From Flavobacteriales bacterium (GTDB lineage Bacteria > Bacteroidota > Bacteroidia > Flavobacteriales_F > PHOS-HE28), in contig JAHBUL010000002.1 of NCBI GenBank assembly GCA_019638085.1, forward strand, positions 62,001 through 126,000: a stretch of 64,000 nt of DNA. Direction: 5' to 3'. The translations under genes were made by a program, and so were the position numbers. The notes beneath the pieces are model-generated. The model saw nothing but the letters and a program-made list of their open reading frames with translations. It had not been told where the DNA came from and did no database searches. This document shows positions 1 to 64,000 of this stretch, in pieces (within the stretch, counting starts at the first letter, position 1; each line of letters opens with the position of its first letter).

Positions 1-1932
1 GGGTTCCATCCAAGTCCGGTTGGAGATGACGCGCAGCATATCACCCTTGAAAAGATGGGCCAACAGGAAGCTGAACGTGCCTTGGGCCGTCTCGCGATAG
101 ATGTCATTCTTGGTTTCCAGATAGGCCAGTAGCATGGCCTCCGGGAGTGCGGCGTTCCCGTATGTAAGGATGGGCTCGAACCAGTTCCAGTTCGCCGTCG
201 CCGTGTCGGCGTAGGTGCGCTGCAGGCGCGCTGCCAGCCGATCGATCAACGCGGTGACGCGTTCTTCGCGGCGAACGGTGTTGTAGGCATGCAGGCCTTT
301 GATGGCGAAGGCCATGGCCCGTGGTGACGTGAGTTCACCGGCCCAATGGAAGGTGGCGCGCAGCCCCTGTTCCGCCTTTTGCGAAGTGTTCCCGTCGAGC
401 AGTGTTCCGTGAGCGACGCAAATGCCCAAGGCCCACAACGCGCGACCATGGCTGTCGTCCAGGTTCTCTCCGAAGTTCTGCTCGGTGAACGCACCATCGA
501 TGTCGGTGTAGTTCAGGAACCGGCCGTCCGGCTGTTGGCAGTGAACGATGTGTTCCAAGTAGCGCGAAGCCAGATCGCGGACCTCTTCGTTCCCGCCCAC
601 GTTGTCGGCATGGATGCACACGGCGATCAGTGCTCGGGCGTTGTCGTCCAAGGTGTGCCCGGAATCGATATCCGGTTCACTGAGATCGCAGAATTGCACC
701 ATGCCGATGCGGTCAGTGAGGCGGCTCAGATGGCCCAGGGTGATCGGCGGCCATTGGAAGCGCAGCTCGCCGGTGGTACCGGTGCGTCGTGCGAACGCAC
801 GTGCGTGGGCTATGGCCACATTCTCCCATGCGGTGGCCCGCATGCGGTGCAAGGCATTGCGTGCCATCCGGTCCATGCGCTCCGGGTCCAGTAACAGGGC
901 AATGGTGGCCTGCGCCAATTGGTCGGGGCTGTTGAAATCGATGAGCACCCCGGTGCCTTCATCGAGAACCTCGGCAGCGTGCGGTATGCGCGTGGAGATC
1001 ACCGGGCAACCGGAGCCCATGGCATAGGCGAAGGTGCCGCTCACCGCTTGTTGCGGATCCTTGGAGGTGAACAGGTAAACGTCCGTGAGCTGCAGGTAGT
1101 CCAACAACTCGTCGAGTTCCAGGTAGCGGTCCACGAACCGCACATGGTCCTGCAGACCGAGTTCATCCACCTTGCGCAAGAGCATTTCGCGGTACTGTTC
1201 GCCCTCCTGTTGCACCACTTCCGGATGGGTGCGGCCCAATACCAGGTAAAGCACATTCGGCACACGTTCTTTTATCGACACGAGGGCATCCAGCGCCATT
1301 TCGATGTCTTTGTTCGCACTCAACAACCCGAAGGTGGAGAGTACCCGACGGCCTTGTAGTCCATGCTTCTCCTTCATCCGTTGCTTCTCGATCCATTGCA
1401 CGGCATGGGTCCCGTGCGGGACCACCGAGATCTTGCGCGCTTCTATCCCGTACTGATCGCGCAGGACCCGCGCTGAACGCTCGGTGAGGACGACAATGTC
1501 CGATGCGCGTTCGCCCAGCGCGCGGACCATCTCCGCACGTTCGGCCGAAGGCGAGGTGAGCACGGTGTGGAAGGTGATCGCAACGGGTTTGCTCACCGCA
1601 TTCAGGAAACGCAACAGGTACTGGCCTTCACCCGCTTGGTAGAGACCGAACTCGTGCTGCACCCAAACCCGCTTGATGCTTTCGTCCCGGTCCACTTCCC
1701 CCGCCAGGCGTATGTGGTCATCGGGATACATCGCGTTCAGGCGGTGGGTCACTTCGGAAGGGTAGGCGCGATCGATGGACGAGTTCTCAACGGCGCACAC
1801 GGTATAGCGATCGGGTCCGCTGAACGTCTTGTTCAACGCGGATACCAGGTCCTGCGTGTAGGTGGCGATCCCGCACACGCGGGGCGGATAGGAAGTGAGG
1901 ACCAGTACGCGGTCCGGTGCGGTGTTTTTCAT
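1..1932 (-). CDS. Glycosyltransferase family 4 with C-terminal helical domain (3' end beyond window)
   Basis: The minus-strand frame is open from an ATG at 1932 to the window edge (644 codons), so the C-terminus is missing. The first ~380 residues read as a GT-B family 4 glycosyltransferase: an N-terminal LVLTSYPPRVCGIATYTQDL stretch, a central VVPHGTHAVQWIEKQ segment, and a nucleotide-sugar half with GTFAYAMGSGCPVISTRIPH. The following ~260 residues (containing DIDSGHTLDDNARAL and WNWFEPILTYGNAALPEAML) resemble an alpha/alpha-barrel domain often fused to such transferases. The start ATG overlaps the stop of the upstream GH130 gene in an ATGA junction, so the two are probably translationally coupled and act on the same mannose-containing glycan. 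The substrate cannot be deduced from sequence alone. The family call is firm; the role is inferred. Confidence 0.85.
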   Translation of the reverse strand, partial: MKNTAPDRVLVLTSYPPRVCGIATYTQDLVSALNKTFSGPDRYTVCAVENSSIDRAYPSEVTHRLNAMYPDDHIRLAGEVDRDESIKRVWVQHEFGLYQAGEGQYLLRFLNAVSKPVAITFHTVLTSPSAERAEMVRALGERASDIVVLTERSARVLRDQYGIEARKISVVPHGTHAVQWIEKQRMKEKHGLQGRRVLSTFGLLSANKDIEMALDALVSIKERVPNVLYLVLGRTHPEVVQQEGEQYREMLLRKVDELGLQDHVRFVDRYLELDELLDYLQLTDVYLFTSKDPQQAVSGTFAYAMGSGCPVISTRIPHAAEVLDEGTGVLIDFNSPDQLAQATIALLLDPERMDRMARNALHRMRATAWENVAIAHARAFARRTGTTGELRFQWPPITLGHLSRLTDRIGMVQFCDLSEPDIDSGHTLDDNARALIAVCIHADNVGGNEEVRDLASRYLEHIVHCQQPDGRFLNYTDIDGAFTEQNFGENLDDSHGRALWALGICVAHGTLLDGNTSQKAEQGLRATFHWAGELTSPRAMAFAIKGLHAYNTVRREERVTALIDRLAARLQRTYADTATANWNWFEPILTYGNAALPEAMLLAYLETKNDIYRETAQGTFSFLLAHLFKGDMLRVISNRTWMEP

Positions 1933-3002
1933 GTTGGGTTCTTCTTTAGCTGTTCCAAAAGCGCGGGCAACTTCACCGAAGCCACCGCCACGCGTTCATC
2001 AGCAGCGCCGTAGTAGATGTAGAGGTCGTCGCCGAACACCACGGCCCCGGATGGGAAGATGACGTTCTTCACATAGCCCACCTTCTCGTAGGGCTCCTGC
2101 GGGGAGAACAATGGCTTGGGCAGGCGGCCGATCACTTTCCGAGGATCCTTGAGGTCCAGCAGCGCAGCACACGCGTTGTACACGTAGCCCTTCGGAGTGT
2201 CATCGGTGGAATGGTAAATGAACAACCAACCGTCCTCCGTCTCGATCGGCGGTGCGCCACCACCGATGTGGCTGCTCTCATGCGGGAACTTGGGATCCAT
2301 CACGATGTGCGACTTCAGGTCCATGATGTACTGCTCCCAGAAGGCGCGGTCCAATTCCTTTGGATCATCGAATGTCACGAGTTGGATACCCGGATGGATG
2401 CGGTGCAGCAATGCGAACTTGCCGTTGATCTTGCGCGGGAAGAACATCAGGTTCTTGTCCCAGAGCATCAACTTGTCCGCGAGTTCTTCGCCCAGCCCGT
2501 GCTCCTTCAAGACCTTGTAGTGAAAGAGGTACTTCTCGTTCAGGCCCGGGCAACAGTCGATCAGCTTTTTGAACTCACGGTAGGTGAATTGCGGAGTGAT
2601 CACCGGATGCTTGGTGAATGTCTTCAGGTCCTGGGAGGTAGCGTACGCACCCATCGCGTTCGCTCGGTCGTAGGCCGTGTAGGTGAGGAAGTAGGTGTCG
2701 TCGATCTTCACGACACGCGGATCCTCCATGCCTTGCGACTCGTACTTCTCCTCGGGGATGAGCAGCGGCGTCCCGCTGCGCATCACCAATTCCAGAGGAC
2801 CCTTGAACCGGGCATACCCGATGGTGGAATAGTTGCCATGCCTTACGGCCCGGTAGAACATGTGTACCTCGTCACCCTCCCGGATGCACGCGGGATTGAG
2901 CACGCCTTCGTTCTCGTAGCCGTTCGCAATTTTGTCCAGTACCACGCCATGGCGCACTACTTCCAGTTCCAACTGTGCCGAGGTCATTGTTCTGCTGTTC
3001 AT
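1929..3002 (-). CDS. Glycoside hydrolase family 130 protein (beta-mannoside phosphorylase-like)
   Basis: A 357-residue protein of the length usual for GH130. It has the five-bladed propeller family hallmarks: an N-terminal NGYENEGVLNPACIREGDEV, then YESQGMEDPRVVKIDDTYFL, whose EDPR segment carries the family's catalytic Asp, and late motifs PHESSHIGGGAPPIETEDGW and FIYHSTDD. Family members phosphorolyse or hydrolyse beta-1,2- or beta-1,4-mannosides; the subfamily was not resolved here. There is no signal peptide, so it is probably cytosolic. It overlaps the downstream glycosyltransferase by 4 nt (ATGA), which suggests one operon for making and recycling a mannoside. An alternative start is the second Met (MTSAQLE), five codons in. 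Confidence 0.88.
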   Translation of the reverse strand: MNSRTMTSAQLELEVVRHGVVLDKIANGYENEGVLNPACIREGDEVHMFYRAVRHGNYSTIGYARFKGPLELVMRSGTPLLIPEEKYESQGMEDPRVVKIDDTYFLTYTAYDRANAMGAYATSQDLKTFTKHPVITPQFTYREFKKLIDCCPGLNEKYLFHYKVLKEHGLGEELADKLMLWDKNLMFFPRKINGKFALLHRIHPGIQLVTFDDPKELDRAFWEQYIMDLKSHIVMDPKFPHESSHIGGGAPPIETEDGWLFIYHSTDDTPKGYVYNACAALLDLKDPRKVIGRLPKPLFSPQEPYEKVGYVKNVIFPSGAVVFGDDLYIYYGAADERVAVASVKLPALLEQLKKNPT

Positions 3003-3041
3003 TGCTTCCGGTTATCGGGTAGATCACAGGGCAACTCAGGT

Positions 3042-3209
3042 TCATCGCTTGCCGCGCTTACCCATCTTGCTCATATCATGATCTTCATGTTCATCACTCC
3101 TGCCACCAGCCTTCGGTGTGGTGGGTCCGCTCTTTTTGCCTTCGCTCTTTTTGTCCTGCTTGGCATCGGTGGCTTTGGTCGTGTTCACTTTCTCATTGCG
3201 CTTTTTCAT
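3042..3209 (-). CDS. Small lysine-rich hypothetical protein
   Basis: A 55-residue frame starting MKKRNEKVNTTK and ending MSKMGKRGKR. It is very rich in Lys, Gly and Asp with no hydrophobic core, so it is probably disordered and nucleic-acid binding if made. It lies 39 bp upstream of the GH130 gene on the same strand and could be the first gene of that operon. A longer reading from 3263 is open but adds nothing recognisable. I do not recognise the family, and a spurious frame cannot be excluded. Confidence 0.4.
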   Translation of the reverse strand: MKKRNEKVNTTKATDAKQDKKSEGKKSGPTTPKAGGRSDEHEDHDMSKMGKRGKR

Positions 3210-3446
3210 CGTATCGGGTATTTGGGTTTGTCGGGCTGGCAGGTCCGCGTTCGGAACTTCCACCGGCCTTCGGGTTATTCAGGTGCAAACGATCATCCAC
3301 GATGGTGTTCAGAAGCCTTGGCGCTTGTAAAGCCTTGACACCAGTGCGACTCCGGACCGAACCGGGCCTTATCAACGGCACTCGCTGCTTGGGGCAGTGG
3401 GGTGCTTTCACCACGTTCGGTTCGTATTGCATTGATCTGGGGAATT
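3210..3446. other. Region without a recognisable gene
   Basis: This stretch lies between the small basic protein and the alcohol dehydrogenase remnant. Short frames cross it on both strands but none resembles a known protein. It may be decayed sequence connected with loss of the dehydrogenase. Confidence 0.4.
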
Positions 3447-3665
3447 TCATCGGTGGCCTGTCGCGATCATCCCTGTCGTCAACCGCCGTTGCTGATATTC
3501 GTCAAGGCGAACTGCGCGTCCAAAAAGAACCCAAGCGTAGCGTTCCAAACCGCAGATCGTGGTCTTCAGGACCTTGACGAGCGCATCCGTCGGTTTCTCG
3601 ATGCCGGGTTTCTCGACATCCTTCCACTCGATCTTCCCTTCGCCCTGGTACACGAGCGCCTTCAT
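3447..3665 (-). pseudogene. Truncated zinc-dependent alcohol dehydrogenase (N-terminus only)
   Basis: The first 39 codons from the ATG at 3665 match the N-terminus of zinc-dependent medium-chain alcohol dehydrogenases: MKALVYQGEGKIEWKDVEKP followed by KPTDALVKVLKTTICG. The family continues with a TDLHILKG-type zinc-site segment after the catalytic-zinc Cys. Here the similarity stops right after CG at about 3549 and the frame runs into unrelated sequence before stopping at 3447. The rest of the ~340-residue enzyme is absent, so this is a gene remnant. An in-frame upstream Met (3734) exists, but the homologous start is 3665. Confidence 0.65.
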
Positions 3666-3848
3666 GGTCTGCGTTCCCGCGTTGGTATGCTGGTTGGTCG
3701 GTGCCTCTTTGGTCGGGTGTGCGATGGCGGACATGTTGGTGGTGCTTTAAACGCAGCAGTATCGCTGCGGGACAAAGGTCCATCGACACCCACCGGACCG
3801 CGTTACATAACACCGAAAAGGAATTACATTATTCCCACTTCCATTCGC

Positions 3849-4409
3849 TTATAAGGCATCCAAGTGCACCTCGCGCTTCTTCTTCAATTTCTTGAAGAAT
3901 GTAGGGGTCAGCCCCGTCACTTTCTTGAACTGGGCGGAAAGATGGGCCACACTGCTATAGTGCAACCTGTAGGAGATCTCGGTCAGATTCAGTTCATCAT
4001 AAAGGAGCAGTTCTTTCGCCCGCTCGACCCTGTTGGTGATCAGGTAGTGCTCGATGGTCGTGCCCTTGGTCTCTGAAAAGATATTCGCGAGGTAAGTGTA
4101 ACTGTATCCCAATTTCTCGCTGAGCAAGACGGAGAGCTTCACCCTCGGAACCTCCTCTGTATCGTGTACCATTTCATTGATCACGTTCTTTATGCGCTCA
4201 GCGATGACGGCCTTCTTGTCATCCATCAATTCCAAGCCCGATCGGAGCAAGGCCTCATTCAAGCGCCCCCGTTGTTCCGGTGTGATATCCTCCAGGACCT
4301 CCACCGTGCCCAGATCAATGGCTCCATAGTGAATACCGAGTTTCGTCAACTCCTCCTTCACCTTCAGCTTGCAACGAAGGCATACCATGTATTTCACGTA
4401 GATGATCAT
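3849..4409 (-). CDS. AraC-family transcriptional regulator with HMA-like N-terminus
   Basis: A 186-residue protein. The N-terminus (MIIYVKYMVCLRCKLKVKEE) has a CxxC-like pair and the pattern of a heavy-metal-associated ferredoxin fold, a common layout in Bacteroidota AraC regulators beside metal pumps. The C-terminal ~100 residues are an AraC HTH domain: SEKLGYSYTYLANIFSETKG, then RVERAKELLLYDELNLTEIS and the second helix-turn-helix ending VTGLTPTFFKKL. Its start overlaps the stop of the truncated cusA by 4 nt (ATGA). It is likely a metal-responsive activator of the copper efflux genes in this window; that target is inferred from location. Confidence 0.85.
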   Translation of the reverse strand: MIIYVKYMVCLRCKLKVKEELTKLGIHYGAIDLGTVEVLEDITPEQRGRLNEALLRSGLELMDDKKAVIAERIKNVINEMVHDTEEVPRVKLSVLLSEKLGYSYTYLANIFSETKGTTIEHYLITNRVERAKELLLYDELNLTEISYRLHYSSVAHLSAQFKKVTGLTPTFFKKLKKKREVHLDAL

Positions 4410-4681
4410 ACCCGGCTGGTGGTGTTAGGGTTTTTAGCGCGTGAGCACAGGATCGGTCCGGCAGCCACGGCATGCACGAACGTGGTGGCTAGCGCAGTAT
4501 GTTCGATGTCTTTGAAGAAGCCGATATCGGTGATGGCATCCACGGCCACCGGATCGCTCGGCAATGCACCAAGATCCCGACCGGAAGGCGCGGTGACCAA
4601 CCCCCGGCCAACAAGCAATAGCAACAGCAAGGCCGTTACCAACTTGGTCGCGAGGAAGTAATGGATGAGTTCGTTCAACAT
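4406..4681 (-). pseudogene. Truncated CusA/CzcA-type RND pump fragment
   Basis: The first ~54 residues from the ATG at 4681 (MLNELIHYFLATKLVTALLL onward to VAVDAITDIG) are nearly identical to the start of the complete CusA at 21686-25486. After DIG the frame diverges (FFKDIEHTALATTFVHAV) and ends at 4406, leaving 91 of about 1,266 residues. The tail ATTFVHAVAAGPILCSRAKN faintly resembles the C-terminal end of CusA, so it may be an internal-deletion product. It keeps the promoter-proximal position ahead of the AraC regulator and overlaps it by 4 nt, so the transcript may still be used. Confidence 0.75.
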
Positions 4682-4780
4682 GGATCCGGAGGTTCTCGTG
4701 GTGCGACCAACGCAGGGCCGTGCATGCACGGCATGCGAACGCGACCGATGCATGGCACCGGTCACGGAATACGAGAATGT

Positions 4781-5203
4781 CTAGATCAAGAAACGGTGGA
4801 TACGCTCAAGTACCAAGCGGCCCGTAAGCGGAAGATCCGGCGGGTGCGCTGGTGGAACCGCAATGGACGCTGCTATTCCCAATTCCTTCCCGGCAAAAGG
4901 AGGAAGCGGTATAACGGTGGGCACGATAACAGGTGCTGCATCCGACGCGATCTTCACGAAACTTGGAAGGCCACCCGCTGCCACAAGGCTATTCGAACAG
5001 CATGGAACACCAGCCACGGCAGCCATGGCATTGGGACAATCAGCGGCATCATCCTCCATACCGCAACTTACTTCGCCACCCCAAAAAGAACGGTCCGCAA
5101 GATGACCACCACACCAATGCGACCGTACGCTCCAAGGCACACCGGCCAGCAAGAGCTGGAGGATCAGGAGGAGGGCGATACTGGAGCGGATCATGGGTTG
5201 CAA
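4781..5203 (-). CDS. HYC_CC_PP-family small exported protein
   Basis: A 140-residue protein with an N-terminal hydrophobic signal or anchor (ALLLILQLLLAG), then HWCGG, several Cys residues, a CC pair (VPCCSN), and a Pro-rich C-terminus (PPAHPPDLPL). This is the layout of the small Bacteroidota HYC_CC_PP proteins that sit next to CusA/CopB efflux genes. The Cys/His pattern suggests periplasmic metal binding, but no activity is established. It lies just upstream of the truncated cusA and AraC gene on the same strand. An alternative start is MIRSS at 5194. A second family-like protein is at 28710-29105. Confidence 0.7.
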   Translation of the reverse strand: MQPMIRSSIALLLILQLLLAGVPWSVRSHWCGGHLADRSFWGGEVSCGMEDDAADCPNAMAAVAGVPCCSNSLVAAGGLPSFVKIASDAAPVIVPTVIPLPPFAGKELGIAASIAVPPAHPPDLPLTGRLVLERIHRFLI

Positions 5204-5536
5204 GTGCCAAGGTAAGATTTTCGAATCAGACCAACAACTGACGATATTCCGGTATGAACAGAGCCTCTCATTCGGAAGATCATCATGGAGGGGATGGCCC
5301 GCACTTCTTCAGGCTTTCCGTTCATCCCCGGCCTTTGCAGAACCATCGCAGCGATCTTCCGCCGTATAGCGATGTCCCTTCGCTCGAAACCATTTGCAGC
5401 CAAGGCATTGGAAACTGATGGCAGCCTCGAGGTTGATGAGAATTATGTAAGGATCGCCTCCAATTGTATAACACACTTCATTGATAGCACGCTCACCTTT
5501 ATCCCAAACAAACAACCAACCAAAACCAACAACACC
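5204..5536. other. Intergenic region between divergent genes
   Basis: These 333 bp separate the minus-strand HYC_CC_PP gene from the plus-strand SHOCT gene and should hold both promoters. The SHOCT frame can be extended upstream to 5285, but that part has no recognisable domain. The last ~80 bp are AT-rich with an A/C-rich stretch just before the start at 5537, a typical Bacteroidota leader. No terminator or repeat is evident. Confidence 0.5.
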
Positions 5537-5755
5537 ATGTTCCACAACGGATATGATTTCTGGGGAATGCACATGATCTGGTGGATCTTCTGGCTCGTCA
5601 TCATCTTCGGGTTCTGGGGCTTCTTCGAACCCGTGCCGAAAAAGAAGGTCCAACGGGACAACCCCTTGGATATTCTCAAACGCCGCTATGCGAACGGGGA
5701 TATCACCAAGGAAGAGTTTGCAGAGAAGCGGAGGATCTTGGAGTTGGAAAAGTAA
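5537..5755 (+). CDS. SHOCT-domain small membrane protein
   Basis: A 72-residue protein starting MFHNGYDFWGMHMIWWIFWL. It has one strongly hydrophobic, Trp/Phe-rich membrane helix, then a basic stretch and a C-terminal SHOCT motif (DILKRRYANGDITKEEFAEK). SHOCT domains are short oligomerisation motifs at the C-termini of many small membrane proteins. I chose this start because the extension to 5285 has no domain and follows no known architecture. It opens a plus-strand run of small membrane genes; the next starts 11 bp downstream. Function unknown. Confidence 0.8.
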   Translation: MFHNGYDFWGMHMIWWIFWLVIIFGFWGFFEPVPKKKVQRDNPLDILKRRYANGDITKEEFAEKRRILELEK

Positions 5756-5765
5756 TTTCCCTACC

Positions 5766-5990
5766 ATGACCAAACACACCCTCTGGATGATCCTCGGCTG
5801 CGTGGTGCCGCTCTTGCTCATCTTCCTGGCCCCGGCCTTCGGCTTGGGCGGGAATGTTCCGTTGTTCATCCTGATCCTCGCCATGTTCGCCTTTCACCTG
5901 CTGATGCCCATGCACCACAAAGGGCACGGGCAACAGGACCACGAGCGCGGAACTACGAATACGGACACCCATGAAGCACATCAACATTAG
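5766..5990 (+). CDS. DUF2933-like small membrane protein
   Basis: A 74-residue protein with two hydrophobic helices (ILGCVVPLLLIFLAPAFGLG and LFILILAMFAFHLLMP) and a His-rich tail (MHHKGHGQQDHE, HEAHQH). This matches the short two-helix, His-tail DUF2933-type proteins found in metal resistance loci. It overlaps the next gene by 20 bp. The tail could bind metal; that is inference. Confidence 0.65.
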   Translation: MTKHTLWMILGCVVPLLLIFLAPAFGLGGNVPLFILILAMFAFHLLMPMHHKGHGQQDHERGTTNTDTHEAHQH

Positions 5991-6240
5991 AAAGCTCGGC
6001 TTGGCCTGCGGCACTACCGGGGCCCTGCTCTACTTGGGATGCATGGTCCTCATGGTCACCGTGGGCCATGGCGGCACGGTAACGTTCTTCAATAGCCTCT
6101 TGCACGGCCTGGACGTCACCAGCATCGTGCGCTATGACATACCGTTGTGGGAGGCTGGGATCGGGATATCGGAGACCTTCATTCTTGGCTGGCTGGTCGG
6201 TGCATGTGTTGGGGCCATCTACAATAGCTCGGTCCGTTGA
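5971..6240 (+). CDS. DUF5676 family membrane protein
   Basis: An 89-residue protein with the DUF5676 pattern: an N-terminal LGLACGTTGALLYLGCMVLM helix, FFNSLLHGLDVTSIVRYDIP, and a C-terminal GWLVGACVGAIYN helix. It has two membrane helices and no catalytic motif. Its start overlaps the end of the DUF2933-like gene. A much shorter paralogue-like protein sits at 19754-19885. Confidence 0.8.
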   Translation: MKHINIRKLGLACGTTGALLYLGCMVLMVTVGHGGTVTFFNSLLHGLDVTSIVRYDIPLWEAGIGISETFILGWLVGACVGAIYNSSVR

Positions 6241-6351
6241 TCGTTCAGTGCATTGGATCACGATGACAATCGCATCCGGTCACCTGCGTTCAGTGCTTCT
6301 TCCACCATCGAGATCCCTCGGCCGGGAGCGAGCCGGTAGATCCAAGAATTG

Positions 6352-7074
6352 ATGCGGTACGCTTGGCTCATATGGTCGCTCCTTTTTCTTCTCCTTTGGG
6401 TAGTATTGTACCTGCTCACGCGGTCCACGGTCCGGCAGGAAATGCTTCGGGTCGGCCTTTGGACCATGCCCATGGGACTCACCGAACCACTTTTCGTCCC
6501 GGAATACTGGAACCCTCCCTCGCTGTTCGACCTGGCCCAGCGCACGGGGTTCGACGTGGAAAGCCTGATCTTCTCCTTCGCCATCGGGGGCATCGGCTCG
6601 GTGCTCTACAACGCGATCACCCGATCGGAGCTTGAGCCCATCGAACCTGCGGAGCGCAAGCATGTGAGACACCGGTTCCACGCATTCCTCTTGCCAACGC
6701 CCGTTCTGGTGTTCCTGCTGCTTGCCGCATTCACCAATTTGGAGCACATCTACTGCGGGATCATCGCCCTGTTCGCCGGAGCGCTGTTCACACTGTATTG
6801 CCGACCGGACCTTGCCCGGAAGGTCCTGATCGGTGGCGTGCTGTTCACCCTGCTCTATTTCATCTGCTTCACCTCCTTGGTCTTGGCCTTTCCGGCCTAT
6901 GTGGAGCAGGTATGGAACCTGGACGTGCTCACAGGTTTGCTGGTATTGGGCATTCCGCTTGAGGAATACCTGTTCGCGTTCTCGTTCGGCATGCTCTGGT
7001 CCGGCTTGTACGAACACCTCCGCTGGTACAAACCGGTCGTTCCTCAACGGACCTCGCAACAAGGCCATCCATGA
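6352..7074 (+). CDS. Lycopene cyclase domain-containing membrane protein
   Basis: A 240-residue protein with about seven membrane helices. The C-terminal part has VLGIPLEEYLFAFSFGMLW, matching the conserved PxE(E/D)xxFF-type motif of the heterodimeric CrtYc/CrtYd lycopene cyclase domain. A similar segment, EPLFVPEYWNPPSLFDLAQR, precedes a second helix pair. No other carotenoid gene is in the window, so carotenoid cyclisation is not shown; such stand-alone homologues are mostly uncharacterised. The ATG at 6352 is used rather than the TTG at 6349. Its stop overlaps the next ATG by 4 nt. Confidence 0.65.
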   Translation: MRYAWLIWSLLFLLLWVVLYLLTRSTVRQEMLRVGLWTMPMGLTEPLFVPEYWNPPSLFDLAQRTGFDVESLIFSFAIGGIGSVLYNAITRSELEPIEPAERKHVRHRFHAFLLPTPVLVFLLLAAFTNLEHIYCGIIALFAGALFTLYCRPDLARKVLIGGVLFTLLYFICFTSLVLAFPAYVEQVWNLDVLTGLLVLGIPLEEYLFAFSFGMLWSGLYEHLRWYKPVVPQRTSQQGHP

Positions 7075-7799
7075 TCGAAGAAAAGGAAGGAACACCACGC
7101 AGCACAATACCCTTTGCATGCCTGGGAAGGGTGGTGTTCGTCGTGCTACTGTTGGCCTTGGGCCCAACCCTTGCATCGGCCCAGGACTCCGGGGCCATGC
7201 TCATCTCCAACATCGCCGGCAACAGTTACGTCCTGCGCAATTTCGACAAGGCACACAAAGAGAAGGACCGGCAACGGATCAAGGTCGGGGAACTACGGAC
7301 CAAGGGCGAGCGCTTGGAACTGCCGGTCAGCATCTACTCATACGATGCTGATGGCCTGCTCCAGGACAGTTCCAGCACCACCTATACCTGTTCCCCCGGC
7401 CAGAAACAAATGCTGGCGGTGGTGCTGCCCTATGCCTTGAAAGGATCGAAGAGCACGATCCGGATCACGGACATGAACGCCCCGGACCTCTATCCGGAAC
7501 AGTGGGGCGGGATCACTCCCTTGCCGGACAGGACCTTGAAACTGAGCATTGAAGGAGGATGGGCCGGGTTCTTCGGAGCGCGAAGCGAAGTGGTGTACGC
7601 GGACCGTGTGCTTACCCCCACGGGAAGCTCCACCTATACCATCTCCGGCACGCTGACGATCTCCTCGTACGCATGGGGGATCAACGTCTCTACTATCCGT
7701 TTCACGACCAAGGAGGACGTGGACCGGAAGCTGGGCCTGGTCCACCTGGAGTTCCGGGAAGCGGACGGGGAGCATACGACCATTGAACTGGAACGATAA
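7071..7799 (+). CDS. Exported protein of unknown function
   Basis: A 242-residue protein with an N-terminal hydrophobic segment (VVFVVLLLALGPTLASAQ) that looks like a signal peptide with an AxA-type cleavage site. The rest is beta-rich (SGTLTISSYAWGINVSTIRF) and has no motif I recognise. It overlaps the upstream lycopene-cyclase-domain gene by ATGA and ends 10 bp before the GAPDH gene, so it sits in the same operon. It could be a periplasmic lipid-binding or barrel-like protein. Confidence 0.7.
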   Translation: MIEEKEGTPRSTIPFACLGRVVFVVLLLALGPTLASAQDSGAMLISNIAGNSYVLRNFDKAHKEKDRQRIKVGELRTKGERLELPVSIYSYDADGLLQDSSSTTYTCSPGQKQMLAVVLPYALKGSKSTIRITDMNAPDLYPEQWGGITPLPDRTLKLSIEGGWAGFFGARSEVVYADRVLTPTGSSTYTISGTLTISSYAWGINVSTIRFTTKEDVDRKLGLVHLEFREADGEHTTIELER

Positions 7800-7809
7800 A
7801 ATTGGACAC

Positions 7810-8829
7810 ATGAAAAAGAAGGTAGCAGTGGTCGGTTACGGCGTGATCGGCAAACGGGTGGCGCATGCCGTGGCCTTGCAGGATGACATGGCATTGGCGG
7901 GAGTGTGCGACGTGGTGAGCGATTGGCGGATCCGGGCAGCGGAAGAACATGGATATCCCATCTTCGCCGCGAACACCGAGGCACAAGCGGCCATGGCCGA
8001 CGCAGGCATCCCGGTGGCAGGTGGCATGGAGGCACTGTTGGATGCGGTCGATCTAGTGGTCGATTGTACCCCGAAGAAGATCGCTGCGGAGAACGTGCGC
8101 ATCTACAAGGAACGCGGGCTCAAGTTCATCGTGCATGGCGGTGAGAAACACTCCGTCACAGGGCATTCCTTCAGTGCGGAGAACAACTACGCATCGGCGT
8201 TGAACAGGGACAGCACCAGGGTGGTATCGTGCAACACCACATCGATCCTGCGCACGCTCACCGCGCTCAAGAACGCCGGACTGCTGAAGCACGCACGCGG
8301 AACCTTGCTGCGGCGCGCTACGGATCCGTGGGAGAGCCACCTGGGCGGTATCATGAACACGCTCGTGCCCGAACAGGAGATCCCGAGCCACCAAGGGCCC
8401 GACGCGCAAAGCGTGGACCCGGACCTGGACGTGGTGACCATGGCGGTGAAGGTCCCGGAGACGTTAAGCCACCTCCACTATTGGACCGTGCAGCTGGCCC
8501 GGAAAGCAAGCAAGGCGGAAGTGTTGGCCGCCTTCAGGAGCTCCACCCGGATCGCATTGATCAAATACAGCGATGGCTTGGTCTCCAACAACACCGTGAA
8601 GGAGCATTACCTGGACCTGGGCCGCCCGTGGGGGGACATGTATGAAGTGGCGCTCTGGGAGGACATGCTGAAGGTGCAGGGCGACGAACTCTTCTACGCC
8701 TACCTGGTGGACAATCAAGCGATCGTGATCCCGGAGACGATCGATGCCATCCGCGCATTGACCGGCATGGAGGCAAGTGCTGAACGCTCCATCCAAAAGA
8801 CGAACAAGAGCTTGGGCATCAGCGGTTGA
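7810..8829 (+). CDS. Type II (archaeal-type) glyceraldehyde-3-phosphate dehydrogenase
   Basis: A 339-residue protein close to archaeal GAPDH in length. It has the Rossmann motif VAVVGYGVIGKRVAHAV, the ADP-side DCTPKKIAAENVRIYKE, the catalytic Cys in RVVSCNTTSILRTL, and the archaeal signature SHQGPDAQ followed by PDLDVVTMAVKVPETLSHLH. It should oxidise glyceraldehyde-3-phosphate to 1,3-bisphosphoglycerate with NAD(P). Bacterial GapA lacks these motifs, so this is a second, archaeal-type enzyme, probably acquired by transfer. It ends a plus-strand run of membrane genes; the neighbouring minus-strand operon encodes archaeal-like nucleotide salvage enzymes. The start is the Met of MKKKVAVVG. Confidence 0.9.
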   Translation: MKKKVAVVGYGVIGKRVAHAVALQDDMALAGVCDVVSDWRIRAAEEHGYPIFAANTEAQAAMADAGIPVAGGMEALLDAVDLVVDCTPKKIAAENVRIYKERGLKFIVHGGEKHSVTGHSFSAENNYASALNRDSTRVVSCNTTSILRTLTALKNAGLLKHARGTLLRRATDPWESHLGGIMNTLVPEQEIPSHQGPDAQSVDPDLDVVTMAVKVPETLSHLHYWTVQLARKASKAEVLAAFRSSTRIALIKYSDGLVSNNTVKEHYLDLGRPWGDMYEVALWEDMLKVQGDELFYAYLVDNQAIVIPETIDAIRALTGMEASAERSIQKTNKSLGISG

Positions 8830-8860
8830 ATTTCGTGGCCGTAGTGATTGGATCGTTCCC

Positions 8861-10516
8861 TCAATCCCTGGAATAGAGCAGGTAGCCTTCGCTCTGATGG
8901 ACGAGGCGGGGGAACCAACGCGCTCGTTCGGGGTATTGCTCCTCCTCACCTGTGCGAATGAGCAGGAAGGATACATCGTAGGCGTCCAAAAGGCTTGCCA
9001 TCCCGGGTGTTTCCGCTGCCAGGCCGGCGAACATGCCTGCTCGGGCCTGCTCGCGAGGAGCGGGTAGCACGTATGGATTCGCCATGGATGCATTGTTGGC
9101 CACGGTCTTGCGGGCGGAGGCCATCAGTACCCAGATGGAGAGCCCCTCATCGCAGAGCACCACGGCTTCCCATGGGAGCTTGTCGCGCATGAAGTAGCAC
9201 ATGTCCGTTGCACCGATATCGGCCATGCGTTCCATGCACCGCTGCCGCGTAAGGAGCAGGTCCGACCTGTTGGCGTAAGTAGGATAGCCAATGGCGGTTT
9301 GCACAAGGATGAGGACCCCGAGGGTGATGGTGGCCCTGAAGGTGACCTTACGCAGATCACGGGTGCCGCCGAGGTAACGCCAAATACGTTCCACGGAAAG
9401 GACCATGATATGGGCGAAGCCTATGGCAAGCGCTGCTTTCAGGTAGAAATAGAAATGGAAGGTGGGTACTGATGTAGGCAGCTTGATGCCATAGTGTACT
9501 CCCAGTGTTACGGCCATGTACCCGAAAAAGCCGAAGAAGAGGGCCAGCAGGATCCAGGATCGCATCAATACCCGTGAAATTTGCCCTTTGCCCCGGAATA
9601 GCCCCACCACCCCGATCACCGCTATCAGGTTGAACAGCGAGGCATTGTGGAACAGGAACAGGTTCCAATTGCGAAGCGAAAGCGGCGTGTAGGTATAGGC
9701 CGTCGGAATGCGGTTCACCTGGTCCAAACCGTAGTGCCCGACCACATACCACGTGAGCGGTAAGGTGATGATGATGAAGGCAGCACCGGAAGCAACCGAA
9801 CACTTGAGATGGGCAAGCACCGCCGGGCGATCCCCTGCACGCCATGCAGTGACCATCTCGTAGATCAGATGGAACGCCACCGTGCCCACCAGGATCATGG
9901 CAGGTGCGGCATGTGCAAGGAAGAGCACGCCTGCACCGGCACCGACCCCCAGCCATACCGGCCAAGCGGAGGTCCGGAAGGATCGATGCAGCGCGATCAC
10001 CATCAGGTAGAACAAGCCTTGCGAGAACATCATCGGCAGGAACCACGGGGAGTAGGTGGCGATCGCCCAGCCGGGTTCCTGGCCGGGTAATAGATAGAGT
10101 TGCGCCCACAAGGCCACGATCGCCACCAAGGGGTTGAACAACCGCCAGACCATGAGGAAGAAAGCGATCGGCCCAAGCAGGTTGAGGAATGCCCCGGCCT
10201 GTGCTTGGAATACCTGTATCGACATGCCTGTGGACTTTACGATGAACGCCTGCATGGAGAATAGGAGCGGGGTGAACCACATCACCTCATCCCGGTACAT
10301 GGGGTCTTCACCGTAGTGCCCTTCGAGGATACTTTGTGCGAACGATGCATCCCGGTCAAAGTCCACATAGGGTCCCCATGTGAGGTCGCTGGTGGCGCGA
10401 TAGCCACTGGCGAACGCCAGTGTGATCAGAAATAGGGCCAGCACAATAGCGATCCAGGACTCCCGATCCCATCCGGAGTTCCTTGCACGGTTCAGGTCAA
10501 GAGTAGATCGCTTCAT
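8861..10516 (-). CDS. Polytopic membrane protein, possible GT-C-type glycosyltransferase
   Basis: A 551-residue protein with about ten to twelve membrane helices and a ~120-residue soluble C-terminus. The first extracytoplasmic loop carries acidic residues (GPYVDFDRDASFAQS), reminiscent of the catalytic loop of GT-C transferases, but no specific family motif is certain. The ATG at 10516 overlaps the stop of the preceding small gene (ATGA); the longer frame from 10669 overlaps that gene and is rejected. It is last in the minus-strand chain that starts near 19.9 kb. Substrate unknown. Confidence 0.65.
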   Translation of the reverse strand: MKRSTLDLNRARNSGWDRESWIAIVLALFLITLAFASGYRATSDLTWGPYVDFDRDASFAQSILEGHYGEDPMYRDEVMWFTPLLFSMQAFIVKSTGMSIQVFQAQAGAFLNLLGPIAFFLMVWRLFNPLVAIVALWAQLYLLPGQEPGWAIATYSPWFLPMMFSQGLFYLMVIALHRSFRTSAWPVWLGVGAGAGVLFLAHAAPAMILVGTVAFHLIYEMVTAWRAGDRPAVLAHLKCSVASGAAFIIITLPLTWYVVGHYGLDQVNRIPTAYTYTPLSLRNWNLFLFHNASLFNLIAVIGVVGLFRGKGQISRVLMRSWILLALFFGFFGYMAVTLGVHYGIKLPTSVPTFHFYFYLKAALAIGFAHIMVLSVERIWRYLGGTRDLRKVTFRATITLGVLILVQTAIGYPTYANRSDLLLTRQRCMERMADIGATDMCYFMRDKLPWEAVVLCDEGLSIWVLMASARKTVANNASMANPYVLPAPREQARAGMFAGLAAETPGMASLLDAYDVSFLLIRTGEEEQYPERARWFPRLVHQSEGYLLYSRD

Positions 10517-10950
10517 GGCTTGATGATTTTTAGCGTGAATTCCTCCGGATCGTGCATGTCCTGTTGGATCCTCCAGAACAGCTTGGGGCCTGTCCAGCCG
10601 CGATATCCCCGTATCCGCTGGTGCAATTCGGGCACATCGGAACTGACCCAACCGCCGGTATCGTCCCATGCCCAGGTCCCCTCAAAATTGAAGGCCCCAC
10701 CGGGTCCGCTTGTCCGTATCCGGCCATCCGAGTGCAGTTCCACCGTTGCCGGTGCAATGGTGTCGTCAAACGTGGGGGGAAGTACCGTTCGAAAGGTTCC
10801 CACTACCTGGTCTTGATCCAACCGTGCGGTGGATCGTTGGATCAACAGGACCGCGAGGAGTACTAGGAGCAAAAGCCCGCCAAGGCGCAAGGCTATGAGC
10901 TGTATTCGGGAGCGTGTTGGCATGTTCGTGTTGATAATGGTGGTCATCAA
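10513..10950 (-). CDS. Small membrane-anchored protein of unknown function
   Basis: A 145-residue protein with one N-terminal membrane helix (LGGLLLLVLLAVLLIQ) and a beta-rich extracytoplasmic part containing GAFNFEGTWAWDDTGGW. The real start may be MPTRSR (residue 10). It lies between cusB and the polytopic protein and overlaps the latter by 4 nt. I do not recognise the family; it could be a lipocalin-like or single-domain envelope protein. Confidence 0.6.
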   Translation of the reverse strand: MMTTIINTNMPTRSRIQLIALRLGGLLLLVLLAVLLIQRSTARLDQDQVVGTFRTVLPPTFDDTIAPATVELHSDGRIRTSGPGGAFNFEGTWAWDDTGGWVSSDVPELHQRIRGYRGWTGPKLFWRIQQDMHDPEEFTLKIIKP

Positions 10951-11016
10951 AATGATCGGTCGGTGTTGGCGCTGGTCGTGAGCGACCTCCAGTGTTCGGG
11001 TTTCAGGTGTTTTGCA

Positions 11017-12303
11017 TCACATGTGATCATGGTCATGCCCCTTAGGCATGGCACCACCTTGCGGCGACATCATGCTGGGCGCGCCGCTCAATTGCGCTGC
11101 GGCATCCACGGTGAAGGTGCCGTGGACCACGATCTCTTCCCCTGCTTCCAGGCCGGAGGCGATCATCACATCATCGCCCATGGCGGCACCCAGCACCACC
11201 TCGCGCAAGCGGAACTGCCCTTCGCCCACACGGACGTACACCACCGAGCGCGGGCCGGTCCAGAGCACGGCCGTGCGTGGGACCACCAAGGCTTCAGTGT
11301 CTCCATGCCGGTGCTTCGCCTGCACGGTGCCGATGGCGAACATGCCCGGTTTCAACGTCCCTTGCGGATCGTTCAGCTCCACCCGGGCACGGGCCACACG
11401 CGTGGCGGGGTCCACCATGGGATCGATGAAGGTGATGCGGCCCCTGAAGGTCTTGCCGGGCAGGGAGCGCACGGTGAACTGGATCGTATCGCCCTTCCGC
11501 GTGCTGCCAAGGTCGCTCTCGTAGAGGTCGAACTGCACCCATAGCTGGCTCAGGTCAGCCACTTCGTAGAGCACATCGCCGCGCTTCAGGTAGTCCCCGA
11601 GATCGGTTTTCTTTTCCACTACCACACCGCTTACATCGGCCAGTATCGCGATCACGCCATTGGCTGTTCCCGCGGCTATGATCGCATCTATCTGTGCATC
11701 GCTCAGCTTCCAGTTGCGCAGCTTTCCACGTGCCGCGGCGTAGAGGTTCGGCTGCGCTTCACGCACGCGGTGGGCTTCCAGCATTTCCTCCTGCGCGGTC
11801 ACCATCTCGGGTGAGAACACGCGCGCAAGGGTCTGTCCTTTCTGTACGGACTCGCCGGTGAAGTTCACCAGTAGTTCCTCCACCCGCCCGGCCACGTGCG
11901 AGGCTTGTGCATACACGCGCCGCTCATCCGGCACCACCTTTCCGGTGAGGCGCAGGCTGCCCGTGCCTCCGCCCGTGCCCACCACCATGGTCTGCACGCT
12001 CGCGAGTTTCATGGCGTTCTCCGTCATGTGAACGGACATGGGGTCCATATCCTCATGCAGGGCTGCAAGGGGTATGAGGTCCATGCCACAGATGGGGCAG
12101 GAGCCGGGCTCGTTCATGCGGATCTGCGGGTCCATGGAGCAGGTCCATATCTGGCCCGTTTCACCATGGTTCTCGTGGGCCGCTGCGGATGATCCGGAAG
12201 GACCACCGCCGAAGAAGACCCTGCCGAGCAAGAGCCCTGCGATGAGGGCGATGCCGATAATGAACGGGGTGCGGTAACGGGAAAGGAAAGCGGGGATCTT
12301 CAT
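11017..12303 (-). CDS. cusB: Efflux RND periplasmic adaptor (CusB-type) with metal-binding domain
   Basis: A 428-residue membrane-fusion protein. It has an N-terminal signal/anchor helix, then a heavy-metal-binding domain (WTCSMDPQIRMNEPGSCPIC) ending GMDLIPL. Next come the barrel-sandwich and alpha-hairpin regions (GKVVPDERRVYAQASHVAGR, FSPEMVTAQEEMLEAHRV) and a beta-barrel (LWVQFDLYESDLGSTRKGD). The tail is Met/His-rich (KGHDHDHM), consistent with Cu or Ag handling. It overlaps copB by 4 nt. The cognate CusA and CusC genes are about 8 kb away, separated by the nucleotide operon; a decayed cusB copy lies next to cusC instead. Confidence 0.92.
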   Translation of the reverse strand: MKIPAFLSRYRTPFIIGIALIAGLLLGRVFFGGGPSGSSAAAHENHGETGQIWTCSMDPQIRMNEPGSCPICGMDLIPLAALHEDMDPMSVHMTENAMKLASVQTMVVGTGGGTGSLRLTGKVVPDERRVYAQASHVAGRVEELLVNFTGESVQKGQTLARVFSPEMVTAQEEMLEAHRVREAQPNLYAAARGKLRNWKLSDAQIDAIIAAGTANGVIAILADVSGVVVEKKTDLGDYLKRGDVLYEVADLSQLWVQFDLYESDLGSTRKGDTIQFTVRSLPGKTFRGRITFIDPMVDPATRVARARVELNDPQGTLKPGMFAIGTVQAKHRHGDTEALVVPRTAVLWTGPRSVVYVRVGEGQFRLREVVLGAAMGDDVMIASGLEAGEEIVVHGTFTVDAAAQLSGAPSMMSPQGGAMPKGHDHDHM

Positions 12304-14396
12304 GACCGTATGAGTTTAAGGCTTCGTTTGAGGAGTTGTGCATTAATGGCCACCACCACGGTGCTGAGCGTCATGAACACGGCACCAATAGCAGGGCTGA
12401 GAAGGAAGTCGAAAGAGTAGAGCACACCGGCCGCTAGCGGAATGGCAATGGCGTTGTAGCCCGTGGCCCATGCCAGGTTCTGGATCATCTTGCGGTAGGT
12501 GGCCTTGCCGAAGAGGATGAGCCCGAGGATATCGCGCGGCTCGCTCTTCACCAGGATGATGTCAGCGGTCTCCGCTGCCACGTCCGTTCCCGAACCCACT
12601 GCGATGCCCACATCGGCCTGGGCCAGCGCGGGGGCATCGTTCACGCCATCACCGGTCATCGCGACGAACTCACCTTTCGACTGAAGCTCCTTGATCAGTT
12701 CCACTTTCTGGTGTGGCAGTACTTCAGCATGGAAACCGTCCATGCCCAGTGCATCGCTTACTGCCTTGCCCACCTTGGCATTATCCCCCGTGGCCATATA
12801 GGTCTTGATGCCCTGCTTGCGGAATTGCTTGATCGCCTCGGCCGAACTTTCGCGTATGGCATCAGCCAAGGCGATGGACCCTGCAAACTTGCCGTCCACG
12901 ATCACATGGACCACAGTTTCAGCAGCCCCCGTGGAGCTTTCAGCAGGTATGGCGATGTTGTGCTCCTTCAAATAGCCCGGTGATACCACCGCTACTTCGC
13001 GGCCTTCAACGATGGCTTGCACCCCTTTCCCGGTGAGCGCTTCGAACTTCTCCGCAGCAGGGATCATGACCCCATCCTTCTTCGCACGCTCCATGATGCC
13101 ACCGGCGATGGGGTGTTCCGAATTCTGCTCCAAGGCTGCCGCAAATCGCAGCAATTCCGTTTCGTCCATTCCACCGGTGACGGGTGCGATGCGTGTCACT
13201 CCGAATTCACCTGTTGTGAGCGTGCCGGTCTTGTCGAAGACAATGGCTGTGATCTTCCGCGAGTTCTCGAACGCCGTCCGGTTTCGGATCAGCAAACCGT
13301 TCTTTGCGCTGATCGCTGTTGAGATGGCCACCACCAGGGGGATCGCAAGGCCCAATGCGTGTGGGCAGGAGATCACCATCACCGTCACCATACGTTCCAA
13401 CGCGAAGACGAATTCCTTTCCGAGCATCATCCAGATCGCCAGCGTGGCAAATCCGGCAAAGAGCGCGATGTAGGTGAGCCATTTTGCTGCTCGGTCCGCA
13501 AGGTGCTGGGTCTTGCTCTTGGTCTTCTGTGCCTCTTCCACCAGCGTGATCACCTTGTTCAGGTAACTGTCCTTGCCTGTATGTTCCACGATCACCTCCA
13601 AAGCACCGTTGCCGTTGATCGCACCTCCGATCACCTGTTGTCCCTTTCCCTTCTTCACCGGAACGGATTCGCCGGTGAGCATGCTTTCGTTCACGTTGCT
13701 CTCGCCTTTCTCGATCATCCCATCAGCAGGGATCTTCTCGCCCGGCCTTACCAGGATGCGGGCGCCGCGCTTCAGTTCCGCCAAGGGTATATCGCGCACT
13801 TGCCCGTTCTCGATCACGTGGGCCTCGGCAGGCATCAAGCTCACCAGCATCTGCAAGGACTTGGACGCACCAAGCACCGAGCGCATCTCGATCCAATGGC
13901 CGAGCAGCATGATGTCGATCAAGGTGACCAGTTCCCAGAAGAAGAGCGTGCCCCCCAAACCGAGCACGACCGCTGTACTGTATGCGTAGGCTACGGTGAT
14001 GGCCACGGCGATCAGCGTCATCATTCCCGGGGAAGCCGATCGGATCTCCGTGAACGCGCCTTTCAGGAAAGGCCACCCACCATGGAAATAGACCACGGAT
14101 GACAATGCGAGCAGCAGATACAAGCTCCCCGTGAACGAAATGGACAAGCCCAGGAATTCCTGGACCATTGGTGAGAGCAGCAGGACCGGGATGGTGAGCG
14201 CAAGCGAGACCCAGAACCGCTTGCGGAAGTCGGCGATCATCATGGCATGGTGATCGTGGCCGGCCATGCCGTGGGCAGGGTTGTGGCCGTTGTGCATGCC
14301 GCCATTTGCCGCATGAGCTGTGGGGCTGGCTGCGGACCCGTGTTGGTGATGATCGTGGTGTTCCATGTTGCTATTGAAGGTATTGGATGAACTCAT
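12300..14396 (-). CDS. copB: Copper-translocating P-type ATPase, CopB (P1B-3) type, copy 1
   Basis: A 698-residue pump. A His-rich N-terminus (MEHHDHHQHGSAAS, later HNPAHGMAGHDHH) replaces an HMA domain. The membrane metal site is SCPHALGLAIP (CPH rather than CPC), the P1B-3 signature. The phosphorylation site is VFDKTGTLTTGEFG, the ATP site EHPIAGG, and the hinge MTGDGVNDAPAL. The last helices have MTLSTVVVAINAQLL. It should export Cu. It is almost the same protein as the copy at 25586-27646. It overlaps cusB by ATGA; the start could be the Met of MEHHDHH (14366). Confidence 0.93.
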   Translation of the reverse strand: MSSSNTFNSNMEHHDHHQHGSAASPTAHAANGGMHNGHNPAHGMAGHDHHAMMIADFRKRFWVSLALTIPVLLLSPMVQEFLGLSISFTGSLYLLLALSSVVYFHGGWPFLKGAFTEIRSASPGMMTLIAVAITVAYAYSTAVVLGLGGTLFFWELVTLIDIMLLGHWIEMRSVLGASKSLQMLVSLMPAEAHVIENGQVRDIPLAELKRGARILVRPGEKIPADGMIEKGESNVNESMLTGESVPVKKGKGQQVIGGAINGNGALEVIVEHTGKDSYLNKVITLVEEAQKTKSKTQHLADRAAKWLTYIALFAGFATLAIWMMLGKEFVFALERMVTVMVISCPHALGLAIPLVVAISTAISAKNGLLIRNRTAFENSRKITAIVFDKTGTLTTGEFGVTRIAPVTGGMDETELLRFAAALEQNSEHPIAGGIMERAKKDGVMIPAAEKFEALTGKGVQAIVEGREVAVVSPGYLKEHNIAIPAESSTGAAETVVHVIVDGKFAGSIALADAIRESSAEAIKQFRKQGIKTYMATGDNAKVGKAVSDALGMDGFHAEVLPHQKVELIKELQSKGEFVAMTGDGVNDAPALAQADVGIAVGSGTDVAAETADIILVKSEPRDILGLILFGKATYRKMIQNLAWATGYNAIAIPLAAGVLYSFDFLLSPAIGAVFMTLSTVVVAINAQLLKRSLKLIRS

Positions 14397-14424
14397 TTCG
14401 AGCTCCCGCTGTGCCTTCGTTTGA

Positions 14425-14976
14425 TCAATCGTTTGCTCGTTTCAGTAAGGATTGAACGATGTGGAGCGTGATGTCGCCAGAGAGACCGGGGAACGTTCGG
14501 TCGAGTTGAAATCGTTCCACGGGTACGTTGAACGTGACGTCGAGCAAGCATGCGTACAGCCCGGCAAATATGTGTTCAAGGTGTCCCTTGCCCATGATCG
14601 GCGCATCGAAGTCCATGTGGGCCAAACGGCCCTCCAGGTCAAAGTCCATTGGCGGGTGCTTCACCGTTTGGATATGGTCCACGCCAACCAGCTTTGCCAT
14701 GATCGAGACGGGTAGCCCGTGATGCTGGACCAGTATGGAATCCAGTTCCGGGACCCCGGTCCGGAGCGCTGCGGGATCGAACGTGATGTCCAGCGTGGCC
14801 TTCTCGTAATCGATGATGACCCTCGCTTCATCCGTGGTCGCCAGTACGGGAAGTCCGTTCCAGGTCGCCTTGACGTGCAAGGACGAATTGAAGGATCGGA
14901 ACACGGCCTGCGCTTGGCCGGAATTTGTGATGAGTGCAAGAAAGCACAACACTGCAATATGGCGTCGTCCGTTCAT
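14425..14976 (-). CDS. YceI-like exported protein
   Basis: A 183-residue protein with an N-terminal signal peptide (HIAVLCFLALITNSGQAQA) and a beta-rich body starting FRSFNSSLHVKATWNGLP. The body (EKATLDITFDPAALRTG onward) resembles the lipocalin-like YceI family, which binds isoprenoid-type lipids in the periplasm. Its start is 1 bp after the end of the MBL-fold gene, so it is part of that operon and also leads into copB. The assignment rests on pattern and length and is not certain. Confidence 0.55.
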   Translation of the reverse strand: MNGRRHIAVLCFLALITNSGQAQAVFRSFNSSLHVKATWNGLPVLATTDEARVIIDYEKATLDITFDPAALRTGVPELDSILVQHHGLPVSIMAKLVGVDHIQTVKHPPMDFDLEGRLAHMDFDAPIMGKGHLEHIFAGLYACLLDVTFNVPVERFQLDRTFPGLSGDITLHIVQSLLKRAND

Positions 14977-14977
14977 T

Positions 14978-16396
14978 TCAGGTGATGTTGATCCGTTCGT
15001 TCAACTTGGGCAGTTCAGCGTTCCAGCCGCGCTCCTCGAGCAATGCCTTCCTAAAGGCCTCCCGGGGAGCATCTTCACCATGCACGATGAAGACCTTGCC
15101 CGGTGCTTCCTTGATCAGCTCCGACCACCACAGCAGATCGTTCCGATCGCCGTGTGCGGAGAGCCCATTGATCTGCCGGACCTGCATCTTGAAGAGGACC
15201 TCCTTGCCATAGACCCGCAAGGTATCCGCCCCCTCCAAGAGGGCGCGGCCCTTGGTGCCTTCCGCCTGATAGCCTACGAACAGCAACGTATCGTTCGTGT
15301 TCGTGGAGCGGTATTCCAAGTAGTTCAGGATACGACCACCGGTCACCATGCCGCTGCCTGCTATCACGATCTTGGGTGCGTTGTCCGCACGTAATTGAAG
15401 GGTCTCCTTGTAGTGAGCGGTCCGTTGGAAGTAGGAGCAGATCCGTGTGCATTCCTCTTTATTCAGTTTATGCCATGCACGGGTATGATGGAAGACATCG
15501 AGCACGTTCACCCCCATGGGGCTATCGATGATCATGGGGACGCGTGGGATGCTACCCTCCTCCAGCAACTGCCAAAGCACCAGCATGATCAGCTGGGTCC
15601 GCTCCACGGCGAAACTGGGGATGAACAAACAGCCGCCGCGCGCGATCGTCTCGTTCACCACCTCCTTCAGCTGGGCCACGGTGGCTTCCATGGTGCCATG
15701 AGTGCGGTCACCATAGGTGGATTCGATGAGCAGTACATCGGCTCGTTCAGGGCGCTTCGGGGGAAAGAGCAGGATGTCCTCCTGCCGACCCACATCTCCG
15801 GAGAAGACGATCCGCTTGCCGGCGATATCCAATTCAATGAAGGTGGCACCTATGATATGGCCGACGTATTGGAACCTGGCCTTGATGGTATCGGACAACG
15901 CGTGCCATGCTCCTTCCTTCACTTCATGGAAGAGGGGCATGGTGCGGTCCACGTCCGCCAGATCATAGAGCGGCTGTGCTGGTTTATGCTTCGAATAACC
16001 TTCCCGGTTCGCACGTTCCGCGGTCTCTTCCTGGATCTTCGCGGTGTCCTTCAGGATGATGGTGGCGATCTCGATGGTCGGACCCGTGGCAAGGATCCGC
16101 CCACCGAATCCGGCCTTGACCAAGCGCGGCAGATAACCCACATGGTCCAAGTGGCCGTGGGTGAGCAACACCACGTCGATCGCCGGAATATCGACCGGAG
16201 GAGTTTCCCAATTCAGTGCACGGGAGTTGTGATCGCCCTGGAACAGGCCACAGTCCACCAGGACGTTCATGCCCGGCGTTCCCACCAGGTACTTGGACCC
16301 GGTGACCATGCCCGAGGCACCGAGGAATTGGATCGTAAGGCCGGCATCATTGCCCTTTTCACTGGCCCACGTTGCTTCCATGGAAGTATCTTTCAT
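14978..16396 (-). CDS. MBL-fold/beta-CASP ribonuclease-type metallohydrolase
   Basis: The protein is 472 residues from MKDTSMEATW; open Mets at 16426 and 16444 overlap the PRPP synthetase end. It has the metallo-beta-lactamase core (DCGLFQG, LLTHGHLDHVGYL, FSGDVGRQ), the beta-CASP insertion with ESTYGDR and VIAGSGMVTGGRILNYL, and the RNA-specificity C-terminus (QVRQINGLSAHGDRNDLL, VFIVHGE). The family includes RNases that cleave or trim RNA 5'-3'. It follows AMP phosphorylase and PRPP synthetase in one operon, so it may feed NMPs from RNA into salvage. Confidence 0.9.
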   Translation of the reverse strand: MKDTSMEATWASEKGNDAGLTIQFLGASGMVTGSKYLVGTPGMNVLVDCGLFQGDHNSRALNWETPPVDIPAIDVVLLTHGHLDHVGYLPRLVKAGFGGRILATGPTIEIATIILKDTAKIQEETAERANREGYSKHKPAQPLYDLADVDRTMPLFHEVKEGAWHALSDTIKARFQYVGHIIGATFIELDIAGKRIVFSGDVGRQEDILLFPPKRPERADVLLIESTYGDRTHGTMEATVAQLKEVVNETIARGGCLFIPSFAVERTQLIMLVLWQLLEEGSIPRVPMIIDSPMGVNVLDVFHHTRAWHKLNKEECTRICSYFQRTAHYKETLQLRADNAPKIVIAGSGMVTGGRILNYLEYRSTNTNDTLLFVGYQAEGTKGRALLEGADTLRVYGKEVLFKMQVRQINGLSAHGDRNDLLWWSELIKEAPGKVFIVHGEDAPREAFRKALLEERGWNAELPKLNERINIT

Positions 16397-16406
16397 TTGT
16401 GGGTGG

Positions 16407-17330
16407 TTAGTGTTGGGTTGGCTCATTTGATCGGTGTGGACCAACGGAAGACCGGGGTTTCAGGGCGCTTGTGATCAGGGCCGTGATATCGATCCCGTTC
16501 GAGGGATGCGGTATGGTGTTGCAGGTGATCACTTGCGCCGCACCAGCAGCCAGTAGGTCCGCGTAGGCCGTGCCAGCGAACACACCGTGGGTGCCCACAC
16601 AAACGGGTGCCTTCAAGCCCATCCGCTTCAGGTGCCCCACGGCTTCGATCATGGTGCGCGCGGTGGAGATGATGTCGTCCACCAGCACGGGCGTACGGTC
16701 CATGTAGCGATCGACCTCCGGCACGCTCACGCGGACATCGGCATCGCCCAAGCGGGTCTTATCGAGTACGGTGAAAGGAGCATCCGCGTCCCGCGCCACC
16801 TCTGAAACCCATTGCTCGCTCTCGTTATCGGGACCGATCAGCACCGGATCCTTCACGTTCGCCTTGATCCATGCCGAAACCAATGGGGCGGCAAGCAGCA
16901 CGGTACTCGGTATGCTGTAGATCTCCGCAAGTGAACTGCGGCGGTGCAGGTGTGGATCGATCGTAATCAAGCCATCGGTAAAGGAGGACAGAAGCTTCGC
17001 GAAGTAAACCGAGGTGACCGCTTCGCCCGGCTTGAAGACCGTGTCCTGCCGCATGTAGGACAGGTAAGGGGCGACCAAGCGAACGCTTACGGCACCAAGG
17101 TCCTTCAGCACCCGGCAGAGGTAGAGGAGCGGCAAGAGCTTCCCGTCCGGACGGTGCAATGTGCAGACCACGATGGCCTCCATGCCCTTCACCTCGGACA
17201 CGACCCGTATATACGATTCGCCATCTGGAAATTGGCGCATGGAGAGTTCACCGTGCGTTGCCCCGATCGCTTGAGCGAGTTGGTCCGCCAGTAATTCATT
17301 GCCCGGTAGGCAGAAGATCATCATGCTCAT
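16407..17330 (-). CDS. Ribose-phosphate pyrophosphokinase (archaeal-like PRPP synthetase)
   Basis: A 307-residue protein with FPDGESYIRV, the ATP/ribose loop RQDTVFKPGEAVTS, LITIDPHLHRRSSL, the flexible-loop Lys/Arg (LDKTRLGDADVRV) and the PRPP-binding VLVDDIISTARTMIEA motif. It makes PRPP from ribose-5-phosphate and ATP, or runs in reverse to yield ribose-5-phosphate and ATP. A housekeeping PrsA would normally lie elsewhere, so this is likely a second, pathway-specific copy. Its start is 1 bp beyond the end of the AMP phosphorylase gene. Confidence 0.9.
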   Translation of the reverse strand: MSMMIFCLPGNELLADQLAQAIGATHGELSMRQFPDGESYIRVVSEVKGMEAIVVCTLHRPDGKLLPLLYLCRVLKDLGAVSVRLVAPYLSYMRQDTVFKPGEAVTSVYFAKLLSSFTDGLITIDPHLHRRSSLAEIYSIPSTVLLAAPLVSAWIKANVKDPVLIGPDNESEQWVSEVARDADAPFTVLDKTRLGDADVRVSVPEVDRYMDRTPVLVDDIISTARTMIEAVGHLKRMGLKAPVCVGTHGVFAGTAYADLLAAGAAQVITCNTIPHPSNGIDITALITSALKPRSSVGPHRSNEPTQH

Positions 17331-17331
17331 G

Positions 17332-18849
17332 TCAGTCGTATTGGATGGTTCCGTTCTCCTGCTTCATGTAAGCGATGGCGTAGTCGAGTTCGCCTTGTGC
17401 CTCTGCGTGCATGGTGAACAACAGGTCTCCCTTCCGGATGCTCCTGCCGATCGGCGCATGAAAGCGGATGCCCGCAGTTGGAGCTGTTGGCGCCCCCGCC
17501 AGTTTCGCAATACGGGCGAGGCGCCGGTTATCCACCGAGTGTACGACACCATCGTGATCCGCCAGCACATCGTACCGGTGCGGTGCCTCACCCGGTTCCG
17601 TGAAACCGCCCTGAGCCGCGCAAATGGCCAAGAATTTCTTCAACGCTTCCCCGCTGTCCAGGATCGTGCGGGCCTTCTCGTTTCCTGATCCCGCAGTGCA
17701 TTTGCCCGCCATTTCCAACATGACCCCGGCCAGGGTGAGCGCTCTATCACGCAGGTCGAGCGGTGCGTCCTTGTCGTTCCGAAGCACGGCCAGCACATCC
17801 TGCGCCTCCAGCGCCGGGCCGATGCCCCGGCCCACCGGTTGGCTCCCATCGGAGTAAATGATGCGAATTTGAAGACCGATCACCCGTGCCACAGCGTCCA
17901 TGCGTTTCCCAATATCCCGTGCCTCTTTCTGCGAGCGCACTTTCGCCGTTGTGCCGACCGGTATATCGATCACCACATGGGTCGAACCCGCCGCCACCTT
18001 CTTGGACAACACCGAGGCGATCAGCTGGCCCACACTATCGATGTCGAGCGCTTTTTCCACCGCGATCAGGATGTCGTCCGCCGGGCTCAGGTCTGCTGCA
18101 CCACCCCAAGCAATGCATCCGCCTTCTTGAACGACCACCCGGCGTATAAGCTCCAGGTCAAGGTCCACCGGGGCCATGGTCTCCATCGCATCGGCCGTCC
18201 CCGCGGGGGAAGTGATCGCGCGCGAAGAGGTTTTGGGTATGGTCAGCCCTGCGGCTGCTGCGATGCTCACAACGATGGGCGTGGTACGATTCCCGGGCAG
18301 GCCTCCCACGCAATGTTTGTCCATGATGGGACCGGGACCCCAGGTCAATCGCTTGCCGCTTGCGATCATGGCCTCGGTCAGTGCGACGATCTCGTTCTCA
18401 TTGAGCCGGTCTCCGGCACATGCGACCAGGAAAGCGGCGAGCTCGATGTTGGAATAGCGACCAGCGGTCACGTCGGTGATGATCGCCTCAAGGTCACCAG
18501 CGCTCAACTCGCTGCCGTACATCTTGGCACGCACGAAGCCCAAGGAAGTGATGGGAACGAGGTGGTCCACGGTGATCGTGTCGTCCGCTTTGGCCCCCAG
18601 TCTTCGGAAAGCTTCGAGCGAGAGGCCGGCCTCACCTTGGGCCAGCAATTCGGAATGGACCACGTTCAACGTCGCGATGATGCTTTTGGCTCCATGACCT
18701 ACCACGAGCCGAGTGAGCGCGGAGAATCCTTCCGAGCGGCAGATGTGGCAATCGGCCCGCATGTAAATGATGTTCTCACGGTACGTATCGATACCCATCG
18801 ACCGCAGCACGAGTTCGTTCCCGGGTGCTGTTTCTTTTTCCGAATTCAT
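17332..18849 (-). CDS. AMP phosphorylase (thymidine phosphorylase family, archaeal-type)
   Basis: A 505-residue protein, the length of archaeal AMP phosphorylases. It has the extra ~80-residue N-terminal domain, then the catalytic segments DKHCVGGLPGNRTTPIV and KTSSRAITSPAGTADAME, which distinguish AMP phosphorylase from thymidine phosphorylase. The family converts AMP (or CMP, UMP) plus phosphate to base plus ribose-1,5-bisphosphate. The ATG at 18849 is chosen because it overlaps the ATP-cone gene stop by 4 nt; a longer frame from 19077 reads through that gene. No RuBisCO or ribose-1,5-bisphosphate isomerase is visible in the window. Confidence 0.9.
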   Translation of the reverse strand: MNSEKETAPGNELVLRSMGIDTYRENIIYMRADCHICRSEGFSALTRLVVGHGAKSIIATLNVVHSELLAQGEAGLSLEAFRRLGAKADDTITVDHLVPITSLGFVRAKMYGSELSAGDLEAIITDVTAGRYSNIELAAFLVACAGDRLNENEIVALTEAMIASGKRLTWGPGPIMDKHCVGGLPGNRTTPIVVSIAAAAGLTIPKTSSRAITSPAGTADAMETMAPVDLDLELIRRVVVQEGGCIAWGGAADLSPADDILIAVEKALDIDSVGQLIASVLSKKVAAGSTHVVIDIPVGTTAKVRSQKEARDIGKRMDAVARVIGLQIRIIYSDGSQPVGRGIGPALEAQDVLAVLRNDKDAPLDLRDRALTLAGVMLEMAGKCTAGSGNEKARTILDSGEALKKFLAICAAQGGFTEPGEAPHRYDVLADHDGVVHSVDNRRLARIAKLAGAPTAPTAGIRFHAPIGRSIRKGDLLFTMHAEAQGELDYAIAYMKQENGTIQYD

Positions 18850-19757
18850 AGGTCCATGCCTTGTTCCTTGTTCGACCTTGTCCCGTTTCTTGTTCGGTCC
18901 GCATTCCCGTGTACCGGACCACAGAGTTCCTCCACTTCCTTGAGGACTTTGGCAACTTTGCCTGCGGCAACACCAGCGCGACCAAGGATCTGGACATCTT
19001 CCCTTATCTCTGCGCACAGCACCGTACCGGCGTCCAGGATCCGCTGCTTTTCCGCTTTCGTCAGGGTGGTGAGGCAAGTGATCGGGTGAAGCCCACTACG
19101 GTCGATCCGCTCTCGAAGGCTATCGTCCTGCGGATGGTTCCAGCTCAGCAGGTACAACCCAACACACTCCCCATATTGCACGGCATCGGAAGTGAAGCGC
19201 GTGTTGGTCACTAACCAGCCCTGATGGAAAATGGTCCCGTGGCCGGGGATCGCCTTCCATTGCCGTTCCACATCCGTGAAGCGCGCCTGGATGTACAGCG
19301 GGACCTTCACATCGCATTTGCGTTTCGGATCACTGTGGAACTTACACTCCACCATGAAGTGATGATCTCCCTTCTCGGCCACCACATCCACCTCGTGGTC
19401 CACGCATTTGCCGGGTACGATCACATCGACAGTGGTCCGGTAGCCTTGGTGGGCGAGCAACGCACCCACAAATTTCTCGAACGGAAAGCCTGTAGGCCCC
19501 AGTTCCAGGATGGCTTGCTTCAAGGAGTACCGACCAGCCGTACCCCGCGATCGCTTACGCAAGGACCGGTATGCAATCTTGTAGATCTCCCGTGTCCTCA
19601 TGCCCACGCGCAATGATCTTTTCACCTCGTGTACCACTCGCTCGATATCCGCTTCCTGCGCACCGGCGCGTTCCAAGGACGCACGCAACTTGGAGGGGGC
19701 GAAGACATCCATTTCGCCGTTGGCGCGTTCGATCAATATGGCTGACCGCTCCTTCAT
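18846..19757 (-). CDS. ATP-cone domain plus restriction endonuclease-like protein
   Basis: A 303-residue protein. The first ~90 residues form an ATP-cone (VFAPSKLRASLERAGA, VRTREIYKIAYRSL-type helices), the allosteric nucleotide sensor known from ribonucleotide reductases. The middle has a Mrr/PD-(D/E)XK-like core: FVGALLAHQGYRT, then HEVDVVAEKGDHHFMVECKF, with D and ExK residues. It ends with a low-complexity tail. This could sense ATP/ADP and cut nucleic acid in response. It overlaps AMP phosphorylase by ATGA downstream and a 43-residue membrane gene by ATGA upstream. Longer Mets at 19811 and nearby are possible. Confidence 0.8.
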   Translation of the reverse strand: MKERSAILIERANGEMDVFAPSKLRASLERAGAQEADIERVVHEVKRSLRVGMRTREIYKIAYRSLRKRSRGTAGRYSLKQAILELGPTGFPFEKFVGALLAHQGYRTTVDVIVPGKCVDHEVDVVAEKGDHHFMVECKFHSDPKRKCDVKVPLYIQARFTDVERQWKAIPGHGTIFHQGWLVTNTRFTSDAVQYGECVGLYLLSWNHPQDDSLRERIDRSGLHPITCLTTLTKAEKQRILDAGTVLCAEIREDVQILGRAGVAAGKVAKVLKEVEELCGPVHGNADRTRNGTRSNKEQGMDL

Positions 19758-19885
19758 GCTTTCCCGCCTTCCTCGGTGCCACTCATGTTGTAGAACCATG
19801 CAATACAACAAACTGTATAGAGCAATGCTCCGGTAAAGCCGAAGGCTAATCCTGTTTGGTTCACGTTCATGGTTTCCATGTTCAT
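19754..19885 (-). CDS. 43-residue single-helix membrane protein, DUF5676-like
   Basis: A short frame encoding MNMETMNVNQTGLAFGFTGA followed by LLYTVCCIAWFYN and a charged end (GTEEGGKA). The GLAFGFTGALLY segment matches the first helix of the DUF5676 protein at 5971-6240 (GLACGTTGALLY). Its stop overlaps the ATG of the ATP-cone gene as ATGA, strong evidence that it is a real, coupled first gene of the operon. It is too short for most gene callers. Function unknown. Confidence 0.65.
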   Translation of the reverse strand: MNMETMNVNQTGLAFGFTGALLYTVCCIAWFYNMSGTEEGGKA

Positions 19886-20151
19886 TGGTTGTAACGGCTA
19901 ACAGTGAGCACAGGCATTTTACGCCGTTCGCTTTTCCCGCTGAGATGACCGCATCGATCTGTGCATCGGCCAGCTTTCAGTTGGGCAAGCTTCCCCGCGC
20001 CGTAGTGATCGGGACGCTGAGCATGCGCTGCTCCCCGCACTGATGTGGTGTTGTACTTGCTTTGAAGCATCTGCGGGTGGTGGTCCGGTACGCCCTTTGC
20101 GCCCCGGACCGATCTCATCTGGTTAGTGGCTGGTGAATGTGGCGGTTGGCC
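19886..20151 (-). pseudogene. Decayed cusB remnant and flanking non-coding sequence
   Basis: Bases 19920-19973 read on the minus strand encode LADAQIDAVISAGKANGV, matching LSDAQIDAIIAAGTANGV in the intact CusB at 11017-12303. The preceding part (GKL..., to about 20010) matches CusB GKLRNWKL in nucleotide sequence but is shifted by one base, so it is frameshifted. Only a ~100-bp core is recognisable; the rest of this stretch is unalignable by eye. Its position after cusA-cusC and the metal-binding lipoprotein is where an RND operon would carry cusB. Confidence 0.7.
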
Positions 20152-20412
20152 TTACTTCACCTCCTTCAGGTTCATTTTGCATACGGGGCATTTTCCCGCT
20201 TCTGCATAGGTTTTTTCGCCCTCGCACTTCATGGGGCATTGGTACACCCCGGCGTGCTCTTCATGCATGTGGTCCGTGCTGTCGCTGTGCATGTGCTCCT
20301 GTGGGGCAGTACCCTTTTCCGTGGTCACTTCCTCGCTGGAGCTTCCGCAGGCACTGAATGCGATCAGCGCGAAGGCCATCAGGCCGGTCTTGAACATGTT
20401 GGTCGTCTTCAT
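20152..20412 (-). CDS. Heavy-metal-binding lipoprotein
   Basis: An 86-residue protein with a lipoprotein signal ending in the lipobox-like FSAC (ALIAFSACGSSS). It has a His-rich linker (EHMHSDSTDHMHEEH) and a C-terminal metal-binding domain (YQCPMKCEGEKTYAEAGKCP then VCKMNLKEV), the same type as in CusB. Probably a periplasmic copper-binding partner of the RND pump. It lies 44 bp after the end of cusC, in the same direction. Confidence 0.85.
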   Translation of the reverse strand: MKTTNMFKTGLMAFALIAFSACGSSSEEVTTEKGTAPQEHMHSDSTDHMHEEHAGVYQCPMKCEGEKTYAEAGKCPVCKMNLKEVK

Positions 20413-20456
20413 CGTCTTTTGGTTTTTGGTTGTTGTTACTTGGTTGATTCAGCGTG

Positions 20457-21689
20457 TTAGGGCCTCACGATCTGCTTGGCCGTGAGGTATTCGAGTTCGG
20501 CAATGGCGGTGTGATGCTCGCGCATGGCGGAGAGCCGCAAGAGCTGGAAGCGCAACACTTGTTCCTGCATGCGCAGCACTTCCTCCAGGTCGTCGCCGCT
20601 GTTGCTGTACGCGTCCAGCAGCAGGTCCAGCGCTTGCTTGGCAATGCCGATCTGCTGGTCCATCAGGCCCACATCGAGCGCGGCCTTGTGTGCTTCAAAA
20701 TAGGCCGTTTCGTATGCGCTGCCCAGTTCGTTCGCGGTCTGTTGCCGCATCGCTTGCACGGCCTGCTCCAAGCCCTGCGCTTCCTCCACCGCGCTCCGGT
20801 ATTTCTTGCGATGGATCGGCAGGCTCAGGCTTACCATGGGCATTACTTCGCTGCCGCTCATGCCCGGCATCATCATGGGCGAATTCTTATCCATCACCAT
20901 GTATTCCACGCCGAGCCCGAAGCGCGGCAGGCCCATCTTGCGGGCTGCCTCGGCCTGTGCCATTTCAACCGATGCTTGGCGGTCCAGTTCGCTCAGGCGG
21001 GGGTTGTGCTCCAGGCTGTCGGTGGTATAGTTGGCCAGGTCCACGAGCTGCAACGTGTCGCTCACGTCCACGAGCACCGGGTCGGCATAGCCCACAGTGC
21101 TGGCGAAGGTGGCCTGCAAGGGCTTGCGCCGTTCTTCGAGGATCGCGATGTCGTTCTCTTCGGCGTTGATCAGGAGGTCGATGCGCAACACGTCCACCAT
21201 GCTTCCGTCGCCGCCTTTGAAACGGGCCAAGGCGAATGTTTTGTAGCTGCGCAGGATGGCGAGGTCATTCTGTGCAATGGCGATGGCACGCCCCAGCTCA
21301 TGCAGCGGGTAGTAGGCCACGCGCACCTTGTAGAAGAGTTCGTTCCGCGCGCTGAGGTAAGCCTCGTAACGTGCCTCGGCCTGGCGGTCGGCCACTTCCG
21401 CTTGCGCACCCAACGTACCGAACCAAGGGAACATCTGCATCAGGGAGAAGCGCGCCCGTTCAGCGTTCATCATCTTTTCCGACGGAGTAAGGGAGACGCC
21501 CATCGTGAGCGTTGGGTCGGGCAAGCCCCGGACTTGAGCGGAGCGCTTCAGTGCCGCTTCGAATTCTGCGTACCGCGCTTGCACCGCCGGGTTCAGTTCC
21601 GCAGCAGCTCGCAGGTGCGCATCCAAGTCCTGCGCATGTGCTTGCGACAGCGCGAAGGAGCAGAGGAAAAGCAGGAGGATCGTTCTCAT
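20457..21689 (-). CDS. cusC: TolC-family outer-membrane efflux protein (CusC-type)
   Basis: A 410-residue protein with an N-terminal signal peptide (LLLFLCSFALSQAHAQ) and the repeated alpha-helical hairpins of TolC-like factors (AELNPAVQARYAEFEAALKR; MFPWFGTLGAQAEVADRQAE). The length fits a short Bacteroidota CusC. Its ATG overlaps the stop of cusA (ATGA), so it is coupled to the pump. Confidence 0.88.
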   Translation of the reverse strand: MRTILLLFLCSFALSQAHAQDLDAHLRAAAELNPAVQARYAEFEAALKRSAQVRGLPDPTLTMGVSLTPSEKMMNAERARFSLMQMFPWFGTLGAQAEVADRQAEARYEAYLSARNELFYKVRVAYYPLHELGRAIAIAQNDLAILRSYKTFALARFKGGDGSMVDVLRIDLLINAEENDIAILEERRKPLQATFASTVGYADPVLVDVSDTLQLVDLANYTTDSLEHNPRLSELDRQASVEMAQAEAARKMGLPRFGLGVEYMVMDKNSPMMMPGMSGSEVMPMVSLSLPIHRKKYRSAVEEAQGLEQAVQAMRQQTANELGSAYETAYFEAHKAALDVGLMDQQIGIAKQALDLLLDAYSNSGDDLEEVLRMQEQVLRFQLLRLSAMREHHTAIAELEYLTAKQIVRP

Positions 21690-24600
21690 GGCTTGTTGCG
21701 TTGGATCCGCCGTTCCATACGTGCGCTGTAGAGCACGGGAACAACGAAAATGGTGATCAATGCCACGGCCATTCCACCGAAGGATGGGATCGCCATGGGC
21801 ACCAGGATATCGGCGCCGCGACCTGTGGAAGTGAGTACGGGGAGCAATGCGATCAAGGTGGTGGCGGTGGTCATCAGCGCTGGGCGCACGCGCTTCTTGC
21901 CTGCGGAAACCACGGCCGCACGAATGCCCTTGCGATCATCCGTGGGCATTTTCTCAAAGTTCTGGTCCAGGTAGGTGGCCATGAGCACACCGTCGTCCGT
22001 GGCAATGCCGAAGAGCGCGATGAAGCCAACCCACACGGCCACGCTCAGGTTCACCGTATGCATCTGGAACAGCTCCCGCAGGTTCACGCTTGCGATGTCC
22101 ACATTGAGGAACCAATGCTGCCCGTACAGCCAGAGCATCAGGAAGCCACCGGCGAAGGCGACCGCGATACCCGAGAACACCATGAGCGAGGTGGCGACCG
22201 AACGGAACTGGAAATAAAGGATCAGGAAGATGATGACCAACACCAAGGGCACCACGATGGAGAGCCGCTTCTCCGCACGTACCTGGTTCTCGTAGCTGCC
22301 TGAGAAGCGGTAGTTCACCCCGGCAGGCACCGTGAGTTCCCCCTTGTCGATCCGTTCCTGGATGGCATGTTGCGCGGCTTCCACCACGTCCACTTCTGCC
22401 TGATCCTCTCTCTTGTCGAAGAGCACATAGCCCACCAGGAAGGTGTCCTCGCTCTTGATCATCTGGGGGCCGCGTTCGTATTCCACATGGACCAGTTCGC
22501 CCAGCGGCACCTGCACGCCGGTAGGGGTAGGTACCAGGATGCGTGCGATCGCCTCCGGTGTATCGCGCAGCTCGCGCGGGTAGCGCACGCGCACCGGGTA
22601 GCGCTCCCGCCCTTCCACGGTGGTGGTGTTGGTCATGCCGCCGATCGCTGTTTCGATGGTGCCTTGCAGATCCTCCACGGTCAAGCCATAGCGACCGATG
22701 GCCTGGCGGTCGATGCGCAGATGCAGGTAGGGTTTGCCAACGATCCGATCGGCAAAGACCGCTTCGGCCTTCACGCCCGGCACTTCCTTCAAGATGCTTT
22801 CCAGCTCGCGACCGAAGGCCTCGATGGTAGGCAGGTCCGGGCCGAAGACCTTGATGCCCATGGGCGCGCGCATGCCGGTCTGCAGCATCACCAAGCGCGT
22901 TTCGATCGGTTGCAGCTTGGGCGCGGAGGTGACGCCGGGCAGCTTGGTGGCCTGCACTATTTCATCCCAGATATCATCGGTCTTTGTGATGTGCGCCCGC
23001 CAGTTGCGGAAGTAGCGCCCGTTGGTACTGGGGATCAATGTGCGGCGGTCGAAGGTGGGTGTGAGCGCTTCCAGCTGTGTAACGGTATCGCCCGTGGTGA
23101 GGATGAAGCGATCGTCATCATCCACTTTGAAGGCCTGTCGATGGCCTTTCTCGTCCACCTCGTACTCCGGCCGGTAGTTGATGATGTTCTCGTACATGCT
23201 GATGGGCGCGGGATCCAGCGCGGTCTCCGCACGGCCCAGCTTGCCCACCACCATTTCCACCTCCGGGATCGCGGCCACGCGCATGTCCAGCTGTTTCACC
23301 ACCTCCGTGTTCTGTTCCACACCTGCATGCGGCATGCTGGTGGGCATCAGCAGGAAGCTGCCTTCGTCCAGCGAGGGCATGAACTCCTTGCCCACGCCGG
23401 GGAAGGCGTGTGCCATGGTGCTCCAGGGAGCGGTGCGCTGGATGTTCCAGCCCGCCTTGTTGGCCAAGGATGAGACCGGGGAGAAGATGCGCCCGAACCC
23501 CAACCAGATCATCACGCCGAAGAGCACGATGAAGAAGGGTATGGAAAGGAAGGCCGCCTTGTGGTTGAGGCACCAGCGCAGAATGCGTTCGTAATAATGT
23601 TGGATCGCTTGGAAGAGGCCGAGTATCAGACCGATCCACGTGCCTACGAACAGGAAGTTCGTGAAGAGCGATCGCTCCACGCCCAAGGGCCGCCAGAGCT
23701 CAGCGAGCAACCAGGCCGCAGCGATGATGATCACCACCAGGGGAAGGTTCTTGATCCAGACGTTGTCGCTCTCGCTGCGGTCCACCACCACATGTGCGGC
23801 GAACAAGGCGAGCAAGGTGGCCCCGGCCCAGAATTGCCCGAAGGCCAAGGCGACGATGCCGCCCACCAGCATCAGAGCACGCAGGGTGATGCGCGTCCAC
23901 CGCTTGCGACCATCCACACCGAACACCATTTGGATCAGGGAGGGGAGGATGAACAAGGCCACGAGCGCCGCAGCCAGCAAGGCGAACGATTTGGTGAAGG
24001 CGAGCGGCCGGAACAGTTTCCCTTCCGCAGCTTGCAGGGTGAAGACCGGGATGAAGCTGACCACGGTGGTGCTCACGGCCGTGAGGATGGCCGAGCCCAC
24101 TTCCGCGGAAGCCTTGTAGACCACATCGAACAGTTTGCTGCGGCCCTTGTCGTCGTCCATGTGCCGCAGCACGTTCTCCGAGAGGATGATGCCTAGGTCG
24201 ATCATGGTGCCGATGGCGATGGCGATGCCGGAAAGCGCCACGATGTTCGCATCCACATGGAAGTAGCGCATGGCAATGAAGACCATGAGCACGGCGATGG
24301 GCAACAGCGATGCGATGATGAGCGAGGTGCGCAGCTCCACCACCATGATCAGGATCACCAGGATGGTGACGAGGATCTCCAAGGACAGCGCTTCCTCCAA
24401 GGTGCCGAGCGTTTCGTGGATCAGCTGGGTGCGATCGTAGAAGGGCACGATGGTGAGCTGGCTTCGGGTGCCATCGGCCAATACCTTGGAAGGCAGGCCC
24501 GGTGCGATCTGGGCGATCTTCTCCTTCACGGCCTCGATGGTCGCCAGCGGGTTGGCGCCGTAGCGTGCGATCACCACGCCGCCGGCCACTTCGGCCCCGC

Positions 24601-25486
24601 CCTTGTCCAGCAGGCCGCGCCGCGTGGCGGGCCCCAGCGTTACGTGGGCCACGTCCTTCACGCGCAAGGGCACATTGTCGTGCACGCTGACCACCGCTTG
24701 TTCGAGGTCCTCGATCGAGCGGATGTAACCGAGGCCGCGCACGAGGTATTCCACCTGGTTCACCTCGATCGTCTGCGCGCCCGCATCGCGGTTGCTCTTC
24801 TGCACGGCGAGCATCACCTCGTTCAGCGGGATGTTGAAGGCCTTGAGCGCCTCGGGGTCCACATCCACCTGGTACTCCTGCACCATGCCCCCGATGGAGG
24901 CCACTTCGCTGACGCCCTCCACGCCGTTCAGCGCATACTTCACCAGAAAATCCTGGGCGGTGCGCGTTTCGTTCAGGTCCCATCCCCCGGTCACGTTCCC
25001 TTGCGGGTCGCGGCCTTCCAGCGTATACCAATAGACCTGCCCCAGTGCCGTGGCATCGGGGCCCAGCGCCGGTTGCACCCCATCCGGCAGCAGATTGGCC
25101 GGTAGTGCATTCAGCTTTTCCAGGATCCGCGAACGCGACCAGTAGAACTCCACGTCCTCATCGAAGAGCACGTAGATGCTGGAGAAACCGAAGACCGACG
25201 AACTGCGGATGGACTTCACGCCCGGTATGCCCAGCAAACTGGTGGTGAGCGGATAGGTCACCTGGTCCTCGATGTCCTGCGGCGAACGGCCCGGCCAGTC
25301 CGTGAAGACGATCTGCTGGTTCTCCCCGATGTCAGGGATGGCATCCACCGCCACCGGGTCCTTCGGCAAGGACCCGAGGTCCCAGCCGAAAGGCGCGGTG
25401 ACCAGCCCCCAGCCGACAAGCAAGAGCAACAGCAGCACCGTCACCAGCTTGTTCGCGAGGAAATAATGAATGAGCTTGTTCAACAT
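21686..25486 (-). CDS. cusA: CusA/CzcA heavy-metal efflux RND transporter
   Basis: A 1,266-residue RND pump. It has the N-terminal helix (LIHYFLANKLVTVLLLLLL), two porter regions, and the HME-RND proton-relay segment IAIAIGTMIDLGIILSENV with Asp. The C-terminal helices include MTTATTLIALLPVLTSTGRG and FVVPVLYSARMERR. It is about 200 residues longer than E. coli CusA because extra hydrophobic helices are inserted after the first transmembrane group (about residues 530-690, e.g. LPLVVIIIAAAWLLAELWRP), a layout seen in some Bacteroidota pumps. It should export Cu(I)/Ag(I) or other divalent metals with CusC and a CusB. It overlaps cusC by ATGA. Confidence 0.93.
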   Translation of the reverse strand: MLNKLIHYFLANKLVTVLLLLLLVGWGLVTAPFGWDLGSLPKDPVAVDAIPDIGENQQIVFTDWPGRSPQDIEDQVTYPLTTSLLGIPGVKSIRSSSVFGFSSIYVLFDEDVEFYWSRSRILEKLNALPANLLPDGVQPALGPDATALGQVYWYTLEGRDPQGNVTGGWDLNETRTAQDFLVKYALNGVEGVSEVASIGGMVQEYQVDVDPEALKAFNIPLNEVMLAVQKSNRDAGAQTIEVNQVEYLVRGLGYIRSIEDLEQAVVSVHDNVPLRVKDVAHVTLGPATRRGLLDKGGAEVAGGVVIARYGANPLATIEAVKEKIAQIAPGLPSKVLADGTRSQLTIVPFYDRTQLIHETLGTLEEALSLEILVTILVILIMVVELRTSLIIASLLPIAVLMVFIAMRYFHVDANIVALSGIAIAIGTMIDLGIILSENVLRHMDDDKGRSKLFDVVYKASAEVGSAILTAVSTTVVSFIPVFTLQAAEGKLFRPLAFTKSFALLAAALVALFILPSLIQMVFGVDGRKRWTRITLRALMLVGGIVALAFGQFWAGATLLALFAAHVVVDRSESDNVWIKNLPLVVIIIAAAWLLAELWRPLGVERSLFTNFLFVGTWIGLILGLFQAIQHYYERILRWCLNHKAAFLSIPFFIVLFGVMIWLGFGRIFSPVSSLANKAGWNIQRTAPWSTMAHAFPGVGKEFMPSLDEGSFLLMPTSMPHAGVEQNTEVVKQLDMRVAAIPEVEMVVGKLGRAETALDPAPISMYENIINYRPEYEVDEKGHRQAFKVDDDDRFILTTGDTVTQLEALTPTFDRRTLIPSTNGRYFRNWRAHITKTDDIWDEIVQATKLPGVTSAPKLQPIETRLVMLQTGMRAPMGIKVFGPDLPTIEAFGRELESILKEVPGVKAEAVFADRIVGKPYLHLRIDRQAIGRYGLTVEDLQGTIETAIGGMTNTTTVEGRERYPVRVRYPRELRDTPEAIARILVPTPTGVQVPLGELVHVEYERGPQMIKSEDTFLVGYVLFDKREDQAEVDVVEAAQHAIQERIDKGELTVPAGVNYRFSGSYENQVRAEKRLSIVVPLVLVIIFLILYFQFRSVATSLMVFSGIAVAFAGGFLMLWLYGQHWFLNVDIASVNLRELFQMHTVNLSVAVWVGFIALFGIATDDGVLMATYLDQNFEKMPTDDRKGIRAAVVSAGKKRVRPALMTTATTLIALLPVLTSTGRGADILVPMAIPSFGGMAVALITIFVVPVLYSARMERRIQRNKP

Positions 25487-25585
25487 GGGGTCAAGGTTGC
25501 TTGTAGTGTACCGGAGATGGAGATGGTGGGAGCGGGCTTCCGATCATCTGTTCCTGTTCCGATCCATATTGCGTGCGTTGGGACT

Positions 25586-27646
25586 TCATGATCGCAAGAG
25601 GTTGAGGTTGCGTTTGAGCAGTTGTGCATTAATGGCCACCACCACGGTGCTGAGCGTCATGAAGACCGCACCGACGGCAGGGCTCAGCAGGAAGTCGAAG
25701 GAGTAGAGCACTCCGGCGGCTAATGGTATGGCAATGGCGTTGTAGCCGGTGGCCCATATCAGGTTCTGGATCATCTTGCGGTAGGTTGCCTTGCCGAAGA
25801 GGATGAGCCCGAGGATATCGCGCGGATCGCTCTTCACCAGGATGATGTCAGCGGTCTCAGCGGCGACATCCGTTCCTGAACCCACGGCGATGCCCACATC
25901 GGCCTGGGCCAGTGCGGGTGCATCATTCACGCCGTCACCTGTCATGGCCACGAACTCACCTTGGTTCTGGAATGACTTGATGAGGTTCACCTTCATATCT
26001 GGCAGTGCCTCCGAGAGGTATCCATCCAGCCCGAGTGTATCACTTACCGCCTTGGCAACCCGTTCATTGTCACCCGTGGCCATATAGGTCTTGATGCCCT
26101 GCTTGCGGAACTGCGCGATCGCTTCGGCTGAGCTTTCGCGAATGGCATCAGCCAACGCGATGGATCCGACGAGCTTGCCGTCCACCATTACATATACCAC
26201 GGTTTCAGCAGCAGCGAAAGCACCTTCAGCTGGTACTGCGATGCCTTTCTCTTGCAAGTAGCCCGGTGATACCACGGCCACCTCACGGCGCTGTACAATG
26301 GCCTGCACTCCTTTGCCCGTTATCGCTTGGAACTTCTCCGCAGCAGGTATGGTAAGCCCCTCCTTCTTCGCGCGTTCCATGATGCCCCCGGCGATCGGAT
26401 GTTCCGAGTTCTGCTCCAGTGCAGCGGCGAGCCGCAATAATTCCATCTCGTTCATTCCTCCTGGTAAGGGTGCGATACGCGTCACACCGAACTCTCCCGT
26501 AGTAAGCGTGCCGGTCTTGTCGAAGACGATGGCTGTGATCTTCCGCGAGTTCTCGAAGGCCGTCCGGTTGCGGATCAGCAATCCGTTCTGTGCGCTGATC
26601 GCCGTGGAGATGGCCACCACCAAGGGGATCGCAAGGCCCAAGGCGTGCGGGCAGGAGATCACCATCACCGTTACCATCCGCTCCAGGGCGAATACGAATT
26701 CCTTGCCCACCATCAGCCAGATCGCCAACGTGGCAAAGCCGGTAAAGAGCGCGATGTAGGTGAGCCACTTCGCCGCCCGGTCCGCCAGGTGCTGGGTCTT
26801 GCTCTTGGTCTTCTGGGCCTCTTCCACCAGTGTGATCACCTTGTTCAGGTAACTGTCCTTGCCGGTATGTTCCACGATCACCTCCAAGGCCCCGTTGCCG
26901 TTGATCGCACCGCCGATCACCTGTTGTCCTTTCCCCTTCTTCACAGGAACGGATTCTCCAGTGAGCATGCTTTCGTTCACGTTGCTCTCGCCTTTTTCGA
27001 TCACCCCATCAGCAGGGATCTTCTCGCCCGGCCTCACCAGGATGCGGGCACCGCGCTTCAGTTCCGCCAAGGGTATATCGCGCACTTGCCCGTCCTCCAA
27101 CAAGTGGGCCTCGGCAGGCATCAGGCTCACCAGCAGCTGCAAGGACTTGGACGCGCCAAGTACCGAGCGCATCTCGATCCAATGGCCCAGCAACATGATC
27201 ACGATCAAGGTGACCAGCTCCCAGAAGAAGAGCGTGCCTTCCAGGCCGAACACGACCGCCGAACTGTATGCGTAGGCCACGGTGATGGCCACGGCGATCA
27301 GCGTCATCATGCCCGGGGAAGCCGAATGGATCTCCGTGAACGCGCCTTTCAGGAAAGGCCAGCCACCGTGGAAGTAGACCACGGACGACAAGGCGAACAG
27401 GAGATACATGCTCCCCGGGAACACGATGGAAAAACCCAGGAACTGCTGCACCATCGGTGAGAGCATCAATACCGGCACGGTAAGCACGAGCGAGATCCAG
27501 AACCGCTTACGGAAGTCGGCGATCATCATGGCATGATGGTCATGGCCGTCCATGCCATGCGGAGGATCGTGACCCTCCGCCATTCCGCTATGAGCAGCGG
27601 GGTCAGTGGGGCTGGCTGCGGATCCGTGTTGGTGGTGCTGTTTCAT
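25586..27646 (-). CDS. copB: Copper-translocating P-type ATPase, CopB (P1B-3) type, copy 2
   Basis: A 686-residue pump nearly identical in protein and DNA to the copy at 12300-14396, diverging mainly in the N-terminal His-rich stretch (MKQHHQHGSAASPTDPA) and scattered positions. It has SCPHALGLAIP, VFDKTGTLTTGEFG, EHPIAGG and MTGDGVNDAPAL. It is followed after ~100 bp by cusA. Two close copies 11 kb apart in direct orientation form long homologous repeats. Confidence 0.93.
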   Translation of the reverse strand: MKQHHQHGSAASPTDPAAHSGMAEGHDPPHGMDGHDHHAMMIADFRKRFWISLVLTVPVLMLSPMVQQFLGFSIVFPGSMYLLFALSSVVYFHGGWPFLKGAFTEIHSASPGMMTLIAVAITVAYAYSSAVVFGLEGTLFFWELVTLIVIMLLGHWIEMRSVLGASKSLQLLVSLMPAEAHLLEDGQVRDIPLAELKRGARILVRPGEKIPADGVIEKGESNVNESMLTGESVPVKKGKGQQVIGGAINGNGALEVIVEHTGKDSYLNKVITLVEEAQKTKSKTQHLADRAAKWLTYIALFTGFATLAIWLMVGKEFVFALERMVTVMVISCPHALGLAIPLVVAISTAISAQNGLLIRNRTAFENSRKITAIVFDKTGTLTTGEFGVTRIAPLPGGMNEMELLRLAAALEQNSEHPIAGGIMERAKKEGLTIPAAEKFQAITGKGVQAIVQRREVAVVSPGYLQEKGIAVPAEGAFAAAETVVYVMVDGKLVGSIALADAIRESSAEAIAQFRKQGIKTYMATGDNERVAKAVSDTLGLDGYLSEALPDMKVNLIKSFQNQGEFVAMTGDGVNDAPALAQADVGIAVGSGTDVAAETADIILVKSDPRDILGLILFGKATYRKMIQNLIWATGYNAIAIPLAAGVLYSFDFLLSPAVGAVFMTLSTVVVAINAQLLKRNLNLLRS

Positions 27647-27747
27647 TCAATTATGGTTGAGAAGAGATCTTTTGGTTATCCGCGTGCTGGGTGAGGTGGG
27701 TAGGAGCGTGTAGCATTCAAAGGGAGAATGACCACGGGACCTATTGA

Positions 27748-28287
27748 TCAATGGTGATGATCCGCGTCATGGTCATCATCGTCGTGGTGGCCATCGTGGT
27801 CGTCGTCCGCATGGCCGCCGTGACCATGGTGGTGGTGACCTTCCACTACCTCCGGAGCCAGTATCGCAGGGTCCACACCGGCACCACCGCGATACACGGT
27901 CCAGGCACCGAGGTAGGAGCCGATGACCAGTAGCACGGCCGCCGCTACACCGAGGAATAAGGCTTTTGGCGAGGGTAGATCTTTCCTCCGCTTCCAACGC
28001 AGCAGGCACATCAGCCCGAAGAGGCCGATAGCGATCGACTGGATCCAGATGTGCCAGGTCATCCGCTCATGCGCCGCTTCCGTGTGGGCGGGCACCGTGT
28101 AATAGGCCAGAATGCCTGTGATGATGGTCAACAGGCCCATGATCACGCCCGCTACCATCAGCCCGAAGGCCACGCGCGTCAGGTCTTCCCGCTGTTTTCG
28201 CCAACCGTAGAGGTCGAGTACCACGCCGCTCAGCAGCAAGGCGATCGGAAAGTGTACGAATGCCGGATGTAGTTCCCAAGTGTTCAT
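27748..28287 (-). CDS. DUF2231 membrane protein with His/Asp-rich tail
   Basis: A 179-residue protein with about four membrane helices and the DUF2231 opening (HPAFVHFPIALLLSGVVLDL). The C-terminus is almost entirely His and Asp/Gly (EGHHHHGHGGHADDDHDGHH and on), a probable metal-binding tail facing the envelope. It lies upstream of copB copy 2 on the same strand. Relatives are common in copper loci; no enzyme activity is known to me. Confidence 0.82.
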   Translation of the reverse strand: MNTWELHPAFVHFPIALLLSGVVLDLYGWRKQREDLTRVAFGLMVAGVIMGLLTIITGILAYYTVPAHTEAAHERMTWHIWIQSIAIGLFGLMCLLRWKRRKDLPSPKALFLGVAAAVLLVIGSYLGAWTVYRGGAGVDPAILAPEVVEGHHHHGHGGHADDDHDGHHDDDDHDADHHH

Positions 28288-28318
28288 CGTTGTTCAGCTT
28301 TTTGGTGGGTCGAGGTTA

Positions 28319-28543
28319 TTATACGGGATGGAGGTCCATGCCTCGCTTCGTGCATTTGTCCCCTTTCTTCTCAGTGTCCGCTGGGTGTCTGGGGCACGCA
28401 TAAGCCATTCCCTCCGTTGCGTTCGCAGCGGTATTGTGAGCCACAAAAGGGGTGTGTGAGCCCACCTTGGTGTAGGGGGTGCTGCCACAGGCGCTCCATG
28501 TGCTCGTGGCAAAGGCGTGAATGATCAGGCTGTATTGGTTCAT
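28319..28543 (-). CDS. Diverged or decayed metal-binding lipoprotein
   Basis: A 74-residue frame. The N-terminus (MNQYSLIIHAFATSTWSACG) looks like a worn lipoprotein signal, and the end YACPRHPADTEKKGDKCTKR then GMDLHPV aligns with the YxCPMHPxxxxxxxGKCPxCGMDLxP metal-binding motif. The second CxxC has lost a Cys (KCTKR for KCPKC) and the Met of CPMHP is Arg. It may no longer bind metal. It sits between the HYC_CC_PP-like gene and the DUF2231 gene. The call as a functioning gene is weak. Confidence 0.4.
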   Translation of the reverse strand: MNQYSLIIHAFATSTWSACGSTPYTKVGSHTPFVAHNTAANATEGMAYACPRHPADTEKKGDKCTKRGMDLHPV

Positions 28544-28709
28544 CGTCCGGTTGCTCTTGGTTCTCGCCATAGGGATCGTGTGGACGTAAGGCCGGTTCCC
28601 GATGGGGAGCCATGCGATACACAAGCCGAATGGACAGGAAGGGATACAGAAGGGCGCGACGGCTCAAGCCATCAAGCGCAAAGGACACAGAGGTCCACTG
28701 TATGGAATA

Positions 28710-29105
28710 CTATATGCGGAAGACCTGCAGGACCGCCAAGCGATCACTTAGCAGCCTCGGCGGGCGGCTCTGTGGTCCATCCGAAAAGGCGTGCCCGGTG
28801 CGGGGTGCCATGATCACGGATGCCCATGGAACGGCTACGGCAAATACCGGAGCTGGGACGGCGACAACTGATGAAGTAAATGTTGGAAGCTCAGCCTGTA
28901 CACTGCTGAATGCACAGCAACTTATGTCCAACTCGTCGCCAGCTTGGCTCTTGGCGGGGCAGCACTCCTTGCCATCCCCAATAGAGAGGATGGTACGGCC
29001 GCTGGAACCGCAGGTCATCAACGAAAGCTTGGGGGCCACCGTTGCCAGGAACAGCAACAGCGCTAACGGCCACAGGGTGGCCTTCCGCTTTCGAATGGAT
29101 GACAT
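28710..29105 (-). CDS. HYC_CC_PP-like small exported protein, copy 2
   Basis: A 131-residue protein from the ATG at 29105 (MSSIRKRKATLW). It has a hydrophobic signal/anchor (PLALLLFLATVAPKLSL), TCGSS, the Cys pairs ECCP and SCC, and the C-terminal pattern PPRLLSDRLAVLQVFRI. It is related in layout to the 4781-5203 protein. A good promoter (TATCTTTG, minus strand 29122-29129) lies ~17 bp upstream, so it is probably the first gene of the copper operon running to cusC. Confidence 0.7.
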   Translation of the reverse strand: MSSIRKRKATLWPLALLLFLATVAPKLSLMTCGSSGRTILSIGDGKECCPAKSQAGDELDISCCAFSSVQAELPTFTSSVVAVPAPVFAVAVPWASVIMAPRTGHAFSDGPQSRPPRLLSDRLAVLQVFRI

Positions 29106-29121
29106 TTTCCACATCTGCCGA

Positions 29122-29129
29122 CAAAGATA
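29122..29129 (-). promoter_or_regulatory. Bacteroidota -7 promoter element TATCTTTG
   Basis: An exact match to the TANNTTTG -7 consensus of Bacteroidota sigma factor, 17 bp upstream of the ATG at 29105. A clear -33 TTTG was not found, and the leader would be only ~10 nt. This is the likely start of the metal operon. Confidence 0.5.
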
Positions 29130-29332
29130 ATCAGTTAGGGTCTGAACCAGCTCCGTAGATCGAGCAAGGACTTGGAATGCTGAAGTGGGATCCAAGGCCT
29201 TGTTGCTCGTGATCGAAGGTCGGAACCCTAGGGCCATCGTGGTTCAGGGCTGTTCAGGGACCTGATCAGCATTCCACGGTACCGGCCATCTTTATGGTGT
29301 GTGATAAAAGGAATTAACCGTATTTCACACCG

Positions 29333-30421
29333 ATGAAAATACACGGCCGTAACTCCGTACTCCTGCTTTGTGCCGGGCTGGTAGCCTTGTTCGCCTGTCA
29401 ACGAGACCCGGACATGGCTCAACCTCCCGGGCAAGGCGGCAACGGCCCTACACCGTACCAGTTGTCCTATCCGGATTGGGCCTCCACGGGCTCCCAACAA
29501 ATAATCATTCCGGTGGACAATCCACTGACCGTGGAGGGCATCGCGCTGGGCCGGAAGTTGTTCTATGAAAAAGCACTCTCGGACGACTATTCCATGTCCT
29601 GCGCCACCTGCCACCAGCAGGAATTCGCCTTCACCGATCCCCGGGTCGTTTCATTGGGGACGGACGGCTCGCCCGGCAGGCGTAATTCCATGGCGATTAC
29701 CAACCCGGCTTGGGAACAGTTCTTCTTTTGGGATGGTCGCGCCCCTTCGTTGGAGATGCAGGCCCTCGGCCCCGTGGCCAACATGGTGGAGATGCGCAAC
29801 ACCTGGCCCGAGGTGGAGAGCCGCTTGGCAGCCCATCCGGAGTACCCCTCGCTCTTCGAACAGGCATTCGGTTCGCCCGGGGTGGACAGCATGCGCGTGG
29901 TGAAAGCCATCGCCCAATTCGAGCGGACCTTCATCTCCTTCAATTCCCGCTTCGACCGTTATGAATACGGTGGGGATAGCACCGCACTTACCGCCCAGGA
30001 AAAGGCAGGCCGGGACCTCTACTTCGGAGAGGCCCAATGCAACCTTTGCCATACGGCGCCGCTCTTCTCCAACAACACCATCGTCAACATCGGGTTGGGC
30101 TTCGACCCCGATGATGCGGGCCTGGAGGAAGTGACCGGTGATCATTTTGATCTTGGTAAGTTCAAGACCAACACGATGCGCAACATCGAGGTAACAGGGC
30201 CTTATATGCATGATGGCCGCTTCGCAACGCTGGAAGAGGTCGTGGATTTTTACGCCGATTCCATCAGTTCCACCACACCCAACTTGGACAATCACATGCT
30301 CCCGTTCCTGGACGGCCAGCTCGGTCTGGATGCCGATGAACGAGCCGCGCTGGTGGCCTTCCTGAAGACACTTACGGATACGGAATTCCTCAACAACCCG
30401 GCATTCTCGGATCCGAACTGA
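29333..30421 (+). CDS. Di-haem cytochrome c peroxidase family lipoprotein
   Basis: A 362-residue protein with a lipoprotein signal (LLCAGLVALFAC) and two haem c sites, SCATCHQQEFAF and CNLCHTAPLFSN. This is the CcpA/MauG-like family: a high-potential and a low-potential haem reduce hydrogen peroxide or act on other substrates in the periplasm. The middle has NPAWEQFFFWDGRAPSLEMQ, typical of the family. It depends on cytochrome c maturation; the ccm cluster is ~11 kb downstream. Confidence 0.92.
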   Translation: MKIHGRNSVLLLCAGLVALFACQRDPDMAQPPGQGGNGPTPYQLSYPDWASTGSQQIIIPVDNPLTVEGIALGRKLFYEKALSDDYSMSCATCHQQEFAFTDPRVVSLGTDGSPGRRNSMAITNPAWEQFFFWDGRAPSLEMQALGPVANMVEMRNTWPEVESRLAAHPEYPSLFEQAFGSPGVDSMRVVKAIAQFERTFISFNSRFDRYEYGGDSTALTAQEKAGRDLYFGEAQCNLCHTAPLFSNNTIVNIGLGFDPDDAGLEEVTGDHFDLGKFKTNTMRNIEVTGPYMHDGRFATLEEVVDFYADSISSTTPNLDNHMLPFLDGQLGLDADERAALVAFLKTLTDTEFLNNPAFSDPN

Positions 30422-30675
30422 GTGCCGGGGTAGGGCGTGCCGCTGGCACAACAGGATATCTGGATATTACAGATGTGAGCGGGACCCTTGCGACAGAATC
30501 CACTTGCTAGCGGAGGGAGTAGTGAAGGGCATTCGAAATCACCCAGTGTTCTTTCATCCATGATCGATGGTGGAAAACATCATGGGATGCTCCGTTCGAG
30601 CGGCTCCCCGCGTCAATATGTTCGTGCCGGTGTGGTATGCCTGTGTGTTTTGATGCCCATGCCGAAGCCCGCCGA
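30422..30675 (+). other. Intergenic region
   Basis: About 250 bp between the peroxidase and the PKD protein. No terminator hairpin, repeat or recognised gene was found. The frame of the next gene stays open upstream to 30637, but its signal peptide begins after 30676. Confidence 0.4.
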
Positions 30676-33108
30676 ATGAAAAACGGAAGCCGCATGTCCA
30701 TGCCGAAAATGAACATCCCTGCCTCGATAGCCCTTGCGGGGGCGGTCCTTTGCAGCAGCGGCCTGCGCGGGCAGGTCCCCACCAAGTGCGTGGAGATCGA
30801 GAGCATCCTGGTGGATGCGTGCATCTCCGAGACCGATTGCCCCGGCAGTACGGAGGGCATGAATGAGATGGTGCGCTTTATCACCGGGCCGGCACCGATC
30901 GCATTGGACGACCTGCAGTTCACCTTCTTCAGCAGCACCTTCCGCGGTATTACACAAGATGCCACCACCGCAACCCTGACGAGCCAATTGAACGCTTCCA
31001 TCCAGGGTTGCGGCCAACTGCTGGAACCTTCCGGCGGCGTGATCCCCTCCGGCAGCCGCGTGATCTTTGTGACCTCCACGGCCATGTGCGTGCAGGCGAA
31101 TCCCTTCACGGCGCTCAGTGATACGTTGTACATCATCTTCCAGACACCTGGGAACAGCCAAGGCCATTTCAAGAACAACGACCTGGTGGGGCAGCTGATC
31201 AGTCCCGTGCCGGCCGCACCCTTGATGCGCTGGCTCCGGTTGGATGTGGGCGGCACTGCCTGCGGGGATACCGCTACCTACGATGCCAACCAGCTGGTGA
31301 ACATCTACGGTACATACGGCGGGCTGAACACCGAGAATGACGGGGCCACGGTGGAGTTCGCATGGCCCGGCCAACCGGTTGCCACCTACGTGAACTACGG
31401 CTGCCAAGCACCCTTCACGCCCACGCTGGTGTCGGTGGTATCCGGCGGCGGGCCGATCGTGTGTGGTGCCTCTACCGATCTGGTGGGCAGTGTCTCAGGC
31501 GATTTTGCTTCCTTGCTCTGGCAGGGGGGAGGCGGCACGTTCAGCGACCCCAATGCCTTGAACACGAGCTACACTCCGGGAGGCGGTGACAACGGTGATG
31601 TGGAACTGTCGTTCTGCGCCATTACCGACTGCGGCGATACTATTTGCAGCCAAGTGCAGGTGAGTACGGGAGCGACACCTAACGTGATAGTGTCCGGGGA
31701 TACAACCCTATGCGGTCAGTTCGCCACCACGGTGCTCACGGCCTCCGGCGCGGACACATATCTCTGGAGCACCGGTGCTACCGGTCCTTCCATCGTGGCA
31801 GCCATCACCGGCCCCATGGATTATTGGGTGGTGGGCACCAATGCTTGCGGCAGCGATACAGGCTATATCTCACCCCGCTGGATGCACACCACCACCTGGT
31901 ACCAAAATGTGAGTTGCCATGGGGCGGCGGACGGCCACTTGGCGGCACAAGGAACAGGTGGAGCTTTGCCATACACCTACCTGTGGTCCACCGGTAGCAC
32001 CGATACGATGATCGTTGGGCTGGCACCGGGCTATTACTCCTACACCGTCACCGATGCCGATGGGTGCAGCATGACCGGTGGCACTACCATTACGGAGCCG
32101 CCGTTGCTTACCGCGACCGTGGGGGGAGATACCACCATCTGCCCTGGTGGCACGGCGATCTTGCAGGCCTTTGGTGCCGGCGGTAGCGCGGGATCCTTGG
32201 GAACCTACTACTATGCATGGTCTCCCGAAGGCCCCGTGGTATCTCCTACGGAAACCACGGTATATACGGTGGTGGTCAGTGATCTTGCCGGATGCGAGAC
32301 CCTGCCCCTGCAAGTGACGGTAACAGTGCCAGCGGATCAGGCCGTCACCATCAGCAGCACACCCGTGGATGGATGTGCCCCTCATTGCATCACCTTCACA
32401 GCTTCGTCTTCCGATGCGAACAGCTTTACCTGGGACTTCGGCGACGGCAACACCGCATCCGACAATACAGTGGAGCATTGCTATGCGACCGCCGGTCAAT
32501 ACAGCGTGAACTTGGTAGTGCAGCTGACCGGTGGTTGCCCGGACGTCACGTCGTCGATCGGACCATTCACCATCCATGCTGCCCCGGAGGCCCACTTCAC
32601 TTGGTCGCCCGCAGCGCCAACCGTCAGCGATCCGCAGGTGCAGTTCACCGACCTCAGCGTGGATGCCTCCACTTGGGCTTGGCATTTCGGTGATCCCGAC
32701 GGCAGCGTCTCCACGGATCCCTCGCCGGCATTCACCTTTTCCGGTGAAGGCTGCTACCCGGTCTCCTTGCTGGTAATGAACAGTGCCGGCTGCGCGGACA
32801 GCACCCAGCAGGAGGTCTGTGTGCTGGGCAAAGGGGAGCTGACAGTGCCGAACATCTTCTCGCCCAACAACGATGGCCGCAACGATGTCTTCCGCATCAC
32901 CGGTGGTGATCTTAGCAGCTTGGAGGTACACATCTTCAACCGGTGGGGGCAGCAAGTGGCCCTGCTGGAGCGGATCAACCAAGTGTGGGACGGTCGTTCA
33001 CCAGCGGGTGAGGTGCTCAGCGAGGGTACCTACTTCTACACGCTCCGCGCACGGGATATGGAGGGCAAGAGCTACGACCTGAGCGGGACCATCACGTTGG
33101 TACGTTGA
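30676..33108 (+). CDS. PKD-domain protein with T9SS type B sorting domain
   Basis: About 810 residues. After the Met of MKNGSRMSMPK comes a signal peptide (IPASIALAGAVLCSSGLRGQ). The N-terminal ~250 residues are of unknown fold (KCVEIESILVDACISETDCP). Then come Ig-like/PKD repeats with FTWDFGDGNTASDNTVEHCY and WAWHFGDPDGS. The end VPNIFSPNNDGRNDVFRITG is the gliding-motility-associated C-terminal domain that directs type IX secretion and surface attachment. It is a probable large surface adhesin or enzyme scaffold, like the 34019-36421 protein. Confidence 0.9.
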   Translation: MKNGSRMSMPKMNIPASIALAGAVLCSSGLRGQVPTKCVEIESILVDACISETDCPGSTEGMNEMVRFITGPAPIALDDLQFTFFSSTFRGITQDATTATLTSQLNASIQGCGQLLEPSGGVIPSGSRVIFVTSTAMCVQANPFTALSDTLYIIFQTPGNSQGHFKNNDLVGQLISPVPAAPLMRWLRLDVGGTACGDTATYDANQLVNIYGTYGGLNTENDGATVEFAWPGQPVATYVNYGCQAPFTPTLVSVVSGGGPIVCGASTDLVGSVSGDFASLLWQGGGGTFSDPNALNTSYTPGGGDNGDVELSFCAITDCGDTICSQVQVSTGATPNVIVSGDTTLCGQFATTVLTASGADTYLWSTGATGPSIVAAITGPMDYWVVGTNACGSDTGYISPRWMHTTTWYQNVSCHGAADGHLAAQGTGGALPYTYLWSTGSTDTMIVGLAPGYYSYTVTDADGCSMTGGTTITEPPLLTATVGGDTTICPGGTAILQAFGAGGSAGSLGTYYYAWSPEGPVVSPTETTVYTVVVSDLAGCETLPLQVTVTVPADQAVTISSTPVDGCAPHCITFTASSSDANSFTWDFGDGNTASDNTVEHCYATAGQYSVNLVVQLTGGCPDVTSSIGPFTIHAAPEAHFTWSPAAPTVSDPQVQFTDLSVDASTWAWHFGDPDGSVSTDPSPAFTFSGEGCYPVSLLVMNSAGCADSTQQEVCVLGKGELTVPNIFSPNNDGRNDVFRITGGDLSSLEVHIFNRWGQQVALLERINQVWDGRSPAGEVLSEGTYFYTLRARDMEGKSYDLSGTITLVR

Positions 33109-33225
33109 GCGGCAACGTGTGAACTGCTCGCATTGGCTCGTGTTCCACGCGAGCCCCCGCTCGGCTTTTTGCCGAGTGGGCGGCATCCTAGGGCCTCCGC
33201 CCGACTCATCCGAAAGTGATCCCGA
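33109..33225. other. Convergent intergenic with hairpin
   Basis: Between two genes whose 3' ends face each other. An imperfect hairpin (CCCGCTCGGC / GCCGAGTGGG around a T5 loop, 33167-33191) is present. It lacks a T-run on either side, so it is not a canonical intrinsic terminator. Confidence 0.35.
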
Positions 33226-33837
33226 TCAATTCCCCCCACCAAATACAAGTCCAAGCGTTGCGTACCATGTGAAATACTTCGCATCCCCCATCAACTGGCC
33301 TTGGTCCTTGTATGCATTGCTCAACCCGTAGCTCACACCGGTCTCCAGCGTCAGCACGGCGATATCAAGGCCCAGGCCCGCATCCATGTTGAAGGAGCCT
33401 CCATTATAGTTGTCCTTGTTGAAGGCGATGTTATCATCCTTGTTGTCCACGCTCAAGAGTGCCTCGTACGTGGGTCCGGCATTCACGCGCAGCTTGAAAG
33501 TGCCGCCGTGGATGATGTTGTAGCCGAGCATGGCCTTCACCTTCGCCGTGGTGCGGATCAGGTTGTCCTCGATCACGGAAGTATCCGCGTGGTTGAGTTC
33601 CACCAGTGTCGCGCTCCGCCCGAAGTACGCACCCGGCTGGAAGTATAGGCGATCGCCCAAACGGAGATCGGCGCCGAGCTGAAAGCCGAAGGCGGCGGAG
33701 GTGGTGACACCTGCAGGATTGTTGGTCAGGTTGGTGAACGTGCCCCCGATCTGGGGATTCACCTTGAGCTGGGCGCTGGCCGCAGTGGCGAGGGTGGCGC
33801 AGAGAAGTGTCAGTATGGTGGTTCTTGGATCGAACAT
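33226..33837 (-). CDS. Outer-membrane beta-barrel protein
   Basis: A 203-residue protein starting MFDPRTTILTLLCATLATAA, a signal peptide cleaved after AxA, followed by alternating hydrophobic beta-strands (LRLGDRLYFQPGAYFGRSAT, FNMDAGLGLDIAVLTLETGV) and a C-terminal strand ending FGGGN. It has the pattern of the small OmpW/PorT-like barrels of Bacteroidota. The long upstream frame extension is antisense to nothing functional and lacks a signal. Confidence 0.75.
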   Translation of the reverse strand: MFDPRTTILTLLCATLATAASAQLKVNPQIGGTFTNLTNNPAGVTTSAAFGFQLGADLRLGDRLYFQPGAYFGRSATLVELNHADTSVIEDNLIRTTAKVKAMLGYNIIHGGTFKLRVNAGPTYEALLSVDNKDDNIAFNKDNYNGGSFNMDAGLGLDIAVLTLETGVSYGLSNAYKDQGQLMGDAKYFTWYATLGLVFGGGN

Positions 33838-33996
33838 GAGAGGGATGGGCTGGTTCCTTGAATAGGTATTGACGAAGACAAAAATGAGGCCGATCCGTGG
33901 ATGGATGGATATGCGCTTCCGCGATGCCCTGTGCTCTTGGGATCCAACCAGTCGGACGGGAATGAAAACCTGTAGTTCCCGTACGCCATTGAACCC

Positions 33997-34004
33997 GATC
34001 TTTG
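33997..34004 (+). promoter_or_regulatory. Possible -7 promoter element GATCTTTG
   Basis: One mismatch from TANNTTTG (G for the first T), 15 bp before the start at 34019. If used, the leader is only a few nucleotides. No clear -33 element. Confidence 0.3.
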
Positions 34005-34018
34005 CGTCCCTTTCCGAG

Positions 34019-36421
34019 ATGCGTCGCTCCCCAAGTGCATTGAAGCAACCAGCACCACTTTCCGTAGCTCTGTCATTCATGGCCGTGCTCTTTGGCTGCG
34101 TCGGTGTGCAAGGGCAGTGCGGTCCGCTGATAGGCACCTTTCCGTACAGTGAGGGCTTCGAGGCCTCTGCAGCGTGGACCAGCGGAGGCACCGGTAACGA
34201 TTGGGCATGGGGGACGCCTGCGCATCCGTTGATCAATAGCGCCGGAGGCGGAAGCAAGTCCTGGTGTGTGGGCGGGCTCACGGGGTCGTACTACAACAGC
34301 AATGAGCGTTCCTACCTGGAAAGCCCCTGCTTCGATTTCACCAACCTGAACACGCCGCGTATCTCGTTCAAGATCTTTTGGGAAGTGGAACGCCAGTACG
34401 ATGGAATGACCTTCCAATATTCCACGGATGGCGGCCTCACCTATTCCAATGTGGGCGTATTCAATGAACCGCCCAGCTGCAATACCGCCAATTGGTTCAA
34501 TTCGAACAACCTCACCAACCTGCCGTCCTCCATCTCCCCGAAACACGGCTGGAGCGGACGGATAGGTTCCACCCAAGGCAGTTGCCAAGGCGGTAGCGGC
34601 AGCCAGACCTGGGTGACGGCGAAGCACTGTTTGGGTTTCTTGGCCAACGCGCCCAGCGTACGCTTCCGCTTCTTCTTCGGCGCGGGCAGCGTCTGCAACA
34701 ACTTCGACGGTATCGCCATCGACGACATCCTGATCGAGGAGTCGGACCCGGTGGTGGCTTCCTTCAGCGGCGACTGCGATGGGACCACGATCGAGTTCCA
34801 GAACACCTCCACGCCATGCCCCAATGTGTTCTCGTGGAACTTCGGTGACCCCGGCTCCGCGCAGAACACCTCCACACAGGAGAACCCCTCGCACACCTAT
34901 ACCAACCCCGGCACCTATACCATCACGCTCACAGCCACGGACGGGTGTGGCGCTTCGGGAACCACAACACAGCAGATCAGCGTACTGGGCGTGGCCATCA
35001 CCACCACGGATCCCACGTGCGGGCAGGCCAACGGCAGCTTGGAGGCCGTGGTTACCGGCGCTAACGGACCAGTGAACTATTTCTGGTCACCCGGTGGAGC
35101 CACCACACAAACGCTCAGCAACGCAGCCTCGGGCAGCTATACCGTAACAGTTTCCGCAGCGAACAGTTGCTCCGCCACGGCTACGGCCACGTTGGCACCA
35201 TCGGTGGGCGATCTGGCCTTGGCACTCAGCCACACCGATGTGAGTTGCTCGGGGGCCAATGATGGTACGGCCACCGCCGTGGTCTCCGGCGGCGTGGCCC
35301 CGATCACGCTTTCCTGGGCACCCACGGGCGACAATACCGCCACGCTCACCGGCCTGGCCCCGGATGCTTATACCTGCACGGTTTCCGACAGCCAAGGCTG
35401 CACGGACCAGCAAACGGTGACTGTGGTTGAACCTGATCCGCTGCTGCTGACAGTAGGCCCGGACACCGCCGTATGCGAAGGCAGTGCGCTGACCTTGCAG
35501 GCACAGGCCAGTGGTGGCACCGGCGGCTATACCTACATCTGGTCTCCGGAAGGCCCGGCGATCGCGCCGATGGCCACCACCAGCTACACGGTGACGGCTA
35601 CGGATGCCCAAGGCTGCACCTCGGCAGCAGGATCCATAACGGTGACCGTCTCTTCCAGCTTCCAGCCCACGATCACGGTATCGGACACTGCCGGCTGCGT
35701 GCCGCTGTGCGTCACATTCAACGCACTACCTGCCGACGCACAGACCTACACATGGGACTTCGGTGATGGTGCATCAGGTGGGGGAGCATCGGCTGCCCAT
35801 TGCTATACCGGCGACGGAACATTCCCCGTGTCGCTTACCGTTACCGATGATGCCGGATGTAGCGGAACGGTCACCATCCCGGATCTGGTGGATGCTTATG
35901 CCGCACCGGCGGTCTCCTTCTCCGCAGCGCCGCCCATCACCACCATCAAGGACCCCACCTTCCATTTCAATAGCAGCAGTAGCAACGCCACGGAATTCAG
36001 TTGGCATTTCGGCGACCCGGCCAACACCACGTCCATGGAACCCGCACCGAGCTTTACCTATCCTGCAGTGGACTGCTACACCGTGCGCCTGATGGCCACC
36101 AGCGCGGAAGGATGCAGCGATTCCGCCAGCGCGGAGGTGTGCGTGGAAGATCTCTATGCGGTCTTCATGCCCAACGCCTTCACGCCCAATGGCGATGATG
36201 TGAACGATGTGCTGTTGCCCTTCACCACCGTCCGCTCACCAAAGGAATACCGCTTGATGATCTTCGATCGCTGGGGCACACCGATGTTCACCACGGAGGA
36301 CATCCACCAAGGCTGGGATGGCGGCAATGCCCCGCTAGGCGTCTACGTGTGGAAGGTCTGGATCACCGATTCGGAAGGAAATGCCCACGAGGTGGTAGGT
36401 CATGTAACGCTGCTGCTTTGA
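34019..36421 (+). CDS. SprB/PKD-repeat adhesin with T9SS type B sorting domain
   Basis: An 800-residue surface protein. A signal peptide (SVALSFMAVLFGCVGVQGQ) is followed by a MAM/jelly-roll-like region (FSEGFEASAAWTS-type; SPCFDFTNLNTPRISFKIFW), then PKD (FSWNFGDPGSAQNTSTQENP), SprB-type repeats (LSHTDVSCSGANDGTATAVV), more PKD (YTWDFGDGASGG, FSWHFGDPANTTS) and the type B sorting domain (FMPNAFTPNGDDVNDVLLP). It should be exported by T9SS and fixed to the surface for gliding or adhesion. The start at 34019 precedes the signal; earlier in-frame Mets give a long unstructured lead. Confidence 0.9.
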   Translation: MRRSPSALKQPAPLSVALSFMAVLFGCVGVQGQCGPLIGTFPYSEGFEASAAWTSGGTGNDWAWGTPAHPLINSAGGGSKSWCVGGLTGSYYNSNERSYLESPCFDFTNLNTPRISFKIFWEVERQYDGMTFQYSTDGGLTYSNVGVFNEPPSCNTANWFNSNNLTNLPSSISPKHGWSGRIGSTQGSCQGGSGSQTWVTAKHCLGFLANAPSVRFRFFFGAGSVCNNFDGIAIDDILIEESDPVVASFSGDCDGTTIEFQNTSTPCPNVFSWNFGDPGSAQNTSTQENPSHTYTNPGTYTITLTATDGCGASGTTTQQISVLGVAITTTDPTCGQANGSLEAVVTGANGPVNYFWSPGGATTQTLSNAASGSYTVTVSAANSCSATATATLAPSVGDLALALSHTDVSCSGANDGTATAVVSGGVAPITLSWAPTGDNTATLTGLAPDAYTCTVSDSQGCTDQQTVTVVEPDPLLLTVGPDTAVCEGSALTLQAQASGGTGGYTYIWSPEGPAIAPMATTSYTVTATDAQGCTSAAGSITVTVSSSFQPTITVSDTAGCVPLCVTFNALPADAQTYTWDFGDGASGGGASAAHCYTGDGTFPVSLTVTDDAGCSGTVTIPDLVDAYAAPAVSFSAAPPITTIKDPTFHFNSSSSNATEFSWHFGDPANTTSMEPAPSFTYPAVDCYTVRLMATSAEGCSDSASAEVCVEDLYAVFMPNAFTPNGDDVNDVLLPFTTVRSPKEYRLMIFDRWGTPMFTTEDIHQGWDGGNAPLGVYVWKVWITDSEGNAHEVVGHVTLLL

Positions 36422-36430
36422 GCTGGTCGT

Positions 36431-36493
36431 GAGTCTGGAGTCTGGAGTCGTGAGTCTTGAGTCGTGAGTGGTGAGTCTGGAGTCTTAAGTCCG
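36431..36493. repeat. Nine-unit heptamer tandem array (GAGTCNN)
   Basis: Direct tandem 7-bp units GAGTCTG, GAGTCTG, GAGTCGT, GAGTCTT, GAGTCGT, GAGTGGT, GAGTCTG, GAGTCTT, AAGTCCG. They sit between the adhesin gene and the maf gene, which converge here. It is not CRISPR: units are 7 bp with no spacers. Confidence 0.9.
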
Positions 36494-36506
36494 ACCAATC
36501 ATCAGC

Positions 36507-36561
36507 CACTAGTCACCTCCCGATACACCCCGATATGTATCGGGGCGGGACACTAGTCACC
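36507..36561. repeat. Palindrome flanked by direct CACTAGTCACC repeats
   Basis: CACTAGTCACC occurs at 36508-36518 and again at 36551-36561, flanking a hairpin with arms CCCCGATA and TATCGGGG (36528-36545). The second repeat includes the stop of maf. No T-run follows on either side, so intrinsic termination is possible only weakly. Confidence 0.55.
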
Positions 36562-37161
36562 AACGGAAACTCCCTTCCCGAGTCGCTTCAGCACTTCGTA
36601 CACCTTGTGCATCGGCAAGCCCATCACGGTATAGAATGATCCTTCAAGCCGCTCCACCGCGGTGTATCCGATCCAATCCTGTACGCCGTACGCACCGGCC
36701 TTGTCCAGCGGTGAATAGCGTTCCACATAGTAGCTGATCTCCTCGTCGCTCAGGTTTCGGAAGCGGACCAGTGCTGTATCGCTGAAGCATGCGTTGGTCG
36801 TGCTGGTGCGGATGCATACACCTGTGATCACCCGGTGTTCCTTATCGGAAAGGAGGCCCAACATGCGCTTGGCGTCCTCTGCGTCGGAGGGTTTGTTCAG
36901 GAGCAGTTCACCGAGCAACACGGTGGTATCAGCGGTGATCAATGCCTGGTCGTCCGCCAAGTTGCCCGTCCACGCTTCCGCCTTCTTGCGAGCCAAGTAC
37001 TCCGCAACTTCCTCCGCAGGAACATTCTCCGGCGGTGTTTCATCAATGTCCACATGGGTGATCTCCACCGGCAGGTCCAGCCCATGCAGGAGATGCCTGC
37101 GGCGGGGGGAAGCGGACGCCAGTACCAAGCGCCATGGGAAAAGGGGAGGGGCGGGGTTCAT
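36553..37161 (-). CDS. maf: Maf-family nucleoside triphosphate pyrophosphatase
   Basis: A 202-residue protein with the Maf opening LVLASASPRRRHLLHGL, then DQALITADTTVLLGE, RVITGVCIRT, and the C-terminal DKAGAYGVQDWIGY and EGSFYTVMGLP motifs. It hydrolyses modified or canonical NTPs such as dTTP/UTP to the monophosphate. Last gene of a minus-strand cluster; its ATG overlaps the stop of the upstream UbiA-family gene by 4 nt. Confidence 0.93.
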   Translation of the reverse strand: MNPAPPLFPWRLVLASASPRRRHLLHGLDLPVEITHVDIDETPPENVPAEEVAEYLARKKAEAWTGNLADDQALITADTTVLLGELLLNKPSDAEDAKRMLGLLSDKEHRVITGVCIRTSTTNACFSDTALVRFRNLSDEEISYYVERYSPLDKAGAYGVQDWIGYTAVERLEGSFYTVMGLPMHKVYEVLKRLGKGVSVGD

Positions 37162-38192
37162 TGAAGCGTGTGTCGGATAAAGAAGGCAAATGCGATAGCG
37201 ATGGCCATGGCGAGCTTCAGGATGTTCCCCGCGATGCCGAAGCCTTGGCGTGTTGTGGCATTGTATGTGAAGCCAGCCGACAGCAGCAATGGAAGGATGA
37301 TGCCCGCGCCGATGTAGTAGTAGGAGAACTCGTCCGTAAGGGCCTTGGAACGCACCAGCAATAGCGCTACGATGGTGACTCCGAGATAGAACAGGGTGAT
37401 CCCCTTCGCCCAGGAAATGCCCATCACGATCGGGATGGTGCGGCAGCCGTCCGCCGCATCACCCTTGATGTCTGCCATGTCCTTCTGGAGTTCCCGCACC
37501 AGCGTGGTGAGGAAGGCGAAGAAAGCGAAGCCCATGATCCACGGCCACAGGGCTTGGAAGCCGAAAACGATCTCCACGGTATCCCCGGTGTAGGCGGTGC
37601 CTTCCGCGGAAGCACCGTACATCTTCAACAATGCAGGGATCTCATAGAGACCCACGGTGAGCGGTACCAGTGCCACCAGGGTGGCCACTAGCCCGTTGCC
37701 GAGCAGAAAGGTCCGCTTGAGGGTGGTGCTGTAGTACCAGAGTGCCCCTGCTGCGAACACCGGAATGATCGCCAAGTGGAGTTGACCGCTGCGCCATGCG
37801 ACGAACGTACCAGTTACGATACCGAGGCCGGTGAGCACCAAGTGGCCCATCATGGCCACGCGGCGCTTCACAGATCGCCCCACGATCACGGCGTCGGGCT
37901 TGTTCACCCGGTCGATCCGCGTATCGAAGTAATCGTTTATCACGTTGCCACCGGCCGCGATCAGCACGGTACTCAACACCAGCAGCCAGAACAGCAGTTC
38001 GGTGAAGCCATGTGTGAACGTGTTCTGCGGCACCTTGTCGAAGATGGTGGCTTCGGGGTCCAGTGCCATGGCGCGCAGGTCCATGCTGCTCACATCGAGA
38101 TAGCCTTGGACAACGCCATAACGCATGGCCACCATGGTGAACACGATGATCAGGAGGTTCAGCGGGCGGGTGAGCCGCAGGAAAGCCCACAT
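37158..38192 (-). CDS. UbiA-family prenyltransferase
   Basis: A 344-residue protein with about nine membrane helices and both Asp-rich prenyltransferase motifs: NVINDYFDTRIDRVNKPD and QKDMADIKGDAADGCR. The Bacteroidota clade next to kdsC and maf is often called geranylgeranylglycerol-phosphate geranylgeranyltransferase-like, but the acceptor is not settled from sequence. It begins 1 bp from the end of kdsC. Confidence 0.9.
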   Translation of the reverse strand: MWAFLRLTRPLNLLIIVFTMVAMRYGVVQGYLDVSSMDLRAMALDPEATIFDKVPQNTFTHGFTELLFWLLVLSTVLIAAGGNVINDYFDTRIDRVNKPDAVIVGRSVKRRVAMMGHLVLTGLGIVTGTFVAWRSGQLHLAIIPVFAAGALWYYSTTLKRTFLLGNGLVATLVALVPLTVGLYEIPALLKMYGASAEGTAYTGDTVEIVFGFQALWPWIMGFAFFAFLTTLVRELQKDMADIKGDAADGCRTIPIVMGISWAKGITLFYLGVTIVALLLVRSKALTDEFSYYYIGAGIILPLLLSAGFTYNATTRQGFGIAGNILKLAMAIAIAFAFFIRHTLQ

Positions 38193-38193
38193 A

Positions 38194-38730
38194 CTACCAG
38201 TGATGTGCTTGTTCGGTAAGCCACTTGTCCTGCACCTTCATCGCCTGCTCCAGCACATCGCGTACGCAACCTCCGCCACCTGGGAAGCGCGAGACGTAGC
38301 GGCTGATGGCCTTCACTTCTTCGGCCGCATCGGAAGGGCAGCAGGGGAGGCCCACACGCTGCATCAGGCGCAGGTCGGGGATGTCATCACCCATGTAGGC
38401 CGTCCGGGCCAACTCGAGCCCCGATCCCTCCAGTTCGTTGAGCAGGGCATCCTTGTTCGCCACTGAGTTGTGGAACTCCGTAACGCCCAAACGCGCGAAG
38501 CTCTCCGTGACACCTGCGGACTTTCCCCCGGAGATCACGATGATCCGCAAGCCTTCCTTCAAGGCATGCTGGACGGCGTAGGCATCGCGGGTGTGGAAGG
38601 TGCGCACCGGATCGAGACCGGGATAAAGAAGCACCTTGCCATCGGTGAACACGCCGTCCACATCGAACATGAAGGTGTGGATACCGGCGAGCAGTTCCTT
38701 ATAGGTCTTGTTGGTCACGGTGTTGGGCAT
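38194..38730 (-). CDS. kdsC: 3-deoxy-D-manno-octulosonate 8-phosphate phosphatase (KdsC-type HAD)
   Basis: A 178-residue C0-type HAD phosphatase with the DxD motif FMFDVDGVFTDGKV, IIVISGGKSAGV, NKDALLNELEG and AYMGDDIPDLRLM. It dephosphorylates KDO-8-P in lipid A core synthesis. It overlaps the DUF2520 gene by 32 bp. Confidence 0.9.
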   Translation of the reverse strand: MPNTVTNKTYKELLAGIHTFMFDVDGVFTDGKVLLYPGLDPVRTFHTRDAYAVQHALKEGLRIIVISGGKSAGVTESFARLGVTEFHNSVANKDALLNELEGSGLELARTAYMGDDIPDLRLMQRVGLPCCPSDAAEEVKAISRYVSRFPGGGGCVRDVLEQAMKVQDKWLTEQAHHW

Positions 38731-39484
38731 GGTAGGTACGGAAGATCAGGTCGCTGAGAGCGGCGTACGCGCGCCGAAGGTCGGGTTCATCCGACAATAG
38801 CTGCAGTTGTTGTTCAATGGTTTTCACATCTCCCCGACGAGCGGGTCCGGTGACCGCTTGATCGGCGTTCAGCAGCGCCTTTTCCGAAGAAGCCTTCCAG
38901 AGCGGATGCACCAGCCCGGGATCGATCCCATGGTCCAGAAGCAATCGCTCGGCTTCCCGCAGCAGGAACACGGGGAAATTGGAGGTGATCACGGCGCTCA
39001 GGTGGAGCCGTTGCCGTTTTGCAAAGGGCAGGTGGACCACGGTGGAAGAAAGGCGACCCGCCAGCGCCTGCAGCTTGGAAAGGGTGCCGGCATCATCGGC
39101 ATCCACCACCAAGGGCACGTCGGAAAAGTCGATCGGCGGACCCGGGCTGAAGCTTTGGATGGGCCAGAGCACGCCCCGGTGCGCATGGCCGCTCAGTAGC
39201 ACCAGTGACTTGGACCCACTGGCATGTACCACGGGCGTGCCATCGCGGGGCAAGCCTTCCGCTACGGTAGCGATAGCATCGTCGCTCACCGCGAGCATGC
39301 GCAGGTCTGCGGGCGGCAGCGCATCCGCCAACCCGAACGCGGGGCATTCGAGGGCTTTCGCCAACTCCTGGGTCTTGCCCATGTCACGGCCGACCACGCC
39401 TGCAAGTTCCACCCCGGAACGCCGCAGCGCATGACCCAAGTGGAACGCCAAGCGACCTGTACCGATCAAGAGAACCGTGGACAT
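38699..39484 (-). CDS. Rossmann-fold DUF2520 protein
   Basis: A 261-residue protein from MSTVLLIGTGRLAFHLGHAL, the NAD(P)-binding motif of the F420-reductase-like family. DUF2520 features follow: LRMLAVSDDAIATVAEGLP, VVHASGSKSLVLL, and the C-terminal HLSAVITSNFPVFLLREAER helix bundle. Paired with kdsC in many Bacteroidota; substrate not known. The Met at 39526 is open but precedes the glycine-rich motif by a non-homologous stretch. Confidence 0.85.
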   Translation of the reverse strand: MSTVLLIGTGRLAFHLGHALRRSGVELAGVVGRDMGKTQELAKALECPAFGLADALPPADLRMLAVSDDAIATVAEGLPRDGTPVVHASGSKSLVLLSGHAHRGVLWPIQSFSPGPPIDFSDVPLVVDADDAGTLSKLQALAGRLSSTVVHLPFAKRQRLHLSAVITSNFPVFLLREAERLLLDHGIDPGLVHPLWKASSEKALLNADQAVTGPARRGDVKTIEQQLQLLSDEPDLRRAYAALSDLIFRTYHAQHRDQQDL

Positions 39485-39549
39485 GTGCGCGAAGGTCGGG
39501 ATTGAAAAGATCAGCTGATCGAACAAGCTACTTTCGCCACGACAAAGCC

Positions 39550-40335
39550 ATGGAGGGAACGAAGTTCGATATAGTGCCGGTCGCCTTGCTGGAGAAGTAC
39601 CGGGAGGCCATCGACGCGGCCTCCTTGGGCAGGTACGCGGAGCTAGAGGAAAGCGAACTGTCCGTAGATGCGTTCAGCTTTTACACCTCGGTCTCGGCGG
39701 TCTATTCATCCAAGATAGAAGGAGAAGAGATCGAGCTGGACTCGTACGTGAAGCACAAGCGTTTCGGCATACCCTTTCTGCCCGACCACACGCAGAAGAT
39801 CGAAGACTTGTACGGTGCCTACCAGTTCGCCGAAGCGAGCACCTGCGACCGCGAGCATGTTTTGGCCGCGCACCGCATGCTTACCCGCCATATCCTGCCC
39901 GACGCGCAGCGGGGCAGGATGCGAACGAGTAACATGTACGTGACCACCGCTACCGGAAAGATCGAATACGTGGCAGCCTCACCCTTTATCGCGGAGGCGG
40001 AAATGGAAAAGCTGTTCGGCGATCTTGCGCAGTTGTTGGCCATGGACCTATCACTCCCAGAGGTCTTCTTCTTCGCCGCAATACTCCACTTGGTGTTCGT
40101 GAAGATCCATCCCTTCGATGACGGTAACGGGAGATGCGCAAGGCTCTTGGAAAAATGGTTCTTGGCGGAAAAGCTGGGGGAAAAGGCCTGGTTGATCCAA
40201 TCGGAAAGGAACTACTACGAAAAGCACGCACTCTATTACAGGAACATCAGGTTGTTGGGCGTGGAATGTGATACGCTGGACTACGATGCGGCATTGCCTT
40301 TCCTGCTGATGCTGCCAGAAGCGGTGGTGCTTTAG
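39550..40335 (+). CDS. Fic-family protein (AMP transferase)
   Basis: About 261 residues. The Fic motif VKIHPFDDGNGRCARLLEKW has the catalytic HPFxDGNGR. The inhibitory helix SSKIEGEE near the N-terminus fits the (S/T)xxxE(G/N) pattern of class II Fic proteins, whose own Glu blocks ATP. So it probably AMPylates a target only when that helix is displaced. No toxin partner is adjacent. The start is MEGTKFDI; a variant promoter TACTTTCG lies ~20 bp upstream. Confidence 0.9.
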   Translation: MEGTKFDIVPVALLEKYREAIDAASLGRYAELEESELSVDAFSFYTSVSAVYSSKIEGEEIELDSYVKHKRFGIPFLPDHTQKIEDLYGAYQFAEASTCDREHVLAAHRMLTRHILPDAQRGRMRTSNMYVTTATGKIEYVAASPFIAEAEMEKLFGDLAQLLAMDLSLPEVFFFAAILHLVFVKIHPFDDGNGRCARLLEKWFLAEKLGEKAWLIQSERNYYEKHALYYRNIRLLGVECDTLDYDAALPFLLMLPEAVVL

Positions 40336-40365
40336 TCCGAACAGCACGGCGTTCCTCCCTTCTAA

Positions 40366-40563
40366 GTCATTGCGAGCTTGCCTGCCGCAGGCACGGCTAT
40401 AGGAGCGCACGGCAGTGCGAGCCAATGAGCGAAGCAATCTCAGGAGTAACGCAAGGATCGGCCATGTGCTACCCGCGGGTCCATGCCAACTTGCCTGAAA
40501 TTGCTTCGCGCCTGCCTGCCTAAGGCACGGGCCATCCCGCGCAGGCAGCCCGCTCGCAATGAC
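40366..40563. repeat. MITE-like nested palindrome with GTCATTGCGAGC ends
   Basis: A 12-bp perfect inverted repeat, GTCATTGCGAGC at 40366-40377 and GCTCGCAATGAC at 40552-40563, encloses a second inverted pair GCGAAGCAATCTCA (40429-40442) and TGAAATTGCTTCGC (40496-40509, one mismatch). The ends resemble a repeat found in many bacterial genomes. It lies between the Fic gene and the antitoxin-like gene, with no transposase. Confidence 0.85.
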
Positions 40564-40594
40564 GTGCATTCCGGACAGCAGCTGATCAAATTGC

Positions 40595-40602
40595 TAACTT
40601 TG
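40595..40602 (+). promoter_or_regulatory. -7 promoter element TAACTTTG
   Basis: Exact TANNTTTG match 17 bp before the ATG at 40619, with a short leader typical of Bacteroidota. No strong -33 TTTG. Confidence 0.5.
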
Positions 40603-40618
40603 GTTCAACCCCACCACA

Positions 40619-40996
40619 ATGGACCTCAAATCCTTAAAGCTCGAACTGTTGGAGCGCATCTCCCTCTTGGAGGATGAAGTACGCTTGCTCGCCTTGAAAC
40701 GCCTGCTGGACGCCCCTCGTGGCTATGGCATCCCGAACGATCACCTCACCGTGGTGAAGGAAGGCGAGGAGCCGTACCTGAAGTTGGAGGACCGGAACTA
40801 CTCTGCGGAGGAGGTGCGGCAGATCGTGGAAGACATCCTCCAAGCAAGGAGGAACGAGAATGCTTTTGCCAGTTCGTTGTCTCCGGAAGAATGGGGAGCT
40901 CTGGATCGCGAAGGGGAAGAGGCGGAAAGAGGCCAGGGCACCTTTCATACCGTTGAGGAGGTAATGGCCCATTTGCGGAAGGACCTGGAGAAATGA
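40619..40996 (+). CDS. Antitoxin-like protein of unknown family
   Basis: A 125-residue protein, charged and helical, beginning MDLKSLKLELLERISLLEDE with a long helix pattern and a central VVKEGEEPYLKLEDRNYSAE. It precedes and overlaps by 4 nt (ATGA at 40993) a broken ParE-like toxin, so it is probably the antitoxin of that pair. No DNA-binding motif is obvious. Confidence 0.6.
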   Translation: MDLKSLKLELLERISLLEDEVRLLALKRLLDAPRGYGIPNDHLTVVKEGEEPYLKLEDRNYSAEEVRQIVEDILQARRNENAFASSLSPEEWGALDREGEEAERGQGTFHTVEEVMAHLRKDLEK

Positions 40997-41321
40997 GTTT
41001 ACCGCTCAAGGTTTCCGCTGTTGCTTTAAAAGAGGTCACGGAGATCCAGCGTTTCGTGGAACAGAGCAAGAATGGGATGGGTGTTCGGTTTCGTGAAGAC
41101 TTGGAACACAGCTGCGGATCATCCAGCAATTACCCGGAGGAGCACAGATGTGACATGGGATCTATCGGGCCGTTCCGATCGAATCCTTTGGATATCACGT
41201 CATCTACTCTATCCGCAAGAGTTGCATTGTGATACACCGTGTCCGGCACATGCGTCAAAAAGCCGCTGAAGCGATTTATTCGGCTGAGCTGCTCTACACC
41301 TGTTCAGAACTACCGGTATAG
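40993..41321 (+). pseudogene. Broken RelE/ParE-family toxin
   Basis: The frame from 40993 (MSLPLKVSAVALKEVTEIQR) has the ParE start and reads to about FREDLEH, then shifts. In the frame read from 41109 it continues QLRIIQQLPGGAQM, a TGA at 41151-41153 where the family would have an Arg, then HGIYRAVPIESFGYHVIYSI and RKSCIVIHRVRHMRQKAAEA to TAG at 41319-41321. Two independent lesions, a frameshift and a stop, mark it as inactive. Confidence 0.8.
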
Positions 41322-41336
41322 ACGGGATTAATCCCT

Positions 41337-44138
41337 TCACGATTCCTTGACAGCCCGCTTCTTTCCGCCCTTCTTCCGCACCCGCTGCCGCACCGCTACG
41401 AAGGAGCCGAGGGTCATCAGGATGACGCCGATCCAGAGGATGTTGATGCCGGGGAAAATGATGGCCTGCATGATCACGAACTCGCGTTCGCTCACATTCA
41501 GTCCTACTTGGTTGCCCTTTACACTTTCCAGATCAAATTTCACGTCCAGCTCGGGGATGTCGAAGCCTTTGCTGCCCACGTTCTGGCCGTTGTGGTAGAT
41601 CACCACGGGTTGTGCCTCGAACCAGCGGTGCTCATCGTAGAGATCGCGTACGCGCATATCCAGGATGTACACGGTGAAGTCCGGACCCAGGCGTGAAATG
41701 GTGACGCTGTCCTGTACCGTGCGGATGCTGTCGATCAAGATCACACAGGTGGGGGTGACGATGGTGTCGCCCACGTTCTTCTCGTACAACCGTGCGGGCA
41801 TGTACCCGTCGGCAGCGGTATCCAGCTTGGCGTAGCGGATGTGCGTATAGAGGTCACGGTCCAGCCAATGCTTGGTGCTTGGTTCGGCCACGTTGCCGAA
41901 GCGTGGGTTCAGTTGCACCATCGGTTCCAACTGGAATTCCTTCGCACCCGGGCGGCGGGGCTTCCAATCGGGCGTGTTCCACAGTTGGCTCCGAGTGAAC
42001 GTCTCCAGCGGCGCCCAGTGATCGGGTTGGTCCACGATGAAGTTGTTTCCGGCCGTATGGTCGTTCTTGGCGATGAAGAGCATGCTCCGCACCCGCACCG
42101 TGTCCCCGGCGCTGTAACTGCGCGGCTCAGCAGTGAAGTAGTCCATGTCATACAGCAGGTTCACACCTACTTGACGCTTCCCCTTGAAGGTGACGAAGTA
42201 ATCGCCCACAGGCACGGTATCGCCCACGTATAGGAGCATGTCCTGCCCATCATTGAAATCCTTGTTCAGATAGCTCAGCACCGGTCCGGAGGTATTGCGG
42301 CTGACCTTGTGTTCGCGGGACATGCTGATCACCGATCCGAGCAGCACCATGGCGAAACCCACGTGGGCCATGGACGGTCCGGCATTGCTCAGCTTGCCTT
42401 TCAATACCAGCGGGATATAGAAGGCATTGGACAGTACGGCGAACCAGGAAGCGAAGAGCAGCGCGACGATGTTGCCTTCCGCCAGTCGGTAGTTGAGCCA
42501 CCACACACACAAGGCGGTGAGCAACAAGGCACCGAAAAAGCTGATCCGCAGTTCGCGGAAGAACTTCTTCCGATCGGTCTTTTTGTAGCGCAGGTATTGG
42601 CCGATGGCCACCAGCATCGCCACGATGAAGGCGAAAGGGATCTGCCACTTGTTGTAATGTGCCTTGGCCTCCACGGGAGGTGCCAAATTGTGCTGGGCCA
42701 GATCGTGTGCCCAGCCCCAGCCGGTGAGGTCGTGCAGACTTTCGAATGCACCATGGAACGGAGCCAAGAGCAGGTTGAACACCGGCATGCTCGTGCTGAA
42801 GGTGATCTGCGCCGCGCTGAGCATCAGCACCAAGGAGCCGATAAAGAGCCAGAACTCGCGGCTTAGCAATTCCTCTTCTTCTTGCCTTCGGAACGAGCCC
42901 TTCCGGTAGGCCACAACGGTCATGATAATGCTCACTGCGCCAAAGAGGATGATCGCTGGTACCTGCACTTGCAGGGTGATGCCCAGCACGAACATCACCA
43001 AACTGATGCCGATGTAGAACAATCTATCGGAGCGGTTCTGGTTCAACGCCGCCACGGATATGACCACGAAGGTGAGCATGAAGATGAGCAACCCGGCCAG
43101 CATGCCTTCTCCGGTGAAGCTGTGTACACTGGTATCACCCAGCACACCGCTGCGGGTCATGAAGGTGCTGTAGAGCACCATCAGGAAGGTGATCAGCGAC
43201 AGGAAGAAAGTAGTGAAGAGCGAAGTGTCCTTGCGCTTGTTGATCAGCATCAAGTGGCCAGCACCCACCAAGGTGAGCCAGGGCACCAACGAAGCATTCT
43301 CAACCGGGTCCCATGCCCAGAAGCCTCCGAAGCTGAGGGCCTCATACGCCCAAGCCCCACCCATCAGGATGCCAAGACCCAAAATGCCGATCCCGAAGAA
43401 GGTCCATGGAAGGGCGGGCTCCATCCATTCCTTCACACGCCTGGTCCAAAGGCCGGCAATGGCGAAAGCGAACGGCACCAATGTGGAGGCAAAGCCCAGG
43501 AAAAGGGTAGGAGGGTGGATCACCATCCAATAGTTCTGCAGGAGCGGGTTCAAGCCGCGTCCGTCGCTGAACTGTGGAATGATGGTGAGGTAGTTCGGGA
43601 GCTTCGTCCAAGGCAGGCCGATGTTCTCCGGAAGATCGCGGATGAGCATGAAGGGGCTGCTGCCCACTTTCACATCGAACACATAGATGCCCAGTAACAT
43701 GGTGGCCAAGAAGATCTGCACCAGTGCGAACACCGCCAGCACCGGGCCTTCCCAGCTCTTCGCCCGCCAGATCAGCAGATTGCCCAACACCATGGTCCAG
43801 AAGGCCCACAGCAGGAAGGAGCCTTCCTGACCTTCCCAGAAGCAGCTGGCGATATAACGCAGCGGCATCTCGGTATTGCTGTGCTTCCACACGTAGTCAT
43901 AGGCGAACCAGTGGTTGAAAAGCATCACGAACAGCGTGACCACGATGCCCAGGATGGCAATGGAGTGCGCCCGGAATGCGATCCGCCCCACGCTCCGCCA
44001 CCCCAGATCCTGGGTGCGCGTGTACAGCACGTAGGAGATCAGTGCGAAGAGCGCACCGGTAAAAGAGATGACGGTGAGCCAGTGGCCGAGCTGTCCGGCC
44101 CAGGCATGTTCACCAACGTAAGCAATGGAGTTGTCCAA
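41337..44138 (-). CDS. ccmF: Cytochrome c biogenesis haem lyase, CcmF-type
   Basis: A 933-residue protein, longer than the ~650 of E. coli CcmF. It has many membrane helices, the haem-facing HPPTLFLGF, and the WWD-type periplasmic motif GGFWAWDPVENASLVPWL. A large periplasmic domain of about 270 residues is near the end. It ligates haem from CcmE to apocytochrome c. Downstream of ccmE in the same direction. Confidence 0.92.
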   Translation of the reverse strand: MDNSIAYVGEHAWAGQLGHWLTVISFTGALFALISYVLYTRTQDLGWRSVGRIAFRAHSIAILGIVVTLFVMLFNHWFAYDYVWKHSNTEMPLRYIASCFWEGQEGSFLLWAFWTMVLGNLLIWRAKSWEGPVLAVFALVQIFLATMLLGIYVFDVKVGSSPFMLIRDLPENIGLPWTKLPNYLTIIPQFSDGRGLNPLLQNYWMVIHPPTLFLGFASTLVPFAFAIAGLWTRRVKEWMEPALPWTFFGIGILGLGILMGGAWAYEALSFGGFWAWDPVENASLVPWLTLVGAGHLMLINKRKDTSLFTTFFLSLITFLMVLYSTFMTRSGVLGDTSVHSFTGEGMLAGLLIFMLTFVVISVAALNQNRSDRLFYIGISLVMFVLGITLQVQVPAIILFGAVSIIMTVVAYRKGSFRRQEEEELLSREFWLFIGSLVLMLSAAQITFSTSMPVFNLLLAPFHGAFESLHDLTGWGWAHDLAQHNLAPPVEAKAHYNKWQIPFAFIVAMLVAIGQYLRYKKTDRKKFFRELRISFFGALLLTALCVWWLNYRLAEGNIVALLFASWFAVLSNAFYIPLVLKGKLSNAGPSMAHVGFAMVLLGSVISMSREHKVSRNTSGPVLSYLNKDFNDGQDMLLYVGDTVPVGDYFVTFKGKRQVGVNLLYDMDYFTAEPRSYSAGDTVRVRSMLFIAKNDHTAGNNFIVDQPDHWAPLETFTRSQLWNTPDWKPRRPGAKEFQLEPMVQLNPRFGNVAEPSTKHWLDRDLYTHIRYAKLDTAADGYMPARLYEKNVGDTIVTPTCVILIDSIRTVQDSVTISRLGPDFTVYILDMRVRDLYDEHRWFEAQPVVIYHNGQNVGSKGFDIPELDVKFDLESVKGNQVGLNVSEREFVIMQAIIFPGINILWIGVILMTLGSFVAVRQRVRKKGGKKRAVKES

Positions 44139-44226
44139 AATCAGGAGATCAGACGATCAATAATGACAGGAATGTGTAGGTGGCTTCCAAGGCATGGATC
44201 CGTCCGATCTTCCGACCGTCGTCCGC

Positions 44227-44622
44227 TTAAAGTCCTGCGGTCACTTGGTGTTCCTCGTTGTACTTGCTGGGGCACTTCATCAGCATGTCCTTGGCGTGGA
44301 ATTCGCCGTTGGCATCCGCCTCGCCGATCAATACCAAGCGTTCGGAGCGTTCCAGGTCGTTGGGTTTGGCCATGGCCAAGTTCACGTAGCATTTGCGGCC
44401 ATTGAGGTCCACCATGGCGAACTTCGTAAGGCTGGCATTCACACTTGGTTCGTACACGATGGGCTCGGAGCGGTCCAAGGTGCCCACCACGTGGAATTCA
44501 CGGCCGGGCTGCTCAAAGGCCTCGGTAAGGCTGGCATAGCTGCTACTATCGTTCAGTGAGCTGATCAACGCCGCAATGGCCACGGCTATGATGACTAGTG
44601 CGATGATGTGGCTGCGTTTCAT
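44227..44622 (-). CDS. ccmE: Cytochrome c maturation haem chaperone CcmE, Cys-type
   Basis: A 131-residue protein with an N-terminal anchor (IIALVIIAVAIAALISSL), an OB-fold (FHVVGTLDRSEPIVYEPSVN), and a C-terminal motif HAKDMLMKCPSKYNEEH. The usual haem-binding His (HxxxY) is replaced by Cys117 in CPSKY, giving CxxxY as in archaeal and Desulfovibrio CcmE. Holds haem covalently for CcmF. Confidence 0.9.
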   Translation of the reverse strand: MKRSHIIALVIIAVAIAALISSLNDSSSYASLTEAFEQPGREFHVVGTLDRSEPIVYEPSVNASLTKFAMVDLNGRKCYVNLAMAKPNDLERSERLVLIGEADANGEFHAKDMLMKCPSKYNEEHQVTAGL

Positions 44623-44635
44623 TTTCTGGTCTTCT

Positions 44636-44887
44636 TTAGTGCTGTCCTGCGTTCGTCTGCTCTTTCATGCGACGTTCCAACTTCCCGAGCCTGCGATCCA
44701 AGGCGAACATCCAGATGGCGATCCCAATAAGCACTGTGCTCACCACCATCACCACCGTATTGATCTTGCCGGATGCGAACATCGTCTCCTGCAACCAGCT
44801 CGGTGCGCCGGATGCCGCGAAGGTACTCATGGGCAAGGCGAGAAAGGCCATGACCACGGTCAATGGCTTAACGATCGTTAGCTTCAT
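44636..44887 (-). CDS. ccmD: CcmD-like small membrane protein
   Basis: An 83-residue protein with a signal-like N-terminus and one membrane helix (INTVVMVVSTVLIGIAIWMF) followed by a basic cytoplasmic coiled end (LDRRLGKLERRMKEQ). CcmD links CcmC and CcmE. It lies between ccmC and ccmE, overlapping ccmC by 20 bp. Confidence 0.8.
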   Translation of the reverse strand: MKLTIVKPLTVVMAFLALPMSTFAASGAPSWLQETMFASGKINTVVMVVSTVLIGIAIWMFALDRRLGKLERRMKEQTNAGQH

Positions 44888-45887
44888 CGTAAATGGATCT
44901 TAGGCGGGCGGTGCGCTGGTGCAGGGTATAGGCCCAGATACCCAACAGGATCCAGCCCATGACCGCAGGGTAGAATACCGCCCGGAGCGTGCTGTCCAGA
45001 TCGTATTGGTTGAAGGCCGGGTTTCCTCCGCTGCCCGGGTGCAGGGAATCCGTAAGGCGAGGCAGTACCATGATGAATACCATCATGAGCACATAGGCGA
45101 AGATGTTGTAGATCGCCGCCAAACGAGCCCGCTTATGCGGATCGGGAACGGAGCCGCGCAGGATGAGGTAGGCCGCGTAGATCAGAACCGTTACGGCAGC
45201 GCCATTGAGCTTGGGATCACTGGTCCACCAACCGCCCCACGTGGCGCGAGCCCAAATGCTCCCGGTGATCAATCCCAATGCGGCAAAGAGCAAGCTCACA
45301 TCCACAGCGGAAAGGGCCTTACCATCAGCGACCAGATCACCCGAGCGCAGCACCAGCAGGCTCTGCCAGAAAGCGATCGTCATCAGCACCATCATGGTGA
45401 ACCACATGGGCACGTGGAAGAACAGGTTGCGGATGGTCTCGTTGAGGATGGAACGGTTCGGAAATGCGAAGCTGGTGCGCGCTGCATCGCTTACTACACA
45501 ATCATCTTGCGCAATACCGGTACCCAGGCCTTGGGTGAAGAATGCCTCGCGCAGCACCACTTGTCCATCCGCCGCATCCCACGCCCAAAGGCTGGTCAGG
45601 TTGGTGCGGAATCCTTCGGGAACATTGAAGTCAGCAGAAAACTGGACGTCCGACAGGACCTTCACGTCCGTGGCACACACCCGCTGGCCATCATTCTCCA
45701 ACCAGACCTCAGGCGTGTTCGCTGCGAAGTGCGTGTTGTAACCGGTGGCTTCCAAAGAGATGGGACCCGGGGCGATACGGTCGATGGAAGCATGGACCAG
45801 GGCCGGACCTAATGGCGTTCCCAATCCAACGATCACCACGTAGAGCAGGAGCACTACCGAAAGCAACTTCCACCACCAACCCTTCAT
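44868..45887 (-). CDS. ccmC: Cytochrome c biogenesis protein CcmC-type (CcsA family)
   Basis: About 339 residues from MKGWWWKLLSVVLLLYVVIV. A periplasmic domain (RIAPGPISLEATGYNTHFAA) is followed by six membrane helices with the WWD motif WARATWGGWWTSDPKLNGAA. Transfers haem to CcmE. The ATG shares a base with the TAA of ccmB. Confidence 0.9.
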   Translation of the reverse strand: MKGWWWKLLSVVLLLYVVIVGLGTPLGPALVHASIDRIAPGPISLEATGYNTHFAANTPEVWLENDGQRVCATDVKVLSDVQFSADFNVPEGFRTNLTSLWAWDAADGQVVLREAFFTQGLGTGIAQDDCVVSDAARTSFAFPNRSILNETIRNLFFHVPMWFTMMVLMTIAFWQSLLVLRSGDLVADGKALSAVDVSLLFAALGLITGSIWARATWGGWWTSDPKLNGAAVTVLIYAAYLILRGSVPDPHKRARLAAIYNIFAYVLMMVFIMVLPRLTDSLHPGSGGNPAFNQYDLDSTLRAVFYPAVMGWILLGIWAYTLHQRTARLRSIYDEANDR

Positions 45888-46555
45888 TAGTCGCGCCAAA
45901 GGTAAGGGAAGAGCAACCAGGCGAGGGCCACGGTGATCAGGTCGATCAGCACCAGCCATAGCACGTACTTCCCGGTGATGTCCCAACCCAGTCCATCCAA
46001 GGCTAATTTGCTTGCTTTCATCACGCTCAGCAACATGGGCAGCACGATGGGAAAGCCGAGGATCGCCATCAGCCCCACGCCGTTCCCTGCACGTGCCGCC
46101 AAAGCGGAGATCAAGGTGAGGACCAAGGCAAAGCCGATGCCACCTACGATCACGACCAATAGAAAGATGTCAAGTCGGGCATCGTTCATGGGTGAGCTTC
46201 CTATGAAGAGGGCGTAGGCCCCCAAGCTCAAGAGGCTCAGCACGCCCATGGTGATACCGTTGTAGATCGTTCGTGCCAGGACCACGCTGCGCGGTGAGGC
46301 TAAGGTGTAGAGGTAAAGCTGGCGTCCGGTATTCTCCCGCTGAAAGGAGCGCCCCAAGGCATTGAATGCCGCAAAAAGAAGGATGATCCAGAACAAGGCG
46401 TTCCAGATCGGGATATCGAAAAGGTGCCGAACACCTTGGTAACACACATAGATGGTACTCACCACATAGAGCGCCATGCTACCCCACGCATGCTTCTGGC
46501 GGCGGTCCAGTTGCCATTCCAGCTTCAAGAGGTGGGCGATCTCGGCGGTGCGCAT
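45887..46555 (-). CDS. ccmB: CcmB-type haem exporter membrane subunit
   Basis: A 222-residue protein from MRTAEIAHLLKLEWQLDRRQ with six membrane helices (FWIILLFAAFNALGRSFQRE, LGFPIVLPMLLSVMKASKLA). CcmB forms the membrane part of the CcmAB complex that releases holo-CcmE. No ccmA is in the window, so it must lie elsewhere if present. The longer frame to 46654 is Pro-rich and non-homologous. Confidence 0.85.
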   Translation of the reverse strand: MRTAEIAHLLKLEWQLDRRQKHAWGSMALYVVSTIYVCYQGVRHLFDIPIWNALFWIILLFAAFNALGRSFQRENTGRQLYLYTLASPRSVVLARTIYNGITMGVLSLLSLGAYALFIGSSPMNDARLDIFLLVVIVGGIGFALVLTLISALAARAGNGVGLMAILGFPIVLPMLLSVMKASKLALDGLGWDITGKYVLWLVLIDLITVALAWLLFPYLWRD

Positions 46556-46894
46556 CGGATAGGCGGCGAAGGTAGAGAGCGGGGCATTGGTATTAGTGGT
46601 GGAAGGAGGGCAGTACGGCGGAAGCGGTGATGGCCCGGTCATATGTATGGCCATACATTATGATACGCTGAAACGCGATGGCACTGTACACTGGGCAATA
46701 CGCTATCCTGCTGGAGATCTGAGTCTTGCGGATTCAGATGAAGACTAGGTTCAAAGGTGCGGACAACAGAGGTGTGCGGCCATACATATGAGATTTCCGA
46801 TGACTCACTGTATAAAAATAGCCAGCATCTCAACGATCATTCTACACGGCAACCGTCCTTTGCGGCACGTGCTAGCCGAGTAGAAGCATCCACA
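46556..46894. promoter_or_regulatory. Divergent intergenic region with inverted repeat
   Basis: The 339 bp between ccmB and the epimerase. It has a perfect palindrome ATGTATGGCCATACAT at 46643-46658, plus a second half-site GGCCATACATATGA at 46778-46791 that is an exact reverse complement of TCATATGTATGGCC at 46639-46652. A further hairpin is near 46718-46740. This could be an operator for a divergent regulator or the ends of a small palindromic element. Confidence 0.55.
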
Positions 46895-47941
46895 ATGCCC
46901 ATCACCATCAGCTACTGTCCCTATCGGCTGCTCTTCAAGCATCCATTCGGAACGGCCCATGGGGTTCGCACAGGGACAGATAGCATTTTCATTCGTCTGG
47001 AAGAGAATGGTGTTTTTGGATATGGGGAAGTCACATTGCCGCCGTACCTGAAGGAAAAGCCGGATGCCGTAATAGATCGGTTGCACCGTGTGGGTAGCCG
47101 GGAGATCGGGAATTCCGATGCCTTGAAGCTGCTGCTGGAGGATCAAACGCTGTTTGGGCCAGATGCTCAAGGTTGCAGAGCAGGTGTGCAGATGGCTTTA
47201 AGTGATCTAATAGGAAATCAGATTCAACTTCCTGTAAATCAGATAATCGATGTGAATCCGGATAAGTCAGTAGCCACCTTGGTCACCGTTGGGTTATCCG
47301 GCTTGGATGAGCTTTCATGCAAGATAGAGGAACTACCTGGCTCGGATGCATTGAAACTGAAAGTAGGTCATGAAGGATCGCTCGATACAATACAAAGGAT
47401 CAGGCAGTTAGATGGCCGTCCATTGTTCTTGGATGCAAATCAAGGGCTGTCCACGATCCAAGAAGCCTTGTTGCTGGTAGAGGCTGCTGGTGATCGGCTA
47501 TTGGCTATGGAACAACCATTTCCAGTGAAGAGAAACGATCTCCAGAAGCAGTTACAGGAACGCCTGGGTGTGGTGATCTATGGAGATGAATCCATTCAAG
47601 ACCTGAATGAACTGGAAAATTCAGTGGGAGTATTCAAAGGATTGAATATCAAGTTAATGAAGTGCGGAGGCTTGGATCGGGCCAAGGCCTTGATGGATCG
47701 TGCTGCGGTATTGGGCATGAAGGTGATGCTCGGCAGTATGAGCGAGAGTTCCCTGGGGTGCACGGCCATGGCACACATGGCGGGTAAAGCAGACATCGTT
47801 GACCTGGATGGCCCGTGGTTGATCAAGAATGATCCATTTCAGGGGATAAGCATGGATCATGGAAAACTGATCATGCCGCACGGTCCGGGTATCGGAGCCG
47901 TCCTTCGTACTGAACTTGAGTTCAAGTCAATCTGCGCATAA
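46895..47941 (+). CDS. Dipeptide epimerase (enolase superfamily, L-Ala-D/L-Glu epimerase-like)
   Basis: About 348 residues from MPITISYCPYRLLFKHPFGT. It has the MLE-subgroup catalytic pattern: the KxK pair in ALKLKVGHEG, metal ligands LFLDANQG, LLAMEQPFP and VIYGDES, and the second Lys in LNIKLMKCGG. It epimerises dipeptides from peptidoglycan turnover. Codon use is more AT-rich than in flanking genes, hinting at transfer. It is next to the ccm genes but divergent. Confidence 0.88.
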   Translation: MPITISYCPYRLLFKHPFGTAHGVRTGTDSIFIRLEENGVFGYGEVTLPPYLKEKPDAVIDRLHRVGSREIGNSDALKLLLEDQTLFGPDAQGCRAGVQMALSDLIGNQIQLPVNQIIDVNPDKSVATLVTVGLSGLDELSCKIEELPGSDALKLKVGHEGSLDTIQRIRQLDGRPLFLDANQGLSTIQEALLLVEAAGDRLLAMEQPFPVKRNDLQKQLQERLGVVIYGDESIQDLNELENSVGVFKGLNIKLMKCGGLDRAKALMDRAAVLGMKVMLGSMSESSLGCTAMAHMAGKADIVDLDGPWLIKNDPFQGISMDHGKLIMPHGPGIGAVLRTELEFKSICA

Positions 47942-47953
47942 TTTATATTATGT

Positions 47954-47961
47954 TAACTTTG
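47954..47961 (+). promoter_or_regulatory. -7 promoter element TAACTTTG
   Basis: Exact consensus match just after the epimerase stop. It could drive a long-leader helicase transcript or a small RNA. Confidence 0.4.
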
Positions 47962-48192
47962 ATTTTACTATGTACCCCACTCAGGGTCAGATGGTTTCGT
48001 TCGATCTTTCCATCGCCGTTACCCTCCGCGTGCCGTTCGGCGACTTTCACGTTCCTGGAATTGGAACAGCCCGTTCGCTGTGCCTTCGAGGGTGTATGCA
48101 CATGGTTAAGTATCAGTATTCGGTCAGGCATCTACACCAAGGAGTCGAGCTTTGATCTGAAAATTCACATACGGATTACCTCCCTCTTGCGC

Positions 48193-48200
48193 TACATTTG
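48193..48200 (+). promoter_or_regulatory. -7 promoter element TACATTTG
   Basis: Exact consensus match about 160 bp before the helicase start, leaving a ~155-nt leader. A -33 element is not clear. Confidence 0.55.
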
Positions 48201-48361
48201 CACCGCTCTATCGCGCCCAGCCTTATTCCCTCACGGGATCATCGTCCAGGCGCCATCCCCTGCGGATCATTGCACGCCGGACCGACCGAGAGCCTTTCCT
48301 ACAAAACCATTCCGCGCGTCCGTGGCACCAATGAGCCGGACCGTTGTTTTGAAGCAGTTAC

Positions 48362-49768
48362 ATGCCAAAGATCACATTTGACCAGCTCGGTCTTATCGAG
48401 CCCATTCTAAAAGCCCTTCAACACGAAGGCTACACCCACCCCACGCCGATCCAGTCACAGAGCATTCCCCACCTGCTAGAAGGGCGTGACCTGCTAGGCT
48501 GTGCACAAACCGGAACCGGAAAGACCGCCGCCTTCGCCATACCGATGATCCAGCGGATGTACACCTCCGGAGGCGGAACCGCCCGTGGTGGCCGTCGTCC
48601 CATCCGGGCGCTGATCCTCACACCAACGCGCGAGCTCGCCATCCAGATCGATGAAAGCTATAAGGCGTATGGCCGCCATACGGACCTGCGTACCACCGTC
48701 ATCTTCGGTGGCGTGGGCCAAAAACCACAGACGGATGCCCTGCGTCGCGGGATTGACATCCTTGTGGCCACTCCTGGCCGCTTGCTGGACCTGATGAACC
48801 AAGGCTTCATCAACCTGAAGGAACTGGAGTATTTCGTGCTGGACGAAGCCGATCGCATGCTCGATATGGGTTTCATCCACGATGTGAAAAAGGTGATCGC
48901 GGCCATTCCGCGCCAACGGCAAACACTCTTCTTCAGCGCTACCATGCCGCCTGAGGTTCAACGCCTTTCGTCCACCCTCCTCACCAATCCGGTGAAGGTG
49001 GAAGTGACCCCGGCTTCGTCCACGGCAGAAACGGTGCAACAAGAGGTGTTCTTCGTGGACAAGGCCAACAAGGCCAAGCTTCTGGTACACCTGCTGGAAA
49101 CGCGCGATATCAAGGAGGCCTTGGTATTCAGCCGTACCAAACACGGTGCGGACAAGCTGGTGAAGGTGATAGAGAAAGCGGGCATTCGTGCGGAGGCCAT
49201 CCATGGGAACAAGGCCCAGAACGCCCGGCAGCGCGCCTTGAAGAATTTCAAGGAACGCAAGACCCGTGTACTGGTGGCCACCGACATCGCGGCGCGCGGC
49301 ATCGATATTGATTCCCTTTCCCACGTGGTGAATTTCGACATCCCCAATGTGCCGGAGACGTACGTCCACCGTATTGGCCGCACGGGTCGTGCGGGTGCTA
49401 GCGGTATCGCCCTATCGCTCTGCGATGTGGACGAGCGCGTGTTCCTCCGCGATATCACCAAGCTGATCGCGAGGCAGATACCCGTTGTGGAGGAACATCC
49501 TTTCCCGGCCAGCGGCAATGCAGGCAAGCCCCTTCCACCTGCTCCCCCTAGGGGAAAGGGACGTCAAGGTGGCGGACGCGGTAGTGGTGGACAGGGTGGT
49601 AATAATGGCCAAACCAAGGATTTCGCTGCACTTACCGCTGAGCTGATCAATGATCTGGATGGCACGGCGGCCAAGGCCCGGGTGAAGCCGGCGGCGGGTG
49701 GTGCTCGCAACCCCCGCAGGCGTTGGAGAGGTCCTCGCCCAGGTGGTGGCGGTAGCGGGAAGCGCTGA
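48362..49768 (+). CDS. DEAD-box RNA helicase (RhlE-type)
   Basis: A 468-residue protein with every helicase motif: Q motif ([10 protein letters not shown]), [53 protein letters not shown], and [10 protein letters not shown]. The tail is Gly/Arg-rich ([16 protein letters not shown] and [13 protein letters not shown]), a likely RNA-binding extension. It unwinds RNA in ribosome assembly or decay. The long leader fits cold-regulated control, which is inference. Confidence 0.94.
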
Positions 49769-49786
49769 TAACTACTTTGAGGAAAG

Positions 49787-49822
49787 GAGCCGCTCGATCA
49801 TCTTGAGCGGCTCTTTTATTTT
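49787..49822 (+). terminator. Intrinsic terminator after the DEAD-box helicase
   Basis: Stem GAGCCGCTC (49787-49795), 9-nt loop, GAGCGGCTC (49805-49813), then TTTTATTTT. A perfect 9-bp stem and T-run 20 bp after the stop. Confidence 0.92.
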
Positions 49823-49915
49823 CAGGAAGCTGCATCAACTGCCGGTGCTGCCGTGGGCTACGTAGCGGCGACGGTGGTCAGCGGTGATCGCCTTCAACTG
49901 AAGATCACCAATTGA

Positions 49916-49959
49916 AATGGCCCGAAGAAGTCCCACTTGGGGATGCTCTTCGGGCCATT
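49916..49959. terminator. Long hairpin, possible bidirectional terminator
   Basis: A perfect 13-bp stem AATGGCCCGAAGA / TCTTCGGGCCATT around an inner small stem (TCCC/GGGA). The flank on the minus strand is only modestly T-rich (TTCAATT), so termination of the sterol desaturase gene is plausible but weak. Confidence 0.5.
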
Positions 49960-49986
49960 GCTAACTCCGCTTGGTGGTGAATCTGC

Positions 49987-50982
49987 TCAGTTCGACCGTA
50001 TGAACTCGCGCTCCGGTACCTCTACTCCCTGCTCATTGGCCAATTTCAGCTCCTTCTGAAGCTGCTTGCTGGTCATGCTGCTTCCGTCATGGCTCCAGCC
50101 GGGAGGGCCGAAGATGTACATGAACTTGTTCTTCAGACCGGGTGCCTTTTTGACATCCTTCCAGATCTCCTGAAATTCGAACAGGTTATGCGTGATCGGA
50201 TTGTCCGTGCCGGGATCATGGCTGATACCATACTTGGGCACTACCCCTTTGATCGGGGGTTGCCAAGTGCCATAGAGCCGATCCCAGATGGTGAGGATAC
50301 CACCGTGGTTCTTGTCCAAGTATGGCGTGTTGCTGCTGTGGTGTACCGTATGGATGTACGGCGTATTGAAGAGCCGCTCGTACAACGGCAAGGAAGGCAC
50401 CAACTGGGAGTGCAGGAAGAACTGGTAGAAGGAGTTGAGGATGAGTGCCGTGGCGATCATGATCGGCTCGAAACCGACCAAAGGCATCCACAACCAGAAG
50501 ATCGGCTTATACAGTGTGATGAACCAGCCGTTGCGGATGCTGACGGTAAGGTTGAAGGTCTTGGCGGAATGGTGTGGCAAATGCGCAGCCCAGAGCAAGC
50601 GGATGTTGTGGCTGAGGCGGTGGTGCCAGTAGAAGTTGTGGTCGTCCGCGAGCATGCAGATGATCCAGATGTACCAAGCAAAGCCCAAGCTGCCATAGCC
50701 GAGATACTGCTCCCGCAGGGGTTCGGCCAGCTTGAACAGGAAGAAATAAAGTGTGATCTCGAATACGTTCGTCAGCACACGGATCACTGTGGCCCCCACG
50801 AGGATAACGAAGCTGGCGAACGTCTCCCGTAAGTTGTACAGGTGCTTGGCCTTGTAGAACTCAAGAAGTAGGAGGGCCAGGAAGAATGGGTAGACATACA
50901 TGATGCCGATACCCTCGATCTTCAAGGGGGGCAACTGGGCCTTCATGTGAAGCCAGGCCTCAATGGGATTGAAAGATGTCAT
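49987..50982 (-). CDS. Sterol desaturase / fatty acid hydroxylase family protein
   Basis: A 331-residue membrane protein with the eight-histidine iron-binding pattern: DDHNFYWHHRLSH, HLPHHS and HTVHHSSN, plus about four membrane helices. It uses di-iron and oxygen to hydroxylate or desaturate a lipid. The exact substrate cannot be told; Bacteroidota homologues are often carotenoid or sphingolipid/fatty acid hydroxylases. Confidence 0.88.
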   Translation of the reverse strand: MTSFNPIEAWLHMKAQLPPLKIEGIGIMYVYPFFLALLLLEFYKAKHLYNLRETFASFVILVGATVIRVLTNVFEITLYFFLFKLAEPLREQYLGYGSLGFAWYIWIICMLADDHNFYWHHRLSHNIRLLWAAHLPHHSAKTFNLTVSIRNGWFITLYKPIFWLWMPLVGFEPIMIATALILNSFYQFFLHSQLVPSLPLYERLFNTPYIHTVHHSSNTPYLDKNHGGILTIWDRLYGTWQPPIKGVVPKYGISHDPGTDNPITHNLFEFQEIWKDVKKAPGLKNKFMYIFGPPGWSHDGSSMTSKQLQKELKLANEQGVEVPEREFIRSN

Positions 50983-51049
50983 GATGATATAAAGTAGAAG
51001 CTGTACGAATGGCCGTCAAATGTATCCTTCCTCGCCCGCTTGCTCTGTT

Positions 51050-51078
51050 AAAAAAGAAGCCCCGGGGTGCGGGGCTTC
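51050..51078 (-). terminator. Intrinsic terminator of the gyrA-TPR operon
   Basis: Stem GAAGCCCCG (51056-51064) and CGGGGCTTC (51070-51078). On the minus strand the T-run (complement of A6 at 51050-51055) follows the stem, so it terminates the gene ending at 51103. Confidence 0.9.
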
Positions 51079-51102
51079 CAAAATGAAGGGGGACCCTGAA
51101 AC

Positions 51103-52296
51103 CTATTCTCCCAATTCCTTCTTGATCGCGTTGTATTTCTCCGTGTCGCCGGACTTGGCGTAAAGGATCTTCAACTGCTGCAACGTGGCAGTGTCATCAG
51201 GCTTCAGCTTGTGGGCTTCCTCGAAGAAAGGGATCGTCTTCAAATAGATCTCGTCCGCCTTGGTCTTGCAGGCATTGTACTTCGCGTCGTCCTTGATCTG
51301 GTTGCACTTCTCGTATTCATAGGCCGCGCGGTTGTTGTAGAGCACGCCGATGTTGTAATAGCTATCGAAGAATGTAGGATCCACCTCGATGCTCTTTTTG
51401 TACGCCTGCTCGGCCAAGTCGTACCACTTGATCATATCGGCCTCGTTCACCTCCCCTTCCTTGGGGTTGGCCTTGCCATCGTATAAACTGCCCAACACCG
51501 AGTACAGCACAGGATTCGTGGGGTCGTTCGCGATGGCTGCTTTCACACTGGTTTCGGCTTCATCCATCCGGTTCGCTTCCAGCAGAAATGCCACGAGATC
51601 CAACATCAATTCCTTATTGTCCGGATACTTGGCCAATCCCTGCTGCGTGGTGACGATGGCCGCATCCAAGTTCCCAGTGCGCTTTTGCATGCTGGCGAGG
51701 TAACGGAACACGTCGGGCTTGTCATAGCCGATCTTGATGCACTCCGCATAGCGTTCCATGGCCGTGGCCGTATCGCCCATGGCCTCATAGGCCAAGGCGC
51801 TATTGAACACCGCGTTGCTATCCACCTGTCCGAAGGCCTTGGCGATGCGTTCGCTTTGCTTGTAACCCTCGATCGCCTTTTCGTAGTTCTTGTTGTTGAA
51901 GGCATCATTGCCCCCGTTCAAGGCAGTGATCTGTAGATTTCTCAGCGCGTGGTCGTTTTCCTCCTTGTAGCTGGCTTTCGTGTCCAGCTCATTGGCCTTC
52001 ACGTAGCTCTCGATCGCCTTATCCAACGCATTGGGATACTTCATCTTCAGCGCATCATCCGTACCCATGGCGATCTGCGCGTAAATGGCACCGCGATACC
52101 GCCAGGTCTTTTCCTTGCTCGACGTGGTTTCGTTGGTGGTCGCGGGCTCGATGTATTCCGCTGCCTTGTCATAATCCCCGTCGCCCATGTAGTTGTAGGC
52201 GCTCACCACGTTCTTGTTCTGCGCGTGCAGCGCGAAGGGGACGGCCAGCGCCGCCACAATGAATAGATGCTTCATGCTATAGGTTGCTTGGGTCAT
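51103..52296 (-). CDS. TPR-repeat exported protein
   Basis: About 390 residues from [19 protein letters not shown], a signal peptide (the frame opens 7 codons earlier). Five or more TPR-like helix pairs follow ([60 protein letters not shown]). Downstream of gyrA with an ATGA overlap, a pairing common in Bacteroidota. Probably a periplasmic scaffold; function unknown. Confidence 0.85.
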
Positions 52297-54893
52297 GCTT
52301 CGGGCCCTCCTTCAATATCGGTGCCATTCTCGGATGCGCCCTCATCCGGGTTTCCCGATCCTGCTTCATCCTCGGGGCCGCCTTCCGCATTTTCGCCTTC
52401 CGCAGCTTCCTCGCTTTCGTCAATTTCCTCCTTCAAGGAACTATCCACACGAGCAACAGCCGCGATGGAGTCGTTCTTGCGCAGGTCGATCAAGCGTACA
52501 CCTTGTGTGTTCCGGCCCAACACCCGCATTTCGCTCAGGTCCATCCGGATGGTGATGCCACTGCGATTGATGATCATCAGTTGGTCATCCTCCTTCACCG
52601 CCTTGATGGCAATGAGCGGTCCCGTCTTATCGGTTACCTGGATCGTCTTCACGCCTTTTCCACCGCGGTTGGTAATGCGGTATTCGTCCACAGGACTGCG
52701 TTTTCCGTATCCTTTCTCGCTCACTACGAGCACTTGGGTGTTGGCGGTCTCCTCCCCTTCCAGGGTCACCATTCCTACCACCTCGTCGTTCTCGTCGGCC
52801 AGCATCATACCGCGTACACCACTGGCACCACGGCCCATGGCGCGCACCCGGTCCTCTTCAAAGTGGACGGCCTTACCAGCTCTGCTGGCGATAACAATGT
52901 GGCTGTTGCCACTGGTGAGCTTGGCCTCCAACAACTCGTCCCCTTCACGGATACCCACGGCGATAATACCGTTGGAACGTGGGCGACTGTATGCCTTCAA
53001 GGTGGTTTTCTTGATCACCCCCTTCTTGGTGACGAGTACCACGTAATGGTTATCAAGGTATTCCTCGGTCTTCAGGTCGGTCACGTTGATGTATGCCAAC
53101 ACCTTGTCATCTCCTTCCAACTGCACCATGTTCTGGATGGCGCGGCCCTTGCTCTGCCGACTGCCTTCGGGAATGTCGAAGACACGCATCCAGTAGCAGC
53201 GTCCTTTTTGCGTGAAGATCAGCAGGTAGTTGTGGTTGGTGGCCACGAATAGGTGCTCGAGAAAATCCTCATCCCTTGTGGTGCTGCCACGGCTTCCCTT
53301 GCCGCCGCGACCTTGGGTGCGGAATTCGTGCAGGCTGGTGCGCTTGATGTACCCCAAATGGCTGATGGTGACCACCACCGCCTCATCGGCGATCAGGTCC
53401 TCCATGCTCATGTCTCCGCTGGCGTGCAAGATCTCGGTGCGCCGTGCATCACCGTATTTGTCGCGGATCTCCAAGGTCTCGGCCTTGATGATGTCGTACC
53501 GCATGCTTTCGTTGGCAAGGATCGCACGCAGGTGGTCGATCAGCTTCATCAGCTCGGCATGCTCATCCCGGATCTTGTCACGCTCCAGGCCGGTCAGGCG
53601 CTGGAGGCGCATGTCGAGAATGGCCCGGGCCTGTATCTCGCTCAGGCCGAAGGTGGTCATCAAGCCTTCACGGGCGATATCGGGGGTTTGGCTGCCGCGG
53701 ATCAGGGCGATCACTTCATCCAAGTGGTCCAGCGCGATCAGCAGGCCTTCAAGAATGTGGGCACGCTCCTCAGCCTTGCGCAGGTCGAAGGTGGTACGGC
53801 GCACGACCACATCATGGCGATGCTCCACGAAATATTCGATCATGGACTTCAGACCCAATAACTGGGGACGCCCTTTTACCAAGGCGATGCTGTTCACACT
53901 GAAGCTTGTTTGCAACGGGCTGTACTTGTACAACTGGTTGAGCACCACGGTACCCATGGACTCGCGCTTCACGTCGTACGCCAAGCGGATGCCGTTGCGG
54001 TCGCTGTAGTCGTTCACATCACTGATGCCCTCGATCTTCTTGTCGTTCACCAGATCGGCCACACCCTTATACAGCTGTACGGCCTTGTTCACTTGGTAAG
54101 GGATCTCCGTGACGATGATGGTCTCACGCCCGCTCTTCGGATCCTCCTCGATATGGCATTTCGCGCGCAGGACGATCCTGCCCCGGCCGGTTTCATAAGC
54201 ATCGCGGATGCCATCGGTGCCATAAATGATGCCTCCTGTGGGGAAATCGGGACCTTTGATGTGCTCCATCAGCCCGGCCACGTCGATGTCCCGGTTCTCG
54301 ATATAGGCGATGATTCCGTTACAGACCTCAGTGAGGTTGTGCGGTGGCATGTTGGTGGCCATACCCACGGCGATACCGGATCCCCCGTTCACCAAAAGGT
54401 TGGGGATGCGCGTGGGCATCACGGTAGGCTCCTCCAGCGTGTCGTCGAAATTGGGGCGCATGTCCACCGTTTCCTTGTCCAGGTCGGCCATCACCTCTTC
54501 GGCGATCTTGCGCATGCGCACCTCGGTGTATCGCATCGCAGCCGGGCTATCACCATCGATACTGCCAAAGTTGCCCTGGCCGTCCACCAGTTGGTAGCGC
54601 AGGCTCCACTCCTGGGCCATACGGACCATAGCATCATACACGCTCTGGTCGCCATGCGGGTGGTACTTACCTAACACCTCACCTACCAGACGGGCGCTCT
54701 TCTTGTAAGGTCGGGTGCTGGACATGCCCAGCCCTTCCATGCCGAACAGCACTCTGCGATGCACGGGCTTCAAACCATCGCGCACATCAGGCAAGGCCCT
54801 GCTTACGATCACCGACATCGAATAGTCGATGTAGGCGGTCTTCATTTCGGTCTCGATATTGATCGGTATGATCCGCTCTCCTCCTTCTGCCAT
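52293..54893 (-). CDS. gyrA: DNA gyrase subunit A
   Basis: An 866-residue protein with the winged-helix/tower features, active-site Tyr in [10 protein letters not shown], and the GyrA box [12 protein letters not shown]. The quinolone-determining region reads [13 protein letters not shown]: residue 83 is Gln (codon complement of 54645-54647), while Asp87 is kept. The C-terminal ~45 residues are very acidic ([18 protein letters not shown]-type). It introduces negative supercoils with GyrB. Confidence 0.96.
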
Positions 54894-55152
54894 TTTGTTC
54901 TTTTGTAATGTTTCGCACGGATCTTGGATACCCCCCTGCGAAAACGGTCCCGAAGGTACCCCAAATGCCTGTTATGGGACCGTGGAATTTTCCACAATCC
55001 CACACAGCAGTGTGAATAAAAGAGAAGACACCGGAAAGGCCCGGTGAGCATCGCTTGGATAGCTTGCCGCCGAACTGTTGCACGTAACTTGCGCGTACGT
55101 ATGGAATCAAAGGACTGCGCAACAGGACCCAGACAACGCTTGAACAACCACT
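54894..55152. other. Divergent intergenic region gyrA-clpC
   Basis: About 260 bp between two divergent genes, so it must hold both promoters. TACCTTCG-like sequence on the minus strand near 54951-54958 and TAACTTGC on the plus strand near 55086-55093 are weak matches to TANNTTTG. No gene seen. Confidence 0.4.
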
Positions 55153-57744
55153 ATGGACGCTAAATTTTCACCACGGGTACGGGAGGTCATCGGCTTCAGC
55201 CGGGAAGAAGCCCTGCGCCTTGGACATGATCACATCGGTATCGAGCATATCCTGCTGGGCCTTATCAGGGGCGGCGAGGGCAATGCCGTGAAGATCCTTC
55301 ACCACTTGGATGTGGACCTGGAGGACCTTCGCAAAATGGTGGAGGCCGGCATGGAGCCCGCCAGCACCGTACGCCCGCCCGACAAGGATAAGATCACCTT
55401 GGTGAAGCAGGCCGAGAAGATGTTGAAGATCACCTTCCTCGAGGCCAAGCTTTTCAAGAGCCCCCAGATCGATACTGAACACGTATTGCTAAGCATGCTG
55501 AAGGACCGTGACAATCTGGCCACTCGAGCCTTGAACAAAATGAACGTTGATTACGAGAACGTAAAGCACGAGGTGGATACCATCCTCGCCGGCGATGGCT
55601 CCTCTCCCTCCGCGCCCGAGCGCCCCCGGCCCAAGGCCCAAGGCCCGCAGAGCACGGATGATGATGATGATGATAGCGGCAGCGCCAGCTATAGCGCCGG
55701 GGCCAAGAAGCCCGGCGACAGCAAGAGCAAGACGCCCGTGCTGGACAATTTCGGTCGTGATCTGACCAAAATGGCGGAGGATGGCAAGCTCGATCCCATC
55801 GTCGGGCGTGAAAAGGAGATCGAACGGGTAAGCCAGATCCTGAGCCGACGCAAGAAGAACAACCCCGTACTGATCGGTGAACCCGGTGTCGGTAAATCCG
55901 CCATAGCTGAAGGTCTTGCACTGCGCATCATACAGCGCAAGGTGAGCCGAGTGCTGTTCGGAAAGCGGATCGTGGCCTTGGATATTGCCAGCTTGGTGGC
56001 CGGCACCAAATACCGCGGACAGTTCGAGGAGCGCATGAAGGCCGTGATGCACGAGCTGGAGAACAGTCCGGATGTGATCCTCTTCATCGACGAGATCCAT
56101 ACCATCGTGGGTGCGGGCGGTGCCTCCGGCTCATTGGATGCCAGTAATATGTTCAAGCCCGCCTTGGCCCGCGGGGAGATCCAGTGCATCGGTGCCACCA
56201 CCTTGGATGAGTACCGCCAGTACATTGAGAAGGACGGGGCCTTGGAGCGCCGCTTCCAGAAGGTGATCGTGGAACCCACCAGCGTGGAAGAGACCATCGA
56301 GATCCTCAATAACATCAAGGAGAAGTATGAGGACCACCACAATGTTGAATTCACACCCGAGGCGGTGGCGGCCTGCGTGACCCTCACCAATCGCTACATC
56401 ACCGACAGGCACCTGCCGGACAAGGCCATTGATGCATTGGACGAGGCGGGAAGCCGCGTACACATCAGCAACATCGTGGTGCCGCAGGCCATTCTGGATG
56501 TCGAGAAGAAGATCGAGGACATCAAGGAGGAGAAGAACAAAGTGGTCCGTAGCCAGCGCTACGAAGAGGCCGCCAAGCTCCGCGACCGCGAACGTACCTT
56601 GCTCGAAGAGCTGGATGCGGCCAAGAAGAAGTGGGAAGAAGAGAGCCGCGTCAACCGTACCGAGGTGAGCGAGGACAATGTGGCCGAAGTGGTGGCGATG
56701 ATGAGCGGCATACCCGTGCAGCGGATCGCTGAAAAGGAAAGCGGCAAGCTGCGCCGCATGCAGGAGGAAATGGAGGACAAGGTGATCGGCCAGCATGAGG
56801 CCGTTACCAAGGTGGTGAAGGCCATCCGGCGCAACCGTGCCGGCCTCAAGGACCCCAACCGCCCCATCGGCAGCTTCATCTTCCTTGGCCCCACCGGCGT
56901 AGGTAAGACGCAGTTGGCGAAGGAACTCGCCAAGTACATGTTCGATACCGAGGATGCACTCATCCGCATCGACATGAGCGAATACATGGAGAAGTTCTCC
57001 GTGAGCCGCTTGATCGGTGCGCCTCCAGGCTATGTGGGCTACGAGGAAGGCGGACAGCTTACTGAAAAGGTGCGCCGCAGACCCTACGCCATCATTCTCT
57101 TGGACGAGATCGAGAAGGCCCATCCGGACGTCTTCAACCTGCTGTTGCAGGCCCTGGATGACGGCCAGATGACCGATAGCCTTGGCCGACGGATCGATTT
57201 CCGGAACTCCATCATCATCATGACCTCGAACATCGGGGCACGCGACCTGCAGGAGTATGGGACCGGCGTGGGCTTCGGCACCAAGGCCAAGTTGGAAGGA
57301 ACTTCCGATGCCAACCGTGGGATTGTGGAGAAGGCGCTGAAAAAGGCCTTTGCCCCCGAGTTCCTGAACCGCATTGATGACATCATCATGTTCAACTCCC
57401 TGTCGCGTCAGGATATCCACAAGATCATCGATATCGAACTGGGTTACGTGTATAAGCGCATCAGTGAACTGGGGTACGACCTCAAGCTCACCGAGGACGC
57501 CAAGGACTTTTTGGGCGAGAAGGGCTACGACGAGAAGTTCGGTGCCCGCCCCCTCAAGCGTGCGATCCAGAAGTACATCGAGGATCCGATGGCCGAAGAG
57601 ATCATCAACCAGAACGTGGAGGAAGGCGACAAGATCACCGTGGGCTTGAACAAGGACAAGAGCGATGTGACCATCAAAGTGTCCAAGAGCAAGAAGAAGG
57701 TGAGCAAGAGCGACGAGGATGCACCGGCGGAGCCGGAGGCGTAG
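55153..57744 (+). CDS. clpC: ATP-dependent Clp protease ATPase subunit ClpC
   Basis: An 863-residue AAA+ unfoldase. N-domain repeats ([20 protein letters not shown] and so on) are followed by an acidic linker ([15 protein letters not shown]), D1 with [13 protein letters not shown] and [10 protein letters not shown], a UVR-type middle ([20 protein letters not shown]), and D2 with [13 protein letters not shown] and [15 protein letters not shown]. It feeds proteins to ClpP. Complete, with no lost motif. Confidence 0.95.
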
Positions 57745-57762
57745 TTGTTAGGGATAGAATGA

Positions 57763-57799
57763 AATGAGAGCGGCCTTGATGGGGCCGTTCTCATTTTCA
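57763..57799 (+). terminator. Intrinsic terminator after clpC
   Basis: Stem AATGAGAGCGGCC (57763-57775) and GGCCGTTCTCATT (57783-57795), 13 pairs with one G-U, then T-rich TTC. It is 18 bp after the clpC stop. Confidence 0.85.
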
Positions 57800-57807
57800 G
57801 TGCAGAT

Positions 57808-57970
57808 CAGTTGTCCGTTGTCAGGCGGCTGCCGACGCGGTCTCCGATTGAACAACTGAGGGTCGCCTGCAGATCCACGTGCCGAAGGCACTAGGCGAGT
57901 GTCGGTTCCTTCGGTGGATGCGTCGGCCGAGTGCACAGAGATCCGGGGCCACCCTGACAACGGACAACTG
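57808..57970. repeat. Nested palindromic element with heptamer-like ends
   Basis: Outer perfect 18-bp inverted repeat CAGTTGTCCGTTGTCAGG (57808-57825) and CCTGACAACGGACAACTG (57953-57970). Inside, GCCGACG (57831-57837) pairs with CGTCGGC (57921-57927), and ATCCAC-GTG-CCGAAGG (57873-57888) pairs with CCTTCGGTGGAT (57908-57919). The ends also read as 7-bp units (GACAACG, GACAACT). No coding frame of note and no transposase. Confidence 0.8.
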
Positions 57971-57989
57971 ACAACGGAGAACTAAAAAA

Positions 57990-58634
57990 TCACCACACCC
58001 CTTCATCCCCCTTCTGGAACGTGGTGCTAAAGCCGAGCCCCACATTAAGGAAGCGATAGGGTCCACCGGTATCCGTGCGACCGGGGAAGCTCTCCAGGCC
58101 CACCACGCCGGGGCCGAAACTTGTGGCATCCTGCTGATAGCCTACGGAAAGCCCGAACGCGAGATTGTCCGTGGCGTGCAGGAAGAACGCCGCATTCAGG
58201 CCCCAATGAAAGCCGGACTGTGTGTCATTCCCGGCACAGGTGCGGCAATTCCACTTCCAGGTGGACTGGCCCAATTTCGCGTTGAGTTCATAAAAGGTGC
58301 GGGCACCGGTGTAATGGGAATACGTGAGCTTACCGTAGAACACCAGCCGGTTCACATCGCCCAAGGTGTATTCCGGCGCGAGCGCGTTCTCATTCAGTTC
58401 ATACCAAGTGGCGTTCACACCCACTCCTGCGCCAAACCCTTTGTACAGCGGTAGTTGGAACGCGCCGTCCACCTGCCCCAACACATCCGTGAGGTTATCG
58501 AATACGGGATTGTCCAATGCGATCGGAAGAAAGAGGAAGCCCTGCGCCGTAGGGTGGAATTCGGGTGCTCTTTGGGCCATGCCGGCGAAGGGGACCAGCA
58601 AGGCCAAAGCTCCGGTGGCAAGCCACAATTTCAT
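57990..58634 (-). CDS. Outer-membrane beta-barrel protein
   Basis: A 214-residue protein with a signal peptide (LATGALALLVPFAGMAQ) and alternating beta-strand pattern (GFGAGVGVNATWYELNENAL, FLNVGLGFSTTFQKGDEGVW). One CRTC motif near residue 135. Overlaps the upstream gene by ATGA. Function unknown. Confidence 0.7.
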   Translation of the reverse strand: MKLWLATGALALLVPFAGMAQRAPEFHPTAQGFLFLPIALDNPVFDNLTDVLGQVDGAFQLPLYKGFGAGVGVNATWYELNENALAPEYTLGDVNRLVFYGKLTYSHYTGARTFYELNAKLGQSTWKWNCRTCAGNDTQSGFHWGLNAAFFLHATDNLAFGLSVGYQQDATSFGPGVVGLESFPGRTDTGGPYRFLNVGLGFSTTFQKGDEGVW

Positions 58635-59008
58635 GCCTGCCTTACCGTGAACCGCCGTTCGGTGCGCTGTGTGGAAGTGGCGATCTCAAAGAAGAAGGTC
58701 CCATCGGCTGTCTCTTCCAGCGGCAGCTCCAGCACATGGTCCCCTTTCTCCATATGCACCGCCGGCCATGAGCGCAAAGGTGCATGAGCATGGGTAAGCA
58801 TGGCAGGGAACACTTCCTCAGGGCGGGGCATGTTCACTTGAACGCGCAGCATCGATGGATGGTACATCACTTCTACATGCTGCAGCTCCACATGCTGTGG
58901 CACCGGCATGTGATGAACGCGGATGTAATGCTTGAAACGACGGACCAGAATGACCGTTACGAGAATGGCCAAGGTGATCAGTAGCGCAATGCGGAAATCC
59001 TCTAGCAT
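58631..59008 (-). CDS. Membrane-anchored protein of unknown function
   Basis: A 125-residue protein with one N-terminal membrane helix (IALLITLAILVTVILVRRF) and a His-rich loop (HHMPVPQHVELQHVEVMYH). The rest looks like a small beta domain. Overlaps the barrel gene by 4 nt; the pair is likely co-transcribed. Not recognised. Confidence 0.6.
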   Translation of the reverse strand: MLEDFRIALLITLAILVTVILVRRFKHYIRVHHMPVPQHVELQHVEVMYHPSMLRVQVNMPRPEEVFPAMLTHAHAPLRSWPAVHMEKGDHVLELPLEETADGTFFFEIATSTQRTERRFTVRQA

Positions 59009-59015
59009 AGCTCTG

Positions 59016-59291
59016 TTAAAGCACGATCACTCCTTCGACCTTTGCCGCCTTGTCATACCGGGCCACCACCTCATCAGCGCTCATCATCACTTCGCGGATC
59101 GTGAGGCTGAGGTACTTGCCGGCCTTGCTGTACTTGCGCAGCACCTCCGCTTCCTCCGGGAAAAGCGCCAATAGCGCATCCAATCGTTCCTGCTCAGGTT
59201 CAAAGATGAACTTGAACATGTAAACTGCAGGCCAACTATGGACCAGGTCCAATGCCTTGCGCATTCGGTCGCGGGCTTCATCGTGCTCCAT
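59016..59291 (-). CDS. DUF493 (YbeD-like) family protein
   Basis: A 91-residue protein from MEHDEARDRMRKALDLVHSW with FKFIFEPEQERLDALLALFP and the C-terminal YLSLTIREVMMSADEVVARY strand-helix of DUF493. It is a small ACT-like fold, possibly regulatory. The frame opens earlier (59447) but upstream is repeat-derived sequence. Confidence 0.8.
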   Translation of the reverse strand: MEHDEARDRMRKALDLVHSWPAVYMFKFIFEPEQERLDALLALFPEEAEVLRKYSKAGKYLSLTIREVMMSADEVVARYDKAAKVEGVIVL

Positions 59292-59694
59292 GGTGGCAAA
59301 GGTAGGGCCGAGTGAAGGCATGGCTGGAATGGAAGGAGCTGCCCGCCCCCCATTGAAGTCTGAGCCACGTTCTGTAGGACCCGGAATATGCAGTAGGATT
59401 TCTACTCCGGCCCGACCCCGCTGCATAGCGGGGCGCTGCGGCGGCATACGCTTCGCCCGCTTTCCCTTCGGCAGAATGGCTTGGGCTATTCCTTCTCAGT
59501 GAAAGCGTCGCTGCCATTGCGCTTTCGACCCTCGCTACGAACCCTACTGCATGATCCGGGTAGGAGCTCGAAATGGCAGGGTCGTAAGTTCCATTCCAGG
59601 GTCCGTCCCTTCCAGTAAAGGAGCACCTGGGCTTCTTCGCCTCATCTTTGAACTTCTCGCCATCTTGCGTGTACAGCCCCTCGAATCCCGAACC
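59292..59694. repeat. Intergenic region with inverted-repeat element
   Basis: A 403-bp gap. Imperfect inverted repeat CCGGAATATGCAGTAGGATT (59381-59400) and AACCCTACTGCATGATCCGG (59540-59559; 17 of 20 bases pair) enclose internal hairpins (CCCCGCTGCATAGCGGGG at 59416-59433; AAAGCG/CGCTTT near 59503-59526). Also carries the start of the next gene's leader, with CATCTTTG near 59644. Confidence 0.65.
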
Positions 59695-60804
59695 ATGAAC
59701 AGGCCGACCCTGATCTTCCTACTGGTGCACCTCCCCTTTTTGGGCCTGGCGCAGGCACAGGACAAGGAGGAACTCCCTTCGCCTCCCCCGCCCGTGAACG
59801 TGCTGCAAGGCGGCTGGGACAACAATGTGGCCAACTCACAAGCCAGCCAATGGAAGGACGCCAATACGAACGCACCTCCCAACGCGCTCATGCAACTGAA
59901 CTGGTTGCGCAGCGAGCAGAACGCGATGATCAGCAACAACAACGGTGTGCTGAACCGATCGGACCGGGCCCAGTTGGACCGCATTGCGGACGACATCAAG
60001 ACCACCGCGCCCGGTAGCTTCGAGCAGCACCTGGCGGATTATTTCGTGGAATTCCCCAAAGCGGCTGCATTCTCGGAGCTGGAGACGGCCTATCGCATGG
60101 CACCGGAGCGCACCGAGCTCTTGGCGCCCATGCTTTCCAAAGCGATGTTGGATGGCAATGCTGCTGAACTGAAAAAGTGGAGCGCCGAAATGGAAAGCCG
60201 CGGAGGGGTCGTGCCCTCTTTGAAGGCGGCAGCCACCGACCTGCTGCTAAGCATTCCCGCGGACGGCATCCTCTTCACCAATGGGGATATGGACACCCAG
60301 CCCGCCGTGATCCGGCAGGTGCAGCAGCAGGAGAAACCGGGTGTGCTGATCGTGGACAGGCGCTTGCTGGCGGAACGGCTTTACCGCGCACGGATCTGGA
60401 GCGAGGCCGGTGCAAAAGGTGCGGTGCCTGCCGATGGACCAGGTTTCGCCAAAGCACTTCTCTCCGCAACGGAACGCCCGATCTACTTCGCCCTGAGCTT
60501 GGATCGCTCATGGCTGGAAGCCTTCCCGGGACAGCTGCACGCCGTAGGGGCTGCGTTCCGCGTAGGAACGGCCTCACCGAGCGATGCCACACTGCTTGCA
60601 GAGCACTGGGCTTCCATGAAAAAGCCGATGGATGCCGGACCGCTCAGTCGCAACTACCTGCTACCGGGGGCCATCCTGCTGAACCAGTATCGCAGGAGCG
60701 GTGATGAGACCCGGGCCTCCCAGCTGGAGCACGAACTGCGCAGTATGGCTGCGGCCACCGGTGCCACGCAGGACCTGTACAAATTGGGCATCCTTCAACA
60801 TTGA
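59695..60804 (+). CDS. Exported protein of unknown function upstream of ECF sigma
   Basis: About 369 residues from [20 protein letters not shown], a signal peptide, then a Pro-rich stretch and a mostly helical body with DKTTAPGSFEQHLADYF-like repeats and ILFTNGDMDTQPAVIRQVQQ. The stop overlaps the sigma start, so the genes are coupled. Not recognised; context suggests a regulatory or envelope link to the sigma system. Confidence 0.7.
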   Translation: MNRPTLIFLLVHLPFLGLAQAQDKEELPSPPPPVNVLQGGWDNNVANSQASQWKDANTNAPPNALMQLNWLRSEQNAMISNNNGVLNRSDRAQLDRIADDIKTTAPGSFEQHLADYFVEFPKAAAFSELETAYRMAPERTELLAPMLSKAMLDGNAAELKKWSAEMESRGGVVPSLKAAATDLLLSIPADGILFTNGDMDTQPAVIRQVQQQEKPGVLIVDRRLLAERLYRARIWSEAGAKGAVPADGPGFAKALLSATERPIYFALSLDRSWLEAFPGQLHAVGAAFRVGTASPSDATLLAEHWASMKKPMDAGPLSRNYLLPGAILLNQYRRSGDETRASQLEHELRSMAAATGATQDLYKLGILQH

Positions 60805-61418
60805 AGCGAATGGGCCTATTCCGTACAGATCCCGTGGACCTGAGCGACGAGCGCCTGATGGAGCTGGTGGTGCGCGGTGACGAGCGCGCTTTCACCGTGC
60901 TCTATGATCGATACCAGCGCAAGCTCCTCTCCTACTTCCACCGCATGCTCTGGCAGGATCGGGAGCGTTCGCAGGATTTTCTGCAGGACCTTTTCACCAA
61001 GATCGCGCAGAAGCCGACGAGCTATCATCCGGAGCGTCCCTTCCGCACGTGGTTGTACAGCGTGGCCAATAACATGTGCAAGAATGAATACCGCCGCATG
61101 GCCACGCGTACCGCAGCGGTGCCGGAACTGAAGGCCACCAACAGCCACACGGTGGAGGCGGTGGGCGGCATAGGTGTGGACCATGAACGCTTCTCCGCCA
61201 AACTGGAGGAGGAACTGGACAAGCTGGACCCGGACCAGAAGGCCACCTTCGTGATGCGGCACCACGAGGACATGGCGATCAAGGAGATCGCTGCCGTGTT
61301 CGGTATTTCCGAAGGCACGGTGAAAAGCCGACTCTTCTACACGGTGAAAAAACTTGCCGCTACCATGCCGGAATTCGACCCACGACCTAAACAAGCGTCT
61401 TCTACGGGGACGCGATGA
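60801..61418 (+). CDS. ECF sigma-70 family factor
   Basis: About 205 residues; TTG at 60801 overlaps the previous stop, ATG at 60810 is the alternative. Region 2: RAFTVLYDRYQRKLLSYFHR, then FLQDLFTKIAQKP and FRTWLYSVANNMCKNEYRRM. Region 4: LDKLDPDQKATFVMRHHEDM then IKEIAAVFGISEGTVKSRLF. Directs RNA polymerase to a stress regulon, with the next gene as likely anti-sigma. Confidence 0.92.
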   Translation: MKRMGLFRTDPVDLSDERLMELVVRGDERAFTVLYDRYQRKLLSYFHRMLWQDRERSQDFLQDLFTKIAQKPTSYHPERPFRTWLYSVANNMCKNEYRRMATRTAAVPELKATNSHTVEAVGGIGVDHERFSAKLEEELDKLDPDQKATFVMRHHEDMAIKEIAAVFGISEGTVKSRLFYTVKKLAATMPEFDPRPKQASSTGTR

Positions 61419-61425
61419 ACGAACG

Positions 61426-62322
61426 ATGGAACGCCCTGAACGATACGACCCCGAGGACCTGGAGCACCTGATGCTCGAGCGCGGCTTCGATGAGCTGCTG
61501 GAGGAGGAACGCGCCTATGCGCTGCGCCATTTGGAAAGCCGCGCCGAATATGAGCGGATGCGCGCCCTGCTGCACCACGTTCGCGATACCAAGAGCACTC
61601 AGGCTCCGATGGATGCCGACCCCGTGGTCCGTGAGCGTGTGTTGGCGGCATTCCGTGAGCAGCGACGCCCCCAATGGCAGATCTGGTTGAACAGTGTGGG
61701 AGGCTTCCTGCTTCCCGCCCGCCCTTCCTCCTACTGGCGCCCGGCTTTGGCCTTGGTCACGGTGGCTGTGCTCATCTTCGGTTCCTTGTCCGTGTGGAAT
61801 GCCATGACCCCGGATAACGAAATGGTGTTGGCAGAGGTGAAACAGGAAACCCCAGCGCCTGTTACCTTGAAACCATCCGAGCCGGTCCAGCGCGTGGAGG
61901 AGCCGGAACTGCTGAACACCGTTACACAGGATGAAACCGCTGCGGAAGCATCGCGAACGACCATCCGGTCAGAAGCAGCGGATGAGAAGCGCTTGGAACC
62001 GAAGCGATTCGCTGAGGCCGCTGACAAAATGGACATGGAGGATAGCCCGATGATGGAACTCCAGGAGGATCAAGTGCGCTCTTTGTCCAAGCCGGAAGCA
62101 CCCACCAGGGAGATGGCTGATGTGACCAACACCAGTACTGGGGAAATATCAGCACCCGCAAGTACTATGGCCACGGAAGTGGCTCGAAGCCAAAACCGCT
62201 CCACCGGGAAGGTGGTGCCCAATGCAAGATCCGGAGCCGCTGTTGCGGATGATAGGGTAATTGCTTCCGTCCCCGCCTATTCGGAGGATGAGCTGCTGGG
62301 CCTGCTGCGGGCGGCGTGGTAG
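61426..62322 (+). CDS. Putative anti-sigma factor, single-pass membrane protein
   Basis: About 298 residues from MERPERYDPEDLEHLMLERG. The N-terminal helical region is typical of anti-sigma factors, followed by one membrane helix (ALALVTVAVLIFGSLSVW) and a long Glu/Ala-rich periplasmic tail. It begins just after the sigma gene. The tail lacks a recognised protease site. Confidence 0.75.
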   Translation: MERPERYDPEDLEHLMLERGFDELLEEERAYALRHLESRAEYERMRALLHHVRDTKSTQAPMDADPVVRERVLAAFREQRRPQWQIWLNSVGGFLLPARPSSYWRPALALVTVAVLIFGSLSVWNAMTPDNEMVLAEVKQETPAPVTLKPSEPVQRVEEPELLNTVTQDETAAEASRTTIRSEAADEKRLEPKRFAEAADKMDMEDSPMMELQEDQVRSLSKPEAPTREMADVTNTSTGEISAPASTMATEVARSQNRSTGKVVPNARSGAAVADDRVIASVPAYSEDELLGLLRAAW

Positions 62323-62339
62323 GCGGAGGCACAAAAATG

Positions 62340-62365
62340 AAAAGGCCCCCGGAAGGGAGCCTTTT
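62340..62365. terminator. Bidirectional terminator
   Basis: Hairpin AAAAGGCCCCC ... GGGAGCCTTTT with one C/A mismatch, flanked by A's and T's, between convergent ends of the anti-sigma and T9SS genes. It should stop both. Confidence 0.75.
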
Positions 62366-62385
62366 CAATGTGCGGTAACCAGTGC

Positions 62386-63369
62386 TTAGTGCTGCACCAC
62401 CAGCTTCTTGGTCAACGGGTTTCCGTTCGCGAAGAGCGTAACGTAGTAGGTGCCGTTGGCGAAGCTGCTCACATCGAGGGTGGTCTGGTGCTGACCAACT
62501 GCGGTACGACCGAGCTGCTGGTCGATCACCTTGGCGCCCTTGCCGTCCAGCACGGTGAGGCGTGCATCGGCAGATTGGAGCATTTCGTAGGCGACCACCA
62601 CGCTGTTGGAGGCCGGGTTGCTGCCCAGGAAGCTCATGCGCATGTTGTTCACGGCACCCAGGTCGTTGATGCCGGCGACACCATCACCGATAACGGCGTA
62701 GATGGCCATGTCGAAGGTGAGGGGCCATGCCTCGCTCAGCGTCATCCAGGAACCGTCACTCCACTGTTCCCAAGTGTTGTCCACTACTGAGCCGGGGCCT
62801 TCGCTCGTGGAATGAACCAGACCAATGTATACGCCATCGCCCAGGCCGGAGACATCGATCCCAGCACCGAAATTGCCGGATACTGCCACTGGAGGATCGA
62901 ACGCGACAATGGTCAGGCCTGCGGTATCGCACTCGCTAATGGCCAGGTCCACGTTGCCGAGAACAGAGTTCGGGGCATTGGTGACATCGCCGGTGGTGGC
63001 AGTACCAGGGCCATCCAACGTGTATACGCGAGCATGCAAGATCGCATTGGGCGATCCGTTGTCATTCTTCGCACCGAAAGCCATGATCATCTCCTCCACG
63101 AAAACATCACCCGTGCTGGAAAAGACCTGCACCTTCGCTAAGTCCCCATAGCCATTGGAGCCGGTCACGTAGCCTCCAAGGGTCACGCCGGAGAGCTGGT
63201 AGGATGCACCAGGGTCAGAAATTCCAGGAGGTACCAGTGTGTCCGTCGGTGCGCGATCTGCGCTTACGTGCGGAAGATGCACGTTCATGTGCTCAACGGT
63301 GCCTACGTCGCGTTGCGCAGTAGCACCCAGTGAAACGGCCATCGCGGCCAGCAGTGTAATGTGTTTCAT
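62386..63369 (-). CDS. T9SS type A sorting-domain protein
   Basis: A 327-residue protein with a signal peptide (MKHITLLAAMAVSLGATAQ) and a body of beta strands, ending in the Por_Secre_tail domain: LTVLDGKGAKVIDQQLG, then SSFANGTYYVTLFANGNPLT and KKLVVQH. It should be exported by type IX secretion. No catalytic domain recognised. Confidence 0.85.
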   Translation of the reverse strand: MKHITLLAAMAVSLGATAQRDVGTVEHMNVHLPHVSADRAPTDTLVPPGISDPGASYQLSGVTLGGYVTGSNGYGDLAKVQVFSSTGDVFVEEMIMAFGAKNDNGSPNAILHARVYTLDGPGTATTGDVTNAPNSVLGNVDLAISECDTAGLTIVAFDPPVAVSGNFGAGIDVSGLGDGVYIGLVHSTSEGPGSVVDNTWEQWSDGSWMTLSEAWPLTFDMAIYAVIGDGVAGINDLGAVNNMRMSFLGSNPASNSVVVAYEMLQSADARLTVLDGKGAKVIDQQLGRTAVGQHQTTLDVSSFANGTYYVTLFANGNPLTKKLVVQH

Positions 63370-63460
63370 GTGTGTTGGTTTTTATGAGGCTAAAGTAGTA
63401 AGCAGCTTCGAAACTGCACTTATGCCGATTAATCTTGTGCCCGATCGATCGTAATTTCAA

Positions 63461-64000
63461 ATGGCCGAGGTAACCTCTTCCCCTACCAACGCATCAACAC
63501 GCATTGCGTGGCCGATGGCTGTGCTGACCACGCTCTTCTTTATGTGGGGGTTCATGACGGTGATGAACGATGTGTTGATTCCGCACCTGAAGGCCGTTTT
63601 CACCCTTAGCTGGTTGCAGAGCATGCTGGTGCAGTTCTGTTTTTTCGGCGCTTATTTCCTTGGTTCCTTGGCCTATTACTTGATCTCACGCGGTGGTGAC
63701 GACCCGATCCAGCGTATCGGTTACAAAAGAGGATTGATCGCCGGCTTGATCCTGAGCGCGCTGGGAAGTGCCTTGTTCGTTCCGGCCACCTATCTGCGCG
63801 CCTATGGCTTTTACCTGTTGGCCCTTTTCGTGCTGGGCCTGGGTTTCACGCTGTTGCAGATCGCTGCGAATCCATTTGTCGCCATCATCGGTCCTTCGGA
63901 GACCGCCAGCAGCCGCCTGAACCTTGCGCAGGCCTTCAACTCATTGGGCACCACACTGGCGCCACTGATCGGTGGCACCCTGATCTTTGACCTGTTCAAG
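63461..64000 (+). CDS. FucP-type sugar MFS transporter (5' part)
   Basis: The frame is open from ATG 63461 to the window edge (180 codons). It has MFS helices and the FucP-type stretch FFMWGFMTVMNDVLIPHLKA, GAYFLGSLAYYLISRGGDD, and QIAANPFVAIIGPSETASSR. It is likely a proton-coupled hexose (fucose/glucose/N-acetylglucosamine-type) symporter. The C-terminus is beyond the window. Confidence 0.85.
   Translation, partial: MAEVTSSPTNASTRIAWPMAVLTTLFFMWGFMTVMNDVLIPHLKAVFTLSWLQSMLVQFCFFGAYFLGSLAYYLISRGGDDPIQRIGYKRGLIAGLILSALGSALFVPATYLRAYGFYLLALFVLGLGFTLLQIAANPFVAIIGPSETASSRLNLAQAFNSLGTTLAPLIGGTLIFDLFK

Follow-up and report, generated by a model that had tools for sequence, protein, structure and literature searches.

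What does a bacterium do with the ribose-1,5-bisphosphate (R15P) that an archaeal-type nucleoside 5'-monophosphate (NMP) phosphorylase would make, and why would the gene for such an enzyme share an operon with an RNase and a homologue of PRPP synthetase (PRS)? These questions are raised by a gene row in a 64,000-nucleotide stretch of a Flavobacteriales genome, here called the window. The first-pass annotation had read it as an operon for salvaging ribose phosphate from RNA, the sink for R15P being left open.

The gene row and its flanks

The row had been described as five or six compact genes within 14978-19885, joined by overlaps or 1-bp gaps. All the genes were found on the minus strand at about these coordinates (Table 1), but the YceI-like gene (14425-14976) falls outside that range. 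Neighbouring genes overlap by 4 bp or lie 1-10 bp apart: ATGA overlaps join the 43-aa ORF to the ATP-cone gene (at 19757) and the latter to the phosphorylase gene (at 18849), and 1-bp gaps separate phosphorylase from PRS and metallo-beta-lactamase (MBL) RNase from YceI, but between PRS and MBL the gap is 10 bp, or else there is an overlap, as the start is ambiguous. On the whole, the gene identities and the operon arrangement were borne out by the family searches and the junctions.

Table 1. Position and assignment of the operon genes and of the flanking features in the window.
Feature	Position	Strand	Basis
43-aa single-TM ORF, N-terminal part of DUF5676 membrane protein, truncated	19754..19885	-	Pfam PF18926
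ATP-cone + Mrr-type PD-(D/E)xK nuclease + AF1548-like C domain, 303 aa	18846..19757	-	
Archaeal-type NMP (AMP) phosphorylase, 505 aa	17332..18849	-	
PRS homologue, subfamily PRK07199, PP loop altered to GPDNES, 307 aa	16407..17330	-	
Beta-CASP MBL RNase, 472 aa	14978..16396	-	HGHLDH and RMMBL present
YceI-fold protein, likely signal peptide (by eye), 183 aa	14425..14976	-	
Copper-type P-ATPase, flank	12300..14396	-	Pfam
CusB-type adaptor, flank	11017..12303	-	Pfam
cusB remnant with in-frame stop, upstream of operon	19905..20000	-	tblastn, 62.5% over 32 aa, E=6e-9
Small protein with heavy-metal-binding domain (HMBD), flank	20152..20412	-	Pfam PF19335
TolC-like gene, flank	20457..21689	-	named by eye from ORFs
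CusA-type RND pump, flank	21686..25486	-	named by eye from ORFs

The small membrane protein of the first-pass annotation exists as a single-TM ORF, but it is truncated: its match to DUF5676 (E=0.012) spans the first 23 positions, at the N-terminal end of such a protein; a full-length DUF5676 gene lies directly upstream of the MBL RNase gene in two copies, on Paracoccus and Roseovarius plasmids. The 303-aa protein matched Mrr_cat (1.4e-8, 35.3 bits against a cut-off of 21) and, below threshold, the ATP-cone with nearly the whole profile covered (E 8.5e-5, 23.5 bits against a gathering score of 25.8) and AF1548_C (E 9.7e-4), and in a phmmer search of PDB sequences it matched AF1548 itself (1y88, 6.9e-32). 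Its Mrr nuclease residues E122, D124 and E137-C-K139, which make up the D..ExK pattern, are unchanged across 14 homologues, and it is 55% identical to a copy on a Criblamydia plasmid. Its gene is absent from nearly all plasmid-borne copies of the operon, records that are mostly proteobacterial, and it often accompanies the block in Bacteroidota loci, as does a P-type ATPase. Although the 183-aa protein had no match in Pfam or NCBIfam, its AlphaFold model (pLDDT 80.5) matched YceI structures (1y0g, 3q34 and others) in Foldseek with E values of 1.4e-6 to 6.8e-4 and a probability of 1.00, which upholds the earlier YceI-like assignment. In three close relatives a PPK2 gene follows in line after MBL and YceI.

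The operon is flanked by metal-resistance genes, and the cusB remnant beside it, which is 79% identical in DNA over 82 bp to the cusB gene at 11654-11735, shows that this island is rearranged. TolC-like and CusA-type homologues adjoin the operon in unchanged order in two other loci (L016 and L063). The metal-island setting may be hitch-hiking.

The phosphorylase, the RNase and the altered PRS paralogue

The 505-aa phosphorylase passed the NCBIfam models NF003338 (4.6e-200) and TIGR02645 (1.1e-175), but with TIGR03327 (2.8e-143) it scored 478 bits, under the equivalog cut-off of 535 bits, and we therefore term it archaeal-type NMP phosphorylase-like and not the equivalog. Its nearest PDB sequence is the archaeal 4ga5 (2.7e-99), with which it shares the motifs GG-LPGN and SSRAITSxAGTAD, whereas the motifs GG-V-GD and SGRGLGHTGGT of pyrimidine-nucleoside phosphorylases are missing. 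The claim of an archaeal-type NMP phosphorylase thus held: given the NMP-type motifs and the lack of SGRGLGHTGGT, this is likely a nucleotide-acting enzyme despite its public name of thymidine phosphorylase, with its product and substrate range predicted from the sequence. The literature searched gave no report on the activity of its subfamily. Its substrate-site motifs are common to the AMP phosphorylase of the pentose bisphosphate pathway of Thermococcus kodakarensis; unlike in that pathway, the window phosphorylase (PRK04350 subfamily) shares one operon with RNase and PRPP-synthetase-like genes, and its genome has neither R15P isomerase nor RuBisCO.

The 472-aa protein has the Beta-Casp, RMMBL and MBL domains (Pfam) and the HxHxDH motif, and it is similar over nearly its full length to the beta-CASP RNase TTHA0252 (8.6e-70, PDB sequence search), from which it differs in sharing an operon with an NMP phosphorylase.

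The 307-aa PRS homologue matched NF005537 at 4.8e-118, its AlphaFold model has the overall fold of an ordinary PRPP synthetase (Z about 32 against PRPP synthetases), and the RQD loop, the K-R flexible loop and the DD ribose-phosphate loop are kept. To this extent the earlier naming as a PRPP synthetase stands. The glycine of the pyrophosphate (PP) loop (PDxG) is, however, replaced by glutamate (G170 to E) in 30 out of 30 aligned homologues, and GPDxES occurs in all 18 plasmid homologues, Bradyrhizobium among them. Also fixed in this family are DPHLHR with a 3-residue insert, W174, D196 and N278. Since the PP-loop change is fixed and a canonical PRPP synthetase is encoded elsewhere in the genome (L068), plain PRPP making is doubtful; the paralogue may be no PRPP producer, and its motifs suggest a changed reaction, perhaps the transfer of a single phosphate between R15P and AMP or ADP.

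Spread of the operon and the fate of R15P

The operon is accessory in the genus, a match over the cut-off being found in 3 of 35 same-genus genomes (G000, which is our own, G007 and G013), in 4 of 58 relatives and in 3 of 395 Bacteroidota, and in this last set the PRK07199 paralogue was present in the same three carriers. Beyond these, the block of MBL, phosphorylase and PRS occurs in several gene orders in Bacteroidota, in Chlamydiota (Criblamydia) and in alpha-, beta- and gammaproteobacteria. In plasmid searches the phosphorylase turned up in 105 records (E<=1e-100), of which 46 are classed as conjugative. The displayed phosphorylase and PRS lists, which are samples of the matches, have 40 plasmid records in common; among these the two genes are no more than 150 bp apart in 33 and no more than 6 kb apart in 39, and the remaining record has 37 kb between them. 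Some plasmid copies are without the RNase or without PRS. Around the plasmid copies, genes for copper ATPases and multicopper oxidases recur, as do universal stress genes, and the Bradyrhizobium block sits among stress genes. The neighbourhood comparison that the first-pass annotation had proposed therefore shows that the genes do not lie apart in all relatives; because they are linked across phyla, their association is not due to chance. The operon is mobile and shared by distant bacteria, often in copper or heavy-metal islands on conjugative plasmids, and it is an uncommon mobile combination of ordinary families.

As for the sink, R15P isomerase (IF-2B) and RuBisCO, previously reported missing from the window, were found nowhere in our genome, which is about 99% complete, in searches whose controls were positive; the archaeal sink is therefore absent. 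The haloarchaeal non-carboxylating pentose bisphosphate pathway (PMC9700705) has likewise an R15P node without RuBisCO, but it employs an R15P isomerase, which the window genome lacks. PhnN, which in E. coli converts R15P to PRPP and so also consumes R15P, was considered and set aside, as our genome has only a match below the cut-off. Pacificitalea has a protein that joins a PhnN-type domain to an NMP-phosphorylase-like one, and this fusion, judged by its domains, links such phosphorylases with R15P.

The genome does offer a candidate sink, which the first-pass annotation could not see. Roughly 23 kb away from the operon, the contig carries the genome's single phosphoketolase gene, which seems to form an operon with acetate kinase and a fusion of RpiB with a histidine phosphatase (RpiB::His_Phos); a class-I FBP aldolase gene is adjacent, and PPK2 lies nearby. 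Among the 19 plasmid copies viewed (NF003338-type phosphorylase; L038 and L050 left out for a fusion or the lack of PRS), seven have a phosphoketolase or phosphoketolase-like gene in or adjoining the operon: it stands inside the row in several alphaproteobacteria (Ciceribacter, Novosphingobium, Paracoccus AK26 and Shinella) and adjoins it in Legionella, Criblamydia and Paracoccus sediminicola. The divergent phosphoketolase-like gene is about 23% identical to true phosphoketolases. The three other carriers among the 58 relatives, those of the same genus included, have no phosphoketolase, and it is therefore no obligate sink. The histidine phosphatase was rejected as a specific R15P phosphatase because its phosphatase part is linked to phosphoketolase or aldolase genes in plasmids outside the listed operon carriers and none of the other 57 relatives has the RpiB fusion. 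In Methylorubrum, PRPP synthetase has been described as a valve for phosphoketolase (PMC11252147); a phosphorylase is not mentioned there.

Our search of the literature for the operon as a system, with subscription journals mostly outside its scope, gave a single expression table (PMC6515984). In rows of that table, the adjacent genes bll3115 (MBL), bll3116 (ribose-phosphate pyrophosphokinase) and bll3117 (thymidine phosphorylase family) of the soybean symbiont Bradyrhizobium diazoefficiens, which match the core genes by name only, are induced together at 0.5% O2, with protein log2 fold changes of 2.9, 4.4 and 2.1 and transcript fold changes of 15.4, 7.7 and 5.1, respectively. The phosphoketolase bll2518 is likewise up under microoxia in protein and transcript, and none of the four is marked as a FixK2 target. 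No FNR/FixK box was found upstream of the window operon, and of the 19 copies scored only two had FNR-like boxes above background, which is no clear enrichment with 2.1% expected per 300 bp (L029, without upstream sequence, was left out).

Competing explanations and what they would mean

The best explanation, to which we give an even chance, is that of a mobile stress operon for energy salvage that takes RNA via NMPs and R15P to pentose phosphate and acetyl-phosphate. RNA would be degraded to 5'-NMPs by the beta-CASP RNase, possibly aided by the ATP-cone nuclease, and the NMP phosphorylase would split these with phosphate into base and R15P with no ATP spent. Next, the PRPP-synthetase-like paralogue would act on either R15P or ribose phosphate. 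The pentose would pass through pentose isomerase and epimerase to phosphoketolase, whose acetyl-phosphate would serve acetate kinase. ATP would thus be made by substrate-level phosphorylation once respiration fails, at low oxygen or under copper poisoning, and the ATP cone would gate the pathway. A sharper form of the same explanation, compatible with it and in itself rather unlikely, has the paralogue moving a single phosphate (R15P + AMP <-> R5P + ADP, or ADP/ATP) with the PP loop closed by glutamate, so that the energy of the N-glycosidic bond is saved and R5P is delivered. This would supply the missing step from R15P to R5P before phosphoketolase, and it agrees with the invariant glutamate and other fixed residues, with the retained RQD and K-R catalytic motifs and with the canonical enzyme elsewhere in the genome; against it, the loops of archaeal class III enzymes already differ at neighbouring positions and the overall fold is that of an ordinary PRPP synthetase.

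If the paralogue is such an ordinary enzyme, the tight pair of PRS and phosphorylase genes could form a cycle in which R5P + ATP gives PRPP + AMP and AMP + Pi gives adenine + R15P, AMP being the product of the one and the substrate of the other, and under stress this would adjust adenylate pools and swap bases without net breakdown of RNA. We hold this to be unlikely, if a serious contender, as such a cycle needs neither RNase nor phosphoketolase genes, the PP loop is changed and the canonical enzyme already supplies PRPP capacity. That the genes are passengers of the metal-resistance island with unrelated, housekeeping-type functions is suggested by the cusB remnant and by Cu-ATPases on both sides of the operon, but the core block is kept together across phyla outside such islands, for example in Bradyrhizobium, and this makes mere passage improbable. 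Most improbable is a defence module in which the nuclease, the RNase and an NMP-destroying enzyme stop the infected cell by nucleotide depletion: the Mrr-type nuclease and the mobile location would fit, but the weak PADLOC matches concern the nuclease only and the other operon proteins have none, genes for copper efflux, universal stress proteins and phosphoketolase are frequent neighbours, and the same-named genes in PMC6515984 are induced by microoxia.

The interest of the energy-salvage operon hinges on the fate of R15P and on the altered PRS paralogue. In its boldest form, which is speculative and which we consider doubtful, it would be a so far unreported bacterial pathway, spread by horizontal transfer, in which the ribose of RNA is fermented when oxygen or metals cause stress and a neofunctionalised PRS paralogue moves the 1-phosphate of R15P to AMP or ADP and so yields R5P for phosphoketolase together with ATP. 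As several carriers are in culture and conjugative plasmids bear some of the copies, RNA salvage without RuBisCO or R15P isomerase is directly testable. The findings suggest that such genes are systematically misannotated as thymidine phosphorylase and PRPP synthetase, they could explain the genes that are named like the microoxia-induced rhizobial set of thymidine phosphorylase, ribose-phosphate pyrophosphokinase and MBL, and they would tie metal-resistance islands to energy salvage.

Fusions and PPK2 placement

In the window's own genome (locus L059) the RpiB::histidine phosphatase gene is followed by the aldolase, phosphoketolase and acetate kinase genes, and this fusion was found in none of the other 57 relatives searched. 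In close relatives (L016/L063, L017, L033/L064) the RNase–YceI pair is directly followed by PPK2, which in the own genome lies near the phosphoketolase set instead. On the Pacificitalea plasmid (L038), nadC adjoins the gene of another fused protein.

Locations of the features discussed
Feature	Location	Remark
RpiB::histidine phosphatase fusion	L059:5008-6246	own genome, C12
PhnN/guanylate-kinase-like plus NMP-phosphorylase-like domains, one protein	L038:7314-9440	Pacificitalea plasmid
Divergent phosphoketolase-like protein	L040:10445-12901
Same	L044:4257-6626
Same	L077:4180-6567
Same	L080:4242-6626
Second copper-type P-ATPase	window 25586-27646	87% identity to copy at 12300-14396
cusB fragment with stop codon	window 19905-20000 (-)	upstream of operon
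Intact cusB, stretch matched by fragment	window 11654-11735	other side of operon

Phosphoketolase-like proteins

The four divergent proteins, annotated as 'xylulose 5-phosphate 3-epimerase', share about 23% identity with true phosphoketolases.

Metal island around the operon

Two copper-type P-ATPases are present in the window. When the cusB fragment was compared with the intact cusB across the operon, the identity was 79%; the metal island is a rearranged one.

Follow-up and report, generated by a model that had tools for sequence, protein, structure and literature searches.

A Cys-type CcmE in a Flavobacteriales cytochrome c maturation operon exemplifies the usual form of this chaperone in Bacteroidota

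The gene at 44227-44622 of the window (the whole 64,000-nucleotide stretch of Flavobacteriales DNA analysed here) very probably supplies a System I*, or Cys-type, cytochrome c maturation pathway with its periplasmic haem chaperone; the pathway would follow a CcmABCDEF route without CcmH, and we put the probability of this reading at about 0.88. A 2011 review defines System I* by the replacement of His by Cys in CcmE and places it in archaea and some bacteria, the delta-proteobacteria contributing the largest share alongside chloroflexi and firmicutes (PMC3601427). The window CcmE is a correct but ordinary case of this known variant, which is the normal form in its phylum. Our literature search, whose scope left most of the subscription literature aside, found nothing on the Cys-type CcmE in Bacteroidota, and we do not claim that the subject is unpublished. 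The features on which the analysis draws are as follows.

29333 to 30418, plus strand: di-haem cytochrome c peroxidase / MauG family (PF03150, 186.1 bits; two CXXCH motifs, CATCH and CNLCH)
41337 to 44138, minus strand: ccmF, cytochrome c synthase, 933 aa (PF01578, 88.5 bits; PF16327, 30.5 bits)
44227 to 44622, minus strand: ccmE, Cys-type haem chaperone, 131 aa (Pfam PF03100, motif and predicted fold)
44260 to 44274, minus strand: stretch coding for CPSKY, with Cys117 the presumed haem-binding residue (sequence and residue position)
44636 to 44887, minus strand: ccmD-like gene (CcmD_alt), 83 aa (Pfam PF20077, 42.4 bits, cut-off 23.5)
44868 to 45887, minus strand: ccmC (PF01578, 69.1 bits; TIGR01191, 66.9 bits, below the cut-off of 186)
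45887 to 46654, minus strand: ccmB, 255 aa, first gene of the operon (PF03379, 31.4 bits, cut-off 24.9)

The original prediction had recognized a CcmE between these coordinates in which Cys117 of a CPSKY motif replaces the usual His. The coordinates were right, with the gene lying on the minus strand, and a plus-strand translation of the same interval is interrupted by internal stops. The minus-strand frame opens with an ATG, carries CPSKY at residues 117-121, and surpassed the curated Pfam PF03100 cut-off (E 1.3e-8; 35.5 bits against 24.6) over residues 37-123; a search with NCBIfam profiles returned no match for the protein. Profile matching with a masked motif put CPSKY at the position of the E. 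coli His (HDENY), so the replacement of His by Cys, with Tyr four residues on (CXXXY), was borne out. CPSKY is also the commonest System I* motif, occurring in 25 of 36 genomes in the 2011 compilation (PMC3601427).

The predicted structure has the N-terminal membrane anchor and OB fold of a CcmE. The AlphaFold2 model (mean pLDDT 87.1) places a membrane helix at residues 3-23 ahead of a five-strand OB fold, which ends at residue 116, immediately before Cys117. Foldseek with this model gave as its top match the CcmE structure 1lm0 (E 8e-5; TM 0.53/0.67); the leading matches were His-type proteins (1lm0 and 8ce8), and the Cys-type structure 2kct ranked 25th. Searching solved structures with the single window sequence yielded no match, and searching all of them with a profile of ten Bacteroidota CcmE sequences gave 2kct, the Cys-type CcmE of Desulfovibrio vulgaris, as the best (E 5.4e-7). 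A second cysteine, at residue 78 (GRKCYV), does not occur in the nine other sequences of the alignment.

The nearest named relatives, which place the window in Bacteroidota, are titled Bacteroidetes or Flavobacteriales, with identities of up to 76%. CPSKY is kept in all 38 named relatives that were aligned, from loci partly seeded on the motif itself. The window CcmE with its CPSKY is no chance occurrence, because its neighbours, likewise on the minus strand, are ccmB, ccmC, the CcmD-like gene and ccmF, and because the motif is kept in relatives and across the phylum.

These genes form a same-strand operon on the minus strand in the order ccmB, ccmC, CcmD_alt gene, ccmE and ccmF, the ATG of ccmC overlapping the stop of ccmB. 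There is no ccmA in the operon, since a divergent enolase-superfamily gene (46757-47941, plus strand) sits upstream of ccmB. Aligned to E. coli, CcmC has His at the positions of His60 and His184 and retains the WWxxD motif, and CcmF retains His at the equivalents of positions 173, 261, 303 and 491. All six positions were His in every aligned row, the rows comprising 52 of 57 named-locus CcmC and 66 of 75 named-locus CcmF sequences after the remainder had been dropped for frame length. In E. coli these histidines are haem ligands.

Both proteins differ from their E. coli counterparts in length. The N terminus of CcmC is longer by about 100 residues, with 156 residues ahead of the first conserved His versus 59 in E. 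coli; more than 140 residues precede this His in 14 of the 52 named-locus CcmC sequences, counted in stop-to-stop frames that give upper bounds. CcmF has 933 residues versus 647 for the E. coli protein; its insertions start at about residue 368, and the largest is near the C-terminal end.

We then considered which maturation system the whole genome encodes, the assembly being 99.02% complete. It contains a single CcmE profile match. The original prediction had found neither ccmH nor ccmI in the cluster, which we confirmed, and the search for CcmH with PF03918 gave no match anywhere in the genome; a CcmH that has diverged beyond the reach of this profile may exist. The further proposal that the missing CcmH marks the Cys-type variant held only in part: no CcmH is detectable here, but about one third of bacteria with a Cys-type CcmE possess CcmH, whose absence is frequent in System I* and is not characteristic of it (PMC3601427). 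CcmB, CcmC and CcmF are encoded in the window, and CcmA was assigned by tree and signature at a score under the TIGR01189 cut-off, completing the CcmA/B/C/F set of System I*.

An E. coli-type System I would require the HXXXY His that is Cys117 here, and a CcmH. It is conceivable that such a system operates in this organism, with the window CcmE an extra or decayed copy and the real CcmE and CcmH encoded elsewhere; the lone CcmE and the lack of a CcmH match in a nearly complete genome, together with an intact gene whose motif is common across the phylum, leave this reading with almost no probability. System II (CcsBA/ResB) might instead do the main work of maturation. ResB without CcmE is indeed the pattern in other families of the window's class (f4, f5, f7, f12 and f13), but PF05140 found no ResB/CcsB in this genome and only 3 of 98 genomes of the class have both CcmE and ResB, which makes such a division of labour very improbable.

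The operon had suggested a genome without CcmA. We dropped that idea, as a profile, an SSGMKQR signature, a tree and a pattern count together picked out a ccmA candidate on another contig (G000:C32:81020-81607), which carries FSSGMKQRLKLA. The profile was built from five ATPases belonging to other families in the phylum, of which four adjoin ccmB. A CcmA-like ATPase lies directly before ccmB in 6 of 40 phylum neighbourhoods fetched (L129, L134, L136, L141, L145 and L148), and SSGMKQR(L/I)K is common to those six and to one nearby but detached ATPase in L135. The core pattern GMKQRxK occurs at exactly one site in the genome under study, C32:81419-81439. In the tree, the candidate grouped with 30 fetched profile hits (support 100/99), the ATPases that adjoin ccmB in the phylum sharing its branch, apart from seven other ATPases of its own genome that were placed; E. 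coli CcmA fell outside the Bacteroidota CcmA branch, elsewhere and on a very long branch.

Scores were less discriminating. None of the 35 ATPase matches returned by the TIGR01189 search of the genome reached the cut-off of 131.6, and the candidate stood seventh among them at 94 bits; with the Bacteroidota profile it reached 150 bits, no higher than longer ATPases from genomes lacking CcmE. The signature itself tracks CcmE. GMKQRxK was present in 36 of 42 CcmE-containing genomes of the window's class and in 1 of 56 without CcmE, and across the phylum in 117 of the 253 genomes that have CcmE and in 3 of the 142 that lack it, counts that are not independent given that the genomes are related. 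Many genomes outside the class escape the exact signature, as the 117 of 253 indicates, and a backwards-read control pattern matched in about ten of the 395 genomes, counted by eye. In the window's class, ccmA stands apart from the operon yet accompanies CcmE. The only genome of the class with the signature and no CcmE match, G253, has a marginal ResB match (6.6e-4), and a divergent CcmE may have been overlooked there.

By analogy with characterized relatives, we propose the following path for haem. CcmC, together with CcmD, would present it on its WWD face, and the membrane-anchored CcmE would capture it through Cys117, most likely as a covalent adduct. CcmA, encoded on its separate contig, and CcmB would drive an ATP-dependent release, after which holo-CcmE would pass the haem to CcmF for attachment to CXXCH apocytochromes. 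The original prediction named the di-haem peroxidase at 29333 as one recipient; its membership of PF03150 and its two CXXCH motifs were confirmed, which makes it a fair candidate and likely client of the Ccm system. Thiol reduction without CcmH would presumably run from a DsbD-type protein to a TlpA-like thioredoxin; the genome has one DsbD_TM protein, on G000:C19.

The nature of the bond at Cys117 admits a second interpretation, in which the pathway is the same but Cys117 only coordinates the haem iron as a non-covalent thiolate, and transfer to CcmF is a ligand exchange. According to a 2013 review, the attachment of ferric haem to D. vulgaris CcmE via C127 is non-covalent, unlike that in the CcmE of D. 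desulfuricans (PMC3884852), and the 2011 review notes that breaking a thioether would not be easy (PMC3601427). Against this, covalent binding was reported for the Desulfovibrio CcmE tested in E. coli (PMC3601427), and a 2022 study demonstrated by haem staining that haem on Methanosarcina CcmE needs the Cys of CXXXY (PMC9084895). We regard coordination alone as unlikely, and favour a covalent adduct at Cys117.

The operon and its partners can be compared with three characterized systems. Like Desulfovibrio System I*, this system has an OB-fold CcmE with the Cys motif, CcmB, CcmC, CcmD and CcmF, and an operon without CcmH; the Desulfovibrio operon yields cytochrome c in E. coli without CcmG or CcmH (PMC3601427). 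Here, in contrast to Desulfovibrio, CcmA is on another contig, CcmC is N-terminally extended, and the CcmE sequence is only distantly similar. The Ccm system of Methanosarcina acetivorans likewise combines a CXXXY CcmE with CcmABCEF and a CcdA/DsbD-type supplier of reductant and has no CcmH or CcmI, the absence of CcmI having been seen in our case at the level of the cluster; it differs in that a CcmD-like gene is present here and that CcmF is one long gene here and split in two there (PMC9084895). With E. coli System I (CcmABCDEFGH), the system described here shares the gene order B-C-D-E-F, the CcmE fold and the ligand His of CcmC and CcmF, and departs from it in the Cys that replaces the haem-binding His (HDENY), the lack of a CcmH match and the detached ccmA.

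We surveyed 395 genomes drawn from the phylum, in 253 of which CcmE was present. The motif was read in 85 of these 253 (L001-L031, 32 more within L128-L167 and 22 within L168-L189), which by hand count represent every one of the 50 family labels with CcmE. Every one of the 85, found with the Pfam profile, had Cys: 84 read CPSKY and one (L142) CPSRY. The CcmE profile used to pick frames had the motif masked, and E. coli was read as HDENY in the same run. All 80 named loci also read CPSKY, but these were seeded partly on LxKCPSKY and are biased accordingly, so we base the frequency on the 85 Pfam-profile genomes. Two loci with a Bacteroidota-type CPSKY ccmE bear other titles, L096 (Salinisphaeraceae) and L114 (Competibacteraceae), and are most likely misbinned contigs.

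CcmH matches were found in 11 of the 395 genomes, all with CcmE, and only 4 were over the cut-off. Five weak loci (L040-L044) have CGCGSC- or CTCGDC-type motifs, four of them with zinc-ribbon-like CXXC pairs ahead; from their sequences, these are possibly an unusual CcmH-like protein. ResB was present in 159 of the 395 genomes. CcmE or ResB occurred in 387, and both together in 25, several of these overlaps involving weak ResB matches. CcmE and System II ResB are therefore nearly complementary in the phylum, and wherever we read CcmE the usual condition is a Cys-type protein in the absence of CcmH.

The original prediction treated a Bacteroidota host as an oddity. That surprise is gone, because every CcmE read in the phylum is Cys-type and CcmH is almost absent. 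What is mildly new is the phylum-wide extent of the variant, the almost mutually exclusive distribution that it shows with System II, and the location of ccmA away from the operon. The Cys-type CcmE should not be seen as a rare feature of archaea and Desulfovibrio, since a phylum rich in cultured members has it as the standard form; several Chitinophaga species, for example, carry ccmE-ccmF. Bacteroidota would offer more tractable organisms for asking if haem is covalently bound to CcmE and how cytochrome c maturation proceeds in the absence of CcmH.

A broader and distinctly speculative proposal, which we consider improbable, is that Bacteroidota make up a very large bacterial reservoir of Cys-type Ccm systems that do without CcmH. 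The larger CcmF and, in some of the class, the longer CcmC would have taken over the handling of apocytochromes from CcmH and CcmI, with CcmA encoded, and perhaps regulated, apart. If this were true, the phylum would lend itself naturally to testing how much System I can shrink, because across its families Ccm swaps almost cleanly with System II.
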